Shown piece after piece: positions 1 to 64,000 of a DNA stretch of 64,000 nt (the first letter of the stretch is position 1; every line of letters starts with the position of its first letter). Source of the stretch: Halioglobus sp. (lineage in GTDB: Bacteria > Pseudomonadota > Gammaproteobacteria > Pseudomonadales > Halieaceae); the NCBI GenBank assembly GCA_020443425.1, contig JAGRIE010000018.1:1-64000 (forward strand), read 5' to 3'. The translations under genes and the position numbers were made by a program. The notes under the pieces are model-generated. The model did not search any database and had not been told where the DNA came from. It saw only the letters and a program-made list of their open reading frames with translations.

Positions 1-416
1 AGCTCTACTTTTGTCCTGTCTTCGTGTTGGGGAAGCTTACGCCGTTTCCTATGTGTTGCCTCCCGCACTGCAAAAAAAGTATATGTAGCCGAAGATATAC
101 TGTCCCTTACGTTGTTCTCAAATAAAAAAGTTGATTTGAGATATTTTACGCTCTCTAACAATGTGGATCGTTACACTGATAACGCAATACATAGAAAACT
201 GTTTCCTGGCGGTAGTCGGAATTTGTCCGTACTGTCTGGCAGGCATGAATATTTTATCAGTAGTACGACGGACAATTATGAGAGTATCAGGCAAGCCTTG
301 TCCATTCGGAGTGATGAAAGTAGTGAGTCGGATTGTAGTATGAAATAAGCTTTTTGATTTGGAAAACTTTACTGCCAGAACAGTCGTGCATCAGAAACTG
401 GAATAATAAATGGCAA
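1..416. other. AT-rich stretch without a convincing gene
   Basis: This stretch is clearly richer in A and T than the rest of the window. The only sizeable reading frame (112-348, TTG start, 78 codons) has no ribosome binding site and no recognisable domain, so I do not call it a gene. The stretch presumably holds the promoter of the PHP gene that follows, but I cannot point to -35 and -10 boxes with confidence. Confidence 0.4.
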
Positions 417-440
417 ATGCGTTCCATCTAGTTTCTTGGC

Positions 441-1847
441 TTGTTAGCCCTGATTCTCGTGAGTTGTTCCGATAGTGATAATAGCACTCAGGGTGATACC
501 CAATTCGAAGGCGAGGTCCGCATCCAGATATCGGGTGAGGTTCCCGCCGGGGAGGAGACGTACTTCTTCCTGCCGTTCGAAGTGCCCGAGGGGGTCGATG
601 AGATCGAGTTCAACCACGATGACCTATCTGGCGAGAATATCCTGGACTGGGGTCTGGATGATCCGGTGGGTTTCCGCGGCTGGGGTGGCGGCAAGTCGGA
701 AGCGGCGATTGTAGGCGTCGATGCGGCGTCGCCGAGCTATGTCCCGGGACCGATTCCGGCCGGCACCTGGGAGGTTGTTGTCGGCAAGGCCAAGGTCGCA
801 GAACAGCCTGCGCGCTACGAGGTCGAGGTGATCCTTCGGGCCACCGCGACGCTCGCGCCGCAGACCGAGCGACGGCCTTATGAATCGCCGCCGGGGCTGG
901 AGTCCACCGCACGCTGGTATGTCGGAGATTTCCACTCGCACACGGTGGAGTCCGATGGCTCGCCGACAATTGCCGAGCTTATCTCACTGGCGGAGAGTCG
1001 CGGCCTCGACTTCGTTCTCATGTCCGAACACAACACGGTGAGCCAGCTCAGCTGGTTCCCCTCATACCAGATGACTACATCAGTCCTGCTTCTGCCTGGC
1101 ATGGAGTTCACGACGTACGCCGGACACGCGAACACAATCGGCACGACCGAGTGGATTGATCACCGCACCGGTGTCAGGGGCGCCACTATTGAGGGTGCAA
1201 TTGCCGACGCCCACGCGCAGGGGGGGCTGTTCTCCATCAACCATCCCCTGCTGAATGTGGGCGACCTGTGCATTGGTTGCGGCTGGCAATACGATGTCGC
1301 GCCAGAGACCATCGATGCGGTCGAGGTCATGGGCGGTATTTTCAGCGGTGTCGCCTTCTGGGAGGATCTTCTCGACCGTGGCGGGCGTGCCGCCGCGTTG
1401 GGCGGAAGTGACGATCACCGGGGCGGCAATGGGGAAGGGCCGCTGTATTCCCCGCTGGCGATGCCCGCCACACGGGTATGGGCTGAAGAGCTGAGTGTTG
1501 CCGGCATCCTCGACGGGATCCGCAGCGGCCGCACTGTGGTCCAGGTTTACGGCCCCGACGGACCGATGATCGAAGCAGGGATGGAGGGTACGCGAAGGGG
1601 AAGCACCGTTTTCGCGGACACGAGTGTGCTTCGGGCCAGCGTCACAGCCGCCGCCGGCATGGTCCTGCGACTGTGGAAGAACGGCGAGGTGATGGCGACC
1701 TTTGATGTCACGGGTGACCCCTTTGTCCACGAAGTCGCCTTGGAAGCGCCTGCGAGCGGCGCAGACCGCTACCGGTATGACATCCTTGATGGTAAGAGCC
1801 TGGCCGCGCTCACCAGCTACATCTGGCTTCGGCGCGCAGGGGATTAG
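441..1847 (+). CDS. PHP-domain metallohydrolase, CehA/McbA-like lipoprotein
   Basis: The product looks like a PHP-superfamily metal-dependent phosphoesterase of the CehA/McbA type. A metal-binding DFHSH motif lies near residue 165, followed by SEHNT, GMEFT, SINHP and GGSDDH, spaced as in PHP proteins. The part before the PHP domain (about 25-150) looks like a beta-rich domain. The open frame starts at a TTG and begins in the middle of a signal peptide, LALILVSC, whose last Cys is a lipobox cysteine. The charged N-terminus lies just upstream in the same frame (ATG at 417: M-R-S-I) but a TAG at 429-431 separates the two. As read, the gene has either lost its start to an amber mutation, restarts poorly at the TTG, or contains a sequencing error. 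The substrate is unknown. The neighbour yaeQ is convergent and seems unrelated. Confidence 0.75.
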   Translation: MLALILVSCSDSDNSTQGDTQFEGEVRIQISGEVPAGEETYFFLPFEVPEGVDEIEFNHDDLSGENILDWGLDDPVGFRGWGGGKSEAAIVGVDAASPSYVPGPIPAGTWEVVVGKAKVAEQPARYEVEVILRATATLAPQTERRPYESPPGLESTARWYVGDFHSHTVESDGSPTIAELISLAESRGLDFVLMSEHNTVSQLSWFPSYQMTTSVLLLPGMEFTTYAGHANTIGTTEWIDHRTGVRGATIEGAIADAHAQGGLFSINHPLLNVGDLCIGCGWQYDVAPETIDAVEVMGGIFSGVAFWEDLLDRGGRAAALGGSDDHRGGNGEGPLYSPLAMPATRVWAEELSVAGILDGIRSGRTVVQVYGPDGPMIEAGMEGTRRGSTVFADTSVLRASVTAAAGMVLRLWKNGEVMATFDVTGDPFVHEVALEAPASGADRYRYDILDGKSLAALTSYIWLRRAGD

Positions 1848-1898
1848 TGTGGACGTATGCCGCTTTCCCTGTCAGGTGACTATAAACCATGCTGGCGA

Positions 1899-2441
1899 CT
1901 ACTGAGCCTCGCGCAACAGGACCGGTTCCACGCTGCAGGAGTCACTGCCATTGTCCAGATACGCCACGCCCCCCACGATGCTGACATTCAGTTGCACGGT
2001 GCGATCGACCAGCGCCGTGGCAGCCTGTATCTCTTCCCAGTCCAGTTGCCAGACCTGTAGGTGCGGCAGGGCGCTGATTGCCTCGCCGTGCAGTTTCCAC
2101 CAGGTCGGGGCGCTTTTGCCGAATGCGTAGACGCTCACCAGGCGCGCACGGCCGCAGGCTTTGCGCAGCCGGGGTTGCTCAGGCTGGCCAACCTCCATCC
2201 AGTGCTCGATGTCACCATGGTCACTGTGCACCCATAGGTCCGGCTCATCGGTGCTTGAAATGCCCTTGGTAAACTCCAGGCCCCGGGTACAGTTCAGACA
2301 GTAGACCAGCAGGCGAGCGGTCATCCGTTCCAGTGTTTCCGAAGGGTGTTGTGCCAGTGTTAGCGAGAGCGATTCGAAACAGTTGCGATCACTGTCGGCG
2401 AGCTCGATCTGGGCTTTGTAGATCGTGGGTTTCAACGCCAT
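1899..2441 (-). CDS. yaeQ: YaeQ family protein
   Basis: At 180 residues this matches the YaeQ family in length and along its whole sequence (N-terminal MALKPTIYKAQIELADSDR, then LVYCLNCTRGLEFTKGIS and SDHGDIEHWMEVGQP). YaeQ proteins have a fold related to PD-(D/E)XK nucleases. The E. coli protein was linked to suppression of haemolysin defects in rfaH mutants, but its biochemical role is not settled. It is probably cytoplasmic, with no signal peptide. It is convergent with the PHP gene, and 67 bases separate its start from the stop of the small membrane protein gene behind it, so the two may be co-transcribed. Confidence 0.9.
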   Translation of the reverse strand: MALKPTIYKAQIELADSDRNCFESLSLTLAQHPSETLERMTARLLVYCLNCTRGLEFTKGISSTDEPDLWVHSDHGDIEHWMEVGQPEQPRLRKACGRARLVSVYAFGKSAPTWWKLHGEAISALPHLQVWQLDWEEIQAATALVDRTVQLNVSIVGGVAYLDNGSDSCSVEPVLLREAQ

Positions 2442-2508
2442 GTTGTCGATGCGTCCTTATCCTGGTGTGTGAGTGGGGTGTGGCCGCGATGCCGCCAGCG
2501 TCGCGACG

Positions 2509-2853
2509 TCATGCCTTCGGTTGGCGGTGCGATTCCCATAAGGCCACGGCGCACAGCAGTACGATGACGACATCGACGGCGATACGCAGGGTGTAGGCCT
2601 GCTGGGGATGAGCCATATTGTAAATCAACACACCGGCTGCGACGCAGGGTATGACGATGCCGAGGTAGACAGAGAATTTGGAACGCCCGTACAGGCCGAT
2701 GCCTATGATAACGTACACAGTGCCCCAGAGGCCGTCGATCAGGGCCGCCCCCGTCAATTCCCGCAACCAGAGTGCGGCGACCTGGGCGGTACCTGAAATG
2801 CACATCAGTGTGGCTGCCGTATTCCGCAGCATCGATCCTGGGCCGTGTGCCAT
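2509..2853 (-). CDS. Small four-helix membrane protein, unknown function
   Basis: I do not recognise this 114-residue protein. It is strongly hydrophobic, with about four predicted membrane helices (roughly residues 8-27, 35-50, 57-75 and 88-107), a short N-terminus and a charged C-terminus (WESHRQPKA). I chose the ATG at 2853 because the longer frame upstream (to 2964) encodes polar sequence unlike a membrane protein. It lies between the MerR regulator and yaeQ on the same strand, 174 bases downstream of the regulator. Nothing in the sequence indicates a substrate. Confidence 0.6.
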   Translation of the reverse strand: MAHGPGSMLRNTAATLMCISGTAQVAALWLRELTGAALIDGLWGTVYVIIGIGLYGRSKFSVYLGIVIPCVAAGVLIYNMAHPQQAYTLRIAVDVVIVLLCAVALWESHRQPKA

Positions 2854-3027
2854 GTCAATTCCGGTGATGGTTCTGGTGAGGCCGCCGCGTGCATGCGTGT
2901 GCGACCATTGGCCAAGAGTAGCAGAAAATCCGCTCGCGGCGATATCGCACTGACAAGTTGGCACGGGAGGAAAGTGTTCTGCCGCATCGGTGCGATCGGA
3001 TGCGCTACATGGCTGCTGTGGTCGCAG

Positions 3028-3414
3028 CTATTTCTTTTTTCGCTTACCCAGTGCTGTCTGGCACAGAGCCTGCACTTCGTCAAGGCCCGCCAGCATGTCA
3101 TCAATATCCTTTTTCTGTTGCAGCAGCCTGTCTCTGCGTACTGCGATTTTGTCGATCAGGGAGTTGAGCTGCTGTGTGTTGTTGCGGGAGGGGTCGTACA
3201 TGTCGATCAGGTCGACGCTCTCCTGTAGCGACATGCCGATACGCTTGCCGCGAAGGATAAGCTTGATGCGAACACGGTCAGCGGGTGTGTACAGGCGCTT
3301 CTGGCCGTCGCGCAACGGCTGCACCAAGCCCTTTTCCTCGTAAAAGCGGATGGTGCGGGTCGTGACGCCAAACTCCTTTGCGAGCTCGGAGATCGTGTAG
3401 GTTTTACTTCCCAT
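3028..3414 (-). CDS. MerR family regulator, LiuR-like
   Basis: A 128-residue MerR-type regulator. The winged helix-turn-helix occupies residues 3-70 (YTISELAKEFGVTTRTIRFYEEKG, given here only as its position and the motif TTRTIRFYEEKG), followed by a coiled-coil dimerisation helix and a lysine-rich tail (GKRKKK). The usual metal-binding cysteines of MerR, ZntR or SoxR are absent. The recognition region resembles LiuR, the regulator of branched-chain amino acid and acyl-CoA degradation, but no liu genes are in this window. I prefer the ATG at 3414 over the one at 3432 because MGSKTYTISEL starts at the conserved domain boundary. It is divergent from birA, and an 18-bp inverted repeat lies in the shared promoter region. 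Confidence 0.8.
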   Translation of the reverse strand: MGSKTYTISELAKEFGVTTRTIRFYEEKGLVQPLRDGQKRLYTPADRVRIKLILRGKRIGMSLQESVDLIDMYDPSRNNTQQLNSLIDKIAVRRDRLLQQKKDIDDMLAGLDEVQALCQTALGKRKKK

Positions 3415-3466
3415 TGTATCGGGCCCTGGCAACCGGACTGGCAGGCCGAGTGTAGTGGATAATGAC

Positions 3467-3484
3467 GTTGACGCAAACGTAAAC
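3467..3484. promoter_or_regulatory. Inverted repeat, candidate MerR/LiuR-type operator
   Basis: GTTGACGCAAACGTAAAC reads GTTnACG-N4-CGTnAAC on both strands, an imperfect palindrome in the gap between the MerR regulator and birA. As I recall, the LiuR consensus has the same ACG-N4-CGT core. It starts 53 bases upstream of the regulator start and ends 78 bases upstream of the birA start, so autoregulation is the simplest reading. Confidence 0.5.
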
Positions 3485-3561
3485 TAATCACACCGCCTGC
3501 CAGATCGCTGGTGTTCTTTGTTATCATCGCGCGACGATCGATTCACTGGGTGCCGCTGTCC

Positions 3562-4542
3562 ATGTCCAAATCCACACTGTTGCCACTGCTGGCAGATGGT
3601 GAGTTCCGCTCCGGCCAGGAACTCGCCGATGTCCTCGGTGTGAGCCGGACCGCCGTGTGGAAGCAGGTGAACCGGCTGGCGGAGGAATCCGGTATCGAGA
3701 TCGAGTCGGTCAAGGGCAAGGGCTACCGCATTCCGGGCGGCATCGACCTGCTCAGTGCCGATGGCGTGCTGGACGCTCTGGCGCCCAGGCCGCTCTCGCT
3801 GTTGTCCCGGCTGGCTGTACTGGACAGCGTCGATTCCACCAATGCCGAAGTGTTGCGCTGGGCGCAGGAGGGTGGCGCGCCGGGCATGGTGTGCACCGCT
3901 GAGCAACAGACGGTCGGTCGCGGGCGGCGGGGCCGGCAGTGGGTGAGCCCCTATGCCAGTAATCTCTACCTGTCGCTGTTGTGGGAGTTCAGCCAGGGGG
4001 CGGCAGCGCTCGAGGGGTTGAGCCTCGCGGTTGGGGTGGCTGTGGCACGCGCGCTTCGCGCCTGTGGCGCAGCGGCCGTGCAACTGAAATGGCCGAACGA
4101 TGTGCTCCACGATGGGCGCAAGCTCGGCGGCATACTGCTGGAGATGAGTGGCGATGCCGCCGGCAGCTGTCGGGTGGTGGTCGGCGTGGGCCTGAACGTT
4201 GCGATGCCGGCGACGGCGGCGAACGCGATCGACCAGGCGTGGACCGACCTCAAGACCATCAGTGCCGGTGAGCTGCCGGGTCGCAATCGCCTGCTGGCTG
4301 AACTGTTGAATGAGCTGTTGCCGCTAGTGGCTGATTTTGAGCAACAGGGTTTCAAGCATTGGCGTGAGGAGTGGATGGCACTGGATGCATTTGACGGCGC
4401 GCCGGTGGTGCTGCACACCGGGTCCGGCGAGTTGGCGGGCATCGCGCGCGGTGTCGATCAGCGCGGTGCGCTGCAACTGGAGTCGACCACGGGTGTGCAG
4501 TCTGTTTATGGCGGCGAGATTTCGCTGAGGGCCGCGCAGTGA
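3562..4542 (+). CDS. birA: Bifunctional biotin-protein ligase and biotin operon repressor
   Basis: BirA activates biotin with ATP and transfers it to the lysine of the biotin carboxyl carrier protein; with its DNA-binding domain it also represses biotin synthesis genes. Residues 1-65 form the winged helix-turn-helix (VSRTAVWKQVNRL), so this is the regulatory class. The catalytic domain has the adenylate loop GRGRRG near residue 119, KWPNDV and GGIL, and a C-terminal SH3-like domain. At 326 residues it matches E. coli BirA. The ATG at 3562 is chosen because it begins right before the DNA-binding domain. It overlaps coaX by four bases (GTGA), so the two are translationally coupled. Confidence 0.95.
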   Translation: MSKSTLLPLLADGEFRSGQELADVLGVSRTAVWKQVNRLAEESGIEIESVKGKGYRIPGGIDLLSADGVLDALAPRPLSLLSRLAVLDSVDSTNAEVLRWAQEGGAPGMVCTAEQQTVGRGRRGRQWVSPYASNLYLSLLWEFSQGAAALEGLSLAVGVAVARALRACGAAAVQLKWPNDVLHDGRKLGGILLEMSGDAAGSCRVVVGVGLNVAMPATAANAIDQAWTDLKTISAGELPGRNRLLAELLNELLPLVADFEQQGFKHWREEWMALDAFDGAPVVLHTGSGELAGIARGVDQRGALQLESTTGVQSVYGGEISLRAAQ

Positions 4543-5279
4543 GCGCACCGGTAAACTGCCTGCAGTTGGATGTCGGTAACAGCAGTGCGAAATGGCGCTT
4601 GGTGCGCGACGGGCGGGTTGTCGCCAGGGGCGTTTACCGGGCGCATGATGCCGAGTCACAGGCCGCGCTGCTGGCCTGTGCCGAGCAGCTGGACGCCATC
4701 TGGGTGGCCAGTGTGGCCGCACCGGCCGCGGAGAGCGCGCTGACTGCGCTGCTGGTGAGGCGCTGGGGCGTCGCGCCCTGGTACGCGCGCACCGAGGCTC
4801 GGACCGGAACGCTCAGCAACAGCTATGCCGAGCCCGGGCGTATGGGCGTAGACCGCTGGCTGGCGATGTTGGGCGCCCGCGATCTGGAGCAGGGCAGGCT
4901 GTGTGTGGTCGATGCCGGCTCGGCGCTGACGATCGATATCGTCGCCGCAAGCGGCCAGCATGAGGGCGGTTATATCATTCCGGGGCCGGCCCTGATGGAG
5001 CGCGCACTGTTGCTGGATACCGATCGCGTCCGGTTTGAGGAAAATGTCGGCTATGCGCTGGCCCCCGGACGCTCGACGGCAGAGGCGGTGCGGCACGGGA
5101 TTGCACTGGCCCAGGCCGGCGCGGTGACGCTGGCGCTTGAGCAGGCGGGTACTGAACCACTGGCCGTGTTTTTCTGCGGCGGTGCCGGTGAGACCCTGAT
5201 GCGGCTGATACCGCGGGCGGGCCACTGGGTGCCGGATCTGGTTCTGGACGGGCTGGCGGCGATGGCGGCGCTGCGGTGA
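4539..5279 (+). CDS. coaX: Type III pantothenate kinase
   Basis: CoaX phosphorylates pantothenate in the first step of coenzyme A synthesis. The ASKHA-fold motifs are visible: phosphate loop DVGNSSAKW (from residue 11), GVDRW (about 100), DAGSALTID (about 127) and GGYIIPG (about 147). At 246 residues it has the usual length. It starts with GTG inside the stop codon of birA. The birA-coaX pairing is common in Pseudomonas relatives. The pantothenate synthesis genes panB and panC lie about 31 kb downstream in the same window. Confidence 0.95.
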   Translation: MSAPVNCLQLDVGNSSAKWRLVRDGRVVARGVYRAHDAESQAALLACAEQLDAIWVASVAAPAAESALTALLVRRWGVAPWYARTEARTGTLSNSYAEPGRMGVDRWLAMLGARDLEQGRLCVVDAGSALTIDIVAASGQHEGGYIIPGPALMERALLLDTDRVRFEENVGYALAPGRSTAEAVRHGIALAQAGAVTLALEQAGTEPLAVFFCGGAGETLMRLIPRAGHWVPDLVLDGLAAMAALR

Positions 5280-5303
5280 GCCCGATGCGGCGTTTTGGCG
5301 CGC

Positions 5304-5879
5304 CTAGTACGACAGTGTAATGATGATGTTGCTGCCGTCGTAGGCGAGATCCTGGATATTATTCCGAAATGGAAGCAGGTAGGGATGCGGCGGGATGTCC
5401 GCGCGCAGCGGGTCGGTCACCTGCGCCCGCCAGGCGCTGTCAATCTCATTGAGAAAGCGCTGGGTGGTAGCGGAACTGCGTTCAAATTCGAGTTTCTCGA
5501 TTTTTGGTGCACGCAGCAGTATCTGCCGCTGGCTGCTGTCGTACCCCGGGACACCTGACACGATTGCCCGCCCGGTTTCACTGATCGCAACACCCTGGGT
5601 GGGGCGATGGTCGTAGGCTTGTACCCGCACTTGCAGGCCGACGCGCTCCTCGTCCAGGAACAGTGCCACCGGTTCGCTGAGGAAGAGCTTGCCGTTGCCC
5701 AGGCTGACGGTCACGGGAAACATATCCGCGGCGATACCCGTGGCCAGGCCCGCCGAAATCGGGATGCGTGTCCCGGGTGCGGCGACCCCCGTCGGGGCGA
5801 TAAGCGAAATCGCGAACGCCACGATAACGGCGATTGTACGCAGCGCACTGGCGCCGGTTGCAGAAGGTGCTGTACTCAT
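5304..5879 (-). CDS. Exported DUF1439-like protein
   Basis: A 191-residue protein with an N-terminal signal peptide (hydrophobic stretch about residues 14-33, cleavage probably near VAA-PG). The mature part resembles DUF1439/YceB proteins: an FPVTVSLGNGKLFLSEP segment, an alternating beta pattern, and a C-terminal hydrophobic strand. Those proteins form a lipid-binding-like fold; their role is not established. It lacks a lipobox cysteine, so it should be soluble in the periplasm. It is convergent with coaX at a distance of 24 bases and lies downstream of the sulfatase on the same strand. Confidence 0.6.
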   Translation of the reverse strand: MSTAPSATGASALRTIAVIVAFAISLIAPTGVAAPGTRIPISAGLATGIAADMFPVTVSLGNGKLFLSEPVALFLDEERVGLQVRVQAYDHRPTQGVAISETGRAIVSGVPGYDSSQRQILLRAPKIEKLEFERSSATTQRFLNEIDSAWRAQVTDPLRADIPPHPYLLPFRNNIQDLAYDGSNIIITLSY

Positions 5880-5921
5880 GTCGGTACTCTTTGACTCCAG
5901 TGGGGTGCGCGCCAGCGTGTA

Positions 5922-7778
5922 TCAGCCGTGCGGGCATGTCGGTGGGACCCCGGAAATGCCATTCCCTATCATGGCGCCCTGGTCGTCCGGAACAATCCGT
6001 TCATTGATGATGAGGGGCTGGCTGAGCTGCCCCTGGAACTGCTCTTCACCGAGTGGGTTCATGCCGATATAGGTCGGATTGGCATAGCCCTGCGTGTTCA
6101 GCGCGGGATTCTTGCGGGTGCGTTCGGCCACTCGCACGCCATTGACGTACAGATCCATCAGGGATTTATTACTGCTGGGCCGAACCGGTGAGATATTGAA
6201 CTGAGTGCTGACGACGACTTCATTGCATTGCCCGGCCGTCAGCGCGGGGGCTTCCATGGTCTGCCCCAGCACCTCCAGACGCAACCCGCCGCTACTGGTG
6301 GTCTGCAATCGCCAGCGTTCGGCCTGTTCGGCGATCACCGCTGGCGCCGTGCCAGATGTGGTTGGCGGCGTGACACCGATCGCGAGTGTAAAGCCGGCGT
6401 AACCGGGACTGCGTTGCAGGTCGTCACCGCGCAGCACGGCGCCGCCCCGGGCATTGAGTGACTGATAGTCCACGCTCACCAGCCTGGTCGCCTTGCGCCA
6501 CCGCAGGTAGTTGCTGGTCAGTCTCGCAGCCACCTCGGGATACTGGCTCTTCACATCCTGTCTGCCGGTGGGGTCGGCCTCGAGATCAATCAGTCCGACA
6601 GCGTCGTAAAGCGTAAACAGGCGCCAGCGACCGTCCGCCGAGAGCACCGAGTACTGGTGGTTCTCAGAATTGGAGTACTCCCAGTAGAGTTCGGGAAACT
6701 CCGCGCGCTGCGGGTCCAGCAGGCTTCTGCCGATCAGGCCGTCGGGTGGTGTGGCGTCACTCGCCTGCGCGATGGTGGGAAAGATATCGTAAATGCTGAC
6801 GAGTTCATCCGAGACGCGGTCCGGCTCGATATGCCCCGGCCAGCGCATGAACATCGGTGTGCGCTGGCCGCCTTCGGTAAACAGGGATTTCGCGCCGACG
6901 AAGGGACGGTTGTTGTCCGTCATTTTGTTGGTGCCACCGTTATCGCTCAGCACGATCACCAGCGTGTTGTCGGCCTGGCCATTGCGATCCAGTGCCGCCA
7001 TCACCTCGCCGACATTGAAATCCAGCTGGTCGATGAGTGCGTGGTATTTGCCCTCTTTGGTGTCGGGGTATTTTTTCCTGAACCTGGGGTCGGGCTGTAT
7101 CGGTGCGTGCGGCGCAAAATACCAGAGGTTCAGGAACCACGGTTGCGACTGCGACTGCTGTTGATCCAGGAAGCTTATCGCCCGCTCTGTCAGTAGGTCG
7201 GTGAGGTGTCCCGGCTGGGGTTCTGGTGGCGCGTCGTTGTCCCGCAGCCACGGTTTGCGGTAGGTGGGAAAGCGGTAGTGGATGCCGTCCGGCGCCGGGC
7301 CGTTCAGTTCGTTGTTGTGCAGGAAGCCATACCAGTTGTCAAAGCCGTATTGCGTTGGCGCCTGTTCCATTGTCGCGCTCGCGATATGCCATTTGCCGAT
7401 ATGCTGCGTCCGGTAGCCTCGCGCCTTGAGCATGGAGGCGATGGTCGGGGTGCCGACCGACAAGCCCAGATGATTGGGGCGCAGACCGTGTGCCGCTGGA
7501 AATGTGCCTGTCATCAGTGCCGCTCGCGCGACGGAACATGTCGCATCCGCGTAGTGCCGGGTGTACCGCACGCCCTCAGCTGCCAGCGCATCGAGGTTTG
7601 GCGTCGGCGCCTCCGGGTTGCCGTTGGCGCCGAGGTCGTTGTATCCCATGTCATCCAGCACGATCAGGAGAATATTGGGCGGTGCGCTGGCGGTTTCGGC
7701 CGGGGCGGCTGCCCGGGTCGCGGTACAGGCAGCGAGACTGATTACAACCGGCACAATCACGCGAAGCCAGCGCTGCAT
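5922..7778 (-). CDS. Lipoprotein sulfatase of the arylsulfatase family
   Basis: A 618-residue S1-type sulfatase. The start at 7778 has GAGGG eight bases upstream and gives a lipoprotein signal peptide ending in SLAAC. The metal site begins with VLDDMG (Asp42-Asp43). The formylglycine motif is C81-S-V-A-R followed by AALMTG, with Val where Pro or Ala is usual. HIGKWH and LSDNGGTN further along complete the active site. After about residue 450 a beta-sandwich, LamG/concanavalin-like domain follows (VVSTQFNI, LYVNGVRVAE, YIGMNP), perhaps for carbohydrate or surface binding. Activity would need a formylglycine-generating enzyme, not seen here. The substrate is likely a sulfated polysaccharide or glycan; the aspartoacylase-like gene lies 61 bases upstream and may share its transcript. 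Confidence 0.85.
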   Translation of the reverse strand: MQRWLRVIVPVVISLAACTATRAAAPAETASAPPNILLIVLDDMGYNDLGANGNPEAPTPNLDALAAEGVRYTRHYADATCSVARAALMTGTFPAAHGLRPNHLGLSVGTPTIASMLKARGYRTQHIGKWHIASATMEQAPTQYGFDNWYGFLHNNELNGPAPDGIHYRFPTYRKPWLRDNDAPPEPQPGHLTDLLTERAISFLDQQQSQSQPWFLNLWYFAPHAPIQPDPRFRKKYPDTKEGKYHALIDQLDFNVGEVMAALDRNGQADNTLVIVLSDNGGTNKMTDNNRPFVGAKSLFTEGGQRTPMFMRWPGHIEPDRVSDELVSIYDIFPTIAQASDATPPDGLIGRSLLDPQRAEFPELYWEYSNSENHQYSVLSADGRWRLFTLYDAVGLIDLEADPTGRQDVKSQYPEVAARLTSNYLRWRKATRLVSVDYQSLNARGGAVLRGDDLQRSPGYAGFTLAIGVTPPTTSGTAPAVIAEQAERWRLQTTSSGGLRLEVLGQTMEAPALTAGQCNEVVVSTQFNISPVRPSSNKSLMDLYVNGVRVAERTRKNPALNTQGYANPTYIGMNPLGEEQFQGQLSQPLIINERIVPDDQGAMIGNGISGVPPTCPHG

Positions 7779-7839
7779 GTGGGGCGCCCTCAGGCTGAAG
7801 CCGGGCGATGGCATCGAGCCACCCCGGCGGCTGTGCAAT

Positions 7840-9411
7840 TCATGAACCCTCCTCGCTTTCCATGATGCCCAACTCGATGTCTTCCCTGATCTCCTCATCA
7901 TCGCCGGATGAGCACCCAAACTCCTCGGACACCTGTTCCGGGTCCATGCCGGTATTGACGCACTCGTAACTCTGGGCATCGTCGGCGGCGCCCTCTTTGT
8001 CGGCGACGATGCCGATATTGAAAGCCGCGTAACCGGGCAGCATGAACTGGTTCAGCGCCATGCCCAGCACTCTGCCGGAGTACGGGGAAATGACATCGAA
8101 GGATTCATTGGTGATCGGGTTTACCATTGCACCCAGCACCGCGCCCTCCCAGACACGCTCGCCCACGTCGACTTTCGAAATCAGCAGTCCACCCGTGTTT
8201 ACCCTCACCCAGCGAGAACTGTAGAACACGGGCTGCGAGCCTCCCACCGTCCACAGCTTGCGAGTCATGTTCAGGCCGCTGAGTACCGTCTCTATGATCT
8301 CTACTCCCTCCTCGACATGCTCCTCCTGCAGGCTGCCGGGCTCCCCCAATTCAAGGGCGACGGCGGGTATGCCGTAATTGGTGGCGGCACTGCGCAGGTT
8401 CCCGCGCAGCTTGCCGCTGTGCAATACCGCGGTAGAGCCGAACTTGGTGGTGAATTCGAGGACTTCGGGTATCTGCAGGTTGGCCCGTACCTGCGGCATG
8501 TTGGTCCGTGTGAGCGAGCCGGTATGCAGGTCGATCAGCAGGTCGCAGTGGCGCACGATATTCTCAAAGAACGAGAAGGCGATACGCGAGGCGGAGCTGC
8601 CGTTGGGGTTGCCCGGGAAGTAGCGATTGAGGTCGCGCCGGTCCGGCAGGTAGCGGGTGCCCCGGGTGAAACCCAGCAGGTTCACGATAGGGACGCCAAT
8701 CACCGTGCCGTAAAGCTTTTTCGGTGCCAGGTCGCTGACCAGGCTGCGTATGATCTCGACGCCGTTCAATTCATCCCCGTGGATAGCCGCTGTCAGGCAC
8801 AGTGTGGGGCCGGGATGCTTGCCGCGGATGACGTAGACGGGCGTCTCCAGTTTGCTGCCATAGGTGGTCTCGCCGGCAATCCACAGCAGGCGGTCTGATT
8901 CGCCGGGGGCGACACGGGTGCCGAGAATCTCCAGCGTTTGATCGGCCTTTTTCTTGCCGGATTGCGCCGGGCGTTCCGGGGTGGCGGGGGCGACAGTGAG
9001 TTTGCGGGCCAGCACTTGCACCGGTTGCAGTTTGTCACTGCCCGATGGCTGTGCTTGCTGCGCGGGCTGCCCCGGTGTGGCGTCTTCGTTCGGCGGTGTC
9101 GGCGCCACCGTGTCCCCGCTTGCACTGCTGTTGCGCTGTGCCTGCTTGGACGCCTGTGGCGCGGGTTTCGCCTCGACCGGTTTCGCAGCGGCGTCCGGCG
9201 CCGGCACAGCCCGCTCAGCAGGGCGGGCACCGGGCTGTGGCGTCGCCGGGGAGGGGGCCTGCAGTTGCTCCGACGGCGCCGCCGGGTCGGGCTGCGATGA
9301 CGGTTCAACCTGGGCAGTGGCCTGCAGTGCAATCAGCACCAGAACGGTGAATAGCCAGGCCGGATATCCCCAGGAGCCAAATACTTGGTGTCGCCGCATT
9401 GATTGAACCAT
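7840..9411 (-). CDS. Exported succinylglutamate desuccinylase/aspartoacylase-like zinc protein
   Basis: A 523-residue protein in three parts: a signal peptide (to about residue 33; the start may be the second ATG at 9399), a low-complexity linker rich in Pro, Ala and Gln (about 34-130), and an AstE/AspA-type M14-fold domain. The zinc motif HGDELNG and the later DLHTG give His-x2-Glu and His ligands, and YFPGNPNGSSASR is the substrate-binding loop. A C-terminal barrel-like domain with GVxVWEG and SPYSGRVLGMA follows, as in the large aspartoacylase-like proteins. The C-terminus is strongly acidic. Members of this group act on amide bonds of N-acyl amino acids, but exported versions with a long linker are not characterised to my knowledge. 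It precedes the sulfatase by 61 bases. Confidence 0.75.
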   Translation of the reverse strand: MVQSMRRHQVFGSWGYPAWLFTVLVLIALQATAQVEPSSQPDPAAPSEQLQAPSPATPQPGARPAERAVPAPDAAAKPVEAKPAPQASKQAQRNSSASGDTVAPTPPNEDATPGQPAQQAQPSGSDKLQPVQVLARKLTVAPATPERPAQSGKKKADQTLEILGTRVAPGESDRLLWIAGETTYGSKLETPVYVIRGKHPGPTLCLTAAIHGDELNGVEIIRSLVSDLAPKKLYGTVIGVPIVNLLGFTRGTRYLPDRRDLNRYFPGNPNGSSASRIAFSFFENIVRHCDLLIDLHTGSLTRTNMPQVRANLQIPEVLEFTTKFGSTAVLHSGKLRGNLRSAATNYGIPAVALELGEPGSLQEEHVEEGVEIIETVLSGLNMTRKLWTVGGSQPVFYSSRWVRVNTGGLLISKVDVGERVWEGAVLGAMVNPITNESFDVISPYSGRVLGMALNQFMLPGYAAFNIGIVADKEGAADDAQSYECVNTGMDPEQVSEEFGCSSGDDEEIREDIELGIMESEEGS

Positions 9412-9694
9412 TGAGTTATGAAAAGACCATCCGCCAAGCAGGCTTTGGGTGCGGGCTGCAGAGATGTTGTTGCGCGGTTGTCGCGACAGCCATTGAGAGA
9501 TTTATGTGGGGTTTACTGGTGAATAACTATGCTTGATTGTCAGGGGTAGATGCAAGTTTTTTGTCCCCGGGACCTGTCGCGCGGCGATGCCGCCCGGGCC
9601 GTGTCCGGACACCGGTGACCGGGGCGGGTGAACGCCCGGTCGCTGGCGGCGCCCCGAGGTTGCATGAGAGGAGAGCGGGTTGCCCCGAGTGCGC
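9412..9694. other. Intergenic region with a GC-rich hairpin
   Basis: No gene is visible between bfr and the aspartoacylase-like gene, both on the minus strand. At 9617-9641 lies a stable inverted repeat (GACCGGG...CCCGGTC, one bulged G), without a T-run on either side. It may end the bfr transcript with help of Rho or be a repetitive palindromic element; copies elsewhere in the genome would decide. Confidence 0.4.
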
Positions 9695-10171
9695 TCAGGA
9701 CGGGCTCTCCATGGCGCTCTGCAGGTAATTCTGGATGCCGACTTTATCGATCAGGCTGAGCTGGGTCTCCAGCCAGTCTACATGCTCCTCCTCGGACTCC
9801 AGGATGTCCTCCAGCAACTCCCGCGAGATATAGTCCTGCACCGACTCGCAGTAGGCAATGCCTTCGCGCAGGTCGGGAATCGCTTTCAGCTCCAGCTTGA
9901 GGTCGCACTTGAGCATTTCCTCGGTGTTTTCGCCGATCAGCAGCTTGCCGAGGTCCTGCAGGTTGGGCAGCCCCTCCAGGAACAGAATGCGCTCGGTCAG
10001 CTTGTCGGCGTGCTTCATCTCATCGATGGACTCGGCGTACTCGTGCTCTGCGAGCTCCTTGAGCCCCCAGTCCTTGTACATGCGTGAGTGGAGGAAGTAC
10101 TGGTTGATGGCAATCAACTCATTGCCGAGGACTTTGTTGAGGTATTGGATGACTTTTGCGTCGCCTTTCAT
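9695..10171 (-). CDS. bfr: Bacterioferritin
   Basis: Bacterioferritin stores iron as a ferric mineral inside a 24-subunit shell. At 158 residues this is a standard Bfr. The ferroxidase ligands Glu18, Glu51, His54, Glu94, Glu127 and His130 fit the sequence ([12 protein letters not shown] and [11 protein letters not shown]), and Met52 is the expected haem ligand. The next gene upstream on the same strand is bfd, whose product helps reduce and release the stored iron. The region before the start (10172-10300) is very rich in A and T on its gene-proximal side, as expected for a promoter; I do not see a convincing Fur box there. Confidence 0.95.
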
Positions 10172-10336
10172 GGGGCACCTGCTGAGTTACCAAAGGGTGC
10201 ATTATGGCGCTGACACGCGCACGGCGTCAAATGTAAGTCTTTGATTAATAATAAAAATTAAGAATAAAAATACGAAGGATTCGCAATTCCATTTTTATCC
10301 GGGGTGCCGTGAGCGCGCCGCGGCAGGCGGGACGGG

Positions 10337-10540
10337 CTAGCTGAGGGCGTAGAACAGCTCTTGTTCCTGGAGATTGTCCGTCAGTGTCTCGCGCAGGATT
10401 TCGCGTGTCAGGATGCCGCATTTCCCGCATTGGCTGGCCACGCCCAGCGTGTTGCGCACGTCCCTGAGCGAGCTGGCGCCATCCTCGATGGCCGCGCGGA
10501 TCTGGGTATCGGTTATTCCCTTACAGAGGCAAACGTACAT
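10337..10540 (-). CDS. bfd: Bacterioferritin-associated ferredoxin
   Basis: A 67-residue [2Fe-2S] protein that passes electrons to bacterioferritin for iron mobilisation. The four cysteine ligands are visible as C4-x-C6 and the later QCGKCG pair. I use the ATG at 10540 (MYVCLCKGIT), which starts as other Bfd proteins do; the longer frame adds 11 residues not found in the family. A Fur box lies 41-59 bases upstream, which fits induction under iron starvation, when stored iron must be released. Confidence 0.9.
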   Translation of the reverse strand: MYVCLCKGITDTQIRAAIEDGASSLRDVRNTLGVASQCGKCGILTREILRETLTDNLQEQELFYALS

Positions 10541-10580
10541 GGTGCTGACCGGGCTACAGTTAACGAAGGGCAAGCGTAAT

Positions 10581-10599
10581 AATAATGAGAATGATTGTC
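10581..10599. promoter_or_regulatory. Fur box upstream of bfd
   Basis: AATAATGAGAATGATTGTC matches the classical 19-base Fur consensus GATAATGATAATCATTATC at 15 positions. It lies upstream of bfd on the minus strand and far enough from the metY promoter on the other strand (36 bases) that it should act mainly on bfd. Confidence 0.75.
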
Positions 10600-10634
10600 A
10601 ACACGGCCTTAGTGTAAATTTCGGTTCTGCACGG

Positions 10635-10663
10635 TTGACCGCGGTGGGGGGCGTCCCTATAAT
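10635..10663 (+). promoter_or_regulatory. Sigma70 promoter of the initiator tRNA gene
   Basis: TTGACC and TATAAT are separated by exactly 17 bases, one mismatch from the full consensus. Transcription should start near 10670, leaving a leader of about 78 bases to be trimmed from the 5' end of the tRNA. This is the strongest sigma70 promoter I can see in the window. Confidence 0.8.
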
Positions 10664-10747
10664 GCACAGCCTCGAATTTGAGCTCCAGTGACGAGTAGGG
10701 TTCAAGGGGACTTGCCGAGGGGCAGTTCACAATCGAGGAAGTTTTGA

Positions 10748-10824
<77 letters not shown>

Positions 10825-10860
10825 ATTGGCACTGTCGGCTCCAAACTAGACAGTGTGAAG

Positions 10861-10892
10861 ACGAAAAAGCCCCTTTTTAGGGGCTTTTTCGT
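10861..10892 (+). terminator. Rho-independent terminator between metY and rimP
   Basis: A 13-bp perfect stem (ACGAAAAAGCCCC / GGGGCTTTTTCGT) with a six-base loop. The T-run is inside the 3' arm. It ends the tRNA transcript or attenuates read-through into rimP, whose start codon lies 22 bases downstream. A smaller inverted repeat (ACTGTC/GACAGT, 10831-10854) precedes it. Confidence 0.8.
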
Positions 10893-10914
10893 ATACGGAG
10901 TAAACAAACCGCCC

Positions 10915-11370
10915 GTGGCGAGTAAAGACCAGCAAATTGCGGACATGTTGCAACCCATGGTGGCCGCCCTGGGTTATGAGCTGTGGGGCGTGGAATACGT
11001 CGCGCAGGGCAAGCACAGCGTTGTGCGGGTCTATATAGATAGTCCTGCGGGTATCTCCGTTGATGACTGTGCAGTAGTCAGCACACAGGTGAGCGGCATT
11101 TTTGATGTCGAGGACCCCATCGCCGGCGAGTACACCCTTGAGGTCTCCTCGCCGGGTATGGACAGGCTGCTGTTTACGCTGGAGCAGTATGCGGCATATG
11201 TAGGCGAGGTCGTGGAATTGCGCCTGCGCAGCGCGTTTGAAGGGCGGCGCAGGTTCAAGGGTGTATTAAAAGGTATTGAAGGCGAAGACGTCGTGGTGCA
11301 GATCGATGATCACGAGTTCCTGTTGCCCTATAGCGCGATAGAAAAGGCGCGGGTCCAACTGCGTGTCTGA
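10915..11370 (+). CDS. rimP: Ribosome maturation factor RimP
   Basis: RimP helps assemble the 30S subunit. The 151-residue product has the N-terminal alpha/beta domain ([39 protein letters not shown]) and the C-terminal SH3-like barrel. I choose the GTG at 10915: it gives the family length, whereas the longer frame starting at 10855 would run through the terminator hairpin. GGAG lies 14 bases upstream, a rather long spacing. It is the first gene of the rimP-nusA-infB-rbfA-truB operon. Confidence 0.95.
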
Positions 11371-11399
11371 ACGCGAAAAGAAAACTGGCGAGGCTTGAG

Positions 11400-12893
11400 A
11401 TGACGAAAGAAATTCTGATGGTGGCTGAGGCTGTCTCCAATGAGAAAGGGGTGTCCGAGGACATTATCTTTGAGGCCATTGAGTTGGCGCTGGCGACTGC
11501 GACCAAGAAGCGCTACGACGAAGAAGCCGACATTCATGTCACCATCGACCGCAAAACAGGCGACTATGTCTCTGTGCGTCGCTGGCTGGTTGTGCCCGAT
11601 GATGAAATGGCCCTGCTGGGTACCCAGTTCACCACCGAGGAGGCTCACGAGCAGGACCCGAACCTGAAACCCGGTGATATCTACGAAGAACAGGTAGAAA
11701 ACGTCGAATTCGGGCGTATCGCCGCGCAAACCGCCAAGCAGGTGATCGTGCAGCGCGTGCGCGACGCCGAGCGCGCACAGGTTGTGGAGCAGTACCTGAG
11801 CCGGGTTGGCGAGCTCGTTGCGGGCACGGTCAAGAAGGTGACACGCGACAATGTTATCGTCGATCTTGGCAACAACGCCGAGGGCCTGCTGCCCCGCGAC
11901 CAACTGGTCGGCCGCGAAACCTTCCGGGTCAATGACCGGGTGCGCGCCATCCTGAAGGAAATCAGCACTGAAGCGCGCGGCCCCCAGTTGATACTGAGCC
12001 GCTCTTGCACCGAGATGCTGATCGAGCTGTTCAAGATAGAAGTCCCCGAGATCGCCGAAGAGGTGATCCAGATCCGTGCCGCCGCGCGCGACCCCGGATC
12101 GCGCGCCAAGATCGCGGTCAAGACCAACGACCAGCGTATCGATCCTGTGGGTGCCTGTGTCGGCATGCGCGGATCGCGCGTACAGGCGGTGTCCAACGAG
12201 TTGGACAATGAGCGCGTGGACATCGTGTTGTGGGACGACAACCCGGCGCAACTGGTGATCAACGCGATGGCCCCGGCGGAAGTCGAGTCCATTGTCGTGG
12301 ATGAAGACAGTGGCACCATGGATGTGGCGGTTTCCCAGGATAACCTGGCACAGGCTATCGGGCGCTCCGGGCAGAATGTGCGCCTGGCCTCGCAGCTGAC
12401 CCAGTGGACCATCAACGTGATGAGCCTGGAGGATGCCGCGGAGAAACACGAGGCCGAGGCCGGGCAGGTGATCAAGGTGTTCGTCGACAGCCTCGATATC
12501 GACGAGGATGTCGCTGAGATCCTCGTCGAAGAGGGCTTCACCACACTGGAAGAAGTGGCCTATGTGCCGCTGGAAGAAATGACCGCCATCGAAGGTTTTG
12601 ACGAGGACATCGCCGAGGAGTTGCGTGCGCGGGCCAAGGACGCCCTGCTCACTATGGCGATTGCGTCAGAGGAGCAACTCGGCGCCCGTGAGCCGGCGGA
12701 AGACCTGTTGACGATGGACGGGATGGACCGTCATCTGGCCTACATTCTGGCCAGCCGCGAAATCGTTACCATGGAAGACCTCGCGGAGCAGGGCGTGGAC
12801 GACCTTATGGATATCCCGGACATGACAGAAGAGCGTGCCGGTGAATTGATTATGACCGCAAGAGCACCCTGGTTTGCCGAAGCAGAAGAGTAA
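11400..12893 (+). CDS. nusA: Transcription termination/antitermination factor NusA
   Basis: NusA binds RNA polymerase and nascent RNA and influences pausing, termination and antitermination. The 497-residue product has the N-terminal polymerase-binding domain (1-125), an S1 domain (about 135-200), two KH domains (about 230-345, with [13 protein letters not shown] and [13 protein letters not shown]) and two C-terminal acidic helix-hairpin-helix repeats (about 365-490), the gammaproteobacterial arrangement. It starts 29 bases after rimP. Confidence 0.98.
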
Positions 12894-12945
12894 TCTGGCA
12901 CGGCAGAGTCAATCATATACGACAGGGTAGCAAGGAGATTATTGA

Positions 12946-15669
12946 ATGGGTCAGGTGACAGTAGAGCAGCTCGCGGAAGTGGTAGGTGCGTCCTCGGAAC
13001 GTCTGCTGACGCAGATGAAAGAAGCGGGGCTGCCGCACACGCAAGCAGAGGAAGCTGTGTCCGACGAGGACAAGCAAACCCTGCTGCAGTATCTGAAGCG
13101 AAGTCACGGTGAATCCACAGACGCGCCCAAGCGCATTACCCTGAAGCGCAAAACGCTGACCACCTTGCGCACCACCGCGTCGCAGGGCCGGAAAACCGTG
13201 AATGTGGAAGTGCGTAAGAAGCGCACCTACGTCAAGCGCGACGCAGAGCAGTTGGAGGAGGCTCCGGCAGTCCCGGAGGAGGCTTCCGCGCAGCCAGCGC
13301 CCACGCCCGAACCCGCGCCGGCACCGGAGCCCGTGAAAGAACCGGAACCGAAGGTTGAAGAAGTCACTGCCGAGGCAGCGGCGGAGGCAGCGGCAGACGC
13401 AGTGGCCCTGGACGCCAAGGCGGCGGCAGCGGCAGAGCGCGAGCAGCTCGCTGCGGTAGTCTCCGAACTGGAAGGTGATCCGGACGAAGACCCGGCCAAC
13501 GTCGATCCAGAGATTCTGCGCCAGCGCGCCGCGGCGCGCCGCAAGCTCAAGGAAGCGGATGAAGCCGCTGCGCGACAGGCGGCTGCCGAGGCGCGCAAGG
13601 CCGCTGAGGAGCAGGAAAAAGCCGAGGCACTGGCAAAAAGCCAGGAGAAAGCCAAAGAGGCCACCAAGCGTCCGAAACGCCTGCACGAAGTGCCTGCCGC
13701 CGGCCGTGTCGCCGATGATGACAATCGCAAGCCGCGCAGTCGACTGGGTCGCAACGCGCCCACGGGTCGCGGCAAACAGCGCAACCACAACCTGTCGCTG
13801 GCCGATCTCGATTCCGAGACCGGTGTCGGTCGCCGCCGCGGTGGACGCAAGAAACTCAAGTCTTCCCACGCGGAACACTCCAAGCATGGATTTGAAATGC
13901 CAACAGAACAGAAGGTTCGTGAGATCGGCCTGCTCGATATGATCTCTGTCGCCGACCTGGCGCAGCAGATGTCGGTCAAGTCCGGTGCCGTCATCAAGGA
14001 GCTGATGAAGCTGGGTGTCATGGCGACCATCAACCAGATGATCGACCGCGACACAGCGACGCTGGTGGTGGAGGAGTTCGGTCATGAGGTCAAGCAGCTG
14101 AGTGCCGATGCGCTGGAGGAGAAGCTCGAGGAAACCCTGTCGCAGCACGAGGGGACACAGGAGCCGAGGGCACCGGTGGTGACGGTCATGGGCCATGTCG
14201 ACCACGGTAAAACCTCGCTGCTGGATTACATCCGCAAGAGCAAGGTGGCATCAGGGGAAGCCGGCGGTATTACGCAGCATATCGGCGCCTATCACGTCGA
14301 GACGGATCGCGGCATGATCTCCTTCCTCGACACGCCGGGGCACGCCGCTTTCACCGCGATGCGTGCGCGGGGTGCGAAGAGTACCGATATCGTGATCCTG
14401 GTGGTCGCGGCCGACGACGGTGTGATGCCGCAGACGGAAGAGGCGGTGAAACACGCCAAGGCGGCCGATGTGCCGATCATTGTCGCGGTCAACAAAATGG
14501 ACAAGCCGGGCGCAGACCCCGAGCGCGTCAAGAGCGAGCTCGCCGCGAAAGAGGTCATCCCCGAGGACTGGGGTGGCGATACGCAGTTCATTCATGTGTC
14601 CGCCCTTACCGGTGAAGGCATTGACGACCTGCTGGACGCGGTGTTGCTGCAGGCGGAAGTGCTGGAGCTGACAGCGGCCAGGGACGTTCCCGCACAGGGT
14701 ATTGTCATCGAGTCGCGCCTCGACAAGGGACGCGGTCCGGTGGCCTCACTGCTGATCCAGAGCGGTACCCTGCGCAAAGGGGATATCGTGCTGGCCGGCC
14801 TGCAGTTTGGTCGCGTGCGCGCCATGCTGGATGAGAACGGCCAGCCGATCGATGAAGCCGGCCCCAGCATACCGGTAGAAATTCTCGGCCTCGATGCCAC
14901 GCCGGCAGCCGGCGACATCTTTGCCGTGGTGGAGAACGAGAAGCGCGCTCGCGAGGTGGCCGATTTCCGTCAGGAGAAGACGCGCGACATGAAACTGCAG
15001 CGCCAGCAGGCCGCCAAGCTGGACAATATGTTCGAGAGCATGACCGCGGGCGAGAGAAAGTCGCTGAACGTGGTCGTCAAGGCCGATGTTCGCGGCTCGC
15101 TGGAGGCCATCCAATCGGCGCTGATGGAAATCGGCAACGACGAGGTGCAGGTGAATATCGTTACCGGCGGTGTCGGCGGTATCACCGAGACGGATATCAA
15201 CCTGGCGGTCACCTCCGGCGCTGTGGTGTTCGGCTTCAATGTGCGGGCGGATAATGCGGCGCGGAAGATTGTGGAGGCGGAAGGCGTTGACCTGCGCTAC
15301 TACAACGTTATCTACGACTTGATCGACGATGTGAAAGCGGCCCTCACGGGGATGCTGGCGCCAGAGCTGCGCGAGGAAATTGTCGGCATCGCCGAGGTGC
15401 GCGATGTATTCCGCTCGCCGAAGTTCGGCCAGGTTGCCGGTTGTATGGTGATCGAGGGCACCGTGTATCGCTCCAAGCCCATCCGGGTCCTGCGCGACAG
15501 TGTGGTGATCTACCAGGGCGAACTGGAGTCGTTGCGTCGCTTCAAGGATGACGCCAATGAAGTGCGCAACGGCGTTGAGTGCGGTATCGGCGTGAAGAAC
15601 TACACTGATGTGAAAGTGGGCGACCTTATCGAGGTGTATGAAGTCAAGGAGATTGCCCGCTCCCTGTAA
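12946..15669 (+). CDS. infB: Translation initiation factor IF-2
   Basis: IF-2 is the GTPase that brings fMet-tRNA to the 30S subunit and promotes subunit joining. The 907-residue product has an N-terminal IF2-N domain (1-50), a long charged Ala/Glu/Lys-rich linker (about 90-300), a second IF2-N domain (about 325-375) and the G domain, with GHVDHGKT at 416-423, DTPGH and NKMD. Domains II to IV follow. The metY gene at the head of this operon encodes its ligand. Confidence 0.98.
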
Positions 15670-15693
15670 GCGGCATCCTGGAGAGTAATCCCG

Positions 15694-16092
15694 ATGGCCA
15701 AAGAGTATGCCAGAACCCAGCGCGTTGCGGATTACCTGCAGCGCGAGCTGGCCACCCTGATCCAGCACGAAGTGCGGGACCCGAGGGTCGGTATGGTCAG
15801 TATCACCGGGGTGGATGTGAGCCGCGACCTGGGTCACGCGAAGGTGTACTGCACCGTGATGGGCAGCAACTCCAGTGAAGAGGCCGCTGAATCACTGGAA
15901 GTGCTGAACAAGGCGTCGGGCTTCCTGCGCAGCCAGTTGTCCCGCGACAGCACCATGCGCACGGTGCCGCAGCTGCGCTTTTATTTTGATGCCAGCGTCG
16001 GGCGCGGACGCGACCTGGAGGACCTGATCAAGCGCGCGGCGAATGCCGATCGCGAACTGGGCTTGCGCACCGACGACGGGTCCGAGGTCTAA
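15694..16092 (+). CDS. rbfA: Ribosome-binding factor A
   Basis: RbfA is a KH-type assembly factor for the 30S subunit, needed for 16S rRNA 5'-end maturation and cold growth. The 132-residue product has the family sequence ([54 protein letters not shown]). It sits 24 bases after infB and two bases before truB. Confidence 0.97.
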
Positions 16093-16094
16093 CG

Positions 16095-17024
16095 GTGGCA
16101 AGACGTCGCAAGGGACGTGCGATAGACGGCATCCTGTTACTGGACAAACCCATGGGTGTGAGTTCCAACCGCGCCCTGCAAACGGTAAAACACCTGTATG
16201 GCGCCGCCAAGGCGGGTCATACGGGCAGCCTGGATCCGCTGGCTACCGGGGTGCTGCCACTGTGCCTCGGCGAAGCGACCAAATTCAGCCAGTATTTGCT
16301 GGACGCCGACAAGGCCTACGAGAGCACGTTTGTGCTCGGCAGCATCACCGATACCGGTGACGCCGAGGGCAAGGTACTGGAGGTCCGCGATGCCGGTGGG
16401 ATCACCGAACAGGCTGTGCGCTCGGCGCTGCAACAGTTTGAGGGTGAAATCGAGCAGGTCCCGTCCATGTTCTCGGCCATCAAGCAGGGCGGGCAGCCAC
16501 TGTACAAGCTCGCGCGGCAGGGGCTGGAGGTGGAACGAAAGTCGCGGCAGGTGGTCATAAAAGAGCTGCAGCTGCGCGCGTTCCGGGGCGGGGACAAGCC
16601 CGAAATCGATGTTTACGTGGCCTGTAGCAAGGGCACGTATATCAGGTCGCTGGCCGAGGACCTGGGCCAGGTGCTGGGCTGCGGTGCATTTGTCAGTGCG
16701 CTGCGCCGGACCAAAGCCGGCCCGTTTACGATAGAGAACAGTGTGACAGTGGCCGCGCTGGAGGCACTCAAGCTCAACGCCGGCCTGCCCGCCATTGACG
16801 AGCTGTTGCTGCCGGCAGACGCCGCGCTGGGGGAATTGCCGCTGGTGAGCCTGAGTGAATCCGGTGGTTTTTACATCCGCCAGGGCCAGCCAGTGATGGT
16901 GCCAAACGCCCCCCGTGATGGTATTGTGCGCGTCGCGCTGCACAGCGGCGAGTTTTTAGGTGTTGGAGAGATGTTGGACGACGGGCGCGTGGCGCCGCGT
17001 CGCCTGATTGTCACCGAAGGGTGA
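16095..17024 (+). CDS. truB: tRNA pseudouridine-55 synthase
   Basis: TruB makes pseudouridine 55 in the T-loop of tRNAs and also acts as a tRNA chaperone. The catalytic Asp is in GSLDPLATGVLPLC near residue 48; SKGTYIRSLAEDLG is the second conserved block, and a PUA-like domain closes the 309-residue protein. It starts with GTG (16095), two bases after the rbfA stop, so the two are probably translationally coupled. Confidence 0.97.
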   Translation: MARRRKGRAIDGILLLDKPMGVSSNRALQTVKHLYGAAKAGHTGSLDPLATGVLPLCLGEATKFSQYLLDADKAYESTFVLGSITDTGDAEGKVLEVRDAGGITEQAVRSALQQFEGEIEQVPSMFSAIKQGGQPLYKLARQGLEVERKSRQVVIKELQLRAFRGGDKPEIDVYVACSKGTYIRSLAEDLGQVLGCGAFVSALRRTKAGPFTIENSVTVAALEALKLNAGLPAIDELLLPADAALGELPLVSLSESGGFYIRQGQPVMVPNAPRDGIVRVALHSGEFLGVGEMLDDGRVAPRRLIVTEG

Positions 17025-17116
17025 CGTGAACCTGTCTGTAAATCTGCATGGACAGGCTCTTTTATTAACGAAGGGCGGTGCGCCGCCTGAGGCAGATTGA
17101 GAAAGAGGAATAGAAG

Positions 17117-17386
17117 ATGGCTTTATCAGTAGAAAAGAAAGCAGAAATTGTTAAAGAGTACCAGGTAGGCGAAGGTGACACGGGCTCCCCGGAAGTACAG
17201 GTAGCACTGCTGACAGCAAATATTGAGCAGCTGCAGGGACATTTCCAGTCGCATTCGCACGACCACCACTCCCGCCGGGGTCTGATCCGGATGGTGAACC
17301 AGCGCCGCAAGCTGCTGGATTACCTGAAGCGCAAGAACACACAGCGCTACAGCGATCTGATCAAGCGACTCGGTCTGCGTAGATAA
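17117..17386 (+). CDS. rpsO: 30S ribosomal protein S15
   Basis: S15 is a primary 16S rRNA-binding protein. The 89-residue product carries the family core ([35 protein letters not shown]). In E. coli S15 represses its own translation by binding a structured leader. Here the 92 bases before the start contain a short stem (CCTGTC/GACAGG, 17032-17056) and a GC-rich hairpin (GGGCGG...CCGCC) just before the AAGAGGAA ribosome binding site; a regulatory role is plausible but unproven. Confidence 0.98.
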
Positions 17387-17398
17387 GCTGTACCCCTG

Positions 17399-17424
17399 CC
17401 GGGACGTTCATGGGAACGTCCCGG
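17399..17424 (+). promoter_or_regulatory. pnp leader hairpin, possible RNase III site
   Basis: CCGGGACGTTC and GAACGTCCCGG form a perfect 11-bp stem with a four-base loop between rpsO and pnp, with no T-run after it, so it is not an ordinary terminator. In E. coli a hairpin at this place is cut by RNase III, after which PNPase represses its own mRNA. The same control is a reasonable inference here. Confidence 0.6.
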
Positions 17425-17451
17425 TATCATATAGAGAATTGGAGAAATAAT

Positions 17452-19581
17452 GTGAATCCAGTAACAAAAACATTTCAGTACGGCGGCCAGACCGTCAGCC
17501 TGGAAACCGGGCGCATAGCCCGACAGGCAACTGGCGCGGTTCTGGTGACCGTCGAAAATACTTCAGTACTGTGTACTGTGGTTGCAGAGAAAACAGAGCG
17601 CCCGGGCCGGGATTTTTTTCCGCTGGCCGTTCACTACACCGAAAAAGCATACTCTGTCGGTAAAATTCCCGGTGGTTTCTTCAAGCGAGAAGCACGCCCC
17701 AGCGAAAAAGAGACGCTGACCTCGCGACTGATTGACCGCCCTATCCGCCCCCTGTTTCCCAAAGGGTTTATGAACGAAGTACAGGTCATCTGTACGGTCA
17801 TGTCCGCCGATAAAAACATCGATCCTGATATCCCCGCGATGATCGGCACATCCGCGGCACTGGCCATTTCCGGCTGCCCGTTCAACGGGCCCATCGGTGG
17901 TGCACGCGTCGGCTTCAATGAGGCCCGGGGCTACTTCCTCAACCCCACCTATGAGCAGTTGAGTGAGAGCAAACTGGACATGGTGGTCGCGGGAACCAAG
18001 GACGCGGTATTGATGGTGGAATCCGAGGCCAAGGAATTGACCGAGGACCAGATGCTGGGTGCTGTGTTGTTCGCGCACCAGGAAATGCAGGTTGTCATCC
18101 AGGCGATCAATGAGCTGGTGGCTGAAGCCGGTAAGCCGCGCTGGGAGTGGACCGCTGCCGATGTCGACCAGGAGTTGGTGGCCGCTGTTGAAGGCCAGGT
18201 GAAGGCGGAGCTCGGCGAAGCGTACCGCATCACTGAAAAGGCCGAGCGCTACGAGCGTGTGGGCGCTATTCGCGATGCAGCGGTTGCGGCGCTTGCAGTA
18301 GAGGGCGGCCCCTCGGAAGATGATGTGAAAGGCGTCTTCAAGCAGGTCGAGAAGAATCTGGTGCGCAAGCGCATCCTGGCTGGCGAGGCCCGTATCGACG
18401 GCCGCGACAACCGCACAGTGCGACCCATCGCCTGCGAAGTCGATGTACTGGGCAAGGTGCACGGCAGCGCGCTGTTCACCCGCGGTGAAACACAGGCGAT
18501 CGGTGCTGTGACCCTGGGTTCCACACGCGATGCACAAATCATCGATGCACTGGAAGGCGAGCGTCGCGACCCGTTCATGCTGCACTATAATTTCCCTCCC
18601 TACTCGGTGGGCGAAGCCGGTCGTGTCGGCTTTACCAGTCGTCGTGAAATCGGTCACGGCCGCCTGGCGCGCCGTGGTCTGGCCGCTGTACTGCCCAACA
18701 CTGAGGAGTTCCCGTACACCATTCGCGTGGTATCGGAAATCACGGAATCCAATGGTTCAAGCTCCATGGCGTCTGTGTGTGTCGGCTCGCTGGCCATGAT
18801 GGCGGCCGGTGTGCCGCTGAAAGCGCCGGTGGCGGGTATCGCCATGGGCCTGGTAAAAGAGGGCAACCAGTTTGCCGTGCTGACCGATATTCTCGGTGAC
18901 GAGGATCACCTCGGTGACATGGACTTCAAGGTGGCGGGTACTGCCGAGGGTGTCACTGCACTGCAGATGGACATCAAGATCGAGGGTATCAACGAGCAGA
19001 TCATGGAAGTCGCACTGGAACAGGCGCAGGTTGCCCGTCTGCACATTCTCGGGCAGATGAACGATGTGATGCCCACAGCGCGAGCAGTGACATCTGCCAG
19101 TGCGCCCAGCATGACCACGTTGAAAGTCGATTCCGACAAGATCCGCGACATCATCGGTAAAGGCGGTGTGACCATTCGCTCCATTACCGAACAGTCCGGC
19201 GCCACAGTCGATATCGATGACGATGGCACGGTGCGTATTTTCGGCCAGGACCAGGCGTCACGCGATGCCGCGGTCGCCATGGTGCAGGAAATCACCGCCG
19301 AGGCGGAAGTCGGTGCGGTCTATGAAGGTACTGTGGCCCGCATCGTGGACTTCGGTGCGTTCGTCAACATCCTGCCCGGCAAGGACGGTCTGGTGCATAT
19401 CTCGCAAATCGCCAACGAGCGTGTGGAGAATGTGTCTGATCACCTGAAGGAAGGCGATGTCGTGCGTGTGAAAGTGCTGGACGTGGACCAGCGCGGCCGC
19501 ATCAAGCTGTCCATCAAGGAACTGCTGGAAGACGAGGCTGCTGAGGCCGGCGAGAGTTCCGTGCAGGAAACTGTCGAGTAA
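17452..19581 (+). CDS. pnp: Polyribonucleotide nucleotidyltransferase (PNPase)
   Basis: PNPase degrades RNA from the 3' end with phosphate and is part of the RNA degradosome. The 709-residue product has two RNase PH-like halves joined by a helical domain ([22 protein letters not shown] region; later [16 protein letters not shown]), a KH domain ([12 protein letters not shown]) and a C-terminal S1 domain ([23 protein letters not shown]). I take the GTG at 17452 because GGAG lies seven bases upstream; the open frame extends upstream only through the leader hairpin. Confidence 0.98.
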
Positions 19582-19609
19582 GCCCCCGCTCCCGCTAGCG
19601 GATACGCAG

Positions 19610-19642
19610 AAGGGATGTGCTGAAAGGCACATCCCTTTTTTA
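19610..19642 (+). terminator. Rho-independent terminator after pnp
   Basis: AAGGGATGTGC and GCACATCCCTT pair over 11 bases around a six-base loop, followed by TTTTATT. It ends the metY-pnp transcription unit. Confidence 0.9.
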
Positions 19643-19707
19643 TTGACCTGCGTTCGGTGTGCCGCCCGGTCGTCGCCGGAGTAGCGCTGTCCGTGGGCTC
19701 ACCAATG

Positions 19708-19725
19708 CAGTGCACAGATGCACTG
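19708..19725. promoter_or_regulatory. Inverted repeat upstream of the porin promoter
   Basis: CAGTGCA-CAGA-TGCACTG is a perfect 7-bp inverted repeat, 88 bases upstream of a sigma54-type promoter. NtrC sites are also built from TGCAC/GTGCA halves, but the spacing differs from the enteric consensus. TTTT follows on the plus strand, so it could also be a backup terminator. Confidence 0.35.
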
Positions 19726-19812
19726 TTTTCACTCCTTTGCGGTGCTTGCGACCGGGTGCCGGTCACCGTCTATCTCACGCCAGCCCTTGTAGTTGGCCGC
19801 TTTTGCAAAAGT

Positions 19813-19828
19813 TGGTCTGATAGTTGCA
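19813..19828 (+). promoter_or_regulatory. Sigma54-type promoter of the porin gene
   Basis: TGGTCTGATAGTTGCA has GG and GC ten bases apart and a perfect TTGCA -12 element; the -24 element keeps TGG but not the following CAC. Transcription would start near 19839, just before the leader hairpins. Nitrogen control through NtrC would be expected for a nitrate gene. Confidence 0.55.
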
Positions 19829-19841
19829 GTCCCTTGTTGTC

Positions 19842-19914
19842 CCCACCAGCTTGATGGCAACGAAGCCCGCCAGTTCTCTCCAAAAGAGTGAGCTGTGTGG
19901 GTTTTTGTTTTTTT
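19842..19914 (+). promoter_or_regulatory. Putative ANTAR-type leader with terminator, target of NasT
   Basis: CCCACCAGCT (19842-19851) pairs with AGCTGTGTGGG (19891-19901) as ten base pairs with one bulged T, and a T-rich run (TTTTTGTTTTTTT, 19902-19914) follows, giving an intrinsic-terminator shape. Inside the stem lies GGC-AACGAA-GCC (19856-19867), a hairpin with a six-base loop that has A at position 1 and G at position 4, the known recognition signature of ANTAR proteins. A second small hairpin (CTCT/AGAG, 19876-19888) follows. The porin ribosome binding site begins right after the T-run. The ANTAR protein NasT is encoded by the next gene. Confidence 0.55.
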
Positions 19915-19928
19915 GCAGGAGCAAAATC

Positions 19929-21170
19929 ATGCCATTCATCTCAATACGCCGCTCAATCCTGGTTGGCGCCACGCTCTGCATGGCGCCGCAATTCTCATTC
20001 GCAGACGGCGCAGCCGCCGAAGGATTTACCGATATGTTCAGCCAGGGCAGCATCGGGATCGATTTCCGCTATCGCTACGAGTATGTGGATGACGACAGTT
20101 TTGGCCAGGACGCCAACGCCTCCACGCTGCGATCGCTGCTGACCTTCGAGTCGGCAAGCTACGCGGGATTTTCCTTGCTCACGCAACTGGCCAATGTCGC
20201 CTACATCGGCGCTGATGATTTCAACTCCACCGAAAATGGTAAAACGCAGTACCCCGTCGTACCCGACCCCAAGGGGAGTGAGGTCAACCAGGCCTGGCTC
20301 AGGTACAGCCACAGCGATGTATCCGGCACGTTCGGGCGGCAGCGGATAGTACTGGACGACCAGCGATTCATCGGCGATGTGGGCTGGCGCCAGAACGACC
20401 AGACATTTGATGGCTTCCGCTCACAGTGGCAGTCGCAGGTGGGGCTGGCGCTCGATTACGCGTATGTATACAGGGTGAACCGGATTTTTGGTCCCGACAA
20501 CACCAGCGCGCAGCCAGCGCAGTGGCGCGGCGACAACCACTTTATTCACCTGCAGTACACCTTGCTGGAAAATCACTCGATCGTGGGTTTCGCCTATCTG
20601 CTGGATATCGATGACCGTACCGGCTGGGCGCCGGGGCGGTCGGTGGACAACTCCAGCGACAGCTACGGCCTCAGGTACAGCGGCGTGTTCGGGGCATTTT
20701 CCCTGAACGCCTCCTACGCGTACCAGACGGACGCCGGCGACAGCAGTCTGGACTACGCGGCGAACTACTATGCGGTGGAAGGCGGCGCAAGCCTCTTCGG
20801 CGTCAAGGCCACCCTTGGCTATGAGGTGCTGGCGTCCGACAACGGGGTGGGTTTCAAGACACCGCTGGCGACGCTGCACAAATTCCAGGGCTGGGCCGAC
20901 AAGTTTCTCGTGACTCCGGATGACGGGATTCAAGACCTGTACCTGGGCATCGCCGGCGCGGTGGGGCCGCTGAAACTCGCCGCCACCTGGCACGATTTCC
21001 AGGCCGAGCAGGCCAGCCAGGATTTCGGCACGGAACTGGATCTGGCCGCCACCTGGCCGGTCAGTGAGCGCTGGAGCCTGCAGTTGAAATACGCCAGTTT
21101 CAGCGCTGACAACTCGGCGCCGCTCGAGGATACGCAGAAGCTCTGGATGACGGTACAATTCAGCATCTAG
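19929..21170 (+). CDS. Outer-membrane porin, alginate-export-like, probably for nitrate
   Basis: A 413-residue beta-barrel protein. The start at 19929 has GGAG seven bases upstream and gives a signal peptide ending near FSFA-DG. The mature part has alternating aromatic strands (GIDFRYRYEYV, TFGRQRIVLDDQRFIGDVGWRQN, LDYAYVYRVNRIFGP) and ends in a C-terminal aromatic strand (WMTVQFSI), typical of outer-membrane proteins. It resembles the alginate export domain family, a wide group of porin-like proteins whose name says little about substrate. Placed before nasTS and the nitrate operon and under a sigma54-type promoter with a NasT-like leader, it most likely lets nitrate or nitrite through the outer membrane. 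Confidence 0.8.
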   Translation: MPFISIRRSILVGATLCMAPQFSFADGAAAEGFTDMFSQGSIGIDFRYRYEYVDDDSFGQDANASTLRSLLTFESASYAGFSLLTQLANVAYIGADDFNSTENGKTQYPVVPDPKGSEVNQAWLRYSHSDVSGTFGRQRIVLDDQRFIGDVGWRQNDQTFDGFRSQWQSQVGLALDYAYVYRVNRIFGPDNTSAQPAQWRGDNHFIHLQYTLLENHSIVGFAYLLDIDDRTGWAPGRSVDNSSDSYGLRYSGVFGAFSLNASYAYQTDAGDSSLDYAANYYAVEGGASLFGVKATLGYEVLASDNGVGFKTPLATLHKFQGWADKFLVTPDDGIQDLYLGIAGAVGPLKLAATWHDFQAEQASQDFGTELDLAATWPVSERWSLQLKYASFSADNSAPLEDTQKLWMTVQFSI

Positions 21171-21228
21171 CGGGTCTGCCCCGGAACACCCCGACCGAAG
21201 TGTACATTGACACAACCCTGGTATCCCT

Positions 21229-21852
21229 GTGACTGACGCCACCAAGCACCCTCAAGCGCTGCGATTGATCCTGGTGGATGACGATCATCAGCGCGCCGCT
21301 GCGGTTGAGGAGGACCTGAGGCAGGCGGGTTTCACGGTGCTTTCAGTGATCCCCACCGGCTCTGGCCTGCTGTACCAGATGGCGCAACAGGAGCCCGATG
21401 TGGTGATTATCGCGCTGGATTCTCCCGACCGCGACGTATTGGAAAGCCTGGCCATTGCGTCATCACACAATGCGCGACCTGTGGTGATGTTTTCGGAATC
21501 CGGTGACCAGCGCTTTATTACCGATGCTATCAGCGCCGGGGTGACGGCCTACCAGGCCGAGGATATCAGTCCGCGGCGAGTGCGGGCGGCCATTGATGTG
21601 GCCATCGCGCAGTTCTCCGCCTTCAACTCCATCAAGCGGGAACTCGACCAGACCAGGCGGCAGTTGAGCGAGCGCAAGCAGGTGGAAAAAGCCAAGGGCT
21701 TGCTGATGGCGGTGCACAATGTGAGCGAGGACGCCGCCTTCAGCACCCTGCGTAAACTGGCGATGAACGGCAACAAGACGCTCGGTGAAACCGCGGCCGA
21801 CGTCATCGCCATACTTGAGAAATCCAGCCGCAGTGGAGCTGAAAATGACTGA
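21229..21852 (+). CDS. nasT: NasT, ANTAR-domain antitermination response regulator
   Basis: NasT binds leader RNA of nitrate genes and prevents early transcription termination when NasS releases it. Residues 10-125 form a receiver-like domain (LRLILVDDDH), and residues about 130-195 the ANTAR domain (KQVEKAKGLLMAVHNVSEDAAFSTLRKLAM region with its coiled-coil lead). The start is a GTG at 21229. nasS begins eight bases before the nasT stop, so the partners are made together. Candidate RNA targets lie on both sides: the porin leader and the nas operon leader. Confidence 0.9.
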   Translation: MTDATKHPQALRLILVDDDHQRAAAVEEDLRQAGFTVLSVIPTGSGLLYQMAQQEPDVVIIALDSPDRDVLESLAIASSHNARPVVMFSESGDQRFITDAISAGVTAYQAEDISPRRVRAAIDVAIAQFSAFNSIKRELDQTRRQLSERKQVEKAKGLLMAVHNVSEDAAFSTLRKLAMNGNKTLGETAADVIAILEKSSRSGAEND

Positions 21853-23026
21853 CGCCAGACGCCTGCCCCCGGCGGAAAAAAACAGGGTGAACCTGGGTTA
21901 CCTGCGGCTGACCGACAGCGCGCCCGTGATCATGGCGCGGGAGTTGGGCCTGTACGCCAGCTACGATCTGGACGTTGAACTGCAGCGGGAGGTCTCGTGG
22001 GCCAATCTGCGCGATAAACTGGTGACTGGTGTGATTGATGCCGGACAAATGCTGGCACCGCTGCCACTGTCCACCTCCCTGGGGCTGGGTGGACTGCGCG
22101 CGGATGTCATCACCGGACTCGCGCTCAGCCTGAACGGCAATGCCATCACCCTGAGCCCGTCGCTGTCGGCCGCTATTGGGGCGCTCGGTGGCGACGCTGA
22201 AACGTCCGCGCGCAGTACCGCCGAGGCGCTGGGCAGCTGGCTGCGCGCCCGCGGTGACAGTGAGCAACTCACGCTCGCCAGCGCGCACTCCTTCTCCTGC
22301 CATACCTTCCTGTTGCAAATGTGGCTGCGGGCCGGTGGCATCGATCCACAGCGCGATGTGCGTATCATCGTACTGCCGCCGGAGCAGATGGTCGACAGTC
22401 TCTCTCGCGGCAGTATCGACGGGTTCTGTGTCGGCGAGCCGTGGAACAGTATTGCGGTGCAATACGGTGTCGGGGCGGTGCAGGCCAGCGGCTACCAGAT
22501 ATGGAACAACGGCATCGAGAAAGTGCTGGGGGTGCTCGCCAGTTGGCATCAGCACTATCCGGCAACGCACCTGCGCCTGCGGCTGGCACTGCTGGAATCG
22601 TGCCAGTGGCTGGCAGATCCGGCGAACCGGGATGAGGCGGCGCGGATACTGGCGATGCCTGAGTATCTCGATACACCGGTGTCGCAAGTGGCGCCCTCGC
22701 TCACCGGGCAGTTCGTGTACAGCAAAGGGCGTGCGCCGGTGGCAATGCCGCACTTCCATGTGTTCGGGCGCTTCCAGGCGGGATTTCCGTGGCGGTCAGA
22801 CGGTGAATGGCTGCTGCAGCAAACGGGTGCGCTGGTCGGCAAGACACTGTCGGCCGAGCGTATCAAATCACTGGTGCAACAGACATACCGCACCGACCTG
22901 TACCGCGAGGCAGCGCGGCATTTACAGTTGCCCAGCCCCAGCGGCGATTACAAACCGGCTAACCGGCACGGCGAGGTGTGGGAGCTGGAACCCGGCATCG
23001 AACTGGGGCCGGATCTGTCGCTGTAG
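21845..23026 (+). CDS. nasS: NasS, nitrate-sensing partner of NasT
   Basis: A 393-residue protein of the NrtA/CmpA substrate-binding fold without a signal peptide, so it stays in the cytoplasm. In known systems such a protein, NasS, binds nitrate or nitrite and, when empty, holds NasT inactive. Conserved blocks are VNLGYLRLTDSAPVIMARELGL, AGQMLAPLPLSTSLG, HSFSCHTFLLQMWLRAGGI and GFCVGEPWN. The first of these was shortened from the full segment near residues 15-36. It shares these blocks with the exported binding protein nrtA next door, which points to duplication. The start at 21845 overlaps nasT. Confidence 0.9.
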   Translation: MTDARRLPPAEKNRVNLGYLRLTDSAPVIMARELGLYASYDLDVELQREVSWANLRDKLVTGVIDAGQMLAPLPLSTSLGLGGLRADVITGLALSLNGNAITLSPSLSAAIGALGGDAETSARSTAEALGSWLRARGDSEQLTLASAHSFSCHTFLLQMWLRAGGIDPQRDVRIIVLPPEQMVDSLSRGSIDGFCVGEPWNSIAVQYGVGAVQASGYQIWNNGIEKVLGVLASWHQHYPATHLRLRLALLESCQWLADPANRDEAARILAMPEYLDTPVSQVAPSLTGQFVYSKGRAPVAMPHFHVFGRFQAGFPWRSDGEWLLQQTGALVGKTLSAERIKSLVQQTYRTDLYREAARHLQLPSPSGDYKPANRHGEVWELEPGIELGPDLSL

Positions 23027-23085
23027 CGGCCTGCGGTGCACTGTGTCGGATCAATACCTCCCCGAAATGGTGCGCAACAGCCGCC

Positions 23086-23113
23086 CCGGCCCGTGCCGGA
23101 GCACAGTTTTTTT
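23086..23113 (+). terminator. Probable terminator after nasS
   Basis: CCGGC-CCGT-GCCGG (23086-23099), or the alternative GTGC-CGGA-GCAC (23093-23104), is followed by AG and seven T. The stems are short, so efficiency may be partial. It would separate the nasTS transcript from the nas operon. Confidence 0.5.
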
Positions 23114-23160
23114 CCCGTCTTTTTTCTCATGTTATTGATCTTAAAGATAAAGTTTCACAG

Positions 23161-23176
23161 TGGCACAGCTCTTGAT
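23161..23176 (+). promoter_or_regulatory. Sigma54-like promoter of the nitrate operon
   Basis: TGGCACAGCTCTTGAT has a perfect -24 element (TGGCAC) and TTG at -12 with correct spacing, but GA where sigma54 promoters have GC. Transcription would start near 23187. About 110 bases upstream, TGCACT-N5-GGATCA (23038-23054) resembles an NtrC site in one half. An AT-rich stretch (23128-23155) lies between, as often seen where IHF bends DNA. Confidence 0.45.
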
Positions 23177-23218
23177 ACCTGAACGGTAGAAAGTTCATTT
23201 CACACTGGTTATCTCCTC

Positions 23219-23256
23219 GGGCAATGGCGCCCTTGCGTTCCGGCTGATTCGTCAGC
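23219..23256 (+). promoter_or_regulatory. Candidate NasT-binding hairpins in the nas operon leader
   Basis: GGGC-AATGGC-GCCC (23219-23232) is a four-pair stem with a six-base loop having A1 and G4, the ANTAR RNA signature. Ten bases later GCTG-ATTCGT-CAGC (23243-23256) forms a second hairpin; its loop has A1 but C at position 4, and it may instead close further into a UUCG tetraloop. Both lie in the untranslated leader of nrtA. No U-run follows, so any termination here would be of another kind. Confidence 0.45.
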
Positions 23257-23309
23257 TCCTCGCAGGGGTGTCCATGTGTGTCCAGTTAGTCGTGTCCGGG
23301 GAGTCACCT

Positions 23310-24698
23310 ATGTCCAATCTGCAAATTCCATCCGCTGTGCGTCGCCTGTTACTGACGGTGGCATGCACACTGTTCAGTGCGCTTGCGCCGATAGCTGTGA
23401 CGGCGGGCACCGTTGGGGAGCCGGAAAAAGACGAGCTCAAATTCGGTTTTATCAAGCTCACGGATATGGCGCCGCTGGCCATCGCCTACGAGAAAGGTTA
23501 CTTCGAGGACGAGGGGCTGTACGTCACCCTGGAGGCGCAGGCCAACTGGAAGGTGTTGCTGGACGGGGTGATCGACGGCCAACTCGACGGTGCCCATATG
23601 CTGGCGGGCCAGCCGCTGGCCGCGACCATTGGTTACGGTACCAAAGCCCATATCGTTACTCCCTTCTCAATGGACCTCAACGGTAACGCAATTACCGTTT
23701 CTGCCGAGGTGTGGGAGGCGATGAAGCCGCTGGTTCCGCACGAGAACGGCAAGCCCGTCCATCCTGTCAAGGCCGACTACCTGAAGCCGGTGCTGAAGCA
23801 GTACGCCGATGCAGGCAGGCCGTTCAGGATGGGCACGGTGTTTCCGGTGTCGACGCACAACTACGAGTTGCGCTACTGGCTGGCAGCCGGGGGCATCCAC
23901 CCCGGCTATTACGCGCCGCACAAGGGCGACACCTCGGGGCTGCTGAATGCCGAGGCGCTGCTGTCGGTCACACCGCCACCGCAGATGCCGGCTACGCTGG
24001 AGGCCGGCACGATTGACGGCTACTGCGTGGGCGAGCCCTGGAACCAGCAGGCTGTGATCAAGGGTATCGGGGTGCCGGTGATTACCGATTATGAAATCTG
24101 GAAGAACAACCCGGAAAAAGTGTTCGGGATGAGCAGGGCATTCACCGAGAACTATCCCAATACAACGGTGCGCGTGGTCAGGGCATTGCTGCGCGCCGCC
24201 AAGTGGCTCGACGACAACAATAATGCGAACCGCCCCGAGGCCGTGGAAATCCTGTCGCGCTCAGAGTATGTCGGCGCCGACTACAAAGTGATCGCGAACT
24301 CGATGACGGGTACGTTCGAATACGAAAAGGGCGACAAGCGCGAGGTGTCTGATTTCAACGTGTTCTTCCGTTACTTCGCCACGTATCCCTACTACTCAGA
24401 CGCCGTCTGGTACCTGACGCAGATGCGCCGCTGGGGACAGATTCCCGAGCCGCAATCAGATGACTGGTATTTCGAGGTCGCCAAAAGCGTGTATCTGCCG
24501 GATATCTACCAGCAGGCGGCGCAGTCGCTGATTGAGGAGGGGGTGATGTCTGCCAGTGATTTTCCGGACTTCGCCAGCGAGACTGGTTTTCGCGAGGCGC
24601 AGAGCGAGTTTATTGACGGCATGGTGTTCGATGGCACCACGCCCAATGCCTACCTTGAGCAGTTTCCGATCGGGCTCAAGGGCGACGACGTTTTGTAA
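23310..24698 (+). CDS. nrtA: Nitrate ABC transporter, substrate-binding protein
   Basis: A 462-residue periplasmic binding protein of the NrtA/CmpA family. It delivers nitrate or nitrite to the NrtB permease. A Sec signal peptide covers residues 1-33, ending near AVTAG. Family blocks include [46 protein letters not shown] and [16 protein letters not shown] choose the ATG at 23310 because GGGGAG lies six bases upstream; the longer frame from 23268 covers the RNA leader. It heads a seven-gene operon reaching to 33417. Confidence 0.92.
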
Positions 24699-24732
24699 CT
24701 AGCACACCACTGTGGAGTCGGGATTGAACGGT

Positions 24733-25725
24733 ATGAGAGACACAGCATTACGCACAGGATGGCCGCAGCGACTGGAGCCTGTCATCGGGAGGCTGAAAAG
24801 CGGAGAGTGGATCAGGGCGCTGGTGTACCCGATGCTGGGTGTGCTGGCCTTCCTGATGGTCTGGCAATTCGGCGCGGGCAGGATTGAGACCTCGCTGGGA
24901 CAGTTTCCCGGACCGGTGCAGGTGTGGGAACAGGTCAAGAGCCTGGGTGCCGAGCACGTGAGGGAGCGGGAGAAGGCCAGGGCATTCTACAGCCGTCTGG
25001 AGGAGCGCAACGCCAGCAAGCTCGCTGCCAACCCGGATGCGGTGATCAAACACAGGCAGTACACCGGCAAGCCGACCTTTGCCGACCAGATTGTCACCAG
25101 CCTGCTGACCGTTGCCGCCGGCTTTCTCATCGCCAACATGATCGCAATACCGCTGGGTATTGTCTGCGGCCTGAGCGCCGGCGTTTACAAGGCGTTGAAC
25201 CCGGTTATCCAGGTGTTCAAGCCCGTGTCTCCGCTGGCCTGGCTGCCGCTGGTGACGATGGTGGTGAGTGCGACCTACAGCTCGCAGGACGCACTGATAG
25301 ACAAGTCCTTCCTCAACTCGGCGATCACCGTCGCACTGTGCTGCCTGTGGCCGACACTGATCAACACGATTGTCGGCGTCACCAATATCGATCGCGACCT
25401 CGTGAATGTGAGCCGGGTGATGGCGTTGTCGCCGATGGTGCACATACGAAAAATTGTCATCCCCGCCGCGATACCGATGATTTTCACCGGCCTGCGCCTG
25501 TCACTTGCCACCGGTTGGATGGTGTTGATTGCGGCGGAGATGTTGGCCCAGAACCCGGGGCTGGGCAAGTTTGTCTGGGATGAATTCCAGAACGGCAGCT
25601 CATCGTCACTCGGCCGGATCATGGTCGCTGTGCTGACCATAGGCCTGATCGGTTTCATGCTGGATAAATTGATGCTGACGCTGCAAAAACGCGTGAGCTG
25701 GGACAAGAACGCGCTGCTGCGCTGA
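24733..25725 (+). CDS. nrtB: Nitrate ABC transporter, permease
   Basis: A binding-protein-dependent permease of about 330 residues with one membrane helix near the N-terminus (about 29-48), a charged periplasmic-looking insert (about 75-110) and a five-helix permease core. The EAA-like loop is in VNVSRVMALSPMVHIRKIVIPAAIP. The start is uncertain: ATG 24733, or TTG 24724, which has GGAG six bases upstream. It follows nrtA by about 30 bases. Confidence 0.9.
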   Translation: MRDTALRTGWPQRLEPVIGRLKSGEWIRALVYPMLGVLAFLMVWQFGAGRIETSLGQFPGPVQVWEQVKSLGAEHVREREKARAFYSRLEERNASKLAANPDAVIKHRQYTGKPTFADQIVTSLLTVAAGFLIANMIAIPLGIVCGLSAGVYKALNPVIQVFKPVSPLAWLPLVTMVVSATYSSQDALIDKSFLNSAITVALCCLWPTLINTIVGVTNIDRDLVNVSRVMALSPMVHIRKIVIPAAIPMIFTGLRLSLATGWMVLIAAEMLAQNPGLGKFVWDEFQNGSSSSLGRIMVAVLTIGLIGFMLDKLMLTLQKRVSWDKNALLR

Positions 25726-25741
25726 ACGGAGCACCCTGGTG

Positions 25742-26659
25742 ATGAATACACGATACCTGGATATCACAGACGTCGGCATTGAGTTCGACACCAACGGCAG
25801 GAAATTCCGCGCACTGCAAAAGGTCAACCTGAAGCTGGACAAGGGTGAGTTTGTATCGCTGATCGGGCATTCCGGCTGCGGCAAGTCGACCGTACTGAAC
25901 ATTGTTGCCGGCCTCTACCAGGCGACGGAAGGAGGTGTCTGCCTCGATGGCAAAGAGGTCTGTGAGCCCGGGCCGGATCGCGCTGTGGTGTTCCAGAATC
26001 ACTCCCTGATGCCGTGGCTGAGTGTATACGACAATGTGGCGTTGGCGGTAGACCAGGTGTTTCGCAAGAGCAAAAGCAAGGCCGAGCGCCGGGAGTGGAT
26101 AGAGCACAACCTGCGACTGGTGAATATGGAGCATGCGCTGGACAAGCTGCCGGGCGAGATATCCGGTGGTATGAAACAGCGTGTTGGCATTGCCCGCTGT
26201 CTCGCGATGCAACCCAAGGTGTTGTTGATGGATGAGCCGTTCGGTGCACTGGATGCGCTGACGCGCGCGCAGTTACAGGACTCGTTGATGACCATCCAGT
26301 CCGAGCTGGGCAATACCGTCATCATGATCACCCACGATGTGGATGAGGCCGTGTTGCTGTCTGATCGCATCGTGATGATGACAAATGGCCCGGCCGCCAC
26401 CATCGGCGAAATCCTGCCGGTGAACCTGCCGCGCCCCAGGGATCGCCTGGCGCTGGCGGAAGACCGTGAGTTTGTCCATCTGCGGCAGCAGGTGTTGGAA
26501 TTCCTGTACGCCAAGCAGGCAGTGCGTGAGCCAGCTGCGGTCGCAGTGGCCGCGGTACCCCGTCCGGAGCGGAAACCCGGGCCGCTATCGCCCGCATCGG
26601 CGGCGGTACCTGTCAGCACTGCCGGGGAAGGTCCCGACAACGATTTCGAGGCGGCCTGA
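25742..26659 (+). CDS. nrtD: Nitrate ABC transporter, ATP-binding protein
   Basis: A 305-residue ABC ATPase of the nitrate/sulfonate/taurine group. Walker A is GHSGCGKST (near residue 40), the signature is ISGGMKQRVGIARCLA, and Walker B is VLLMDEPFGALDALTR. Beyond about residue 250 there is a tail rich in Pro, Ala and Val that is not part of the ATPase fold. There is only one ATPase gene, so it should act as a homodimer, unlike cyanobacterial NrtC-NrtD pairs. Confidence 0.9.
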   Translation: MNTRYLDITDVGIEFDTNGRKFRALQKVNLKLDKGEFVSLIGHSGCGKSTVLNIVAGLYQATEGGVCLDGKEVCEPGPDRAVVFQNHSLMPWLSVYDNVALAVDQVFRKSKSKAERREWIEHNLRLVNMEHALDKLPGEISGGMKQRVGIARCLAMQPKVLLMDEPFGALDALTRAQLQDSLMTIQSELGNTVIMITHDVDEAVLLSDRIVMMTNGPAATIGEILPVNLPRPRDRLALAEDREFVHLRQQVLEFLYAKQAVREPAAVAVAAVPRPERKPGPLSPASAAVPVSTAGEGPDNDFEAA

Positions 26660-26662
26660 GGT

Positions 26663-27886
26663 ATGGCGTCACGACTGGTTATCGTCGGCGCCGGCATGGC
26701 GGCCGCCTATCTGTTACAGGAGCTGGCGGCGCGGGAGCACACCTGGCATATCACCCTGATCGGCGAGGAGCGCGATGCCTGTTACAACCGTGTGATGCTG
26801 TCCGCTGTACTGGCGGGTGAGACACCGGATGCCGAGCTGCAGATGTTGCCGGCAGGGCGTCTCCAGGACGGTGTGACGCTGCTGGCCAATTCCCGGGTGT
26901 GTGCGGTGGATACACAGACGCAGACTGTGTTCACAGACAGCGGCGATGTGGTGGCTTACGACAAGCTGGTGTTCGCCACCGGCGCCTCTGTGGCCAGCCC
27001 CGGTCTTGTCACCGATGGGTTGGCCGGTGTCAGGGTATTGCGGACACTGGACGATGTGCGCTATCTGCGCGAACTGCAGGCGACAGGGCGTCGCGCCCTT
27101 GTCGTCGGCGGTGGCCTGCTGGGATTGGAAGCCGCGCACGGTCTCAATGCGATGGGGTTTGACACTGCGGTGATCCACCGCCAGCACCACCTGATGAATC
27201 GGCAACTCGACGCCAGGGGCGGGGACTACCTGCGCCAGAAAATGGCGGATTCCGGTATCCGGTTTCACCTCGGAGCATCGGTTCGCGCGCTGCACGGCTG
27301 TGACGGGGAGCTGTCCGCTGTCACCTTGCAGGATGGCCGCCAGCTCGACTGCGAGCTGCTGCTATTTGCCACCGGTATCGAACCGCGCAGCGCGCTGGCG
27401 CGCGATGCCGGTATCAACTGCGGTCGCGGCATCCTGGTGGACCCGCAGCTGCAGACCTCCGCGCGCAACTGCTATGCCCTCGGCGAGTGCTCCCAGCTGG
27501 GATCCCGGTGCTTTGGCCTGGTGGCGCCGATCAAGGCCCAGGCCGCTGTACTGGCAGCGCAACTGTGCGGTGACGCGGCCGCGCGATTCGTGCTGGAAGA
27601 CTGGCCGGTACAGCTGAAAATCTCCGGTATTGAAATCTTCAGCGCGGGGTCGCTGGGCGCTGCCGGGGAACAACTGGTGCTGCTCGATGAGGCCGCCGGT
27701 GTCTATCGTCGGCTGGTGCTGCAGGGTGATCGCCTGGTCGCCGCGGTACTGGTCGGTGATAAACGCGATGGCATCTGGTATGCGCAGTTGATTCGCAACG
27801 CCACAGATATATCCCGCTACAGGCCCGGTTTGATGTTTGGCCGGGCAGTGAGCGAGGCAATGCAGGTGTCTGCAATCGCCGCTTGA
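26663..27886 (+). CDS. nasB: FAD-dependent NAD(P)H oxidoreductase, nitrate reductase electron-transfer subunit
   Basis: A 407-residue FAD/NAD(P)-binding reductase of the rubredoxin reductase/NirB N-terminal type. FAD-binding VIVGAGMAAAYLLQEL is at the N-terminus, LVFATGASV follows, the NAD(P) site is ALVVGGGLLGLEAAHGL (near 147) and the second FAD block is LLLFATGIEPRSALARDAG. Its position between the transporter and nirBD-nasA indicates that it passes electrons from NAD(P)H to the nitrate reductase, as the NasB or NasC subunits of other bacteria do. It resembles the first half of the neighbouring NirB, suggesting common origin. Confidence 0.8.
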   Translation: MASRLVIVGAGMAAAYLLQELAAREHTWHITLIGEERDACYNRVMLSAVLAGETPDAELQMLPAGRLQDGVTLLANSRVCAVDTQTQTVFTDSGDVVAYDKLVFATGASVASPGLVTDGLAGVRVLRTLDDVRYLRELQATGRRALVVGGGLLGLEAAHGLNAMGFDTAVIHRQHHLMNRQLDARGGDYLRQKMADSGIRFHLGASVRALHGCDGELSAVTLQDGRQLDCELLLFATGIEPRSALARDAGINCGRGILVDPQLQTSARNCYALGECSQLGSRCFGLVAPIKAQAAVLAAQLCGDAAARFVLEDWPVQLKISGIEIFSAGSLGAAGEQLVLLDEAAGVYRRLVLQGDRLVAAVLVGDKRDGIWYAQLIRNATDISRYRPGLMFGRAVSEAMQVSAIAA

Positions 27887-27903
27887 AAAACAGGAGAAGA
27901 GTA

Positions 27904-30426
27904 ATGGCAACACGCAGGATTGTAGTGGTCGGTAACGGCATGGTGGGTCACCATTTTCTGGACACACTGGTCGGTGCGAAAACCGGAGACCTGATCACTG
28001 TCATCGGCGAGGAACCTCGCCCCGCCTACGACCGGGTTCACCTGTCCGAGGTGTTCTCCGGCCGCTCGCCGGAGGAGCTTGCGATGGGCTCGCGCAAGAT
28101 GTATAGCGACTGGGGAGTGGAGGCCCATTTCGGCGACCCGGTGGTGCGTATTGAGCGCGCAGCAAAGCGTGTGGTGACCGGCAGCGGCCGCACCTTTGCC
28201 TATGACAGGCTGGTGCTGGCGACCGGCTCCTACCCATTTGTGCCGCCGGTGCCCGGTGCCGACAATGAGCGCTGCCTCACCTATCGCACCATCGACGACC
28301 TGGGGGCCATCAAGGCCGCGGCCAAAGGCAGCAGCATCGGCGTGGTGGTCGGCGGTGGCCTGCTCGGTCTGGAGTGCGCCAACGCCCTGCAGAACCTCGG
28401 GTTGGAAACCCATGTGGTTGAGTTCGCCCCCGGCTTGATGGGGGTGCAGCTCGACGATGGAGGTTCCTCCATGCTGCGCAGCAAGATCGAGGCGCTGGGC
28501 GTGCGGGTGCACACCGGCATGAATACCCAGGCCATCACCGGCGGCAGTGCCTGTGCGCTGCAGATGGAGTTCGCCGATGGCACCAGGCTCGACACCGACA
28601 TGATTGTGTTCTCCGCCGGTATCCGGCCGCAGGACGCGCTGGCCCGTGACGCTGAACTCGCCGTGGGTGAACGCGGCGGCATTGTGATCGATTACAAGTG
28701 CAAGACCAGCGATTCGGATATTTTTGCGATCGGTGAGTGCGCCCTGTTCGGCGGACGCATCTACGGCCTGGTTGCACCCGGCTACCGCATGGCGGAAGTG
28801 GTTGCGGGGCAGCTCGCGGGTGAAGCCGTGACTTTCCAGGGCGCGGATATGAGCACCAAATTGAAATTGCTGGGGGTCGATGTGGGCTCCATCGGCGATG
28901 CACATTGCCGCACCGAGGGCGCGCTGTCCTATGTGTACAGTGACGGGCGGGAGGCCTGCTACAAAAAGCTGGTAACCAGCGCGGACAGCAGCCGGCTGTT
29001 GGGGGCTGTGCTGGTCGGCGATTGTTCTGATTACGACACATTGCTGCAGTATTTTCTCAACGATATGGCACTGCCCGCAGACCCGCAGGCGCTGATCCTG
29101 CCGGCAAGCGGCGACAGGCCACAACTGGGCGTCGCTGCTCTGCCGGCCACGGCGACAATCTGCTCCTGCCACAACGTCACCAAGGGAGATGTGGTGGCCT
29201 GCATTGACGCGGGCTCAGTGTCCCTCGCCGATGTGAAATCCACGACTCGGGCGAGCACTGGCTGCGGCGGTTGTTCAGCGATGCTGAAAAACCTGTTCGA
29301 TGACGAGCTGACGGCACGCGGTGTGACGGTGGACCGCAGTCTTTGCGAGCACTTCTCGCACACCCGACAGGAGCTTTACCACCTGGTGATGCTGGGTGAG
29401 ATCCACAGTTTTGAGGAGTTGCTGCAAAAACACGGTCGCGGCAGGGGGTGCGAGATCTGCAAGCCGGCCGTCGCCTCCATCCTCGCGGCCCTGTGGAACG
29501 ACCATGTGCTCGATCGCAGGCATGTCGGCTTGCAGGATACCAATGACAATTTTCTCGCCAATATGCAAAAGGACGGTACCTACTCTGTCGTGCCCCGCGT
29601 GGCGGGCGGTGAAATCACGCCAGCGAAACTCAGTGTGCTGGGTGCGGTGGCAAGCAAGTACCAGCTCTACACCAAAATCACCGGCGGCCAGCGTATCGAC
29701 CTGTTCGGGGCCAGGCTGGAGCAGTTGCCGGCTATCTGGCAGGAGCTGATCGACGCCGGGTTTGAAACCGGGCACGCCTACGGCAAGGCGCTGCGCACTG
29801 TGAAATCCTGTGTGGGCAGCACCTGGTGTCGCTACGGTGTGCAGGACAGTGTCGGCATGGCGATCCGCCTGGAGAATCGCTACAAGGGTTTGCGCGCGCC
29901 GCACAAGATTAAGTCCGGTGTGTCGGGTTGCACCCGCGAGTGTGCCGAGGCCCAGTCCAAGGATTTCGGTGTTATCGCGACGGAGAATGGCTGGAACCTC
30001 TATGTTGGAGGCAACGGCGGCATGAAGCCGCGGCATGCGGACCTGTTCGCTGCCGATCTCGATGATGACACCCTGATCCGTTATATCGATCGCTTCCTGA
30101 TGTTCTATATCCGTACCGCCGACCGCTTGCAGCGCACCTCGGTGTGGCTGGATAACCTGGAGGGCGGGATTGGCTACCTGCGCGCGGTGGTGATTGACGA
30201 CAGCCTGGGCCTCGCCGCTGAACTGGAACAGCAGATGGCGCATATCATCGGGACCTACGCCTGCGAATGGCGGGCCACGCTGGCAGACCCCGATAAACTC
30301 AAGCGCTTTCGCCAGTTTGTCAATTCAGACGAGTCCGACAGTGGCGTGGTGTTTATCCAGGAGCGCGAACAGATTCGTCCCGCGCGGCCCGAGGAGCGGC
30401 TGCGCCTGGTAGCCGTGTCAGAGTGA
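27904..30426 (+). CDS. nirB: Nitrite reductase (NAD(P)H), large subunit
   Basis: NirB reduces nitrite to ammonium with six electrons from NAD(P)H in the cytoplasm. The 840-residue protein has FAD- and NAD-binding domains (1-400, VVVGNGMVGHHFLD and VVVGGGLLGLECA), a BFD-like [2Fe-2S] domain (about 418-465, CSCHN and CGGC), and the sirohaem/[4Fe-4S] reductase domain (about 550-840). The cluster and sirohaem cysteines are in CVGSTWC and GCTRECAEA (about 637-680). I use the ATG at 27904. nirD follows 13 bases later. Confidence 0.97.
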   Translation: MATRRIVVVGNGMVGHHFLDTLVGAKTGDLITVIGEEPRPAYDRVHLSEVFSGRSPEELAMGSRKMYSDWGVEAHFGDPVVRIERAAKRVVTGSGRTFAYDRLVLATGSYPFVPPVPGADNERCLTYRTIDDLGAIKAAAKGSSIGVVVGGGLLGLECANALQNLGLETHVVEFAPGLMGVQLDDGGSSMLRSKIEALGVRVHTGMNTQAITGGSACALQMEFADGTRLDTDMIVFSAGIRPQDALARDAELAVGERGGIVIDYKCKTSDSDIFAIGECALFGGRIYGLVAPGYRMAEVVAGQLAGEAVTFQGADMSTKLKLLGVDVGSIGDAHCRTEGALSYVYSDGREACYKKLVTSADSSRLLGAVLVGDCSDYDTLLQYFLNDMALPADPQALILPASGDRPQLGVAALPATATICSCHNVTKGDVVACIDAGSVSLADVKSTTRASTGCGGCSAMLKNLFDDELTARGVTVDRSLCEHFSHTRQELYHLVMLGEIHSFEELLQKHGRGRGCEICKPAVASILAALWNDHVLDRRHVGLQDTNDNFLANMQKDGTYSVVPRVAGGEITPAKLSVLGAVASKYQLYTKITGGQRIDLFGARLEQLPAIWQELIDAGFETGHAYGKALRTVKSCVGSTWCRYGVQDSVGMAIRLENRYKGLRAPHKIKSGVSGCTRECAEAQSKDFGVIATENGWNLYVGGNGGMKPRHADLFAADLDDDTLIRYIDRFLMFYIRTADRLQRTSVWLDNLEGGIGYLRAVVIDDSLGLAAELEQQMAHIIGTYACEWRATLADPDKLKRFRQFVNSDESDSGVVFIQEREQIRPARPEERLRLVAVSE

Positions 30427-30439
30427 GAGGAGCGAGACA

Positions 30440-30787
30440 ATGACAGCATTGGAGCGAAGTGCCTGGGTGGTTGTCTGCGAGCGGCAGGACCTGGTCGCCG
30501 GTGGCGGAGTGTGCGCGTTACTGGGCAATGAGCAGGTGGCGCTGTTCTACCTGCCGCAGGAGGACTGTGAGGTCTACGCGCTGGCAAACCGGGACCCGAT
30601 CGGCAAGGCGAACGTACTGTCGCGCGGAATCGTCGGCGATATCGGCGGCCAGTTGGTGGTGGCATCGCCGCTGTACAAGCAACATTTCAGTCTTGAGAGC
30701 GGTGTCTGCCTGGAGGACGAGCGCATCCGGATACCGGTCTACGCGGTGCGCCTAGATGGGGACAGCGTGTTGCTCGCACAGCCATGA
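30440..30787 (+). CDS. nirD: Nitrite reductase (NAD(P)H), small subunit
   Basis: A 115-residue protein with the Rieske-like beta fold of NirD. It lacks the Cys and His ligands of true Rieske proteins, as in E. coli NirD, so it should not carry a cluster. The block ANRDPIGKANVLSRGIVGDI and the later PLYKQHFSL are family marks. Its stop overlaps the nasA start by four bases (ATGA). Confidence 0.93.
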   Translation: MTALERSAWVVVCERQDLVAGGGVCALLGNEQVALFYLPQEDCEVYALANRDPIGKANVLSRGIVGDIGGQLVVASPLYKQHFSLESGVCLEDERIRIPVYAVRLDGDSVLLAQP

Positions 30788-33417
30788 CGCAGTGCCGAAC
30801 CACCTGCCCGTACTGTGGCGTCGGCTGCGGCGTCACCGCTGAAGTCCACAGTGACAATGTGGTGACGGTGGCGGGTGATCGGCAGCACCCCGCCAATGCC
30901 GGTCGCCTGTGCGTGAAGGGTACTACCCTGGCTGAGACACTGACGCCGGAAGGGCGGCTGCTGCACCCGGTGGTCCGCGGCGAGCGGACGTCCTGGGACA
31001 GCGCGCTGGACCAGGTCGCGCAGCAACTGCAATCGGTGCGGCAGCAGTATGGCCCCGGGTCGGTGGCCTTCTACCTGTCCGGCCAGCTGCTGACAGAGGA
31101 CTACTACGTCGCCAACAAGTTGATGAAAGGCTTTCTCGGCAGCGCCAATGTGGACACCAACTCCCGGCTGTGTATGTCAGCGGCCGTAGCCGCGTACCAG
31201 CGCGCATTTGGTGCGGACTATGTACCCTGTTCCTACTCGGACCTCGAGGAGAGCGATCTGGTGGTGATGGTCGGCTCCAACGCCGCCTGGACTCACCCGG
31301 TGCTCTACCAGCGTCTGGTGGAATCGCGCAAGGCAGACTCGCGCAAACAGACGGTGGTGATTGATCCACGCGGTACCGCCAGCTCCGAGGCTGCGGATAT
31401 GCACCTGCAGATCGCACCGGGCAGTGATGCCTACCTGTTTGTCGGCCTGCTCAACTACCTCAGCGCGACCGGCAAACTGGATCAGTGGTACATTCAATCC
31501 CACACCACCGGGCTGGGGGATGCGCTGGCATTGGCGGCCGCTATGACGCCATCCGTAGTGGCGGCCATGACCGGCCTTGAGGTGCGGCAAGTGGAGCAGT
31601 TCTACCGCTTATTCGGCGACACGGAGAAAGTCGTCACGCTGTATTCACAGGGTGTCAACCAGTCCGCCACCGGTGCGGATAACTGCAATGCGATCATCAA
31701 CTGCCATCTCGTCACCGGACGTCTGGGGCGGCCGGGAATGGGGCCTTTCTCCATCACCGGGCAGCCCAACGCCATGGGCGGGCGCGAGGTGGGCGGTTTG
31801 GCCAACCAGCTGGCCGCGCATATGGGCTTTTCTGACAGTGACATCGAGCGCGTGGCGAGATTCTGGAATGCACCTGACATCGCCCGCAGTCCCGGCCTGA
31901 AAGCCGTCGATATGTTCCGTGCTGTCGAGGCGGGGGAGATCCGCTTTCTCTGGATCATGGCGACCAACCCGGCTGTCAGTATGCCCGACACCGCGCAGGT
32001 GCGCCGCGCATTGGACAACTGTGAATTTGTCGTGCTGTCAGATTGCGTCGGTGACACAGACACTGCGGCCTGCGCGGATGTGCTGCTGCCGGCAATGGGA
32101 TGGGGTGAGAAAAGCGGCACCGTCACCAACTCCGAGCGCTGTATCTCGCGCCAGCGTGCGCTGTTACCGGCGCCCGGCGAGGCGCGCCCGGACTGGTGGA
32201 TGGTGACACAGGTGGCACAGCGACTGGGGTTTGCCGCAGCCTTCGACTACCAGCATCCGGCCGATATTTTCACCGAGCATGCACGCCTGTCGGGATTCGG
32301 GAATGCTGGCAGTCGCGACTTCGACATCAGCGCGCTCGCCGGTTTCAGCGAGGCGGAGTATGAGCAGATGGAGCCGACCTACTGGCCCTGCCCCGCCACA
32401 CCGACACCGGGAGCACCTGTTGTCGAGGGTCGTTTCCACACGGCCAGCGGGGCGGCCAATATTGTCGCCGTGAACCCGGCGTTGCCGGTGTTCGCCGCAG
32501 ACTCAGCGCACCTGCCGACACTCAATTCCGGGCGCCTGCGCGACCAGTGGCATACCATGACCCGCACCGGCCGTGTGCCCAGGCTGATGCGGCATCGGGA
32601 TTTCTACAGCGTGGCACTGAGTCCGGCCGACGCGCTGGCGCAGGGGCTGGCGGAGCACGACCTGGTGTCAGTGCAGGCGGGCGAGGCGTCTGTCACGGCA
32701 CTGGTCCGCATTGAGGAGGCGATGCCGCAGGGCCAGGTATTCAGCCCGATTCACTGGAGCAACCGCTTTGCGGGCAGCGCCTGCGTTAACACGCTGATTC
32801 CCGCGGTGACCGACCCGGTGTCGGGCCAGCCGCAGCTGAAATACTCCCGTGTGTCATTGTCGGCTGTTCCTGTGTCCGGCTGGGGGCTGCTGCTGACGCG
32901 CAGCCTGCCCGAGCTTCCCGGCCTGGCCTACTGGTCACGTATTGCCGTCGGCGACGGACACCTGACACTCTTCGCCATTGCTGCAGCTACGCCTGTAACC
33001 GATGTGCACCAAGCCCTGTTGCTGTCGCTGCAGCGGGGGGGCGTACGCAACAGCAGTTACCAGGATGCCGGTTTGCATGACTATCGCGATATCGGCATCG
33101 AGGCGGGACAGCTGCAGTACGCCTGTTACCTCAATGCCGAGCGCCAGCGCCTGCCGGACAGGGACTGGTTGTGCACACAACTCGCCGCTGTGGGCGTGGA
33201 TGACAGGGTGTCGTTACTGGCCGGTTTTGATCCCGACATACCGTCAGTCGGTCGCATGGTCTGCACGTGTTGGGAGGTCGGTGAGAGGGCGATACAGGAG
33301 GCCGTCAGTGCCGGCGCGCGCAGCGTCGAAAGCCTGGGCCAGCAGTTGCGCTGCGGCACACAGTGCGGATCCTGCGTGCCGGAGTTGAAGCGCATGCTGC
33401 TGGTCGCGACGGGATAA
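30784..33417 (+). CDS. nasA: Assimilatory nitrate reductase, catalytic subunit
   Basis: NasA reduces nitrate to nitrite at a molybdenum bis-MGD centre in the cytoplasm. The N-terminal [4Fe-4S] site is CPYCGVGC (Cys8, 11, 15) with a fourth Cys in GRLCVKG. The molybdopterin oxidoreductase domain follows (SRLCMSAAVAAYQRAFG, NAMGGREVGGLANQLAAH), then the dinucleotide-binding domain (about 570-690). The C-terminus (about 815-877) is a BFD-like [2Fe-2S] domain with CTCWEVGE and CGTQCGSC, found in NasA of the NADH-dependent type. At 877 residues it is of usual length. It ends the operon, 14 bases from the convergent acs. Confidence 0.97.
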   Translation: MTQCRTTCPYCGVGCGVTAEVHSDNVVTVAGDRQHPANAGRLCVKGTTLAETLTPEGRLLHPVVRGERTSWDSALDQVAQQLQSVRQQYGPGSVAFYLSGQLLTEDYYVANKLMKGFLGSANVDTNSRLCMSAAVAAYQRAFGADYVPCSYSDLEESDLVVMVGSNAAWTHPVLYQRLVESRKADSRKQTVVIDPRGTASSEAADMHLQIAPGSDAYLFVGLLNYLSATGKLDQWYIQSHTTGLGDALALAAAMTPSVVAAMTGLEVRQVEQFYRLFGDTEKVVTLYSQGVNQSATGADNCNAIINCHLVTGRLGRPGMGPFSITGQPNAMGGREVGGLANQLAAHMGFSDSDIERVARFWNAPDIARSPGLKAVDMFRAVEAGEIRFLWIMATNPAVSMPDTAQVRRALDNCEFVVLSDCVGDTDTAACADVLLPAMGWGEKSGTVTNSERCISRQRALLPAPGEARPDWWMVTQVAQRLGFAAAFDYQHPADIFTEHARLSGFGNAGSRDFDISALAGFSEAEYEQMEPTYWPCPATPTPGAPVVEGRFHTASGAANIVAVNPALPVFAADSAHLPTLNSGRLRDQWHTMTRTGRVPRLMRHRDFYSVALSPADALAQGLAEHDLVSVQAGEASVTALVRIEEAMPQGQVFSPIHWSNRFAGSACVNTLIPAVTDPVSGQPQLKYSRVSLSAVPVSGWGLLLTRSLPELPGLAYWSRIAVGDGHLTLFAIAAATPVTDVHQALLLSLQRGGVRNSSYQDAGLHDYRDIGIEAGQLQYACYLNAERQRLPDRDWLCTQLAAVGVDDRVSLLAGFDPDIPSVGRMVCTCWEVGERAIQEAVSAGARSVESLGQQLRCGTQCGSCVPELKRMLLVATG

Positions 33418-33431
33418 CGCCCCCCGACGCT

Positions 33432-35363
<1,932 letters not shown>

Positions 35364-35375
35364 GAGGTGTTTCCG

Positions 35376-35383
35376 TTGTTTTT
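35376..35383 (-). promoter_or_regulatory. CA motif (AANAANAA) next to the acs ribosome binding site
   Basis: On the minus strand AAAAACAA is followed by CGGAAACACCTC and the acs ATG. In Pseudomonas, Hfq with Crc binds AANAANAA near start codons of catabolic genes and blocks translation. The motif is short and could be chance; the CrcZ-like RNA gene 5 kb away on the same strand makes it worth noting. Confidence 0.4.
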
Positions 35384-35474
35384 AAAGTGAGAACAGAATA
35401 ATACGTGCCCGACTGTGTAGTGCAAGTCGGTCTTGCAGCGGGCGCTGTCGCGCCCGATGCCGGTTGGACGCGGC

Positions 35475-36362
35475 TTAGTGGCCGCCGGCCAGCATGCCCC
35501 AGTCGGAGACCGGGTTCAGTGACAGCTTGACGTTGTCGATCAGGCGGGTGGTGCCGAGGCGAGCGGCGGCGAGGATGGCGATCTCCTCGGTGCTCTCGGT
35601 TACCGCCTGCAGTGTGGCGGCATCGCGAATGGCGAAGTAGTCCGTTTCAAAGCCCGCCTGCAGAAGCTTCATGCGGGCGTGGGACTCCAGTTGCAGGAAA
35701 TTGTCAAAGCCACAGGCGATGGCTTCACGGCAGCTGTTGAGTGTCTGGTTGAGCACCGGGGCGATGCGGCGCTGGTCCAGCGACAGGTAACCGTTGCGGG
35801 AACTCTTGGCGAGGCCGTCTTCGTCGCGTGTGGTGCTGACACCGACGATAGTGATCGGCAGGCACAGGTCCCTGACCATTTTGCGGATGATGGACAGTTG
35901 CTGGAAATCCTTCTCGCCGAATACGGCAACGTCCGGTTGTACGATATTGAACAGTTTGCTGACGACGGTGGTCACACCGTCAAAATGTCCCGGCCGGCTG
36001 CTGCCGCACAGGGTATCGCCCAGTTCCGGCACATGCACGATGGTCTGCGCATGCATGCCCTGCGGATAGATGTCATCGACGTCGGGAGAGTAGAGTACCT
36101 GGACGCCTTCACTGAACAGTTTTTCCTTGTCGGCGGCAAGGGTGCGCGGGTAGGCGTCGAGATCTTCGTTGGGACCGAACTGCAGGGGGTTGACGAATAT
36201 GCTGACCACCACCACGTCGCACAATTGCCGGGCCTTGCGAACGAGGTCGAGGTGCCCCTCGTGCAGGTTACCCATGGTGGGGACAAACGCGATGGTCTGG
36301 CCATTGTGGTGGAACCCGCGGAGTGCGGATTGTAACTGAGCGCTGCTGCTGTAAGTTCGCAT
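35475..36362 (-). CDS. panC: Pantothenate synthetase
   Basis: PanC joins pantoate and beta-alanine with ATP. The 295-residue protein has the HIGH-type motif in PTMGNLHEGHLDLV (near residue 30), GEKDFQQL and VSTTRDEDGLAKSSRN (KMSKS-like loop). The ATG at 36362 (MRTYSS) has AGG upstream; the longer frame to 36491 adds sequence foreign to the family. It lies downstream of panB but with a 268-base gap, so it probably has its own promoter. Confidence 0.96.
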   Translation of the reverse strand: MRTYSSSAQLQSALRGFHHNGQTIAFVPTMGNLHEGHLDLVRKARQLCDVVVVSIFVNPLQFGPNEDLDAYPRTLAADKEKLFSEGVQVLYSPDVDDIYPQGMHAQTIVHVPELGDTLCGSSRPGHFDGVTTVVSKLFNIVQPDVAVFGEKDFQQLSIIRKMVRDLCLPITIVGVSTTRDEDGLAKSSRNGYLSLDQRRIAPVLNQTLNSCREAIACGFDNFLQLESHARMKLLQAGFETDYFAIRDAATLQAVTESTEEIAILAAARLGTTRLIDNVKLSLNPVSDWGMLAGGH

Positions 36363-36630
36363 ATCTACCTGATCCCTGTTGCCCGGAATGGTGACGCTAA
36401 ACCAGTAAAGAACACTAGTTTTTAACCCGGCCCCGGCGAGTGCCGCTGGGACGGGCTGTGAAGTATGCCCCAAGCCCCCCTGACGCGGCAACGGCTTTTT
36501 AGGGAAAATTCACAATTTTTGTTACCAAAAGAAGCGCCTGCGCTACCGCAATGTGTTCAGTCTACACATTGTTGTAAGTAAGCGCTCGCTATTGGTTTCG
36601 CGCAGGTGCCGCGCTACTGAGCGTGTTCAC
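36363..36630. other. Gap between panB and panC with an inverted repeat
   Basis: No gene is visible. CAATGTGT-N7-ACACATTG (36549-36571) is a perfect 8-bp inverted repeat, 59 bases after the panB stop and about 190 bases before the panC start. It could be an operator or a weak hairpin. An AT-rich stretch at 36497-36533 would suit a panC promoter. Confidence 0.4.
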
Positions 36631-37422
36631 TCAGTTGTAGCAGTGCTCTTCGCGCGGGTATTCACCGGATTTGACGGCATCGACGAAGGCCTTCACCCCG
36701 TCCTGCACGGAGGCCTGGCCTACCATGAAGTTCTGTACAAACCGCGCCGTGTGCGATGTCAGCCCCAGCAGGTCGTGCATCACCAGCACCTGCCCATCCG
36801 TGCCCGGGCCGGCGCCGATGCCGATCACCGGGATATCCAGTTTGCTGCTGATGTCGGCAGCCAGATGTGAGGGTATGCACTCCAGCACCAGCAGGCGGGC
36901 GCCGGCGTCCTGGATCTCCACCGCGTCGGCCAGGATGGATTTCGCCTCTTTCGGGGTGCGGCCCTGGACTTTGAAGCCGCCGAAGGTATTGACCGACTGT
37001 GGGGTGAGACCGAGGTGTGCGCACACCGGGATGCCGCGCTCCACCAGTTTGCTGATGGTGTCGCTGAGCCAGGTGCCGCCCTCCATCTTGACCATGGCGG
37101 CACCGGCCTGCATCAATTGTGTGGCACTGTCCATCGCCTGTTCGGCAGTGGTGTAGCTCATGAACGGCAGGTCGGCGATGACCAGTGACTCCGGCGAGCC
37201 GCGGCTCACGCAGCGGGTGTGGTAGGCCATGTCGCTGATGGTCACGGGAATGGTGCTGTCATGCCCCTGCAGCACCATGCCCAGCGAGTCGCCCACCAGT
37301 ATGGTTTCCGCGCCCGCTTCGCTGACGATACGTGAGAAGGTGGCGTCATACGCGGTAATGCAGACAAACTTGTCGCCGTTGGCTTTCATCTTGTCCAGCG
37401 TACTGATCGTAACTTTGCCCAT
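36631..37422 (-). CDS. panB: 3-methyl-2-oxobutanoate hydroxymethyltransferase
   Basis: PanB makes ketopantoate from alpha-ketoisovalerate and methylene-tetrahydrofolate, the first step towards pantothenate. The 263-residue TIM-barrel protein has TAYDATFSRIVSEAG, VGDSLGMVLQGHDSTIPVT, MVKMEGG and ECIPSHLAADI with the catalytic Glu. It lies 56 bases downstream of the deoxynucleoside kinase gene. folK, two genes upstream, supplies the folate pathway that its cofactor comes from. Confidence 0.96.
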   Translation of the reverse strand: MGKVTISTLDKMKANGDKFVCITAYDATFSRIVSEAGAETILVGDSLGMVLQGHDSTIPVTISDMAYHTRCVSRGSPESLVIADLPFMSYTTAEQAMDSATQLMQAGAAMVKMEGGTWLSDTISKLVERGIPVCAHLGLTPQSVNTFGGFKVQGRTPKEAKSILADAVEIQDAGARLLVLECIPSHLAADISSKLDIPVIGIGAGPGTDGQVLVMHDLLGLTSHTARFVQNFMVGQASVQDGVKAFVDAVKSGEYPREEHCYN

Positions 37423-37478
37423 GGCTATGTGTCCTGTCCGGTGTGTCGCTTCACGTGAAATCCTGCAGGGGAGAGGTG

Positions 37479-38153
37479 CTATCGGAAAAATGTCGGGTTG
37501 AAGTAGTGGCGACCGCTGCGAATATCGAGCAGGTAGTCCACCAGTGCCGTGTAATCCTCCGCGCTGTTGACCAGGTCGATTTCGCTGGCGTTTACGATGA
37601 GCAACGGAGCATCATCGTAATATAGAAAGAACTCACTGTACACTTCGTTCAGGCGCTCCAGATAGCCCTTGTCGATGTCGCGCTCTATCGCTATCCCGCG
37701 CTGCTCAATGCGCGAGAGCAGTACGTCCGTGGGGGCTTGCAGGTAGACGACGAGGTCGGGTTTGGGGGCGTCTATGGTCATCTGGCGATAGACTTTTTCA
37801 TACAGCTCGTACTCGTCCCGGTCGAGGTTCACCCGGGCGAACAGCGGGTCTTTGTCGATCAGGAAGTCAGTCACACGCGCCGGCTGGAAAATGTCCTTCT
37901 GCCGCATGTCCTGGATTTTCTGCGTTCTCTGGAACAGGAAAAACAGCTGGGTGGCCAGCGCCGCCTGTTCGCGGTTGCGGTAAAATCTTTCCAGGAAGGG
38001 GTTGAGCTCTGACTCTTCCAGCAGTGCCGCGTGGTTAAAACTGGCGGCGATCTTTTTTGCCAGCGTGGTCTTGCCCACGCCGATAGAGCCCTCGACGGCG
38101 ATAAATGAAGGTGGTGTACGGCCCTTTAAGTCGATGGGGATGGCGTCTGGCAT
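37479..38153 (-). CDS. Deoxynucleoside kinase
   Basis: A 224-residue kinase of the deoxyadenosine/deoxyguanosine kinase (dNK) family, which phosphorylates salvaged deoxynucleosides. The P-loop is GSIGVGKTT (near residue 22), the Glu of EESELNPFLE positions the substrate, and VTDFLIDKDPLFA corresponds to the conserved aspartate region; PKPDLVVYLQAPTDVLLSRIEQRG is the LID-side part. The start codon overlaps the folK stop (TGATG on the minus strand), so the two are translationally coupled. The exact nucleoside preference cannot be read from sequence. Confidence 0.85.
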   Translation of the reverse strand: MPDAIPIDLKGRTPPSFIAVEGSIGVGKTTLAKKIAASFNHAALLEESELNPFLERFYRNREQAALATQLFFLFQRTQKIQDMRQKDIFQPARVTDFLIDKDPLFARVNLDRDEYELYEKVYRQMTIDAPKPDLVVYLQAPTDVLLSRIEQRGIAIERDIDKGYLERLNEVYSEFFLYYDDAPLLIVNASEIDLVNSAEDYTALVDYLLDIRSGRHYFNPTFFR

Positions 38154-38686
38154 CAGGATGCAGTCCTGTCGTGTGGGGCACCCGGTGCGGGGCTGCCCAG
38201 CGGGTGGCGGGTTCTCACCAGCCCTGTCTCGGGGCAGTGTTGGAGCAGTGTCTGCAGTACTTTGCCGCAGGGCAGCCGATAGTGCGGGCCGCAGAGTTCG
38301 CGCAGCGGGTAGAGCACAAAATGGCGGTGCGCCATCTGCGGGTGCGGCACAGTCAAGCGCGGGGTTGAGAGGGTTTCGTCCCCGTACAGCAGCAGGTCGA
38401 GATCCAGTGTGCGCGGGCCCCATTTGATATCGCGGATGCGACCCTGGGCCTGTTCTATGCCTTGCAGTGCGTCCAGCAGTTGCAGTGCGGGCAGGTCTGT
38501 CTGCAACAGCGCCACCGCATTGAGGTAATCAGGCTGTGGCCCCGGTCCCACGGCAGCGCTGCGGTAGACACTGGAGACGGCGTCGAGTCGCGATTGCGGC
38601 AGCGCGGCGAGCGCCGCCACGGCCCGGCCAAGCTGCTCCGCAGGGTGTTGCAGGTTGCTGCCGAGTGCGATGTAAGCCGCTGTCAT
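38153..38686 (-). CDS. folK: 2-amino-4-hydroxy-6-hydroxymethyldihydropteridine pyrophosphokinase
   Basis: FolK transfers pyrophosphate from ATP to the pterin in folate synthesis. The 177-residue protein has AYIALGSNLQHPAEQL at the N-terminus, the pterin-binding VYRSAAVGPGPQPDYLNAV, and RDIKWGPRTLDLDLLLYG with the two magnesium-binding aspartates. Its start overlaps the pcnB stop by four bases, and its stop touches the kinase start. Confidence 0.95.
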   Translation of the reverse strand: MTAAYIALGSNLQHPAEQLGRAVAALAALPQSRLDAVSSVYRSAAVGPGPQPDYLNAVALLQTDLPALQLLDALQGIEQAQGRIRDIKWGPRTLDLDLLLYGDETLSTPRLTVPHPQMAHRHFVLYPLRELCGPHYRLPCGKVLQTLLQHCPETGLVRTRHPLGSPAPGAPHDRTAS

Positions 38687-40035
38687 GGCGCGGGATTGGG
38701 GCGCCGTGTCCTGGTTCGTCTCGGTCGCTTGCGATTGTCGTGCGACGTCGACACCTTTTCCAGGCGCTGGTCTGCCGTGAGGTCCTGGATTTCAGTCCAC
38801 CACTGGCCCAGTCCCCCTGTATCTTCACCGGCCTGCTCGCGCAGCAGCAGGAAATCGTAGGCGGCGCGAAAGCGGCGGTGCTCGATCAGTTCGGCGGCCT
38901 TGCGCCCGGTGCGCCGCTGCAGTCGAAGCTGGAACTCCCAGATCTCCCGCATCGGCTGGCTGAAGCGGCGGGGGATGGAGATGTGATTGACCGCATCCCC
39001 GATAGCGGACTGGGCAGCCGTGTGCATCGCCACCATGGCCGGTTCACCCCGTTCCACCAGACGCGCCTGCTGGGCCTCAACGACTGGCCACAGCAGGGCG
39101 GCGAGGATGAAGGCGGGGGTCACGGGTTTGCCCTGGGCGATACGCTGATCCGTGTTTCCCATTGCCGCCTGCACCAGCGCCAGTGCTCTCGCATCGTCCC
39201 GTATGCAGCGGCTGGTCTCGGGAAACAGGTAGCGCAGCAGGTCGTACTCGAGCAGGTGCTCCAGCGTGCTGGCGGCGTATCCGGCCAGGAACAGCTTGAG
39301 AAACTCATCGAACAATCGCGCGGCGGGTATCTCGCCGAGCAGGTGGGCGCAGCGCGGTATCGCGGCAGCGGTCTGTTGCTCGATGCTGAAATCGAGTTTC
39401 GCGGCGAAGCGCATCACGCGCAACATGCGCACGGGATCTTCGGTATAGCGCTGTTCCGGATCGCCGATAATACACACAGTGCGGTTTTTCAGATCCTGCA
39501 GGCCGTGCACATGGTCGTAGACTTCGAATGTACCCGAGTCATAGTAGAGCGCGTTGACGGTGAGGTCGCGGCGCACCGCATCCTCTTCCAGCGTGCCGTA
39601 GACATTGTCGCGAAGCAGCAGGCCGCTGGCGGACTGTCGCGAGTGATTGCCCCCGGTTTCCGACTGGTCGCCGCCGCTGTCGCCACTATCGTGGTGGCCG
39701 CGAAAGGTGGTGACTTCGATAATCTCGCGCCCGAACCGCACGTGTACGATGCGAAAGCGCCGCCCGATGATACGCGAGTTGCGGAACAGGTCGGTCACTG
39801 CTTCCGGTGTGGCGTCCGTGGCGATGTCAAAATCCTTGGGGTGCCCTCCCAGCAGGAGGTCGCGCACTGCGCCGCCCACGAGATAAGCCTGGTAGCCACT
39901 GCTACGTAAGCGCGACATCACTTTGAGTGCGCCGTCGCTGATGTTTTTGCGGGATATGCAGTGTTCATCCCTGGGAATGATATTCAAGCGAATTAGGGCC
40001 TGTTGCGGTCTACTGACAGGCGCGCAGTCTACCAT
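38683..40035 (-). CDS. pcnB: Poly(A) polymerase I
   Basis: PcnB adds poly(A) tails to RNA and so marks it for decay. The 450-residue protein has the class II nucleotidyltransferase head YLVGGAVRDLLLG with the catalytic aspartates in PKDFDIATDA, the RNA-binding middle (RYTEDPVRMLRVMRFAAKL), and a basic C-terminal tail (RKRPRRTRTRRP). The N-terminal IPRDEHCISRKNIS is typical of PcnB and not of CCA-adding enzymes. It follows cbrB after the gap holding the CrcZ-like RNA gene. Confidence 0.96.
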   Translation of the reverse strand: MVDCAPVSRPQQALIRLNIIPRDEHCISRKNISDGALKVMSRLRSSGYQAYLVGGAVRDLLLGGHPKDFDIATDATPEAVTDLFRNSRIIGRRFRIVHVRFGREIIEVTTFRGHHDSGDSGGDQSETGGNHSRQSASGLLLRDNVYGTLEEDAVRRDLTVNALYYDSGTFEVYDHVHGLQDLKNRTVCIIGDPEQRYTEDPVRMLRVMRFAAKLDFSIEQQTAAAIPRCAHLLGEIPAARLFDEFLKLFLAGYAASTLEHLLEYDLLRYLFPETSRCIRDDARALALVQAAMGNTDQRIAQGKPVTPAFILAALLWPVVEAQQARLVERGEPAMVAMHTAAQSAIGDAVNHISIPRRFSQPMREIWEFQLRLQRRTGRKAAELIEHRRFRAAYDFLLLREQAGEDTGGLGQWWTEIQDLTADQRLEKVSTSHDNRKRPRRTRTRRPNPAP

Positions 40036-40074
40036 ACAAGCGCGGGCTGTGCCGTGTAGTCAGGAAGGGGAAAG

Positions 40075-40374
40075 TGAATGATGGGGAAAGCTGCGCTTTC
40101 CCCATCCAGGTCTCACATCAAGAGTTATTGTTATTTCTGTGCGTTGTTATTTTTATAGCGTGAATACAAACACACATGTATTTGAATGCCTAATATCCGG
40201 AGGGCGTTACCGTGAACACTCTCGAACTGCCACCGACCACATTGGGCAAATGCCCGGGGCCTGACGCAATAAGCAAAGGTGGAAATTGAGGGGAAGTATT
40301 CTTCCCCCATCCAGGTCCATGTCTAACTCTGTTATTTTTATTGTCGTGGCTATTATTTTTATTATTGTGACGCC
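40075..40374 (-). ncRNA. Putative CrcZ-like small RNA (Hfq/Crc decoy)
   Basis: This lies between cbrB and pcnB, where Pseudomonas has crcZ, on the same strand. About 12 bases before its likely start is a sigma54 promoter. The transcript would carry four A-rich clusters (40350-40368, 40329-40344, 40141-40157, 40122-40140), each with two overlapping perfect AANAANAA motifs. They form two modules: two clusters, about ten bases, the 13-base element GACCTGGATGGGG (40305-40317 and 40100-40112), then a hairpin (40290-40307, 7 bp; 40081-40105, 11 bp). No open frame of note is present. CrcZ in Pseudomonas binds Hfq and so lifts Crc-dependent repression when CbrAB is active. The last hairpin lacks a good T-run, so the 3' end is uncertain. 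Confidence 0.7.
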
Positions 40375-40380
40375 TATAAG

Positions 40381-40398
40381 TAAGCACTTCCCGTGCCA
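40381..40398 (-). promoter_or_regulatory. Sigma54 promoter of the CrcZ-like RNA
   Basis: On the minus strand TGGCACGGGAAGTGCT has a perfect -24 element (TGGCACG) and GC exactly ten bases after GG; only the first T of TTGCT differs. Transcription should start near 40373. Confidence 0.8.
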
Positions 40399-40472
40399 AC
40401 TAAAAAATATACTTATAAATCAGATACTTAATGGTTTGGCTTGTTTCGTTTCGTGTTGCAAATCGCATCCAA

Positions 40473-40520
40473 TGTTACCGATCTACTCCCCTTTGTGGTG
40501 TTGGTGTCGGTTTAGGTAAC
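40473..40520. promoter_or_regulatory. Inverted repeat, candidate CbrB enhancer
   Basis: TGTTACC (40473-40479) and GGTAACG (40515-40521) face each other, about 100-147 bases upstream of the expected RNA start, a normal distance for an NtrC-type activator. As I recall, CbrB sites in Pseudomonas are built from TGTTAC/GTAACA halves, usually closer together than here. ACCGA and TCGGT also mirror each other inside the repeat. Confidence 0.5.
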
Positions 40521-40522
40521 GC

Positions 40523-41950
40523 CTATTTTCCATCAATTGCGGTCATTTTGCCCCGCGTCGAGAGGTTGTTCTTGTTTCTGGGGATGCCAAACCGCTGTCG
40601 TCTTTCCCACAGGCATTTGCGGCTGACGCCGAGTTTTTGCGCCAGCTCGGTTTCGCTCATCGAATCCTGGTGCTCCAGCACAAAGCGCTGGAAGTAGTCT
40701 TCCAGTGACAAATCTTCAAGCGGGTCATTGCTGGTATGTGAAGTACTGGCGTGGGACGCGCCCGACCCCTGTTGGCCGCGTATACGATTGATATTGACCA
40801 GTTCCAGATCGATGCCGAGCGCGTCGTTGTCGATCTCCTCGCCGTCAGACAGGATTACCGCCCGTTCAATTGCGTGCTCAAGTTCCCGGACATTGCCGGG
40901 CCACTGGTAGGTGGTGATGGCCTGGATGGCGCGTGGCGACAGTCGCATCATCGGCTTTCCGAGGCGTTCGGTCTGGGTTTGCAACATGCGTTCAGCGAGG
41001 TGCAGTATATCCTTGCCCCGCTCCCGCAGCGGCGGGAGGGAGAGGCGCAGGACGTTGATGCGATAGAACAAATCCTGGCGGAACAAGCCCTCGGCGGACA
41101 GGCTCTGCAGGTTGCGGTGGGTGGCGCAGATCAGCCTGACATTGACCTTGCGCGACTGCACCGAGCCGATGCGGCGTATCTCGCCCTCCTGGATGAAGCG
41201 GAGCAATCGTGCCTGTGCCTCCATCGGCAGCTCGCCGATTTCGTCGAGAAACAGCGTGCCCCCGTCGGCGGCTTCGATCAGGCCCATGCGGCTGGCATGG
41301 GCGCCGGTGAATGCGCCTTTCTCATAACCGAACAACTCGGATTCGATCAGGGTGTCAGGAATGGCGGCGCAGTTTACCGAAATCAGTATTTTGTCTGCCC
41401 GCAGGCTGTTCTGGTGCACGTTGCGGGCGACCAGTTCCTTGCCCGTGCCGGTCTCCCCCAGTACCAGTACGGTGGAGTCGGTGGGGGCCATCCGCTCGAT
41501 GTGTTCAAACAGGGTCCGGATGGCGGGGCAGTTGCCGACAATGCCGGTCGAGGAGTTGGCGGGCGCAGCCGGGGCCGTGCGCTCTTCCGTGCGGCCGGTG
41601 GGGTGGTCGGCGATGATGCGCTGTACCGCACTGACCATATCGCCGTGATCAAACGGTTTGGCGATATAGTCCACCGCGCCCATGCGCATCGAGTCGACCG
41701 CCGAGCGCAGGCTGGCGTAGCTGGTCATGATCAGGACCGGCACGTCGCCGGCCTTGCGGATCAGGTCCGTACCCGGGGCGCCCGGCAGTCTGAGGTCGCT
41801 GATGACCAGGTCAAAATCACTTAAGGTGTGTTCTTTCTCCGCTTCCTGGACCGACCCGGCCTCGCTGATCTCGTAACCATTGCGTTCCAGCAGCCGGCGC
41901 AGGGCCGCCCGGATAACTGATTCATCTTCAACAACGAGGATTTTGTGCAT
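40523..41950 (-). CDS. cbrB: CbrB, sigma54-dependent response regulator
   Basis: CbrB is the NtrC-family activator of carbon-source and amino-acid use in Pseudomonas and the activator of crcZ. The 475-residue protein has a receiver domain (1-120, [21 protein letters not shown] and the acceptor Asp in [10 protein letters not shown]), an AAA+ domain with GETGTGKE and the sigma54-contacting GAFTGA (about 145-380), and a Fis-type HTH ([20 protein letters not shown]) near the end. It lies 79 bases downstream of its kinase gene cbrA. Gene order around it is that of the Pseudomonas cbr locus. Confidence 0.93.
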
Positions 41951-42029
41951 ACATCGTTACCTTTGAGTACTTCCTACTCAACATACTACGTCAAAATGGA
42001 AACTTCCAGCGCAGCGACGGCGCGGGCAC

Positions 42030-45005
42030 CTAGAGTTCAAATAAGCCGTAAGTGGTGCGGGGCAAATACAGGGTGATGCGGGTTCCGGGGTTCTTGCCGC
42101 GTGAGATCGGGCTCGCAATCTGCACTTTGCCATTCATGTCTTCCATGATGCTGAACACCAGCGCCAGCCCCAAACCCGTTCCGGCGCCCGGCTCCTTGGT
42201 GGTGTAGAACGGTTCAAATACCTGGCTCTGCAGTTCCGGCGGGATGCCGCAGCCATTGTCCTCGACGTCGACACGCACCTGGTCACCGATCGTGAGGGAG
42301 GTGATTTCTATCTGCGCGTCCTCTTCATCGCAGGCGTCCCTGGCATTGCCCAGCAGGTTGATGAAGACCTGCAGCAGGCGCTGGCTGTCGGCCAGTACCA
42401 CCACCTCGCGGTCGCAGTGGTTCTGGAACGACACCGGCTTTGCCTCCAGGTCCAGCTCCAGCAAGTGGATGGCCTCGTCCACGCAGTCGGCAAGGTTGGT
42501 CGGTGCCAGCTTGGTTTCAGCGGACTGGGGGCCGGTGTGCGAAAAGTTCATCAGGGATTCCACAATGCGCGTGACCCGCCCGGTCTGCTTGAGGATGTCC
42601 TGCGCCATATAGCGGATCTCCTCGGGGTCGGATTCGTACTCAAGATTCTGTGCCAGGCAGGCGATACCGGTGACCGGGTTGCCAATCTCATGGGCCACCC
42701 CCGCGGCCAGGCGCCCGATGGAGGCCAGGCGTTCGTTGTGCAGCAGCTCTTCCTCCAGCAATTCAAAGTCGGTGATGTCCTCCACCATGATGACGGTGCT
42801 GCTGTTGGAGCCCTCGTCAATGGGTGTTTTATGCAGGACAATCCAGCGCGACGGCCCTTTGTCGACGACCACCTCTGTTTTCAGCGCGGTATCGCTGTCG
42901 CCGTACAGGAAGGTCTCGAGAGTCTCGCCCCAGGGCGGTGTGATGGAACCCAGCAGCGAGCCGAGGACATCCGTGGGCGCGATACCGGTGATCTGCTGCA
43001 TGCTCTGGTTCCACATCAGCAGTTCGCCATCCGAGCCGATGGAGCAGGCGCCGATGGGCAGTTTGTCGAGTGTCTCCCGGTGGTGGCGGCGCAGGTTGTC
43101 GAGGTCGGCGGCGAGACCGGTGAACTGCGGTTGCGCCTGGTCGAGGTTGCGCTCAATCAGGTGGATGTCCTCGGTGTCTGCATGCGCGCCCGGCAGGAAC
43201 GGGATGCGCCGCTCGATGATGCGGTGGGCGACGGCCGGCCCGAGCAGGCCGGACAGGTTGGCCTCGATGCGTGCCCGCAGGCGGCGCAGCGCGTAGGGGC
43301 GGGTTTCGTCGCGGGTAAACTGCAGTTCTTCCAGGGCGCGGTTGACTTCGGTCTCCGCTGTGCGCTGGCCCAGCGAGGGCGCGAGACGCTGGCTGAAATC
43401 GGCTGCGCTGTACACCGACAGGACCTGGCGTGTGGGACGGGCCTGGTCGTCCATCGAACAGATTTCCGCGGCAACGCGCTCCTCCTTGCTGGTCCGGGTC
43501 AGTAGGGAGACCACCACAAACACGGTGGCGTTCAGCAGCAGTGACACCAGTGCCACGGCGGTCCACAATTTCTCGCTGTCGCCGAGCAGCTGCCGGTACA
43601 GGCCGGTGAGCCACAGCGGCTGATCACCGCCCGCCAGCGGCAACAGCATGGAGAAACTCCAGACACCGAGCCCCGCTGCCAGTCCGCACAGCAGTCCGGT
43701 GCGGTTCGCTTTCGGCCAGTAGGGCGTGGCGACGACGCCGGGCAGAAACTGCAGGGTGCCGGTGAACGCGACCAGTGCCAGCTCCGAGAGGCTCTGGCGG
43801 CCGTCGAGGGTTACAAAAAAGATGTATCCGGAAATAATGAGAATGGCGATCAGCGAGCGGCGCAGCCACTTGAGCTGCGTATAGATAGTCTGCTCTCGGT
43901 CGATCTGCAGCGGTCGCAGCGGCAGTATCAAGTGGTTGAGGCACATATTGGCCAGCGCCAGCGTGGTCACGATAATAGTGGCGCTGGCCGCCGACAGGCC
44001 CGCCACGAACGCGGCCGCGCTGAACGGGATGGAGTTCAGTGCCATACCGATCGCCAGTCCGCTGTACTCCATCGGCAGGTCGTGGCCCAGCTTGATACCC
44101 GCCCAGGCCACGGGCAGGATGGGCAGGCTCAGCAGCAACAGGTACAGCGGCAGGCCCCAGGTGGCACTGCGCAGGTCGCGGCTGTCGTTATTTTCGGCAA
44201 AGGCCATATGGAAGATGTGCGGCATGCACACCGCGCCGGCGAAAAAGATCACCAGCATGATGCGCGCGTCGTTGCCCTGGATGGACTGGGTCAGCCGGCC
44301 CGCAATCTGCGGGTTTTGCAGCAGCCACTGCTGGAGGCCGTCAAAGCCGTCAAATATCGAGTAGACCGCCGCCAGCAGTAACACCATCAGGGCCGACAGC
44401 TTCACCAGTGACTCGAACGCGATCGCGGTGACGAGGCCGGTGTTGCGGTACTGCGAGGACACATGGCGGGTGCCGAACAGGATGGAAAACACCGTGATGA
44501 TCACGCAGAAGAACAGTGCCAGGCGGTTGTGTCGCGGGCCGCCGGACGACAGCGCCGCGCCGTCGCCGGCCAGGATGTGGATACTGTCGGCCACAACCTG
44601 GATCTGCAGTGCCAGCAGCGGCAGCAGGGTGATACACATGGCGACAGTGACGGCGGCACCGACCAGCGGGCTGCGAAACCTGAATGTCAGTACATCGGCC
44701 AGTGAGGCGAGCTGGTAGACCCGGCACAGACGCAGCAGGGGAAACAGCAGTAGCGCGGCGACAACGAACATCAGCACCACACCGAGGTAGTAGAGCAGGA
44801 AGTTGTAGCCGTACTGGTAGGCCAGGGCAATGACGCCGTTGCTCGCCATCGCGCCGGCAAACACGCCCAGCGACAGCACATAGACAGCCGGGTGGCGGGT
44901 TATGCGCTCGGGGATGATACCGCGGTCGGCAAGGTGGGCGACTGCAAACAGGCCGGTCAGGTAGGCGATGATGAACAGTAGTATCTGCGCGAGGCTAAAG
45001 CTCAT
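42030..45005 (-). CDS. cbrA: CbrA, transporter-like sensor histidine kinase
   Basis: A 991-residue membrane kinase. Residues 1 to about 500 form a sodium/solute symporter (SLC5)-like domain with about 13 membrane helices; in CbrA this part binds or moves histidine and may signal carbon status. A STAC-like linker, a PAS domain (about 660-770), and the kinase core follow, with the phospho-accepting His772 in GVAHEIGNPVTG, the N box NLLGNARDACDEEDA and the G box VEDNGCGIPP. Its start overlaps the small membrane protein gene by 11 bases. Confidence 0.93.
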   Translation of the reverse strand: MSFSLAQILLFIIAYLTGLFAVAHLADRGIIPERITRHPAVYVLSLGVFAGAMASNGVIALAYQYGYNFLLYYLGVVLMFVVAALLLFPLLRLCRVYQLASLADVLTFRFRSPLVGAAVTVAMCITLLPLLALQIQVVADSIHILAGDGAALSSGGPRHNRLALFFCVIITVFSILFGTRHVSSQYRNTGLVTAIAFESLVKLSALMVLLLAAVYSIFDGFDGLQQWLLQNPQIAGRLTQSIQGNDARIMLVIFFAGAVCMPHIFHMAFAENNDSRDLRSATWGLPLYLLLLSLPILPVAWAGIKLGHDLPMEYSGLAIGMALNSIPFSAAAFVAGLSAASATIIVTTLALANMCLNHLILPLRPLQIDREQTIYTQLKWLRRSLIAILIISGYIFFVTLDGRQSLSELALVAFTGTLQFLPGVVATPYWPKANRTGLLCGLAAGLGVWSFSMLLPLAGGDQPLWLTGLYRQLLGDSEKLWTAVALVSLLLNATVFVVVSLLTRTSKEERVAAEICSMDDQARPTRQVLSVYSAADFSQRLAPSLGQRTAETEVNRALEELQFTRDETRPYALRRLRARIEANLSGLLGPAVAHRIIERRIPFLPGAHADTEDIHLIERNLDQAQPQFTGLAADLDNLRRHHRETLDKLPIGACSIGSDGELLMWNQSMQQITGIAPTDVLGSLLGSITPPWGETLETFLYGDSDTALKTEVVVDKGPSRWIVLHKTPIDEGSNSSTVIMVEDITDFELLEEELLHNERLASIGRLAAGVAHEIGNPVTGIACLAQNLEYESDPEEIRYMAQDILKQTGRVTRIVESLMNFSHTGPQSAETKLAPTNLADCVDEAIHLLELDLEAKPVSFQNHCDREVVVLADSQRLLQVFINLLGNARDACDEEDAQIEITSLTIGDQVRVDVEDNGCGIPPELQSQVFEPFYTTKEPGAGTGLGLALVFSIMEDMNGKVQIASPISRGKNPGTRITLYLPRTTYGLFEL

Positions 45006-45171
45006 CCGGATACCTGGAGCGCTGGTTCCAGTACGCGCCGATGACCACCAGCAGCCACAGCTGATAGGGGCGGTACCAGGCCGTCTCCGAACTGAACATC
45101 CAGGTCTCGATGGCCGGGAAGAAAATCAGTGTGACGCCGGCAAACAGCAATAGCAGGCGGTTGATATACAT
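44995..45171 (-). CDS. Small membrane protein upstream of cbrA
   Basis: A 58-residue protein with two hydrophobic segments (about residues 4-24 and 33-46) and a charged end (NQRSRYPDEL). It starts at ATG 45171 and overlaps cbrA by 11 bases. Pseudomonas has a similar small gene in the same place between gluQRS and cbrA, so this is a conserved member of the locus. A part in CbrA assembly or signalling is only a guess. Confidence 0.75.
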   Translation of the reverse strand: MYINRLLLLFAGVTLIFFPAIETWMFSSETAWYRPYQLWLLVVIGAYWNQRSRYPDEL

Positions 45172-45247
45172 GGCCCTGTTTTCCCCTGTCTGGTCCCGAG
45201 TGGGTTGCGCTGTTGGATAGTACTGAAGCGTCCGCCGCGGGTAAAGT

Positions 45248-46150
45248 TCAAGTCTCCAGGCCCAGGGTGGCGGCCGCGATGGCGGCAACGGCCGGCACCC
45301 GCTGCAGTGCCCAGTGTGCGGTGGCGTGGGCCACTACCTGGTCGACACTGTCGAGTTCGGCCGGTGGCTCACTCTGGCGCAGAAAGCGCAGGGCGTGGCG
45401 CAGGTTGTGTACGGCGTCCTCATTCACCAGTGCGGGCGCGAGGTTCTGCTTGCTGAATTTTTGCCCCTGCCGGGTCGTGATGACGGGCAGGTGGCAGTAC
45501 TGCGGCGTGTTGTACCCCAGCAGCTGCTGCAGGAATATCTGTCGCGGTGTCGAGTCCAGCAGGTCGCTGCCGCGCACCACATGGGTAATGCCCTGTTCAG
45601 CATCATCGACCACCACCGCCAGCTGGTAGGCGTACAGCCCGTCCTTGCGCTTCACCACGAAGTCGGGGCCGGTTGCGCCCAGTGCTGCACGCTGTGTGCC
45701 CTGCAGCCTGTCGCTGAACTGTATCTCGCAGCCAGCCGGGACGGCGGTGCGGATTGCATACGGCGCTGCGATGGCGTCGCTCCGGTCGCGACAGTGTCGC
45801 TGGCAGCTGCCGTCCGGTCCCAGTGCGGCGCGGGTGCAGTCGCAGTGGAACAGGTGGCCGCCCTGCGCCAACCGGTCTAGTGCGGCCTCGTAGGCCGCGG
45901 TGCGCGCGCTCTGGTAAAGGACATCCCCGTCCCAGTGCAAGCCGTGGCAGCGCAGGCTGTGCAGGATGTCGGCGGCGGCACCGGCTTGTTCCCGGGGCGG
46001 ATCCAGGTCCTCCATGCGCAGCAGCCAGTGGCCACCGCAGTGGCGGGCATCGAGGAAACTGGCGAGTGCAGCGATGAGGGAGCCCAGGTGAAGTGGGCCG
46101 GTTGGGGAGGGCGCGAAACGCCCCCGGTAGTGCGTGCCGGAGTCAGGCAC
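45248..46150 (-). CDS. gluQRS: Glutamyl-Q tRNA(Asp) synthetase
   Basis: GluQ-RS attaches glutamate to the queuosine base of tRNA(Asp). The 300-residue protein is a class I catalytic core without an anticodon-binding domain. It has the HIGH-type motif in APSPTGPLHLGSL, the zinc-binding cysteines HCDC and CQRHC (about 100-120) and the KMSKS-like QKFSKQN. Next to dksA, as in E. coli and Pseudomonas, it is 20 bases from the dksA stop. Confidence 0.95.
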   Translation of the reverse strand: MPDSGTHYRGRFAPSPTGPLHLGSLIAALASFLDARHCGGHWLLRMEDLDPPREQAGAAADILHSLRCHGLHWDGDVLYQSARTAAYEAALDRLAQGGHLFHCDCTRAALGPDGSCQRHCRDRSDAIAAPYAIRTAVPAGCEIQFSDRLQGTQRAALGATGPDFVVKRKDGLYAYQLAVVVDDAEQGITHVVRGSDLLDSTPRQIFLQQLLGYNTPQYCHLPVITTRQGQKFSKQNLAPALVNEDAVHNLRHALRFLRQSEPPAELDSVDQVVAHATAHWALQRVPAVAAIAAATLGLET

Positions 46151-46170
46151 GGCCAGCGCCCGTTGCGGGC

Positions 46171-46659
46171 TTAGCCCATCTCCTGGCGTTCCTTGATTTC
46201 AGCCAGTGTCTTGCAGTCGATACACTGGGTCGCCGTCGGTCGCGCCTCCAGCCGCTGGATGCCGATCTCCACGCCGCAGGCCTCGCAGTAGCCGTAATCG
46301 TTGGAGTCGATAAGCTCCATGGTGGAGTCGATCTTCTTGATCAGCTTGCGCTCGCGGTCGCGGGTGCGCAATTCCAGGCTGAATTCCTCTTCCTGGGTGG
46401 CGCGGTCCGCGGGGTCGGGGAAATTGGCCGCCTCGTCCTTCATGTGGCTCACGGTGCGATCCACTTCCTGCATCAGGTCTGATTTCCAGTTGAGCAATAT
46501 GCTCCTGAAGTGCGCGCGCTGTTGCTCGTTCATATACTTCTCACCCCGTTTTGGCTTGTAGGGCTCGAAGTTCTTGAACTCAAGGCTGCCGGTTTTGGCG
46601 GCGGCTTTCGGTGCTTTGGTCGCTTTTGTAGCTTTCGTTTCTTTGGCTGCTCGAGGCAT
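46171..46659 (-). CDS. dksA: RNA polymerase-binding transcription factor DksA
   Basis: DksA reaches into the secondary channel of RNA polymerase and, with ppGpp, shifts transcription in the stringent response. The 162-residue protein has a lysine/alanine-rich N-terminus (KETKATKATKAPKAAAK), the coiled-coil tip with DPADRA, and a four-cysteine zinc finger (CEAC and CIDC) near the C-terminus. Confidence 0.97.
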   Translation of the reverse strand: MPRAAKETKATKATKAPKAAAKTGSLEFKNFEPYKPKRGEKYMNEQQRAHFRSILLNWKSDLMQEVDRTVSHMKDEAANFPDPADRATQEEEFSLELRTRDRERKLIKKIDSTMELIDSNDYGYCEACGVEIGIQRLEARPTATQCIDCKTLAEIKERQEMG

Positions 46660-46811
46660 GGTTATGTTCCCGCGGCATTAAGTAACTCGACAATACTGGT
46701 GATCGCTCGGACAGGGTTGTCTGGGGGTCCCAAATCCAAGGGCGGAGAAACTACCAGATAACCGCTATGGGTGCCACTATTTCCTTGTGATTTTCCCTCC
46801 GGCCTGTCCCC

Positions 46812-46845
46812 GCCTGCCACGCCGCGATTTCGCTGCGGCGCAGGC
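46812..46845. terminator. Strong hairpin downstream of the lipoprotein gene
   Basis: GCCTGC...GCCGC pairs with GCGGC...GCAGGC across a short loop, just beyond the minus-strand stop at 46855. There is no T-run, so it is either a Rho-assisted end or an mRNA-protecting structure. Confidence 0.45.
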
Positions 46846-46854
46846 CACTCCGGG

Positions 46855-48975
46855 TCAGTTCATCTCCCGGGTGGCGGTATCGAAATTCAGTTTCAGGTAG
46901 CGATCCTCATGGATGAAAGAGATCTCCCGCGCCGGAAACGCCGCCTGGCTCCAGGGGTTGTCGTAGCGCGCGTAATTGTCCAGCTCGACGGCCACGCCGT
47001 TGTGCAGAACGGCGCCGTTCCAACCCATTTCGATCAGGCCCTGTGAAGGTGACTCGTAGCGGATATCCAGCGTATTGGCATCGGCGGTGAGGTCAGCCTG
47101 CCCGATGGCCGTCTTGAAGCTCTCGAAGTCCCCGTAGGCGGCGGCATCGCCCAGTTCACACAGCCAGATGGTCTTCTCGCCCTGTGCCACGATGTCGTAA
47201 TCGCCGCCACCGCCATAGCTGCTGTTGGCGCTGGGCAGCCAGTCGGCGGTCGGGTCGGAGGACCAGAGCGCGAGGTAGGCGTCACCGCTGCGGGCGAAGA
47301 ACCAGTTGCCTTCCTTGACCGTCTCGTCAAATTTGGCGCGCGGCAGGAAGGCGTGCGTGTACAACGGCTGCTTGGAGATGTACAGGCCCTCGCGGGTGTC
47401 CACGTCGTACAGGGAGATCACCACGTTCTTGATCTGGGCGGCACGCGGCAGTGTGCCTGAGCCCTCCCAGTAGTTGGGGGTGCCGCCATCGACATCGTCA
47501 CTGCCGGGGTGGGTGGTAAAGACCACCGCTTCCATGCCCAGCGTCGCCTGCCAGATGGAGGACTGGTCTCCGCCGAAGCCCTTGCGCCAATCCTGGGCGG
47601 TGCTGAGCATGTAGCTGGGGGTGCGGTAGGTGTAGAGGTTCGCCTCGGGGCGCATATTGCGCGTGATATCCCATTCGAACGCCTTGGCCGCGAAAGCGCG
47701 GACAGCCGGGTCGTCCAGCAGTGCCTTGTTGTCGTTGAACGGTTTGAAATCCCTCAGGTCCCACCAGTTGTAGGTATTGAGCATCTCATAGAAGGTGTCC
47801 ATGAACAGCGGGTGTGTGTAGGGCTCCATCGTGAGCAGCAGCATGCCGTCGTCGATACTGGTGACATCCAGGCCCCAGTCTGCGGCCTCTTCCAGCTTGA
47901 TACCCATACGCTGGCGATTCTCCATCTCTGGCGTGGCCTGCTCCGTAGCGATTCCCCGCAGGGCCGCCGGTACAATGTACCGCTCTGACAACGACAGCAT
48001 GATCGCAGACGGATTGGCGGTGTGCCGGGTGTGGACACCGAACGCCAGGTGCATGGCGCCGCGCGTGGAGTCGTTCCTGCCGGACATCCTGCGCAGATAG
48101 CTGCGGCCATGGGTGGCGCCGAAATTGCCGTTGAAGTGATTCAGCGCCATGTCTGCCATCAGCAGGTCGAGCACGATGCGCGTCTTGTCCACCAGCTCCT
48201 GGTCGTCCGCCAGGTCGATCAGCGCGACCAGTGCGGGCATGTCCTCGTCGTAGTAGACATTGGAGAGCCACTCGCTGAAGCCGCTCTCGTAGCGCAGCCG
48301 CAGCCAGCGCAGGATGCGCGGCTTGTAGACCGCCATCATTTCACTGCCGGTGCGGCCCGACGCGGTGAACACCCTGTCCGGATAGAGCTGGCCGGCGAGA
48401 TAGGCGCCAGACGCGAACAGGATGTAGTGATTCTCGGTCCACATCACCATATTTCTGGCGTCGGTGGTGCCGGGAACATCCTCCTGCTCGTCGGGCCAGT
48501 ACTTGAAGTTGATCACGGCGTCCTCGATGGCCTGCCGCTGTGCGCTCTCCAGTAACTCGCTGTCATTGTATTTCGCCAGGATAGCCAGCAGGCCGGGCAG
48601 GGCGAAATCCGCTGTATCCTCGCGCCCGTTCATGCGTTCCAGTGCCGCATCGAAGCTGCCCTCGGGGGCCGGCAGGCCCTGTGACAGGTGTACCAGGCCA
48701 CCCCAGACGCCACCTCGTTTGTCGGCGATGACCTGGGCGATGAAGTCTGCCTGCGCCTGGCGGTAGGCGCTGGAATCGATAGGCGGCCAGGGGTCGACCG
48801 GATCCACAGGGTCGACTGGATCGATCGGGTCAACCGGGTCGACCGGGACCTCGGGCTGTGTCGGGTTGGCAGAGGTCGACGCGCCGCCGCCATTGCTGTT
48901 GCTGCAGGCGGTGACAACGGCAGTAAAACAGGCGAGGAGGCCGAGCGTCAGTATTGTCCGATTGGGTTTAAACAT
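46855..48975 (-). CDS. Large lipoprotein of unknown family, candidate polysaccharide lyase
   Basis: I cannot assign this 706-residue protein to a family. It has a lipoprotein signal peptide ending in VVTAC (Cys24), then a low-complexity linker with repeated Val-Asp-Pro units (about 40-65), common in surface enzymes of marine gammaproteobacteria. Residues about 70-450 look mostly helical with many Trp, Tyr and His (TENHYILFASGAYLAGQ, GATHGRSYLRRM, FGVHTRHT), like an alpha/alpha toroid. Residues about 460-706 look beta-rich (NVVISLYDVDTREGLYI, KTIWLCELGD). Helical toroid plus beta-sheet is the build of several polysaccharide lyase families. The upstream kduD-isomerase-kduI genes process unsaturated uronates, the products of such lyases. 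Function is inferred from context only. Confidence 0.6.
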   Translation of the reverse strand: MFKPNRTILTLGLLACFTAVVTACSNSNGGGASTSANPTQPEVPVDPVDPIDPVDPVDPVDPWPPIDSSAYRQAQADFIAQVIADKRGGVWGGLVHLSQGLPAPEGSFDAALERMNGREDTADFALPGLLAILAKYNDSELLESAQRQAIEDAVINFKYWPDEQEDVPGTTDARNMVMWTENHYILFASGAYLAGQLYPDRVFTASGRTGSEMMAVYKPRILRWLRLRYESGFSEWLSNVYYDEDMPALVALIDLADDQELVDKTRIVLDLLMADMALNHFNGNFGATHGRSYLRRMSGRNDSTRGAMHLAFGVHTRHTANPSAIMLSLSERYIVPAALRGIATEQATPEMENRQRMGIKLEEAADWGLDVTSIDDGMLLLTMEPYTHPLFMDTFYEMLNTYNWWDLRDFKPFNDNKALLDDPAVRAFAAKAFEWDITRNMRPEANLYTYRTPSYMLSTAQDWRKGFGGDQSSIWQATLGMEAVVFTTHPGSDDVDGGTPNYWEGSGTLPRAAQIKNVVISLYDVDTREGLYISKQPLYTHAFLPRAKFDETVKEGNWFFARSGDAYLALWSSDPTADWLPSANSSYGGGGDYDIVAQGEKTIWLCELGDAAAYGDFESFKTAIGQADLTADANTLDIRYESPSQGLIEMGWNGAVLHNGVAVELDNYARYDNPWSQAAFPAREISFIHEDRYLKLNFDTATREMN
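48791..48850. repeat. Nine-base tandem repeat coding the Val-Asp-Pro linker
   Basis: Units close to GTCGACCGG recur about six times with substitutions; on the minus strand they encode the Val-Asp-Pro repeats of the lipoprotein linker. Copy number may vary between strains. Confidence 0.75.
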
Positions 48976-49025
48976 TGAGTGCTCCTTCGGGAGTGATCCT
49001 GTTCTTGCGGTGTGCCACCGGAGTA

Positions 49026-49039
49026 TGCGCGATCGTATA
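49026..49039. promoter_or_regulatory. Degenerate copy of the TetR-type operator
   Basis: TGCGCGATCGTATA matches 11 of 14 bases of the perfect palindrome at 51566-51579. It lies 51 bases upstream of the lipoprotein start, between it and kduD, and would let the same regulator act on an internal promoter. Confidence 0.4.
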
Positions 49040-49062
49040 TGACCGCTGGTTCGAGCTTTTGT

Positions 49063-49824
49063 TCAACGCGCCAGCCAGCCGCCGTCCACCGCCAGCGTAT
49101 GCCCGTTGACATAGGCTGAGGCGGGGCTGGCGAGAAAGACCACAGCGCCGGCGAGGTCCTCGGGTATCCCCCAGCGGCCGGCGGGGATGCGGGCGAGGAT
49201 TTCCCGGTTGCGCGTTGCATCGTCGCGCAGCTGCTGGGTGTTGTCGGTGGCCATATAGCCCGGCGCGATGGCGTTCACATTGATGCCCTGTGATGCCAGT
49301 TCATTGGCCATCAGCATGGTGAGGCCCTTGACGCCGGATTTGCTGGAGGTGTACGACGCCACGCGGATGCCGCCCTGGAACGACAGCATCGAGGCGATGT
49401 GGATGATGTTGCCGCCCGTGCCCTGTGCGAGGAACTCTTTCACCACTGCCTGCGACAGGAAAAACAGGGTTTTCAGGTTCAGGTCCATCACCGCATCCCA
49501 GTCCTCCTCGGTGAAGTCGACAAAATCGTTGCGGCGAATGGTGCCGGCGTTGTTGACCAGCACATCGATATGCCCAAAGGCCTGCCGGGCCTGCTCGACG
49601 ATGCGCGGTACACAGCTGTGGTCAGTCAGGTCTGCCTCAATGGCCAGATAGCGCCGCCCCAGTGCTTCAACCGCCGCTCCGGTGCCGCTGGAATCAGAAA
49701 CGCCGACACCGACGATATCGGCGCCCGCCTCGGCCAGTGCCAGTGCAATACCCTTGCCAAGGCCGCGCGACGCGCCGGTGACGATGGCGACTTTGCCGGT
49801 CAGTTTGAATTGCTCCAGTATCAT
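49063..49824 (-). CDS. kduD: 2-dehydro-3-deoxy-D-gluconate 5-dehydrogenase (KduD-like)
   Basis: A 253-residue short-chain dehydrogenase that in the KduI-KduD route reduces 2,5-diketo-3-deoxygluconate to KDG with NADH. The cofactor motif TGASRGLGKG is near residue 17, NNAGT near 90, and the catalytic Ser, Tyr and Lys are in the segment IASMLSF...YTSSKSG. The IRRNDF segment is typical of KduD. It is in the minus-strand operon kduI-isomerase-kduD; the gap to the lipoprotein gene is 87 bases. Confidence 0.88.
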   Translation of the reverse strand: MILEQFKLTGKVAIVTGASRGLGKGIALALAEAGADIVGVGVSDSSGTGAAVEALGRRYLAIEADLTDHSCVPRIVEQARQAFGHIDVLVNNAGTIRRNDFVDFTEEDWDAVMDLNLKTLFFLSQAVVKEFLAQGTGGNIIHIASMLSFQGGIRVASYTSSKSGVKGLTMLMANELASQGINVNAIAPGYMATDNTQQLRDDATRNREILARIPAGRWGIPEDLAGAVVFLASPASAYVNGHTLAVDGGWLAR

Positions 49825-49845
49825 GATATGTGGTCCCTGTCGTTC

Positions 49846-50637
49846 CTAGAATAGTGTGTCGTAGCCGAGTCCTTTGAGGTGGGCGACGCTGTCCGCGACC
49901 TCCTCAAACGGCCTGGCGGTGGCCTGCTCGATGGCCATGTACTGCACTTTGTGGGCGATGCAGCTGTTCACAATGCGGGTGAAATCCAGATTGCCCTTGC
50001 CGAGGGCGGCATCGACCGGTGTCAGCTGGAAGTATTTCCAGTGCAGGCGGAAGTCGCGCAGGTGTACGACTTTCACCCGCCCGCCGTGATCGGCGATGGC
50101 ATCCTGTGGCGAGCGGCCGCCGCGCGCGGTCCAGTAGGTGTCCAGTACCAGCCCCACATTGTCGGCGGCGGTGTTCCGCAGCAACAGGTCCAGCCCGCAC
50201 TCGCCGCCGTAGTCGCGCAACTCGAAATCGTGGTGGTGATGGCAGAGCTGCAGGCCGCGCTCGCGGTAGTAGCGGCCGAGTGCATCCAGCTGTTCGGCAA
50301 ACCGCAGCAGCCGGTCGCGCTTGCCGACAATGGCCGGGAACGGCAGCACTGACACGCTGGTGGTGGTGCAGCCCAGCTGCTCGTGCATGCGCAGCACCCA
50401 GTCCCGCTGTTTGCTGAGAAAGTCGAAGGTGATCTGGGTGCTGCCGACGGTGACGCCGTGTGTCTTGCCGGCCCGTGCAACCGCGTTGATCTCCTCCGGC
50501 CTGAGCTTGATATAGGCCAGCTCGATGGCGTTCAGGCCCATCTCGCTGACACGGGCGATGCCCGCTTCGATGGCGGCGGGCGATGTCATGAACTTCCGGA
50601 TCGTGAAAGTCTGCAGGGCAAAGCGCGGCGGTGGCAT
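49846..50637 (-). CDS. Sugar phosphate isomerase/epimerase-like TIM barrel
   Basis: A 263-residue protein of the xylose isomerase-like/AP endonuclease 2 TIM-barrel superfamily. Metal-ligand segments are visible: AIELAYIK, the HHHHDFE-like LCHHHHDFEL (near 125), LVLDTYW (near 160) and KVVHLRD (near 193). The family includes sugar isomerases, epimerases and dehydratases, and the substrate is not readable from the sequence. Between kduI and kduD (8 and 21 bases away) it should act on a uronate or deoxy-sugar intermediate of the same route. Confidence 0.8.
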   Translation of the reverse strand: MPPPRFALQTFTIRKFMTSPAAIEAGIARVSEMGLNAIELAYIKLRPEEINAVARAGKTHGVTVGSTQITFDFLSKQRDWVLRMHEQLGCTTTSVSVLPFPAIVGKRDRLLRFAEQLDALGRYYRERGLQLCHHHHDFELRDYGGECGLDLLLRNTAADNVGLVLDTYWTARGGRSPQDAIADHGGRVKVVHLRDFRLHWKYFQLTPVDAALGKGNLDFTRIVNSCIAHKVQYMAIEQATARPFEEVADSVAHLKGLGYDTLF

Positions 50638-50645
50638 CACTGCGG

Positions 50646-51482
50646 TTATTTCAACTCCGCCGGGCGCAGGTGATCCATGTCGTCAAACGTCTGGTTCTCA
50701 CCCACCATGCCCCAGATGAAGGTGTAGTTGCTGGTGCCGACGCCGGAGTGGATAGACCAGCTGGGAGAGATCACCGCCTGCTCGTTGGCGACCATGATGT
50801 GCCGGGTTTCCTGGGGCTGGCCCATCAGGTGTACGACTCGCGATTCCGCGTCCATGTCGAAATAGAAATACACCTCCATGCGGCGCTCGTGCGTGTGGCA
50901 GGGCATGGTGTTCCAGATGCTGCCGGGTTCCAGCACTGTCAGCCCCATCACCAGCTGGCAGCTCTGGCAAACGGCGGGGTGCACGTACTGGTAAATCGTG
51001 CGCTTGTTGCAGGTTTCATTCTCGCCCAGGTGCAGCGGGTTGGCCTGCGCGATGGCGATAGGGGTGTGGGGGTAGGACTGGTGGGCCGGTGCGCTGTTGA
51101 AGTAGAAGCGTGCCGGGTCACTGGCGTCATCGGAGGCGAACAGGATTTCTTTCACGCCCATGCCCACGTACAGGCCGTCGCGCTGGCCGAGTTCGAAACG
51201 CTCGCCGTCCAGCGTGATGCTGCCCTTGCCGCCGACATTGATGATGCCGGCCTCGCGCCGCTCGAAGAAGTACTCGACGCCCATCTCCTTGCCCGCCTCC
51301 AGGCCGACCTCGGTGCTTACCGGCATGATTCCGCCGGCGATGATCCTGTCGACATGGGAATACGTGAGCGCCGCGGTGTCGGCGACGAAAACTGATTCCA
51401 CGAGGAAGTGTTGGCGCAGTTGTTCGGTGGTGTAGTGTTTTACATCCTCGGGATGGCTGGCGTAGCGAATATCCAAATTCAT
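50646..51482 (-). CDS. kduI: 5-dehydro-4-deoxy-D-glucuronate isomerase
   Basis: KduI converts 5-keto-4-deoxyuronate, formed from unsaturated galacturonate or glucuronate, into 2,5-diketo-3-deoxygluconate. The start at ATG 51482 gives 278 residues, the usual length of KduI. The cupin metal site is in [15 protein letters not shown] (His-x-His...Glu), with the last His in the [15 protein letters not shown] region. First gene of the minus-strand operon. A probable -10 box (TAGAAT on the minus strand, 51551-51556) lies next to the operator. Confidence 0.95.
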
Positions 51483-51565
51483 CACAGTCTCCGGTGGCGG
51501 TGTCGTGGGTGGCTGCTGCGGTGGGTCGCAGATGCATTTCAAGGTTGGCAATTCTAATCGAATGT

Positions 51566-51579
51566 TGTACGATCGTACA
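51566..51579. promoter_or_regulatory. Perfect 14-bp palindrome, operator between the divergent uronate operons
   Basis: TGTACGATCGTACA is identical on both strands. It lies between kduI and the TetR gene and overlaps the -35 position that goes with the TAGAAT -10 box of kduI, so bound repressor would block it. The TetR-family protein encoded next to it is the natural binder. Confidence 0.65.
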
Positions 51580-51615
51580 GTTTTATTCAATCCCATCACG
51601 TCGAGTCCATACCCT

Positions 51616-52317
51616 TTGCAAGCAACCAATCGAAAAGCCGCTGTGCAGCTGGCGGGCGCCCGCGCAGCCGGCAGCGAGGCCACGCGCATCAAAATGCTGG
51701 ATGCTGCACTCGATATCATGATCGAGGAGGGGATACGGGCAGTGCGCCACCGAGCGGTGGCAAAGCGTGCGGGTGTGTCGCTGGGCAGCACCACCTATCA
51801 CTTCGCCAGTATCGAAGAAATCATCATCAGTGCGTTTGAGTACTGGCGCTCCAAGGCGCTGATCACGGACAGCCCTTTCTACCGCAAGACCAGGGCGCTG
51901 CTGGCGCCCTATGTGGATGGCGTGGTGCCCGCTGCGGAGCGCCCGCGCATCGCCGCCCAGATCTACCAGATTTCACTCGGTTACCTGCGCAGCCAGCTCT
52001 CTGGCAAGCGCGATGACCGCCTGCTTGAACTGGCGTTTCATCATGAATCCGTGCGCTACCCCACGCTGCACCAACTGGTTGTGCGCGAGGGCAGGGAGCA
52101 GCTGGCGTACCTGGAAGTGGTGCATCGCGCCATGGGTTCGGTCGCGCCTGCGGAGGACGCCCGCCTGACGTTCTCCCTGTTCCGGCAGCTGGAGCAGTCC
52201 GCGGTGATCGAGGGGGCCGGGCGGCTGGATGTCGGGCGGGTCCGGCGTGTGCTGCACCGCCACATGGTGCTGTGTTTTGATATCGATCTACCCGCCGGGG
52301 GTGATGGTGATGGGTAG
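51616..52317 (+). CDS. TetR family regulator of the uronate locus
   Basis: A TetR-type repressor of about 233 residues. The helix-turn-helix is in [18 protein letters not shown]...[17 protein letters not shown] (positions about 20-65); the rest is the helical ligand-binding and dimerisation domain. The start is uncertain: ATG 51562 lies before the palindrome and would put the operator inside the coding sequence, so I prefer TTG 51616; GTG 51643 is a further option. None has a good ribosome binding site. It is divergent from kduI and 22 bases before the GH105 gene, so it likely controls both operons, with an unsaturated uronate derivative as a plausible inducer. Confidence 0.8.
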
Positions 52318-52339
52318 TCCAATGAGACAAGGAGGCAAT

Positions 52340-53446
52340 ATGCCAGGCAGTGCGGGTGCGTCACAGGGCCGGGGCGCGGAGCAGTATTTCTCACGTGTCG
52401 TGGATCTCGCGGATGATTCCGTCAAGCGCTACGACCCGGCCGGGTTGAAGTGGATGTGGGGCGAGGCGCTGTATACCTACGCCCTGCACCTGCTCGATGA
52501 CGCGCTGGGAGAAGATCGCTATCTGGGCTATATCTGTGCCTACCTCGATGCCCATATCGAAAAGGGGTATCGCGTTGACCAGTCCGATACCATGGCGCCC
52601 GGGCTGGCCGCTTATGCGGCCTACCAGCGCACCGGGGAGCCGCGCTACAAGGTGATTGTGGACCGGGTCGTCGATTACCTGCTGACCTCGGAGCGGGTGC
52701 TGGACTACATGCCCAACCACCTGGGCTCTTCCTGGGAGGGGAAACTCTACCCGAAAAGCGTCTGGGTGGATTCGGTGATGATGTACGGGGTGTTTTCCGG
52801 CTGGTACGGCAGTGTCGCTCCCGACGCGGCTATCTATGACTTCGCGCGTCGCCAGCCAGCCCTGTTCGCCCGCTACCTGCAGGACCCGCAGGACAAGCTG
52901 TTCTACCACTGCTACTGGACGCGCGGGCAGCACACCTACCCGAAAAACAAGCTCTACTGGGGCCGCGGCAACGGCTGGGTCATCGCCGGCCTGCCACTGG
53001 CGCTCGACCATTTCGCCCCCGACAGCGAGGAGCGCGACGAAGCGATCCGCATCCTGCGCGAAACCTCGCAGGCACTGCTACCCTACCAGCGCAGCGACGG
53101 CTTCTACGAAACCGTGTTCAACCGCCCCGGCAAGACCTATATCGAGAGCAGTGCCACCGCCCTGATCGCCAGTGGCTGGATGCAGGGTGTTGCCGACGGC
53201 TACCTGGACGAGGGCTACCTCGCGCCCGGCCTCAAAGCCTACCGCGCAGTCGTGGACACGCTGGAGATGAAAGACGGACTGCTCAGCATGCCGCTGATCA
53301 GCGCGCCGACGATACCGGTGCAACTGGTGCCCTATCTCGGTTATAAATACACGCCGCGCGGCAACGACTGGACCTATGGTTTGGCGTCACTGTTTTTTGC
53401 CGGACTCAATTATAAGAAACTACTGGATCAAGGCAGGCTCAGCTGA
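52340..53446 (+). CDS. Glycoside hydrolase family 105 unsaturated uronyl hydrolase
   Basis: GH105 enzymes cut the unsaturated uronic acid from the non-reducing end of lyase products. The 368-residue protein has no signal peptide, so it works in the cytoplasm on imported oligosaccharides. The catalytic Asp region is SVWVDSVMMYGVFSGWYG (near residue 135), and WGRGNGWVIAG and ESSATALIASGW belong to the (alpha/alpha)6 barrel. The ATG at 52340 has GGAGG four bases upstream. It ends at the first base of the symporter start, so the two are tightly coupled. Confidence 0.9.
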   Translation: MPGSAGASQGRGAEQYFSRVVDLADDSVKRYDPAGLKWMWGEALYTYALHLLDDALGEDRYLGYICAYLDAHIEKGYRVDQSDTMAPGLAAYAAYQRTGEPRYKVIVDRVVDYLLTSERVLDYMPNHLGSSWEGKLYPKSVWVDSVMMYGVFSGWYGSVAPDAAIYDFARRQPALFARYLQDPQDKLFYHCYWTRGQHTYPKNKLYWGRGNGWVIAGLPLALDHFAPDSEERDEAIRILRETSQALLPYQRSDGFYETVFNRPGKTYIESSATALIASGWMQGVADGYLDEGYLAPGLKAYRAVVDTLEMKDGLLSMPLISAPTIPVQLVPYLGYKYTPRGNDWTYGLASLFFAGLNYKKLLDQGRLS

Positions 53447-54888
53447 TGTCGACACCGCCCCCTATCACCCTGCGTGAGAAACTGATTTTCGGCTCGGGTG
53501 ATATTTTCATCGGCGGCTCACAGGTCATCATGGCGTTCTACTACCTGCGCTTCCTGACTGATGTGGTGCAGATATCACCCGCCCTGGCGGGCACAGTGGT
53601 GCTGATCTCCAAGGTCTGGGATGCGATCTCCGACCCGGTGATGGGCGTGATCACCGACAATACCCGCACCCGGTGGGGGCGGCGCAAGCCCTTCTTCGCG
53701 CTCGCGGTGTTCGGCATTATCAGCTCGTTCATCCTGCTGTGGTACCCGGTGGACTTCAGCACCGAAACCAGGAAGTTCCTGTATGTGCTGTGTACCTACG
53801 TCTACTTCTCGACCGTGTCGACCGTGTGCCTGATTCCGTACGCCTCAATGAGCAGTGAGATCAGTACCGATTACGAAGAGCGCAACGCGATCAACGGTAT
53901 CCGGCTGTTCTTCTCCCAGCTGTCTTCACTGGTGGCCGCAGTGCTGCCACTGACGATTGTGGAGCTGTTTGACGACGCGGCGCTGGGCTGGCTGGTGATG
54001 GCGACGGTGTTCTCTGTGTTTTACGCCATCCCGTGGCTGCTGATGTTCCTGTTCACCTATGAGCGGGTACCCCTGACGAATGACCGGAGCCAGTTCTCGG
54101 TCGCCTCGTTCCTGCGTCCGTTCGAGATCAAGACCTTTCGCAAGCTGCTGGCGATGTATTTCCTGGCCTATCTGTCCATGGATGTGGTGGCGGCGGTGTT
54201 CCAGTACTACATGTACTACTACCTGAACCGGAAAAGTGAGGCTGACCTCGTAATCGGCACCATGCTGATCACGCAGATTGTGCTGATACCGGTGGTGGTG
54301 ACACTCGCGAACCGCATCGGCAAGGCCGCTGTGTATCGCTACTCGATTGCGCTGTGGCTGTTCGGCGCCTGCCTGATGGCCATCTACCGGCCGGACTGGC
54401 CGGACTACGCCATCTACCTGGTGGCGGCTTTGATCGGCAGCGGCGTGGTCGGCTGTGTGGTGATGCCGTGGTCTATTTTTCCCGATGTGACTGATATCGG
54501 CGAGCTGCGTTTCGGCCAGCGTATTGCCGGTTCATTCAGCGGTGTGATGACCTTCTCGCGCAAGTTCTCCGGCGCGATCGGGATCTTCACCGTGGGGATG
54601 ATTCTGGAGGTGTCAGGTTATCTGCCGCCCATCCGGGAAATGCGTGATGGGCGCTATACGGAGATTCTGCAGGCGCAGCCGGAGAGCGTCATCACCGCAC
54701 TGCAGCTGATTGTGTTTGTGGTGCCGATTGTGCTGCTGGTGCCGGCCTTCATCACCGCCAGAACCTATGCGCTGGACAAGATGACGCACAACCGCCTGCG
54801 TCGCTACCTGGAGTTCAAGCGCGGTGAAGCGCCGACGTCCAACCTCAGCGAGAGCGAGGTGGAGGCGATGAAGCGCCTGCTGATCTAG
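53446..54888 (+). CDS. GPH-family sugar:cation symporter
   Basis: A 480-residue MFS transporter of the glycoside-pentoside-hexuronide group with 12 predicted helices. The signature after helix 2 is DAISDPVMGVITDNTRTRWGRRKPFF (its core is RWGRRKPFF), and YASMSSEIS is in the first half. It probably brings in the oligo-uronides that the GH105 hydrolase then cuts. The first base of its ATG is the last base of the preceding stop codon. Confidence 0.9.
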   Translation: MSTPPPITLREKLIFGSGDIFIGGSQVIMAFYYLRFLTDVVQISPALAGTVVLISKVWDAISDPVMGVITDNTRTRWGRRKPFFALAVFGIISSFILLWYPVDFSTETRKFLYVLCTYVYFSTVSTVCLIPYASMSSEISTDYEERNAINGIRLFFSQLSSLVAAVLPLTIVELFDDAALGWLVMATVFSVFYAIPWLLMFLFTYERVPLTNDRSQFSVASFLRPFEIKTFRKLLAMYFLAYLSMDVVAAVFQYYMYYYLNRKSEADLVIGTMLITQIVLIPVVVTLANRIGKAAVYRYSIALWLFGACLMAIYRPDWPDYAIYLVAALIGSGVVGCVVMPWSIFPDVTDIGELRFGQRIAGSFSGVMTFSRKFSGAIGIFTVGMILEVSGYLPPIREMRDGRYTEILQAQPESVITALQLIVFVVPIVLLVPAFITARTYALDKMTHNRLRRYLEFKRGEAPTSNLSESEVEAMKRLLI

Positions 54889-54957
54889 CGCGCTGTCCGC
54901 TTTCGCCGAGCAGTGGCAGTTGCTAGAATGCCGCGCTCGCCGCCGCAGGGGCCCCAA

Positions 54958-56145
54958 ATGCCGGATTCACATACCACCAGCCACCGCACCCGGGGATTCG
55001 CCCGGCGTATCGACGATATAGAGCCGTTCAGGGTGGTGGAGGTGCTCGCGCGGGCCACCGAGCTGGCAGCGCGCGGTGCCGATATTGTGCACATGGCCGC
55101 AGGCGAGCCCGATTTTGCCACCGCTGCACCCATCGTTGAGGCCGGGCGCCTGGCGCTGGCGAACGGGGCGACCCACTACACCCAGGCAGCCGGTATTCCG
55201 CAGCTGCGCGAGGCGCTGTCGCAGTACTACGCCGACACCTACGGACTGGATGTCCCGGTCTCGCGCATCATGATCACTCCCGGGGCCTCGGGTGCACTGC
55301 TGTTGATCGCCGCGCTGTTGATGAATCCCGGCGACGGCATGCTGATGACTGACCCCGGCTATCCCTGCAATCGCCATTTCATGCGGCTGGTGGAGGGGCG
55401 GGGTCAGCTGGTGCGGGTGGATGCGAGCAGCAACTACCAACTGAGCGCGGAACTGGTCGCCGCGAACTGGCAGGACAACACCATCGGTGCGATGGTGGCG
55501 TCGCCGGCCAACCCCACCGGCACGGCGCTGTCGCGCGAAGAACTGGCGGCGCTGTCGCGGGCGGTGCGGGCGCGCAATGGGCACCTGCTGGTCGATGAAA
55601 TCTATCACGGGCTGGTCTACGAGGGCGCTGCGCCCTCGGTGCTGGAGGTCGATCCCGACGCATTCGTCATCAACAGCTTTTCGAAATATTTCGGTATGAC
55701 AGGGTGGCGCCTCGGCTGGCTGGTGGCGCCGGAGGCGGCGGTGGCCGAGATGGAGAAGCTGGCACAGAACCTGTTCATCTCCATGTCGACACCGGCACAG
55801 TACGCGGCACTGGCGGGGTTTGAGCCCGCAACACGCGAGATACTGGAGCAGCGGCGCGAGATCTTTCGCCAGCGGCGGGACTTCCTGTTGCCGGCGGTGC
55901 AGGCGCTGGGCTTTTCGGTGCCCTGCAAGCCACAGGGTGCCTTCTATATCTATGCCGATGCCAGCCGCTTTACTGACGACAGCCAGCGGTTTTGCCTCGA
56001 CCTGCTGGAGGAGCACGGCGTCGCACTGACACCCGGGCTGGATTTCGGACACTACCGCGCGAGTGAACACCTGCGCTTCTCCTACACCACCGGAATGGAC
56101 AGGCTGGAACTCGCGGTGGAGCGTCTCGCCCGCGTGCTGGGCTGA
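54958..56145 (+). CDS. Pyridoxal-phosphate aminotransferase, class I/II
   Basis: A 395-residue fold-type I aminotransferase. MAAGEPDF near the N-terminus, the ASPANPTGTALS loop, the DEIYHGLVYEG segment and the Schiff-base lysine in NSFSKYFGMTGWRLGW (near residue 245) mark it as related to aspartate and aromatic aminotransferases. The ATG at 54958 is used because upstream residues are not family-like. The amino donor and acceptor cannot be told from the sequence. It starts 69 bases after the symporter and may have its own promoter. Confidence 0.88.
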   Translation: MPDSHTTSHRTRGFARRIDDIEPFRVVEVLARATELAARGADIVHMAAGEPDFATAAPIVEAGRLALANGATHYTQAAGIPQLREALSQYYADTYGLDVPVSRIMITPGASGALLLIAALLMNPGDGMLMTDPGYPCNRHFMRLVEGRGQLVRVDASSNYQLSAELVAANWQDNTIGAMVASPANPTGTALSREELAALSRAVRARNGHLLVDEIYHGLVYEGAAPSVLEVDPDAFVINSFSKYFGMTGWRLGWLVAPEAAVAEMEKLAQNLFISMSTPAQYAALAGFEPATREILEQRREIFRQRRDFLLPAVQALGFSVPCKPQGAFYIYADASRFTDDSQRFCLDLLEEHGVALTPGLDFGHYRASEHLRFSYTTGMDRLELAVERLARVLG

Positions 56146-56170
56146 ACGCGCGGCGCGCCTGCTGAGAGCG

Positions 56171-56485
56171 TCAGTCGAGGTAGATGTCGCCGCCGCTGAG
56201 CGTGAACGGGACAGGGTTCAGTGACTCGCCGAGGCAGGGCCCGCCGACACACTCGCCGGTCTGGGCAATGAAATTCGCAGCGTGGCGCTGGCATTGGATC
56301 AGCAGGCCGTCGCTGCTGGCGACTGATCCGCCCTCCGGGTCCAGCGTCTCCCGGGTGTGTGGGCAGAGGTTTTCATAGACGTATAGCTGTGTATTACTGC
56401 GCACAATCAGCAGTGCCCGGCCACCGCTGTGGATGCCGTGGGCGCTGTTGTCTGGAAAGTCATCGAGGTTGCCGATCAGGCTCAT
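56171..56485 (-). CDS. Rieske [2Fe-2S] protein
   Basis: A 104-residue stand-alone Rieske domain with both ligand pairs: CPHTRETL (Cys-x-His) and CQRHAANF (Cys-x2-His). An extra Cys pair (ECVGGPC) follows the second box. Such small proteins often serve as electron carriers for oxygenases. The ATG at 56485 gives the usual start (MSLIGNLDDFPD); the longer frame to 56575 runs almost to the next gene. It is convergent with the aminotransferase and divergent from the peptidase. Confidence 0.8.
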   Translation of the reverse strand: MSLIGNLDDFPDNSAHGIHSGGRALLIVRSNTQLYVYENLCPHTRETLDPEGGSVASSDGLLIQCQRHAANFIAQTGECVGGPCLGESLNPVPFTLSGGDIYLD

Positions 56486-56577
56486 GCAGTACTGCTTTTC
56501 CCGGGTTCGCGGTAGGATGTGGGTGTATTGTGCCGAATCCGGCGCAGGGATGAAAACGCTTTTTGGAGTGGCCATTG

Positions 56578-57294
56578 ATGCCCAGTACGCTCACCCCCCG
56601 ACAGTTGACGGGACTGGACGACTCTCATCTGGTGACGCTGGCCGACGGCCACCGCCTGCAGGCTGAGGTCGCGCAGGCGTTTGCGGCGCTGCAGGCCGCG
56701 GCGCTCACCGCGGGATTTGAACTGGCCATCGCCAGCAGCTTCCGGCCGTTCTCGCGGCAGCTGGCGATCTGGAACGGCAAGGCCAGCGGCGCACGCCCGG
56801 TGCACGATGACGCCGGCCGCGCGGTGTCGATGGCGGCGCTGTCGGCGCGGGAAAAACTGCACGCTATCCTGCGCTTCTCCGCGATACCGGGCACCTCCAG
56901 GCATCACTGGGGCACCGATCTCGATGTCTACGACGCGGCGGCGATGCCGCTCGGCTACCCGTTGCAGTTGTCGCCACCGGAGGTGGCCACCGGCGGCCTG
57001 TTTGACCCGCTGCACTGCTGGCTGGACGAGCGTATGGCGGCGGGTGAGTCGCACGGCTTTTACCGGCCCTATGCCAGCGACCGTGGCGGCGTGGCGCCGG
57101 AGCGCTGGCATCTCAGTTACGCGCCGCTGTCGGTGGTCTGTGCACAGGGCTGCGACCGCGCGGTACTGGCCGCCTGCTGGCAGTGTGACGACAGTGCGGA
57201 TACGTTACTGTTGCGCGAGGAGATAGAAAAGGATCTGGACGGATTGCTGGCCCGCTATGTGCACGTGCCGGAGGGATGGTGTCCGCCGCCCTGA
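56578..57294 (+). CDS. VanY-like D-alanyl-D-alanine carboxypeptidase family protein
   Basis: A 238-residue M15 zinc peptidase-like protein. The motif SRHHWGTDLDVYD supplies His and Asp zinc ligands, and ERWHLSYAP the third His with the catalytic Glu. SSFRPFSRQLAIWNGK is the usual N-terminal block. No signal peptide is evident, which is odd for a cell-wall enzyme. The ATG at 56578 has GGAG about nine bases upstream. Confidence 0.85.
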   Translation: MPSTLTPRQLTGLDDSHLVTLADGHRLQAEVAQAFAALQAAALTAGFELAIASSFRPFSRQLAIWNGKASGARPVHDDAGRAVSMAALSAREKLHAILRFSAIPGTSRHHWGTDLDVYDAAAMPLGYPLQLSPPEVATGGLFDPLHCWLDERMAAGESHGFYRPYASDRGGVAPERWHLSYAPLSVVCAQGCDRAVLAACWQCDDSADTLLLREEIEKDLDGLLARYVHVPEGWCPPP

Positions 57295-57320
57295 GGCGGG
57301 CGGCGGTGCAGTGCGCGGGG

Positions 57321-57965
57321 TTACTCTTTTGATTTCGCTTTCTGGTGCAGGTGGCCGTAGTGGTTCTGGTAATCCAGTTCCGCAGCGGCGATCACTTTCA
57401 GCGCTTCTTCGCGACCGTAGACGTAGTCCACCTTGATGTCGATTTCCTTGCCGGGCACCATTTTGTAGGTAGAGAAATAGTGCTGCAGGCGCTCGGTCTT
57501 GATCGAGGGCAGGTCATCGATGTCGTAGACGTCACCCCAGATATTGTCACCCTCCAGTACCGCGATGATCTTGTCGTCGGCTTCGCCGCCGTCAATCATC
57601 TGGATACCACCTACGACGCGCGCTCTGAGCACGATGTCGGCGCGGGTGATGTGGCGCTCGGAGTACACGCAGATGTCCAGTGGGTCGCCGTCCGCAACGT
57701 CCACGCCATCACAGCGTTTGGCCACTTCCTCTGCGCAGTAGGTACGGGGAATGAAGCCGTACAGTGCGGGGGGGCTGGAGGTGGTGCGCTGGGGGCGGTC
57801 TACCATCAGGAAGCCGGACGCCTTGTCCAGTTCGTACTTGACCACATCGCTGGGCGTCATTTCGACGTAGACCTGGACGCATTCCTCAGGCTGGCCATCC
57901 GCCCGTGTGTGCAGGCCGTGCCAGGGGTGGCGGCGCCATCGGTTGAAATCGCTGTTGTTGTACAT
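57321..57965 (-). CDS. ppa: Inorganic pyrophosphatase
   Basis: Family I soluble pyrophosphatase, 214 residues. The metal-binding signature is DGDPLDICVY (near 93), with KYELDKASG and DDKIIAV at the expected places. It is somewhat longer than E. coli Ppa (176), with an N-terminal part starting MYNNSDFNRWRRHPWHGL. It lies downstream of a PPi-dependent phosphofructokinase on the same strand: two enzymes that compete for the same pyrophosphate. Confidence 0.93.
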   Translation of the reverse strand: MYNNSDFNRWRRHPWHGLHTRADGQPEECVQVYVEMTPSDVVKYELDKASGFLMVDRPQRTTSSPPALYGFIPRTYCAEEVAKRCDGVDVADGDPLDICVYSERHITRADIVLRARVVGGIQMIDGGEADDKIIAVLEGDNIWGDVYDIDDLPSIKTERLQHYFSTYKMVPGKEIDIKVDYVYGREEALKVIAAAELDYQNHYGHLHQKAKSKE

Positions 57966-58093
57966 GGATTCTCCTCAGATCAAGTGGGGTTAATAGGTCG
58001 TTTTCCGTGCTCAGGAGGCGCGCATTGTACCGATAACAGCGGGCGAAATCTTGCTACAATCGCGCAAAATTTCGCCTATCGGTGTGCGCCGGA

Positions 58094-59368
58094 CTAGAGT
58101 TTGAAGCGGGTCTTCAGCTTGCGGGGTACCGGCAGGTTTTTCAGCCGCACATAGTGGGGCAGGCCGTTTTTGTACGGCGGGTAGGCCTCGCCAGCGATCA
58201 GCGGCGCCAGGTATTCGCGGGCGGCGTCAGTGATGCCGAAGCCATCGCGGGTGATGTAACTGCGCGGCATTTTCTTCTCCACGTTGGCGACATCCTCCAG
58301 CGCCGCCTCGCCAATGGACCAGCTGTAGCGTTTGCCCTTGCCGCGCACGATGCACGGCATGATTGCGTTGTCGCCGCGCAGTGCGAATTTCACCGCGGCC
58401 TCGCCCAGCGCATACGCCTGGTCAACATCGGTCTGGGACGCGATGTGGCGCGCCGAGCGCTGCAGGTAGTCGGCCACGGCCCAGTGGTACTTGTAGCCGA
58501 GTTCCGCTTTGATCATCTGGGCCAGTTGCGGCGCGAGCCCGCCGAGCTGGCTGTGGCCGAAGGCGTCCTTGAGGCCGGACTCTGACAGGAAACGCCCGTC
58601 TTTATACTGGGCGCCCTCGGAGGCGACGATGACACAGTAGCCGTGCCGCTTGACCGTGCGCTTGACCCGCGCCATGAACTTGTCGCGGTTGAAGGCGATC
58701 TCCGGGAACAGGATGATGTGCGGGGCATCGCCCTCCTCGTTGGCCGCGAGGCCACTGGCCGCGGCGATCCAGCCCGCGTGGCGACCCATCACCTCCAGGA
58801 TGAACACCTTGGTGGAGGTCTCGCACATCGAGGCGACATCCATTGCCGCCTCGCGGGTGGAGATGGCGATATATTTGGCGACTGAGCCGAAGCCGGGGCA
58901 GTTGTCGGTCAACGGCAGGTCGTTGTCGATGGTTTTGGGGACATGGATGGCCTGCAGCGGGTAGCCCATAGTCTGGCTCAGCTGGGATACCTTGAGGCAG
59001 GTATCGGCGGAATCACCGCCACCATTGTAGAAGAAGTAGCCGATATTGTGCGCTTTGAAAACGTCGATCAGGCGCTCGTATTCCGCCCGGTTCTCCTCCA
59101 GGCTTTTCAGCTTGTGGCGGCAGGAGCCGAAGGCACCGGCCGGTGTGGTCAGCAGACCGCGTATGGCGGCCGCACTCTCCTTGCTGGTGTCGATCAGGTC
59201 CTCGCAGAGTGCCCCGATGATGCCGTTGCGCCCGGCGTAGACTTTCCCGATCTGGGGGCGGTGCTTTCTGGCGGTTTCGATAAGGCCGCAGGCAGTGGCG
59301 TTGATCACGGCTGTGACACCGCCGGACTGGGCGTAGAAGGCGTTCTTCGCTGGCATGTGCTGATCCAT
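58094..59368 (-). CDS. pfp: Pyrophosphate-dependent 6-phosphofructokinase
   Basis: Phosphorylates fructose-6-phosphate with pyrophosphate instead of ATP; the reaction is reversible. The 424-residue protein has GGGDSADT, with Asp in place of the Gly of ATP enzymes, and PKTIDNDLP, with the Lys typical of PPi use and the catalytic Asp. MGRHAGWIAAASG is the substrate loop. The second ATG (59356) is also possible as start. It is divergent from mpl. Confidence 0.93.
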   Translation of the reverse strand: MDQHMPAKNAFYAQSGGVTAVINATACGLIETARKHRPQIGKVYAGRNGIIGALCEDLIDTSKESAAAIRGLLTTPAGAFGSCRHKLKSLEENRAEYERLIDVFKAHNIGYFFYNGGGDSADTCLKVSQLSQTMGYPLQAIHVPKTIDNDLPLTDNCPGFGSVAKYIAISTREAAMDVASMCETSTKVFILEVMGRHAGWIAAASGLAANEEGDAPHIILFPEIAFNRDKFMARVKRTVKRHGYCVIVASEGAQYKDGRFLSESGLKDAFGHSQLGGLAPQLAQMIKAELGYKYHWAVADYLQRSARHIASQTDVDQAYALGEAAVKFALRGDNAIMPCIVRGKGKRYSWSIGEAALEDVANVEKKMPRSYITRDGFGITDAAREYLAPLIAGEAYPPYKNGLPHYVRLKNLPVPRKLKTRFKL

Positions 59369-59541
59369 TCCTATGTAGCGGGCGCTGTCCGTGGCCCGGT
59401 CAATTACATTCGAGGGTGAGTTGTAGGCCGATCATACGGGAATTACCGCAGCTTGTGGACAGCCGCGCCCATTTTGTCCGCCTGACTGTGGCACAAGTCA
59501 CACCCATGCTACTATGCCCGCTGTTTTGAGGAGCGCTTTTC

Positions 59542-60924
59542 TTGAAAGGTCATATTCATATTCTGGGTATCTGCGGTACCTTCATGGGCGGTATTGCACT
59601 GCTTGCCCGGGAGTTGGGCTATCGCGTCACGGGTTCGGACGCCAGTGTCTATCCGCCGATGAGCACGCAGCTGCGCGCGGCCGGAATCGACCTGATGGAG
59701 GGCTACCTGCCGGAACACCTGCAGCCGGCGCCGGACTGTGTGGTGGTGGGCAACGCGATGACGCGCGGCAATCCGCTGGTGGAGCACCTGCTGAACAGCG
59801 GCCTGCCCTACACATCGGGGCCGCAGTGGCTGGCAGAGCATGTGCTGCACCACAAATGGGTGCTGGCGGTATCCGGCACGCACGGCAAGACCACCACCAG
59901 CAGTATGCTGGCCTGGATATTGGAACACGCGGGCATGGCCCCCGGCTTCCTGATAGGCGGGGTGCCGGGTAATTTCGGCGTCTCCGCGCGCAGCGGCGCA
60001 TCCGACTTCTTTGTGGTGGAGGCCGACGAGTACGACACGGCTTTTTTCGACAAGCGCTCCAAGTTTGTTCACTACCGCCCGCGCACGCTGGCCATCAATA
60101 ACCTGGAGTTTGACCACGCCGATATCTTTGCCGACCTGGCGGCGATACAGCGGCAGTTCCACCACCTGGTGCGCTGTGTGCCCGGCGCGGGGCTGATCGT
60201 GTACCGGCACGGTGTGCCGGCAATCGATGAGACCCTGGCCATGGGCTGCTGGACGGAGTCCGCCTCCTTCGGGCTCGGCGGTGACAGCGGCGCCGACTGG
60301 CGCGCTGAACTGCTGGCGGAGGATGGCTCAGTGTTCCGCGCCACGTCCCCGGCGGGCGAGACCGTCGATGTGAACTGGTCGCACTGCGGCCGGCACAATG
60401 TCGAGAACGCGCTGACGGCGATGGCAGCCGCGCGTCATGTCGGTGTCGCGCCGACAGTCTCCGCCGCCGCACTGGCCGCATTCGCCGGTGTTAAACGGCG
60501 GCTGGAGCTGCTGGGCCAACCCGGGGGGGTGTCGCTGTATGACGATTTCGCCCATCACCCCACGGCCATCGCGACCACCCTGCAGGGGCTGCGTGCGCGC
60601 GCCGGCAGCGGGCGTGTCATCGCGCTGATTGAACCGCGCTCCAATACCATGCGTATGGGTGAACACCGCGGTCAGTTGACGGCGGCCACAGCGGCGGCCG
60701 ACAGGGTGTTCTGGTTTGAGCCCGCGGGCATGGACTGGTCGCTGGAGTCTGTGGTGGCGGACAGCGCAGTCCCGGCCACCACGGCCAACGATATCGATGA
60801 GCTGGTGCTGCAGGTGTCCCGCGAGGTGCACAGCGGCGACCAGGTGGTCATCATGAGCAACGGCGGTTTCGGCGGCATCCACCAGAAGCTGCTGGCACAA
60901 CTGCAGGAAACCTCCCCCGAATGA
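59542..60924 (+). CDS. mpl: UDP-N-acetylmuramate:L-alanyl-gamma-D-glutamyl-meso-diaminopimelate ligase
   Basis: Mpl reuses tripeptide from cell-wall turnover by joining it to UDP-MurNAc. The 460-residue Mur ligase has the N-terminal HILGICGTFMGGIALLAREL, the ATP loop SGTHGKTTTSSMLAW (near residue 113), and the C-terminal domain (LYDDFAHHPTAIATTLQGLR). The start is TTG at 59542 with GAGGAG about nine bases upstream. It overlaps the next gene by four bases. Confidence 0.94.
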   Translation: MKGHIHILGICGTFMGGIALLARELGYRVTGSDASVYPPMSTQLRAAGIDLMEGYLPEHLQPAPDCVVVGNAMTRGNPLVEHLLNSGLPYTSGPQWLAEHVLHHKWVLAVSGTHGKTTTSSMLAWILEHAGMAPGFLIGGVPGNFGVSARSGASDFFVVEADEYDTAFFDKRSKFVHYRPRTLAINNLEFDHADIFADLAAIQRQFHHLVRCVPGAGLIVYRHGVPAIDETLAMGCWTESASFGLGGDSGADWRAELLAEDGSVFRATSPAGETVDVNWSHCGRHNVENALTAMAAARHVGVAPTVSAAALAAFAGVKRRLELLGQPGGVSLYDDFAHHPTAIATTLQGLRARAGSGRVIALIEPRSNTMRMGEHRGQLTAATAAADRVFWFEPAGMDWSLESVVADSAVPATTANDIDELVLQVSREVHSGDQVVIMSNGGFGGIHQKLLAQLQETSPE

Positions 60925-63500
60925 ATTCGTCGCTGTTGTCTTTCTACGATGCGCTGGTATTGCGGCGCCCCTGGCTGTCGCTGCTGGTAATGGCGCTGCT
61001 GACAGCGGCGATGGCGACACAGTTGGGCAAGATCAAGATCGATGCCTCCGCCGATTCGCTGATGCTGCAGGGCGACCCGGCGCTGGAATTCTACCGGCAG
61101 GTCACTGAGGAGTACGCCACCGAGGACTTCCTGCTCATCACCTGGCAGCCGAAGGCGCCGCTGCTGTCGCCGGAGTCCCTGCAGCCGCTGCAGGAGATGG
61201 CGGATGCGCTGCGGGTGCTGGACGGTGTCTCCTCTGTCACCACGATCCTCGATGTGCCACTGCTGGAGAGCCCGCCGGTGACGCTGTCCGATATGACGGC
61301 CAGCGACCCGCTGCCGACACTGGCGCAGCCCGGCCTGGATCTGGATATGGTGATGCGCGAGTTCACCAGCAGCCCGATCTACGCCGACCTGCTGGTCAGT
61401 CGCGACGGCCAGATCAGCGCCGTACAGATCAACCTGCAGCGCGACGAGCGCTTCCAGACCCTGTTGCAGGCGCGCGAGGCGCTGCGTATCAAGCGCAGCA
61501 AGACGCCCTTGTCTGCAGACGAGGCAGCGGAGCTGGCGACGGTGGAGGCAGCCTTCAAGGAGCGCTCGGCGGTGGTGCTGGAGCGCGACGCGCAGCTGGT
61601 GAAACATGTGCGTGAGATCGCGGCACAGTACCGCGATGTGGCGCATCTGTTTGTCGGCGGCGTGCCGATGATCGCCGCCGATATGGTCAGTTTTGTAGCC
61701 AGTGACCTGCTGGTGTTTGGCAGTGCCATCCTGGGGCTGATGGCCCTGGTACTGGCTGTGATCTTCCGGCGCCCGAGCTGGGTGGTTATCCCGCTGGTGA
61801 CCTGCGGTATCACTGTCACCCTGATGCTAGGCCTGCTCGGTGCGCTCGACTGGCGCATGACCGTGATATCCTCCAATTTCGTCGCCGTGTTGCTGATCAT
61901 CACGTTCTCGATCGTGATTCACCTGATCGTGCGCTATCGCGAGCTGCACGCGCTGGACCCGGATGGCGATTTGCACGAGCGCGTGCTGCGCAGCATGGCC
62001 CTGATGGCCGTCCCCTGTTTCTATACCAGTATCACCACCATCGTCGCGTTTGTGTCGCTGGTGGTATCGGGTATCCAGCCGGTGATCGATTTTGGCTGGA
62101 TGATGACGATTGGCGTCTGCGTCGGCCTGTTGACTGCGTTTATTGTGGTGCCCTGCCTGATGCTGGTGTGGCCTGCGGGCAAGCCGCATCCGCACACCGG
62201 CGCAGGGCCGGCCCTCACTGCGCATTTCGCGCGCATCACTGACCACTACGGCCGCAGTATCCTGCTGGTCACGGTATTGCTGGTGATCCTCACCGCTGTC
62301 GGCATCAGCCGGCTGCAGGTGGAGAACCGCTTCATCGACTACTTCAGCAAGACGACGGAAATCTACCAGGGTATGGAGCTGCTGGATATCCAGCTCGGCG
62401 GTACCATACCGCTGGATATCATCCTCACGCCGCCGGACGAGGATGCGCCGCTGCCCGGCCTGGAGAACGTAGCGGTCGCCGCTGCACCACTGGATGCAGA
62501 CGACGAGTTCGCCGACGACTTTGCCGACGATGGCTGGGATGACGAGTTCAGCGACGATGTCGGTTTTGCCGGTACCGAGGACAGTTTCAAGCCGAGCTAC
62601 TGGTTCAGCCTGGCGGGTATGCGGGAGCTGGACAGGATTCACGCCTATGTCGACCAGCGGCCGGAGACCGGCAAGGTGTTGTCACTCTCTACCGTGTTTG
62701 CCGTGGTCAAGAACCTGATGGGGGAGGATATCGGCGGTGTGGAGCTGGCCATCGTGCAGAAGAGCTTCCCCGAGGATATGAAGAAGCTGATGGTCTCGCC
62801 CTATTATTCCGCGACTACCGACCAGGCCCGGCTAACGGTGCGGGTGAAGGAGACCAGCAAGGAGCTGCGCCGCGATGAATTCCTGCGCAGCGTGCGCAAG
62901 GACCTGGAGAACTCCCTCGGGCTGGCCCCGGACCGCGTGCAGTTCACCGGCATGCTGGTGCTGTACAACAATGTGCTGCAGAGCCTGTTCCGCTCGCAGA
63001 TACTGACCCTGGGAGCGGTGTTCGCCGCCATCCTGCTGATGTTCATGCTGTTATTCCGCTCCGTGCCGCTGGCGTTGATCACGCTGGCCCCCAATGCGCT
63101 GGCGGCCGGTATTGTGCTGGGCACCATGGGCCTGGTCGGCATCCCGCTGGATATCATGACCATCACTATCGCGGCAATTGTGGTCGGCATCGGTGTCGAT
63201 GACTGCATACACTATGTGCACCGGTTTATTGTGGAATTTGCCCGGGACCGCGACTACCGCGCCGCGATGTACCGCTGTCACAACAGCATCGGTCGCGCGA
63301 TGTACTACACCACGCTGACGGTGGTGATCGGTTTTGCGACGCTGACGCTGTCGAATTTCAATCCTAGTATCTATTTCGGCCTGCTGACGGTGCTGGCGAT
63401 GGTCGCCGCAGTACTCGGCGCATTGCTACTGCTGCCGCGATTGATTATCGTGTTCCAACCACTCGGCCCCGAGGGCGTGAAGGATGCAGTGTCGAACTGA
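60921..63500 (+). CDS. RND/MMPL-superfamily transporter
   Basis: An 859-residue transporter with the two-fold RND plan: helix 1 near residue 20-35, a large periplasmic loop, five helices (about 255-420) containing a sterol-sensing-like region, then helix 7 (about 445), a second loop and five helices (about 690-850). It has the size and helix spacing of MMPL/HpnN-type lipid or hopanoid exporters rather than of drug pumps. The second loop contains a very acidic stretch (about residues 527-555, Asp/Glu-rich). The cargo is unknown. It overlaps mpl by four bases and the next gene by 17. Confidence 0.85.
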   Translation: MNSSLLSFYDALVLRRPWLSLLVMALLTAAMATQLGKIKIDASADSLMLQGDPALEFYRQVTEEYATEDFLLITWQPKAPLLSPESLQPLQEMADALRVLDGVSSVTTILDVPLLESPPVTLSDMTASDPLPTLAQPGLDLDMVMREFTSSPIYADLLVSRDGQISAVQINLQRDERFQTLLQAREALRIKRSKTPLSADEAAELATVEAAFKERSAVVLERDAQLVKHVREIAAQYRDVAHLFVGGVPMIAADMVSFVASDLLVFGSAILGLMALVLAVIFRRPSWVVIPLVTCGITVTLMLGLLGALDWRMTVISSNFVAVLLIITFSIVIHLIVRYRELHALDPDGDLHERVLRSMALMAVPCFYTSITTIVAFVSLVVSGIQPVIDFGWMMTIGVCVGLLTAFIVVPCLMLVWPAGKPHPHTGAGPALTAHFARITDHYGRSILLVTVLLVILTAVGISRLQVENRFIDYFSKTTEIYQGMELLDIQLGGTIPLDIILTPPDEDAPLPGLENVAVAAAPLDADDEFADDFADDGWDDEFSDDVGFAGTEDSFKPSYWFSLAGMRELDRIHAYVDQRPETGKVLSLSTVFAVVKNLMGEDIGGVELAIVQKSFPEDMKKLMVSPYYSATTDQARLTVRVKETSKELRRDEFLRSVRKDLENSLGLAPDRVQFTGMLVLYNNVLQSLFRSQILTLGAVFAAILLMFMLLFRSVPLALITLAPNALAAGIVLGTMGLVGIPLDIMTITIAAIVVGIGVDDCIHYVHRFIVEFARDRDYRAAMYRCHNSIGRAMYYTTLTVVIGFATLTLSNFNPSIYFGLLTVLAMVAAVLGALLLLPRLIIVFQPLGPEGVKDAVSN

Positions 63501-63765
63501 CTGCGGTGCCTGCTGCATCGCCATTTCCATACACCGGCCATTTTTCGGCATGCCCGCCGGCAAACCCGCCGGGGTGCGCTGCGTACACCTGAGTGAGTCC
63601 ATGCGCTGCGGCGTGTTCGGTGATCCACGCCGACCGCCGGTCTGTGATGCCTTCATGCCCGAGCGCGAATATTGCGGTGACAGCCGCGAGCAGGCGCTGG
63701 CGCGGCTGTCGCAACTGGAGCGGGAAAGCGCGCCGGACACGGTCAGCGCCGGGAGTGCTGTGTGA
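63484..63765 (+). CDS. YkgJ family cysteine cluster protein
   Basis: A 93-residue protein with the CRTDCGACC motif at its start and further cysteines near residues 33, 42, 54 and 64, the pattern of the YkgJ zinc/iron-chelating family. Its role is unknown. It begins inside the transporter gene and overlaps the LON-domain gene by four bases (GTGA), so four genes from mpl on form one operon. Confidence 0.85.
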   Translation: MQCRTDCGACCIAISIHRPFFGMPAGKPAGVRCVHLSESMRCGVFGDPRRPPVCDAFMPEREYCGDSREQALARLSQLERESAPDTVSAGSAV

Positions 63766-64000
63766 CTGAGCTGCCGCTGTTTCCGCTGTCCGGTGTCCTG
63801 CTGCCGTTCGGGCGCATGCCGCTGCAGATCTTCGAGCCGCGCTATCTCGACCTGGTGCGCGATTGCATGAAGTCCGACAGCCCCTTTGGGGTGGTATGGA
63901 TACGCCGCGGTGCGGAGGTGGCGCAGCGCGGTCGGGCCTCCCCTGAACTCGGTGACTACGGCAGCTGTGCCCGCATTGTCGACTGGGACCAGCTGCCCAA
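63762..64000 (+). CDS. LON substrate-binding domain protein (partial, runs off the window)
   Basis: The first 79 codons of a protein starting at GTG 63762. LPLFPLSGVLLPFGRMPLQIFEPRY is the typical opening of the Lon N-terminal domain (key residues L-FPL, P-G, L-IFEPRY). In relatives, such short proteins contain this domain alone without the ATPase and protease parts. The rest lies beyond position 64000. Confidence 0.85.
   Translation, partial: MTELPLFPLSGVLLPFGRMPLQIFEPRYLDLVRDCMKSDSPFGVVWIRRGAEVAQRGRASPELGDYGSCARIVDWDQLP

Follow-up and report, generated by a model that had tools for sequence, protein, structure and literature searches.

A predicted CrcZ-type small RNA gene of two modules downstream of cbrB in Halioglobus and its relatives

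The gap between cbrB and pcnB (40036-40522) in the window, that is, the whole 64,000-nucleotide stretch of Halioglobus sp. contig JAGRIE010000018.1 that was analysed, most likely encodes a CrcZ-type decoy RNA, driven by CbrB and sigma-54, which would titrate Hfq, probably together with Crc. Judged by its sequence, a conserved CrcZ-type RNA gene is real, and its mechanism is proposed by strong analogy. The motifs, the promoter, the synteny, the conservation and the hairpin covariation, together with the presence of hfq and of a crc homologue in the genome, can be read in the DNA itself. The original prediction was of a CrcZ-like RNA gene between cbrB and pcnB, and the tests that we applied to the sequence support it. 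What is new here is the host range, the two-module build and a conserved element.

Results

Gene order and layout of the locus

On the minus strand cbrA and cbrB are followed directly by a gap of 487 bases and then by a gene that we take to be pcnB, the name it had also been given before (Table 1); the position directly downstream of cbrB is the same in relatives. Read along this strand, the gap holds the CbrB-type sites, the sigma-54 promoter, two A-rich clusters, GACCTGGATGGGG with its hairpin, a spacer, and then again two clusters and GACCTGGATGGGG with its hairpin. The RNA would start 12 nucleotides after the GC of the sigma-54 site and end near the second hairpin; the start so derived, at about 40372, lies near 40374, where the original prediction had set the limit of the gene. 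The stretch ahead of module 2 (40157-40213, minus strand) varies in sequence and, by eye, could pair with itself in several relatives.

Table 1. Coordinates of genes and predicted features at the cbrB-pcnB locus
Feature	Position	Strand	Remarks
cbrA	42030..45005	-	transporter-histidine kinase, 991 aa; relatives found
cbrB	40523..41950	-	sigma-54 activator / response regulator, 475 aa; relatives found
CbrB-type subsite CGTTACC (forward)	40515..40521	-	conserved in Halieaceae alignment
CbrB-type subsite GGTAACA (reverse)	40473..40479	-	seen in Halieaceae alignment
sigma-54 promoter TTGGCACGGGAAGTGCT	40383..40399	-	GG-N10-GC
CrcZ-type small RNA, predicted	40075..40372	-	about 300 nt, two modules; both ends inferred
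Module 1, A-rich cluster 1	40353..40366	-	three AANAANAA
Module 1, A-rich cluster 2	40332..40342	-	two AANAANAA
Module 1 element GACCTGGATGGGG	40305..40317	-	repeat search of window
Module 1 hairpin	40289..40308	-	8 bp, outermost pair G-U, loop AATA (script)
Inter-module spacer	40157..40288	-	poorly conserved; without sigma-54 promoter for module 2
Module 2, A-rich cluster 3	40144..40154	-	two AANAANAA
Module 2, A-rich cluster 4	40125..40135	-	two AANAANAA
Module 2 element GACCTGGATGGGG	40100..40112	-	repeat search of window
Module 2 hairpin	40080..40106	-	9 bp core GGGGAAAGC/GCTTTCCCC, extended GAT/ATC; probable 3' end
pcnB	38683..40035	-	poly(A) polymerase, 450 aa; downstream neighbour; synteny in relatives

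Promoter and CbrB-type sites

The promoter scores 23.1, against a mean of -15.2 and a maximum of 9.3 for shuffled best-of-60 scores; because the matrix was trained on the same gaps that it scores, this is no independent test, and the shuffles and the tiles of acs loci control only partly for that training. The published CbrB pattern consists of three subsites of this type, according to the accessible text of PMC6296734. Two of the three can be recognised in the window, the middle one of several relatives being unrecognisable there. Neither the promoter nor the two sites had been part of the original prediction.

These features bear on the question of whether the gap is simply a part of the cbrB 3' region or of the pcnB leader, giving rise to no separate RNA. 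Its elements do share strand and direction with both genes, and read-through into crcZ from the cbrB promoter has been reported in Pseudomonas (accessible text of PMC8871633), but the gap itself contains a conserved sigma-54 promoter preceded by GTTAC/GTAAC sites, and in other families a single gap carries two complete promoter-module units. We consider this explanation very improbable, and a separate CrcZ-type RNA gene is the reading adopted below.

A-rich clusters

The A-rich Hfq motif AANAANAA occurs nine times on the minus strand, starting at 40366, 40363 and 40360, at 40342 and 40339, at 40154 and 40151, and at 40135 and 40132. Dinucleotide shuffles of the gap contain 0.50 such motifs on average and reached nine in 0/5000 cases; the plus strand of 40036-40522 has none. 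The four A-rich clusters of the minus strand are thus as first described, except that they hold three, two, two and two motifs rather than two each. When the predicted 300 nt are folded, the motifs are unpaired with a mean probability of 0.78, against 0.42 elsewhere. Among the 57 Halieaceae loci with promoter and element that were folded, the corresponding values are 0.85 and 0.39, the motifs being the more open in 57/57.

Covariance models

The covariance model R1, for which 28 modules from non-Halieaceae loci were used, matches both modules of the window, at 55.1 and 54.8 bits (E ~1e-7), and over the whole genome nothing beyond these two up to E 1. The original prediction had looked to a covariance search among related genomes, and it had described cluster pair, element and hairpin as occurring twice in the same order; that order is what we see, and a model from other families recovers both copies. 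The next match in the window, at E 0.74, is a further A-rich stretch, TTAATAATAAAAATTAAGAATAAAAATA, ahead of a tRNA gene at 10748 (10240-10284, plus strand). In 40 loci in which the element scan had found nothing, R1 matches ten times, weakly (E 0.0001-0.085), and the four strongest of these matches fall in the two loci of family f14. In each of these two (L154, L155) R1 matches at least twice after cbrB, that is, there are repeated modules despite a drifted element.

The Rfam model of CrcZ (RF01675) aligns positions 280-375 of its 398 with 40375-40277 of the window at 20.5 bits; since this is far under its gathering cut-off of 95 bits, we call the gene CrcZ-type and not a member of RF01675. 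A search of the same genome for CrcY- or CrcX-like copies gave no second match up to E 0.01. A scan of 194 genomes from the order gave matches at E <= 0.01 in 50, that of the window included, and nine reached the cut-off (six of family f21, three of f2); its filters were stricter, so that weak matches are undercounted, and not every match lies beside cbrB. Family f21 is taken to be that of Pseudomonas from its Rfam score (309 bits, L164). Three f2 loci (L327, L328, L329), outside f21, score 101-111 bits. None of 14 named control genomes has a match; 11 of the 20 loci scanned from many families do so at E <= 0.1, with 67, 55 and 39 bits in single loci of f35, f20 and f44. We take these scores to reflect one RNA that has diverged by degrees, and not two unrelated RNAs.

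Conservation across the order

Among named genomes the closest CbrB proteins are those of Halieaceae, namely Halioglobus sp. (83%) and Pseudohaliea rubra (77%); NCBI places this family in the Cellvibrionales, the affiliation that had been suspected for the organism. Family f1 is taken to be the Halieaceae, because its members L018 and L209 have exactly the gap sequences of L032 (Halioglobus) and L034 (Pseudohaliea). CbrB is found in 113/120 genomes of the family (E <= 1e-100) and in 244/293 drawn from the order, across families f1 to f47 (E <= 1e-110). We read 165 loci, 100 of which were picked from the matches listed with a view to sampling many families. Three proved too short, and in five the gap was identical to that of another locus.

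As a joint test we required a sigma-54 site with two or more A-rich clusters in the 75 bases after it. It is passed by 126 of 138 distinct pcnB-linked gaps (Halieaceae 64/73, other labelled families 58/61, other named loci 4/4; the total does not change if the named Pseudohaliea locus is placed outside Halieaceae), and by at least one gap in 24 of the 26 families with a pcnB-linked gap; the original prediction had staked itself on the clusters being conserved in relatives, and they are. Dinucleotide-shuffled gaps pass in 0/810 cases and tiles of acs loci in 0/532; of 282 tiles of the window two pass, both overlapping the cbrB-pcnB gap. Distinct loci in which pcnB was not found pass in 8/19 cases. 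The twelve linked gaps that fail belong to Halieaceae (nine), f7 (two) and f23 (one), and three of the nine carry a weaker TGGCAT variant of the promoter.

In four loci of family f8 (L145, L146, L147, L148) the stretch read after cbrB contains neither pcnB nor a promoter with clusters, and three f8 genomes (G126, G277, G298) carry between two and four matches to the Rfam CrcZ model at other places; CrcZ-like genes have perhaps become unlinked and multiplied in this family.

The kinase and its regulator reach further. In a sample of 274 genomes from the class, 29 encode a CbrA at E <= 1e-150; 26 of these belong to other orders, where the matches (L244-L270) are long and show 37-46% identity. 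In all 19 readable loci of the 20 fetched, 18 of them from other orders, cbrB adjoins cbrA; within these 19 there was no pcnB match, no promoter score of at least 12 with clusters (one reached 9.9, L286) and no R1 match up to E 1. On these searches the CbrAB pair is more widely spread than the linked RNA.

The repeated element and its hairpins

GACCTGGATGGGG occurs in the window only as the two copies of Table 1, 205 bases apart, in agreement with the 13-base direct repeat first noticed there, and the hairpin that had been placed at each copy overlaps it in both cases, with stems of 8 and 9 bp. In the whole genome the core ACCTGGRTGGGG has one further match and a reversed control pattern two. 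Neither hairpin of the window is followed by a clear U-tract, which counts against the proposal.

The element was scanned for in relatives as CTGGATGGGG with at most one mismatch, so that conservation of these letters is partly a matter of selection. It is present in nine families (f1, f4, f11, f24, f30, f31, f32, f45 and f47). At its position family f9 has GACCTCCAGAGGGG in 2/2 loci, and f21 has GCACC with a G-run in 3/5 loci and GCAAC in 2/5. The scan yielded 141 distinct modules with a readable hairpin, and GACCTGG precedes the hairpin in 124 of them, CTGG having belonged to the selection and GAC not. All 141 have a stem of at least 7 pairs after the element, as against 1.7% in same-letter shuffles; pairs were counted by script, since variation in loop length misaligned the 3' arm in alignment A1. 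Stem positions 5, 7, 8 and 9 show several pair types (A-U, G-C and C-G, for example), which indicates that the helix is kept by compensating changes.

A sequence this constant ahead of a stable hairpin looks like a pairing seed, and the RNA might then be a base-pairing small RNA whose clusters serve only to anchor it to the distal face of Hfq while the conserved GACCUGG pairs with target mRNAs. We think this unlikely: the predicted folds leave GACCTGG unpaired only in part, with a mean of 0.48 over 88 copies and values of 0.16-0.48 for the window's module 1, and the Pseudomonas-like f21 and many other families have the clusters without it. Still harder to credit is translation of a short peptide from ATGGACCTGGATGGGG in module 1. 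In Halieaceae the first module often has TATGGACCTGG, but the frame varies from 10 to 113 codons among the Halieaceae rows listed (40 of 48 rows, one being a chance f8 match), and module 2 and other families have GAGACC or a similar sequence with no ATG. A decoy for RsmA/CsrA acting through GGA was set aside, 20 of the 141 modules having GGG instead. The reading that we retain is that of a decoy for Hfq.

Origin of the two modules

Among 75 distinct Halieaceae gaps the element scan finds two elements in 43, one in 25 and none in 7; in the small-genome genus g12 there is either a single module or a pair of clusters with no recognised element. Of the Halieaceae gaps with two elements, 41 could be scored, and in none of them does a second sigma-54 promoter reach 12 (the best scores 7.0); L235, among those scored, has a doubtful second element. 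Two further gaps could not be scored, having no cluster before the second element. The sequence TAGGCAT ahead of module 2 was considered as a promoter relic, for which the promoter score gives no support.

Elsewhere two sigma-54 promoters occur in one gap: in f47 (6/6 loci), in f45 (1/1), in one of two f30 loci and in Dasania. GTTAC/GTAAC sites precede each promoter in the five two-promoter loci inspected. As each module has its own promoter in these families, the two-module build may represent tandem RNA genes that became one when the second promoter was lost. Hairpins of Halieaceae module 1, when aligned with those of f47 and Dasania, score a mean of 15.1 against module 1 and 11.9 against module 2, and those of module 2 score 16.1 against module 2 and 12.8 against module 1, in a comparison of at most 20 modules per group that uses pairwise scores of short sequences only. 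Since like modules align best across families, these scores suggest that the duplication predates the split and that the second promoter was lost in Halieaceae.

Three loci from other families (L153 of f12, L178 of f38 and L181 of f39) each have two sigma-54 promoters after cbrB and lack the GACCTGG element; such tandem arrangements of RNA genes may have more than one origin.

Hfq, Crc and a candidate target

Both partner genes that had been proposed as a check on the prediction have counterparts in the genome. Hfq (L001) is nearly that of P. aeruginosa, with 7 differences over 73 aligned residues, and the residues that we take to form its distal face are intact. There are two exonuclease-III-like proteins. 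One (L237) is nearer to an ordinary exonuclease, with 300 bits to 2jc5 and 265 to Crc; the other (L238) has P. aeruginosa Crc as its best structure match, with 218 bits against 168 for exonuclease, and 109 of 251 aligned residues are identical. The gene of this Crc homologue lies between what are presumably pyrE and rph, the order that we assume for the crc neighbourhood of P. aeruginosa.

Contact and dimer residues were taken from the published Hfq/Crc/RNA complex (accessible text of PMC6422490). The contacts K135, K139, R140, R141, E142 and E193 are kept in L238. The protein differs at the dimer residues R229, R230, F231 and R233 and at the contacts R138 and R196, and the Crc half of the mechanism is consequently less sure than the Hfq half.

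The one candidate considered as a conserved target of Hfq/Crc was acs (33432-35363), AAAAACAA lying at 35383 on the minus strand, 20 bases before its start codon. It was rejected, which counts against the proposal: the motif occurs within 60 bases in 2 of 30 Halieaceae acs leaders, that of the window included, and in 3 of 73 pcnB leaders; mononucleotide shuffles of acs leaders lead one to expect 1.6%.

Discussion

In proposing a mechanism for the predicted RNA we follow what is known of CrcZ, with which Pseudomonas relieves its carbon-source preference. When good carbon sources are exhausted, CbrA-CbrB would act through the GTTAC/GTAAC sites to switch on the sigma-54 promoter, giving a transcript of about 300 nt. 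Its four unpaired A-rich clusters would engage Hfq at its distal face, probably along with Crc, and thereby withdraw Hfq/Crc from catabolic mRNA leaders. One module, that is, two clusters, GACCTGGATGGGG and a G-rich hairpin, would constitute one decoy unit, and two units per RNA would offer more Hfq sites per transcript. The modules themselves would derive from tandem RNA genes, each with a promoter, of which the second is gone in Halieaceae.

The structural features of this locus have close analogues in Pseudomonas, where CrcZ (RF01675, with CrcY and CrcX) likewise lies directly after cbrB and carries several AANAANAA clusters ahead of a G-rich hairpin. The original prediction had stated that Pseudomonas CrcZ occupies the gap between cbrB and pcnB, and so it does in the five f21 loci, the RNA standing before pcnB as in the window; L164, of Pseudomonas type, also shares a sigma-54 promoter with GTTAC/GTAAC sites. 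The RNA of the window differs in being predicted shorter, in being built from two modules of clusters, element and hairpin, and in having GACCTGGATGGGG in the place of the f21 sequences described above. CrcZ and CrcY of Azotobacter vinelandii, by their description in abstracts, are CbrB-controlled decoys of Hfq/Crc as proposed here, though they come from the same family as Pseudomonas. Hfq-anchored class II small RNAs such as ChiX also have A-rich motifs for the distal face of Hfq, but they are not known to be controlled by CbrB and sigma-54 and have fewer motifs.

CbrAB has been stated to be exclusive to the Pseudomonadaceae, in the accessible text of a review (PMC8871633) and of a research paper (PMC6296734), and a metatranscriptome paper reports cbrAB transcripts in seawater. 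The sequences presented here contradict that exclusivity. It had been suspected that both the modular build and such an RNA outside Pseudomonas would be new, and within the accessible portions of the literature on CrcZ, CbrB, Hfq and Crc we found no report of a CrcZ-type RNA from a host outside the Pseudomonadaceae.

A broader and more tentative idea, which we hold to be possible but doubtful, is that CbrAB-driven decoy RNAs are ancestral and order-wide, and that the GACCUGG[A/G]UGGGG hairpin of nine families was added to them as a separate binding site, either for a protein or as a seed. If so, the RNA would be bifunctional, the second function having been gained in one branch, and the dose would be set by the copy number of modules, for which nature would supply a series of one module, two modules fused behind one promoter, and two tandem promoter-module genes.

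CrcZ-type genes linked to cbrB occur in 24 of the 26 readable families of the GTDB order, the marine Halieaceae included, and the choice of carbon sources in these bacteria can thereby be tested against a known model. Fused and tandem forms together make up a natural series in which the number of decoy sites can be set against the strength of repression.
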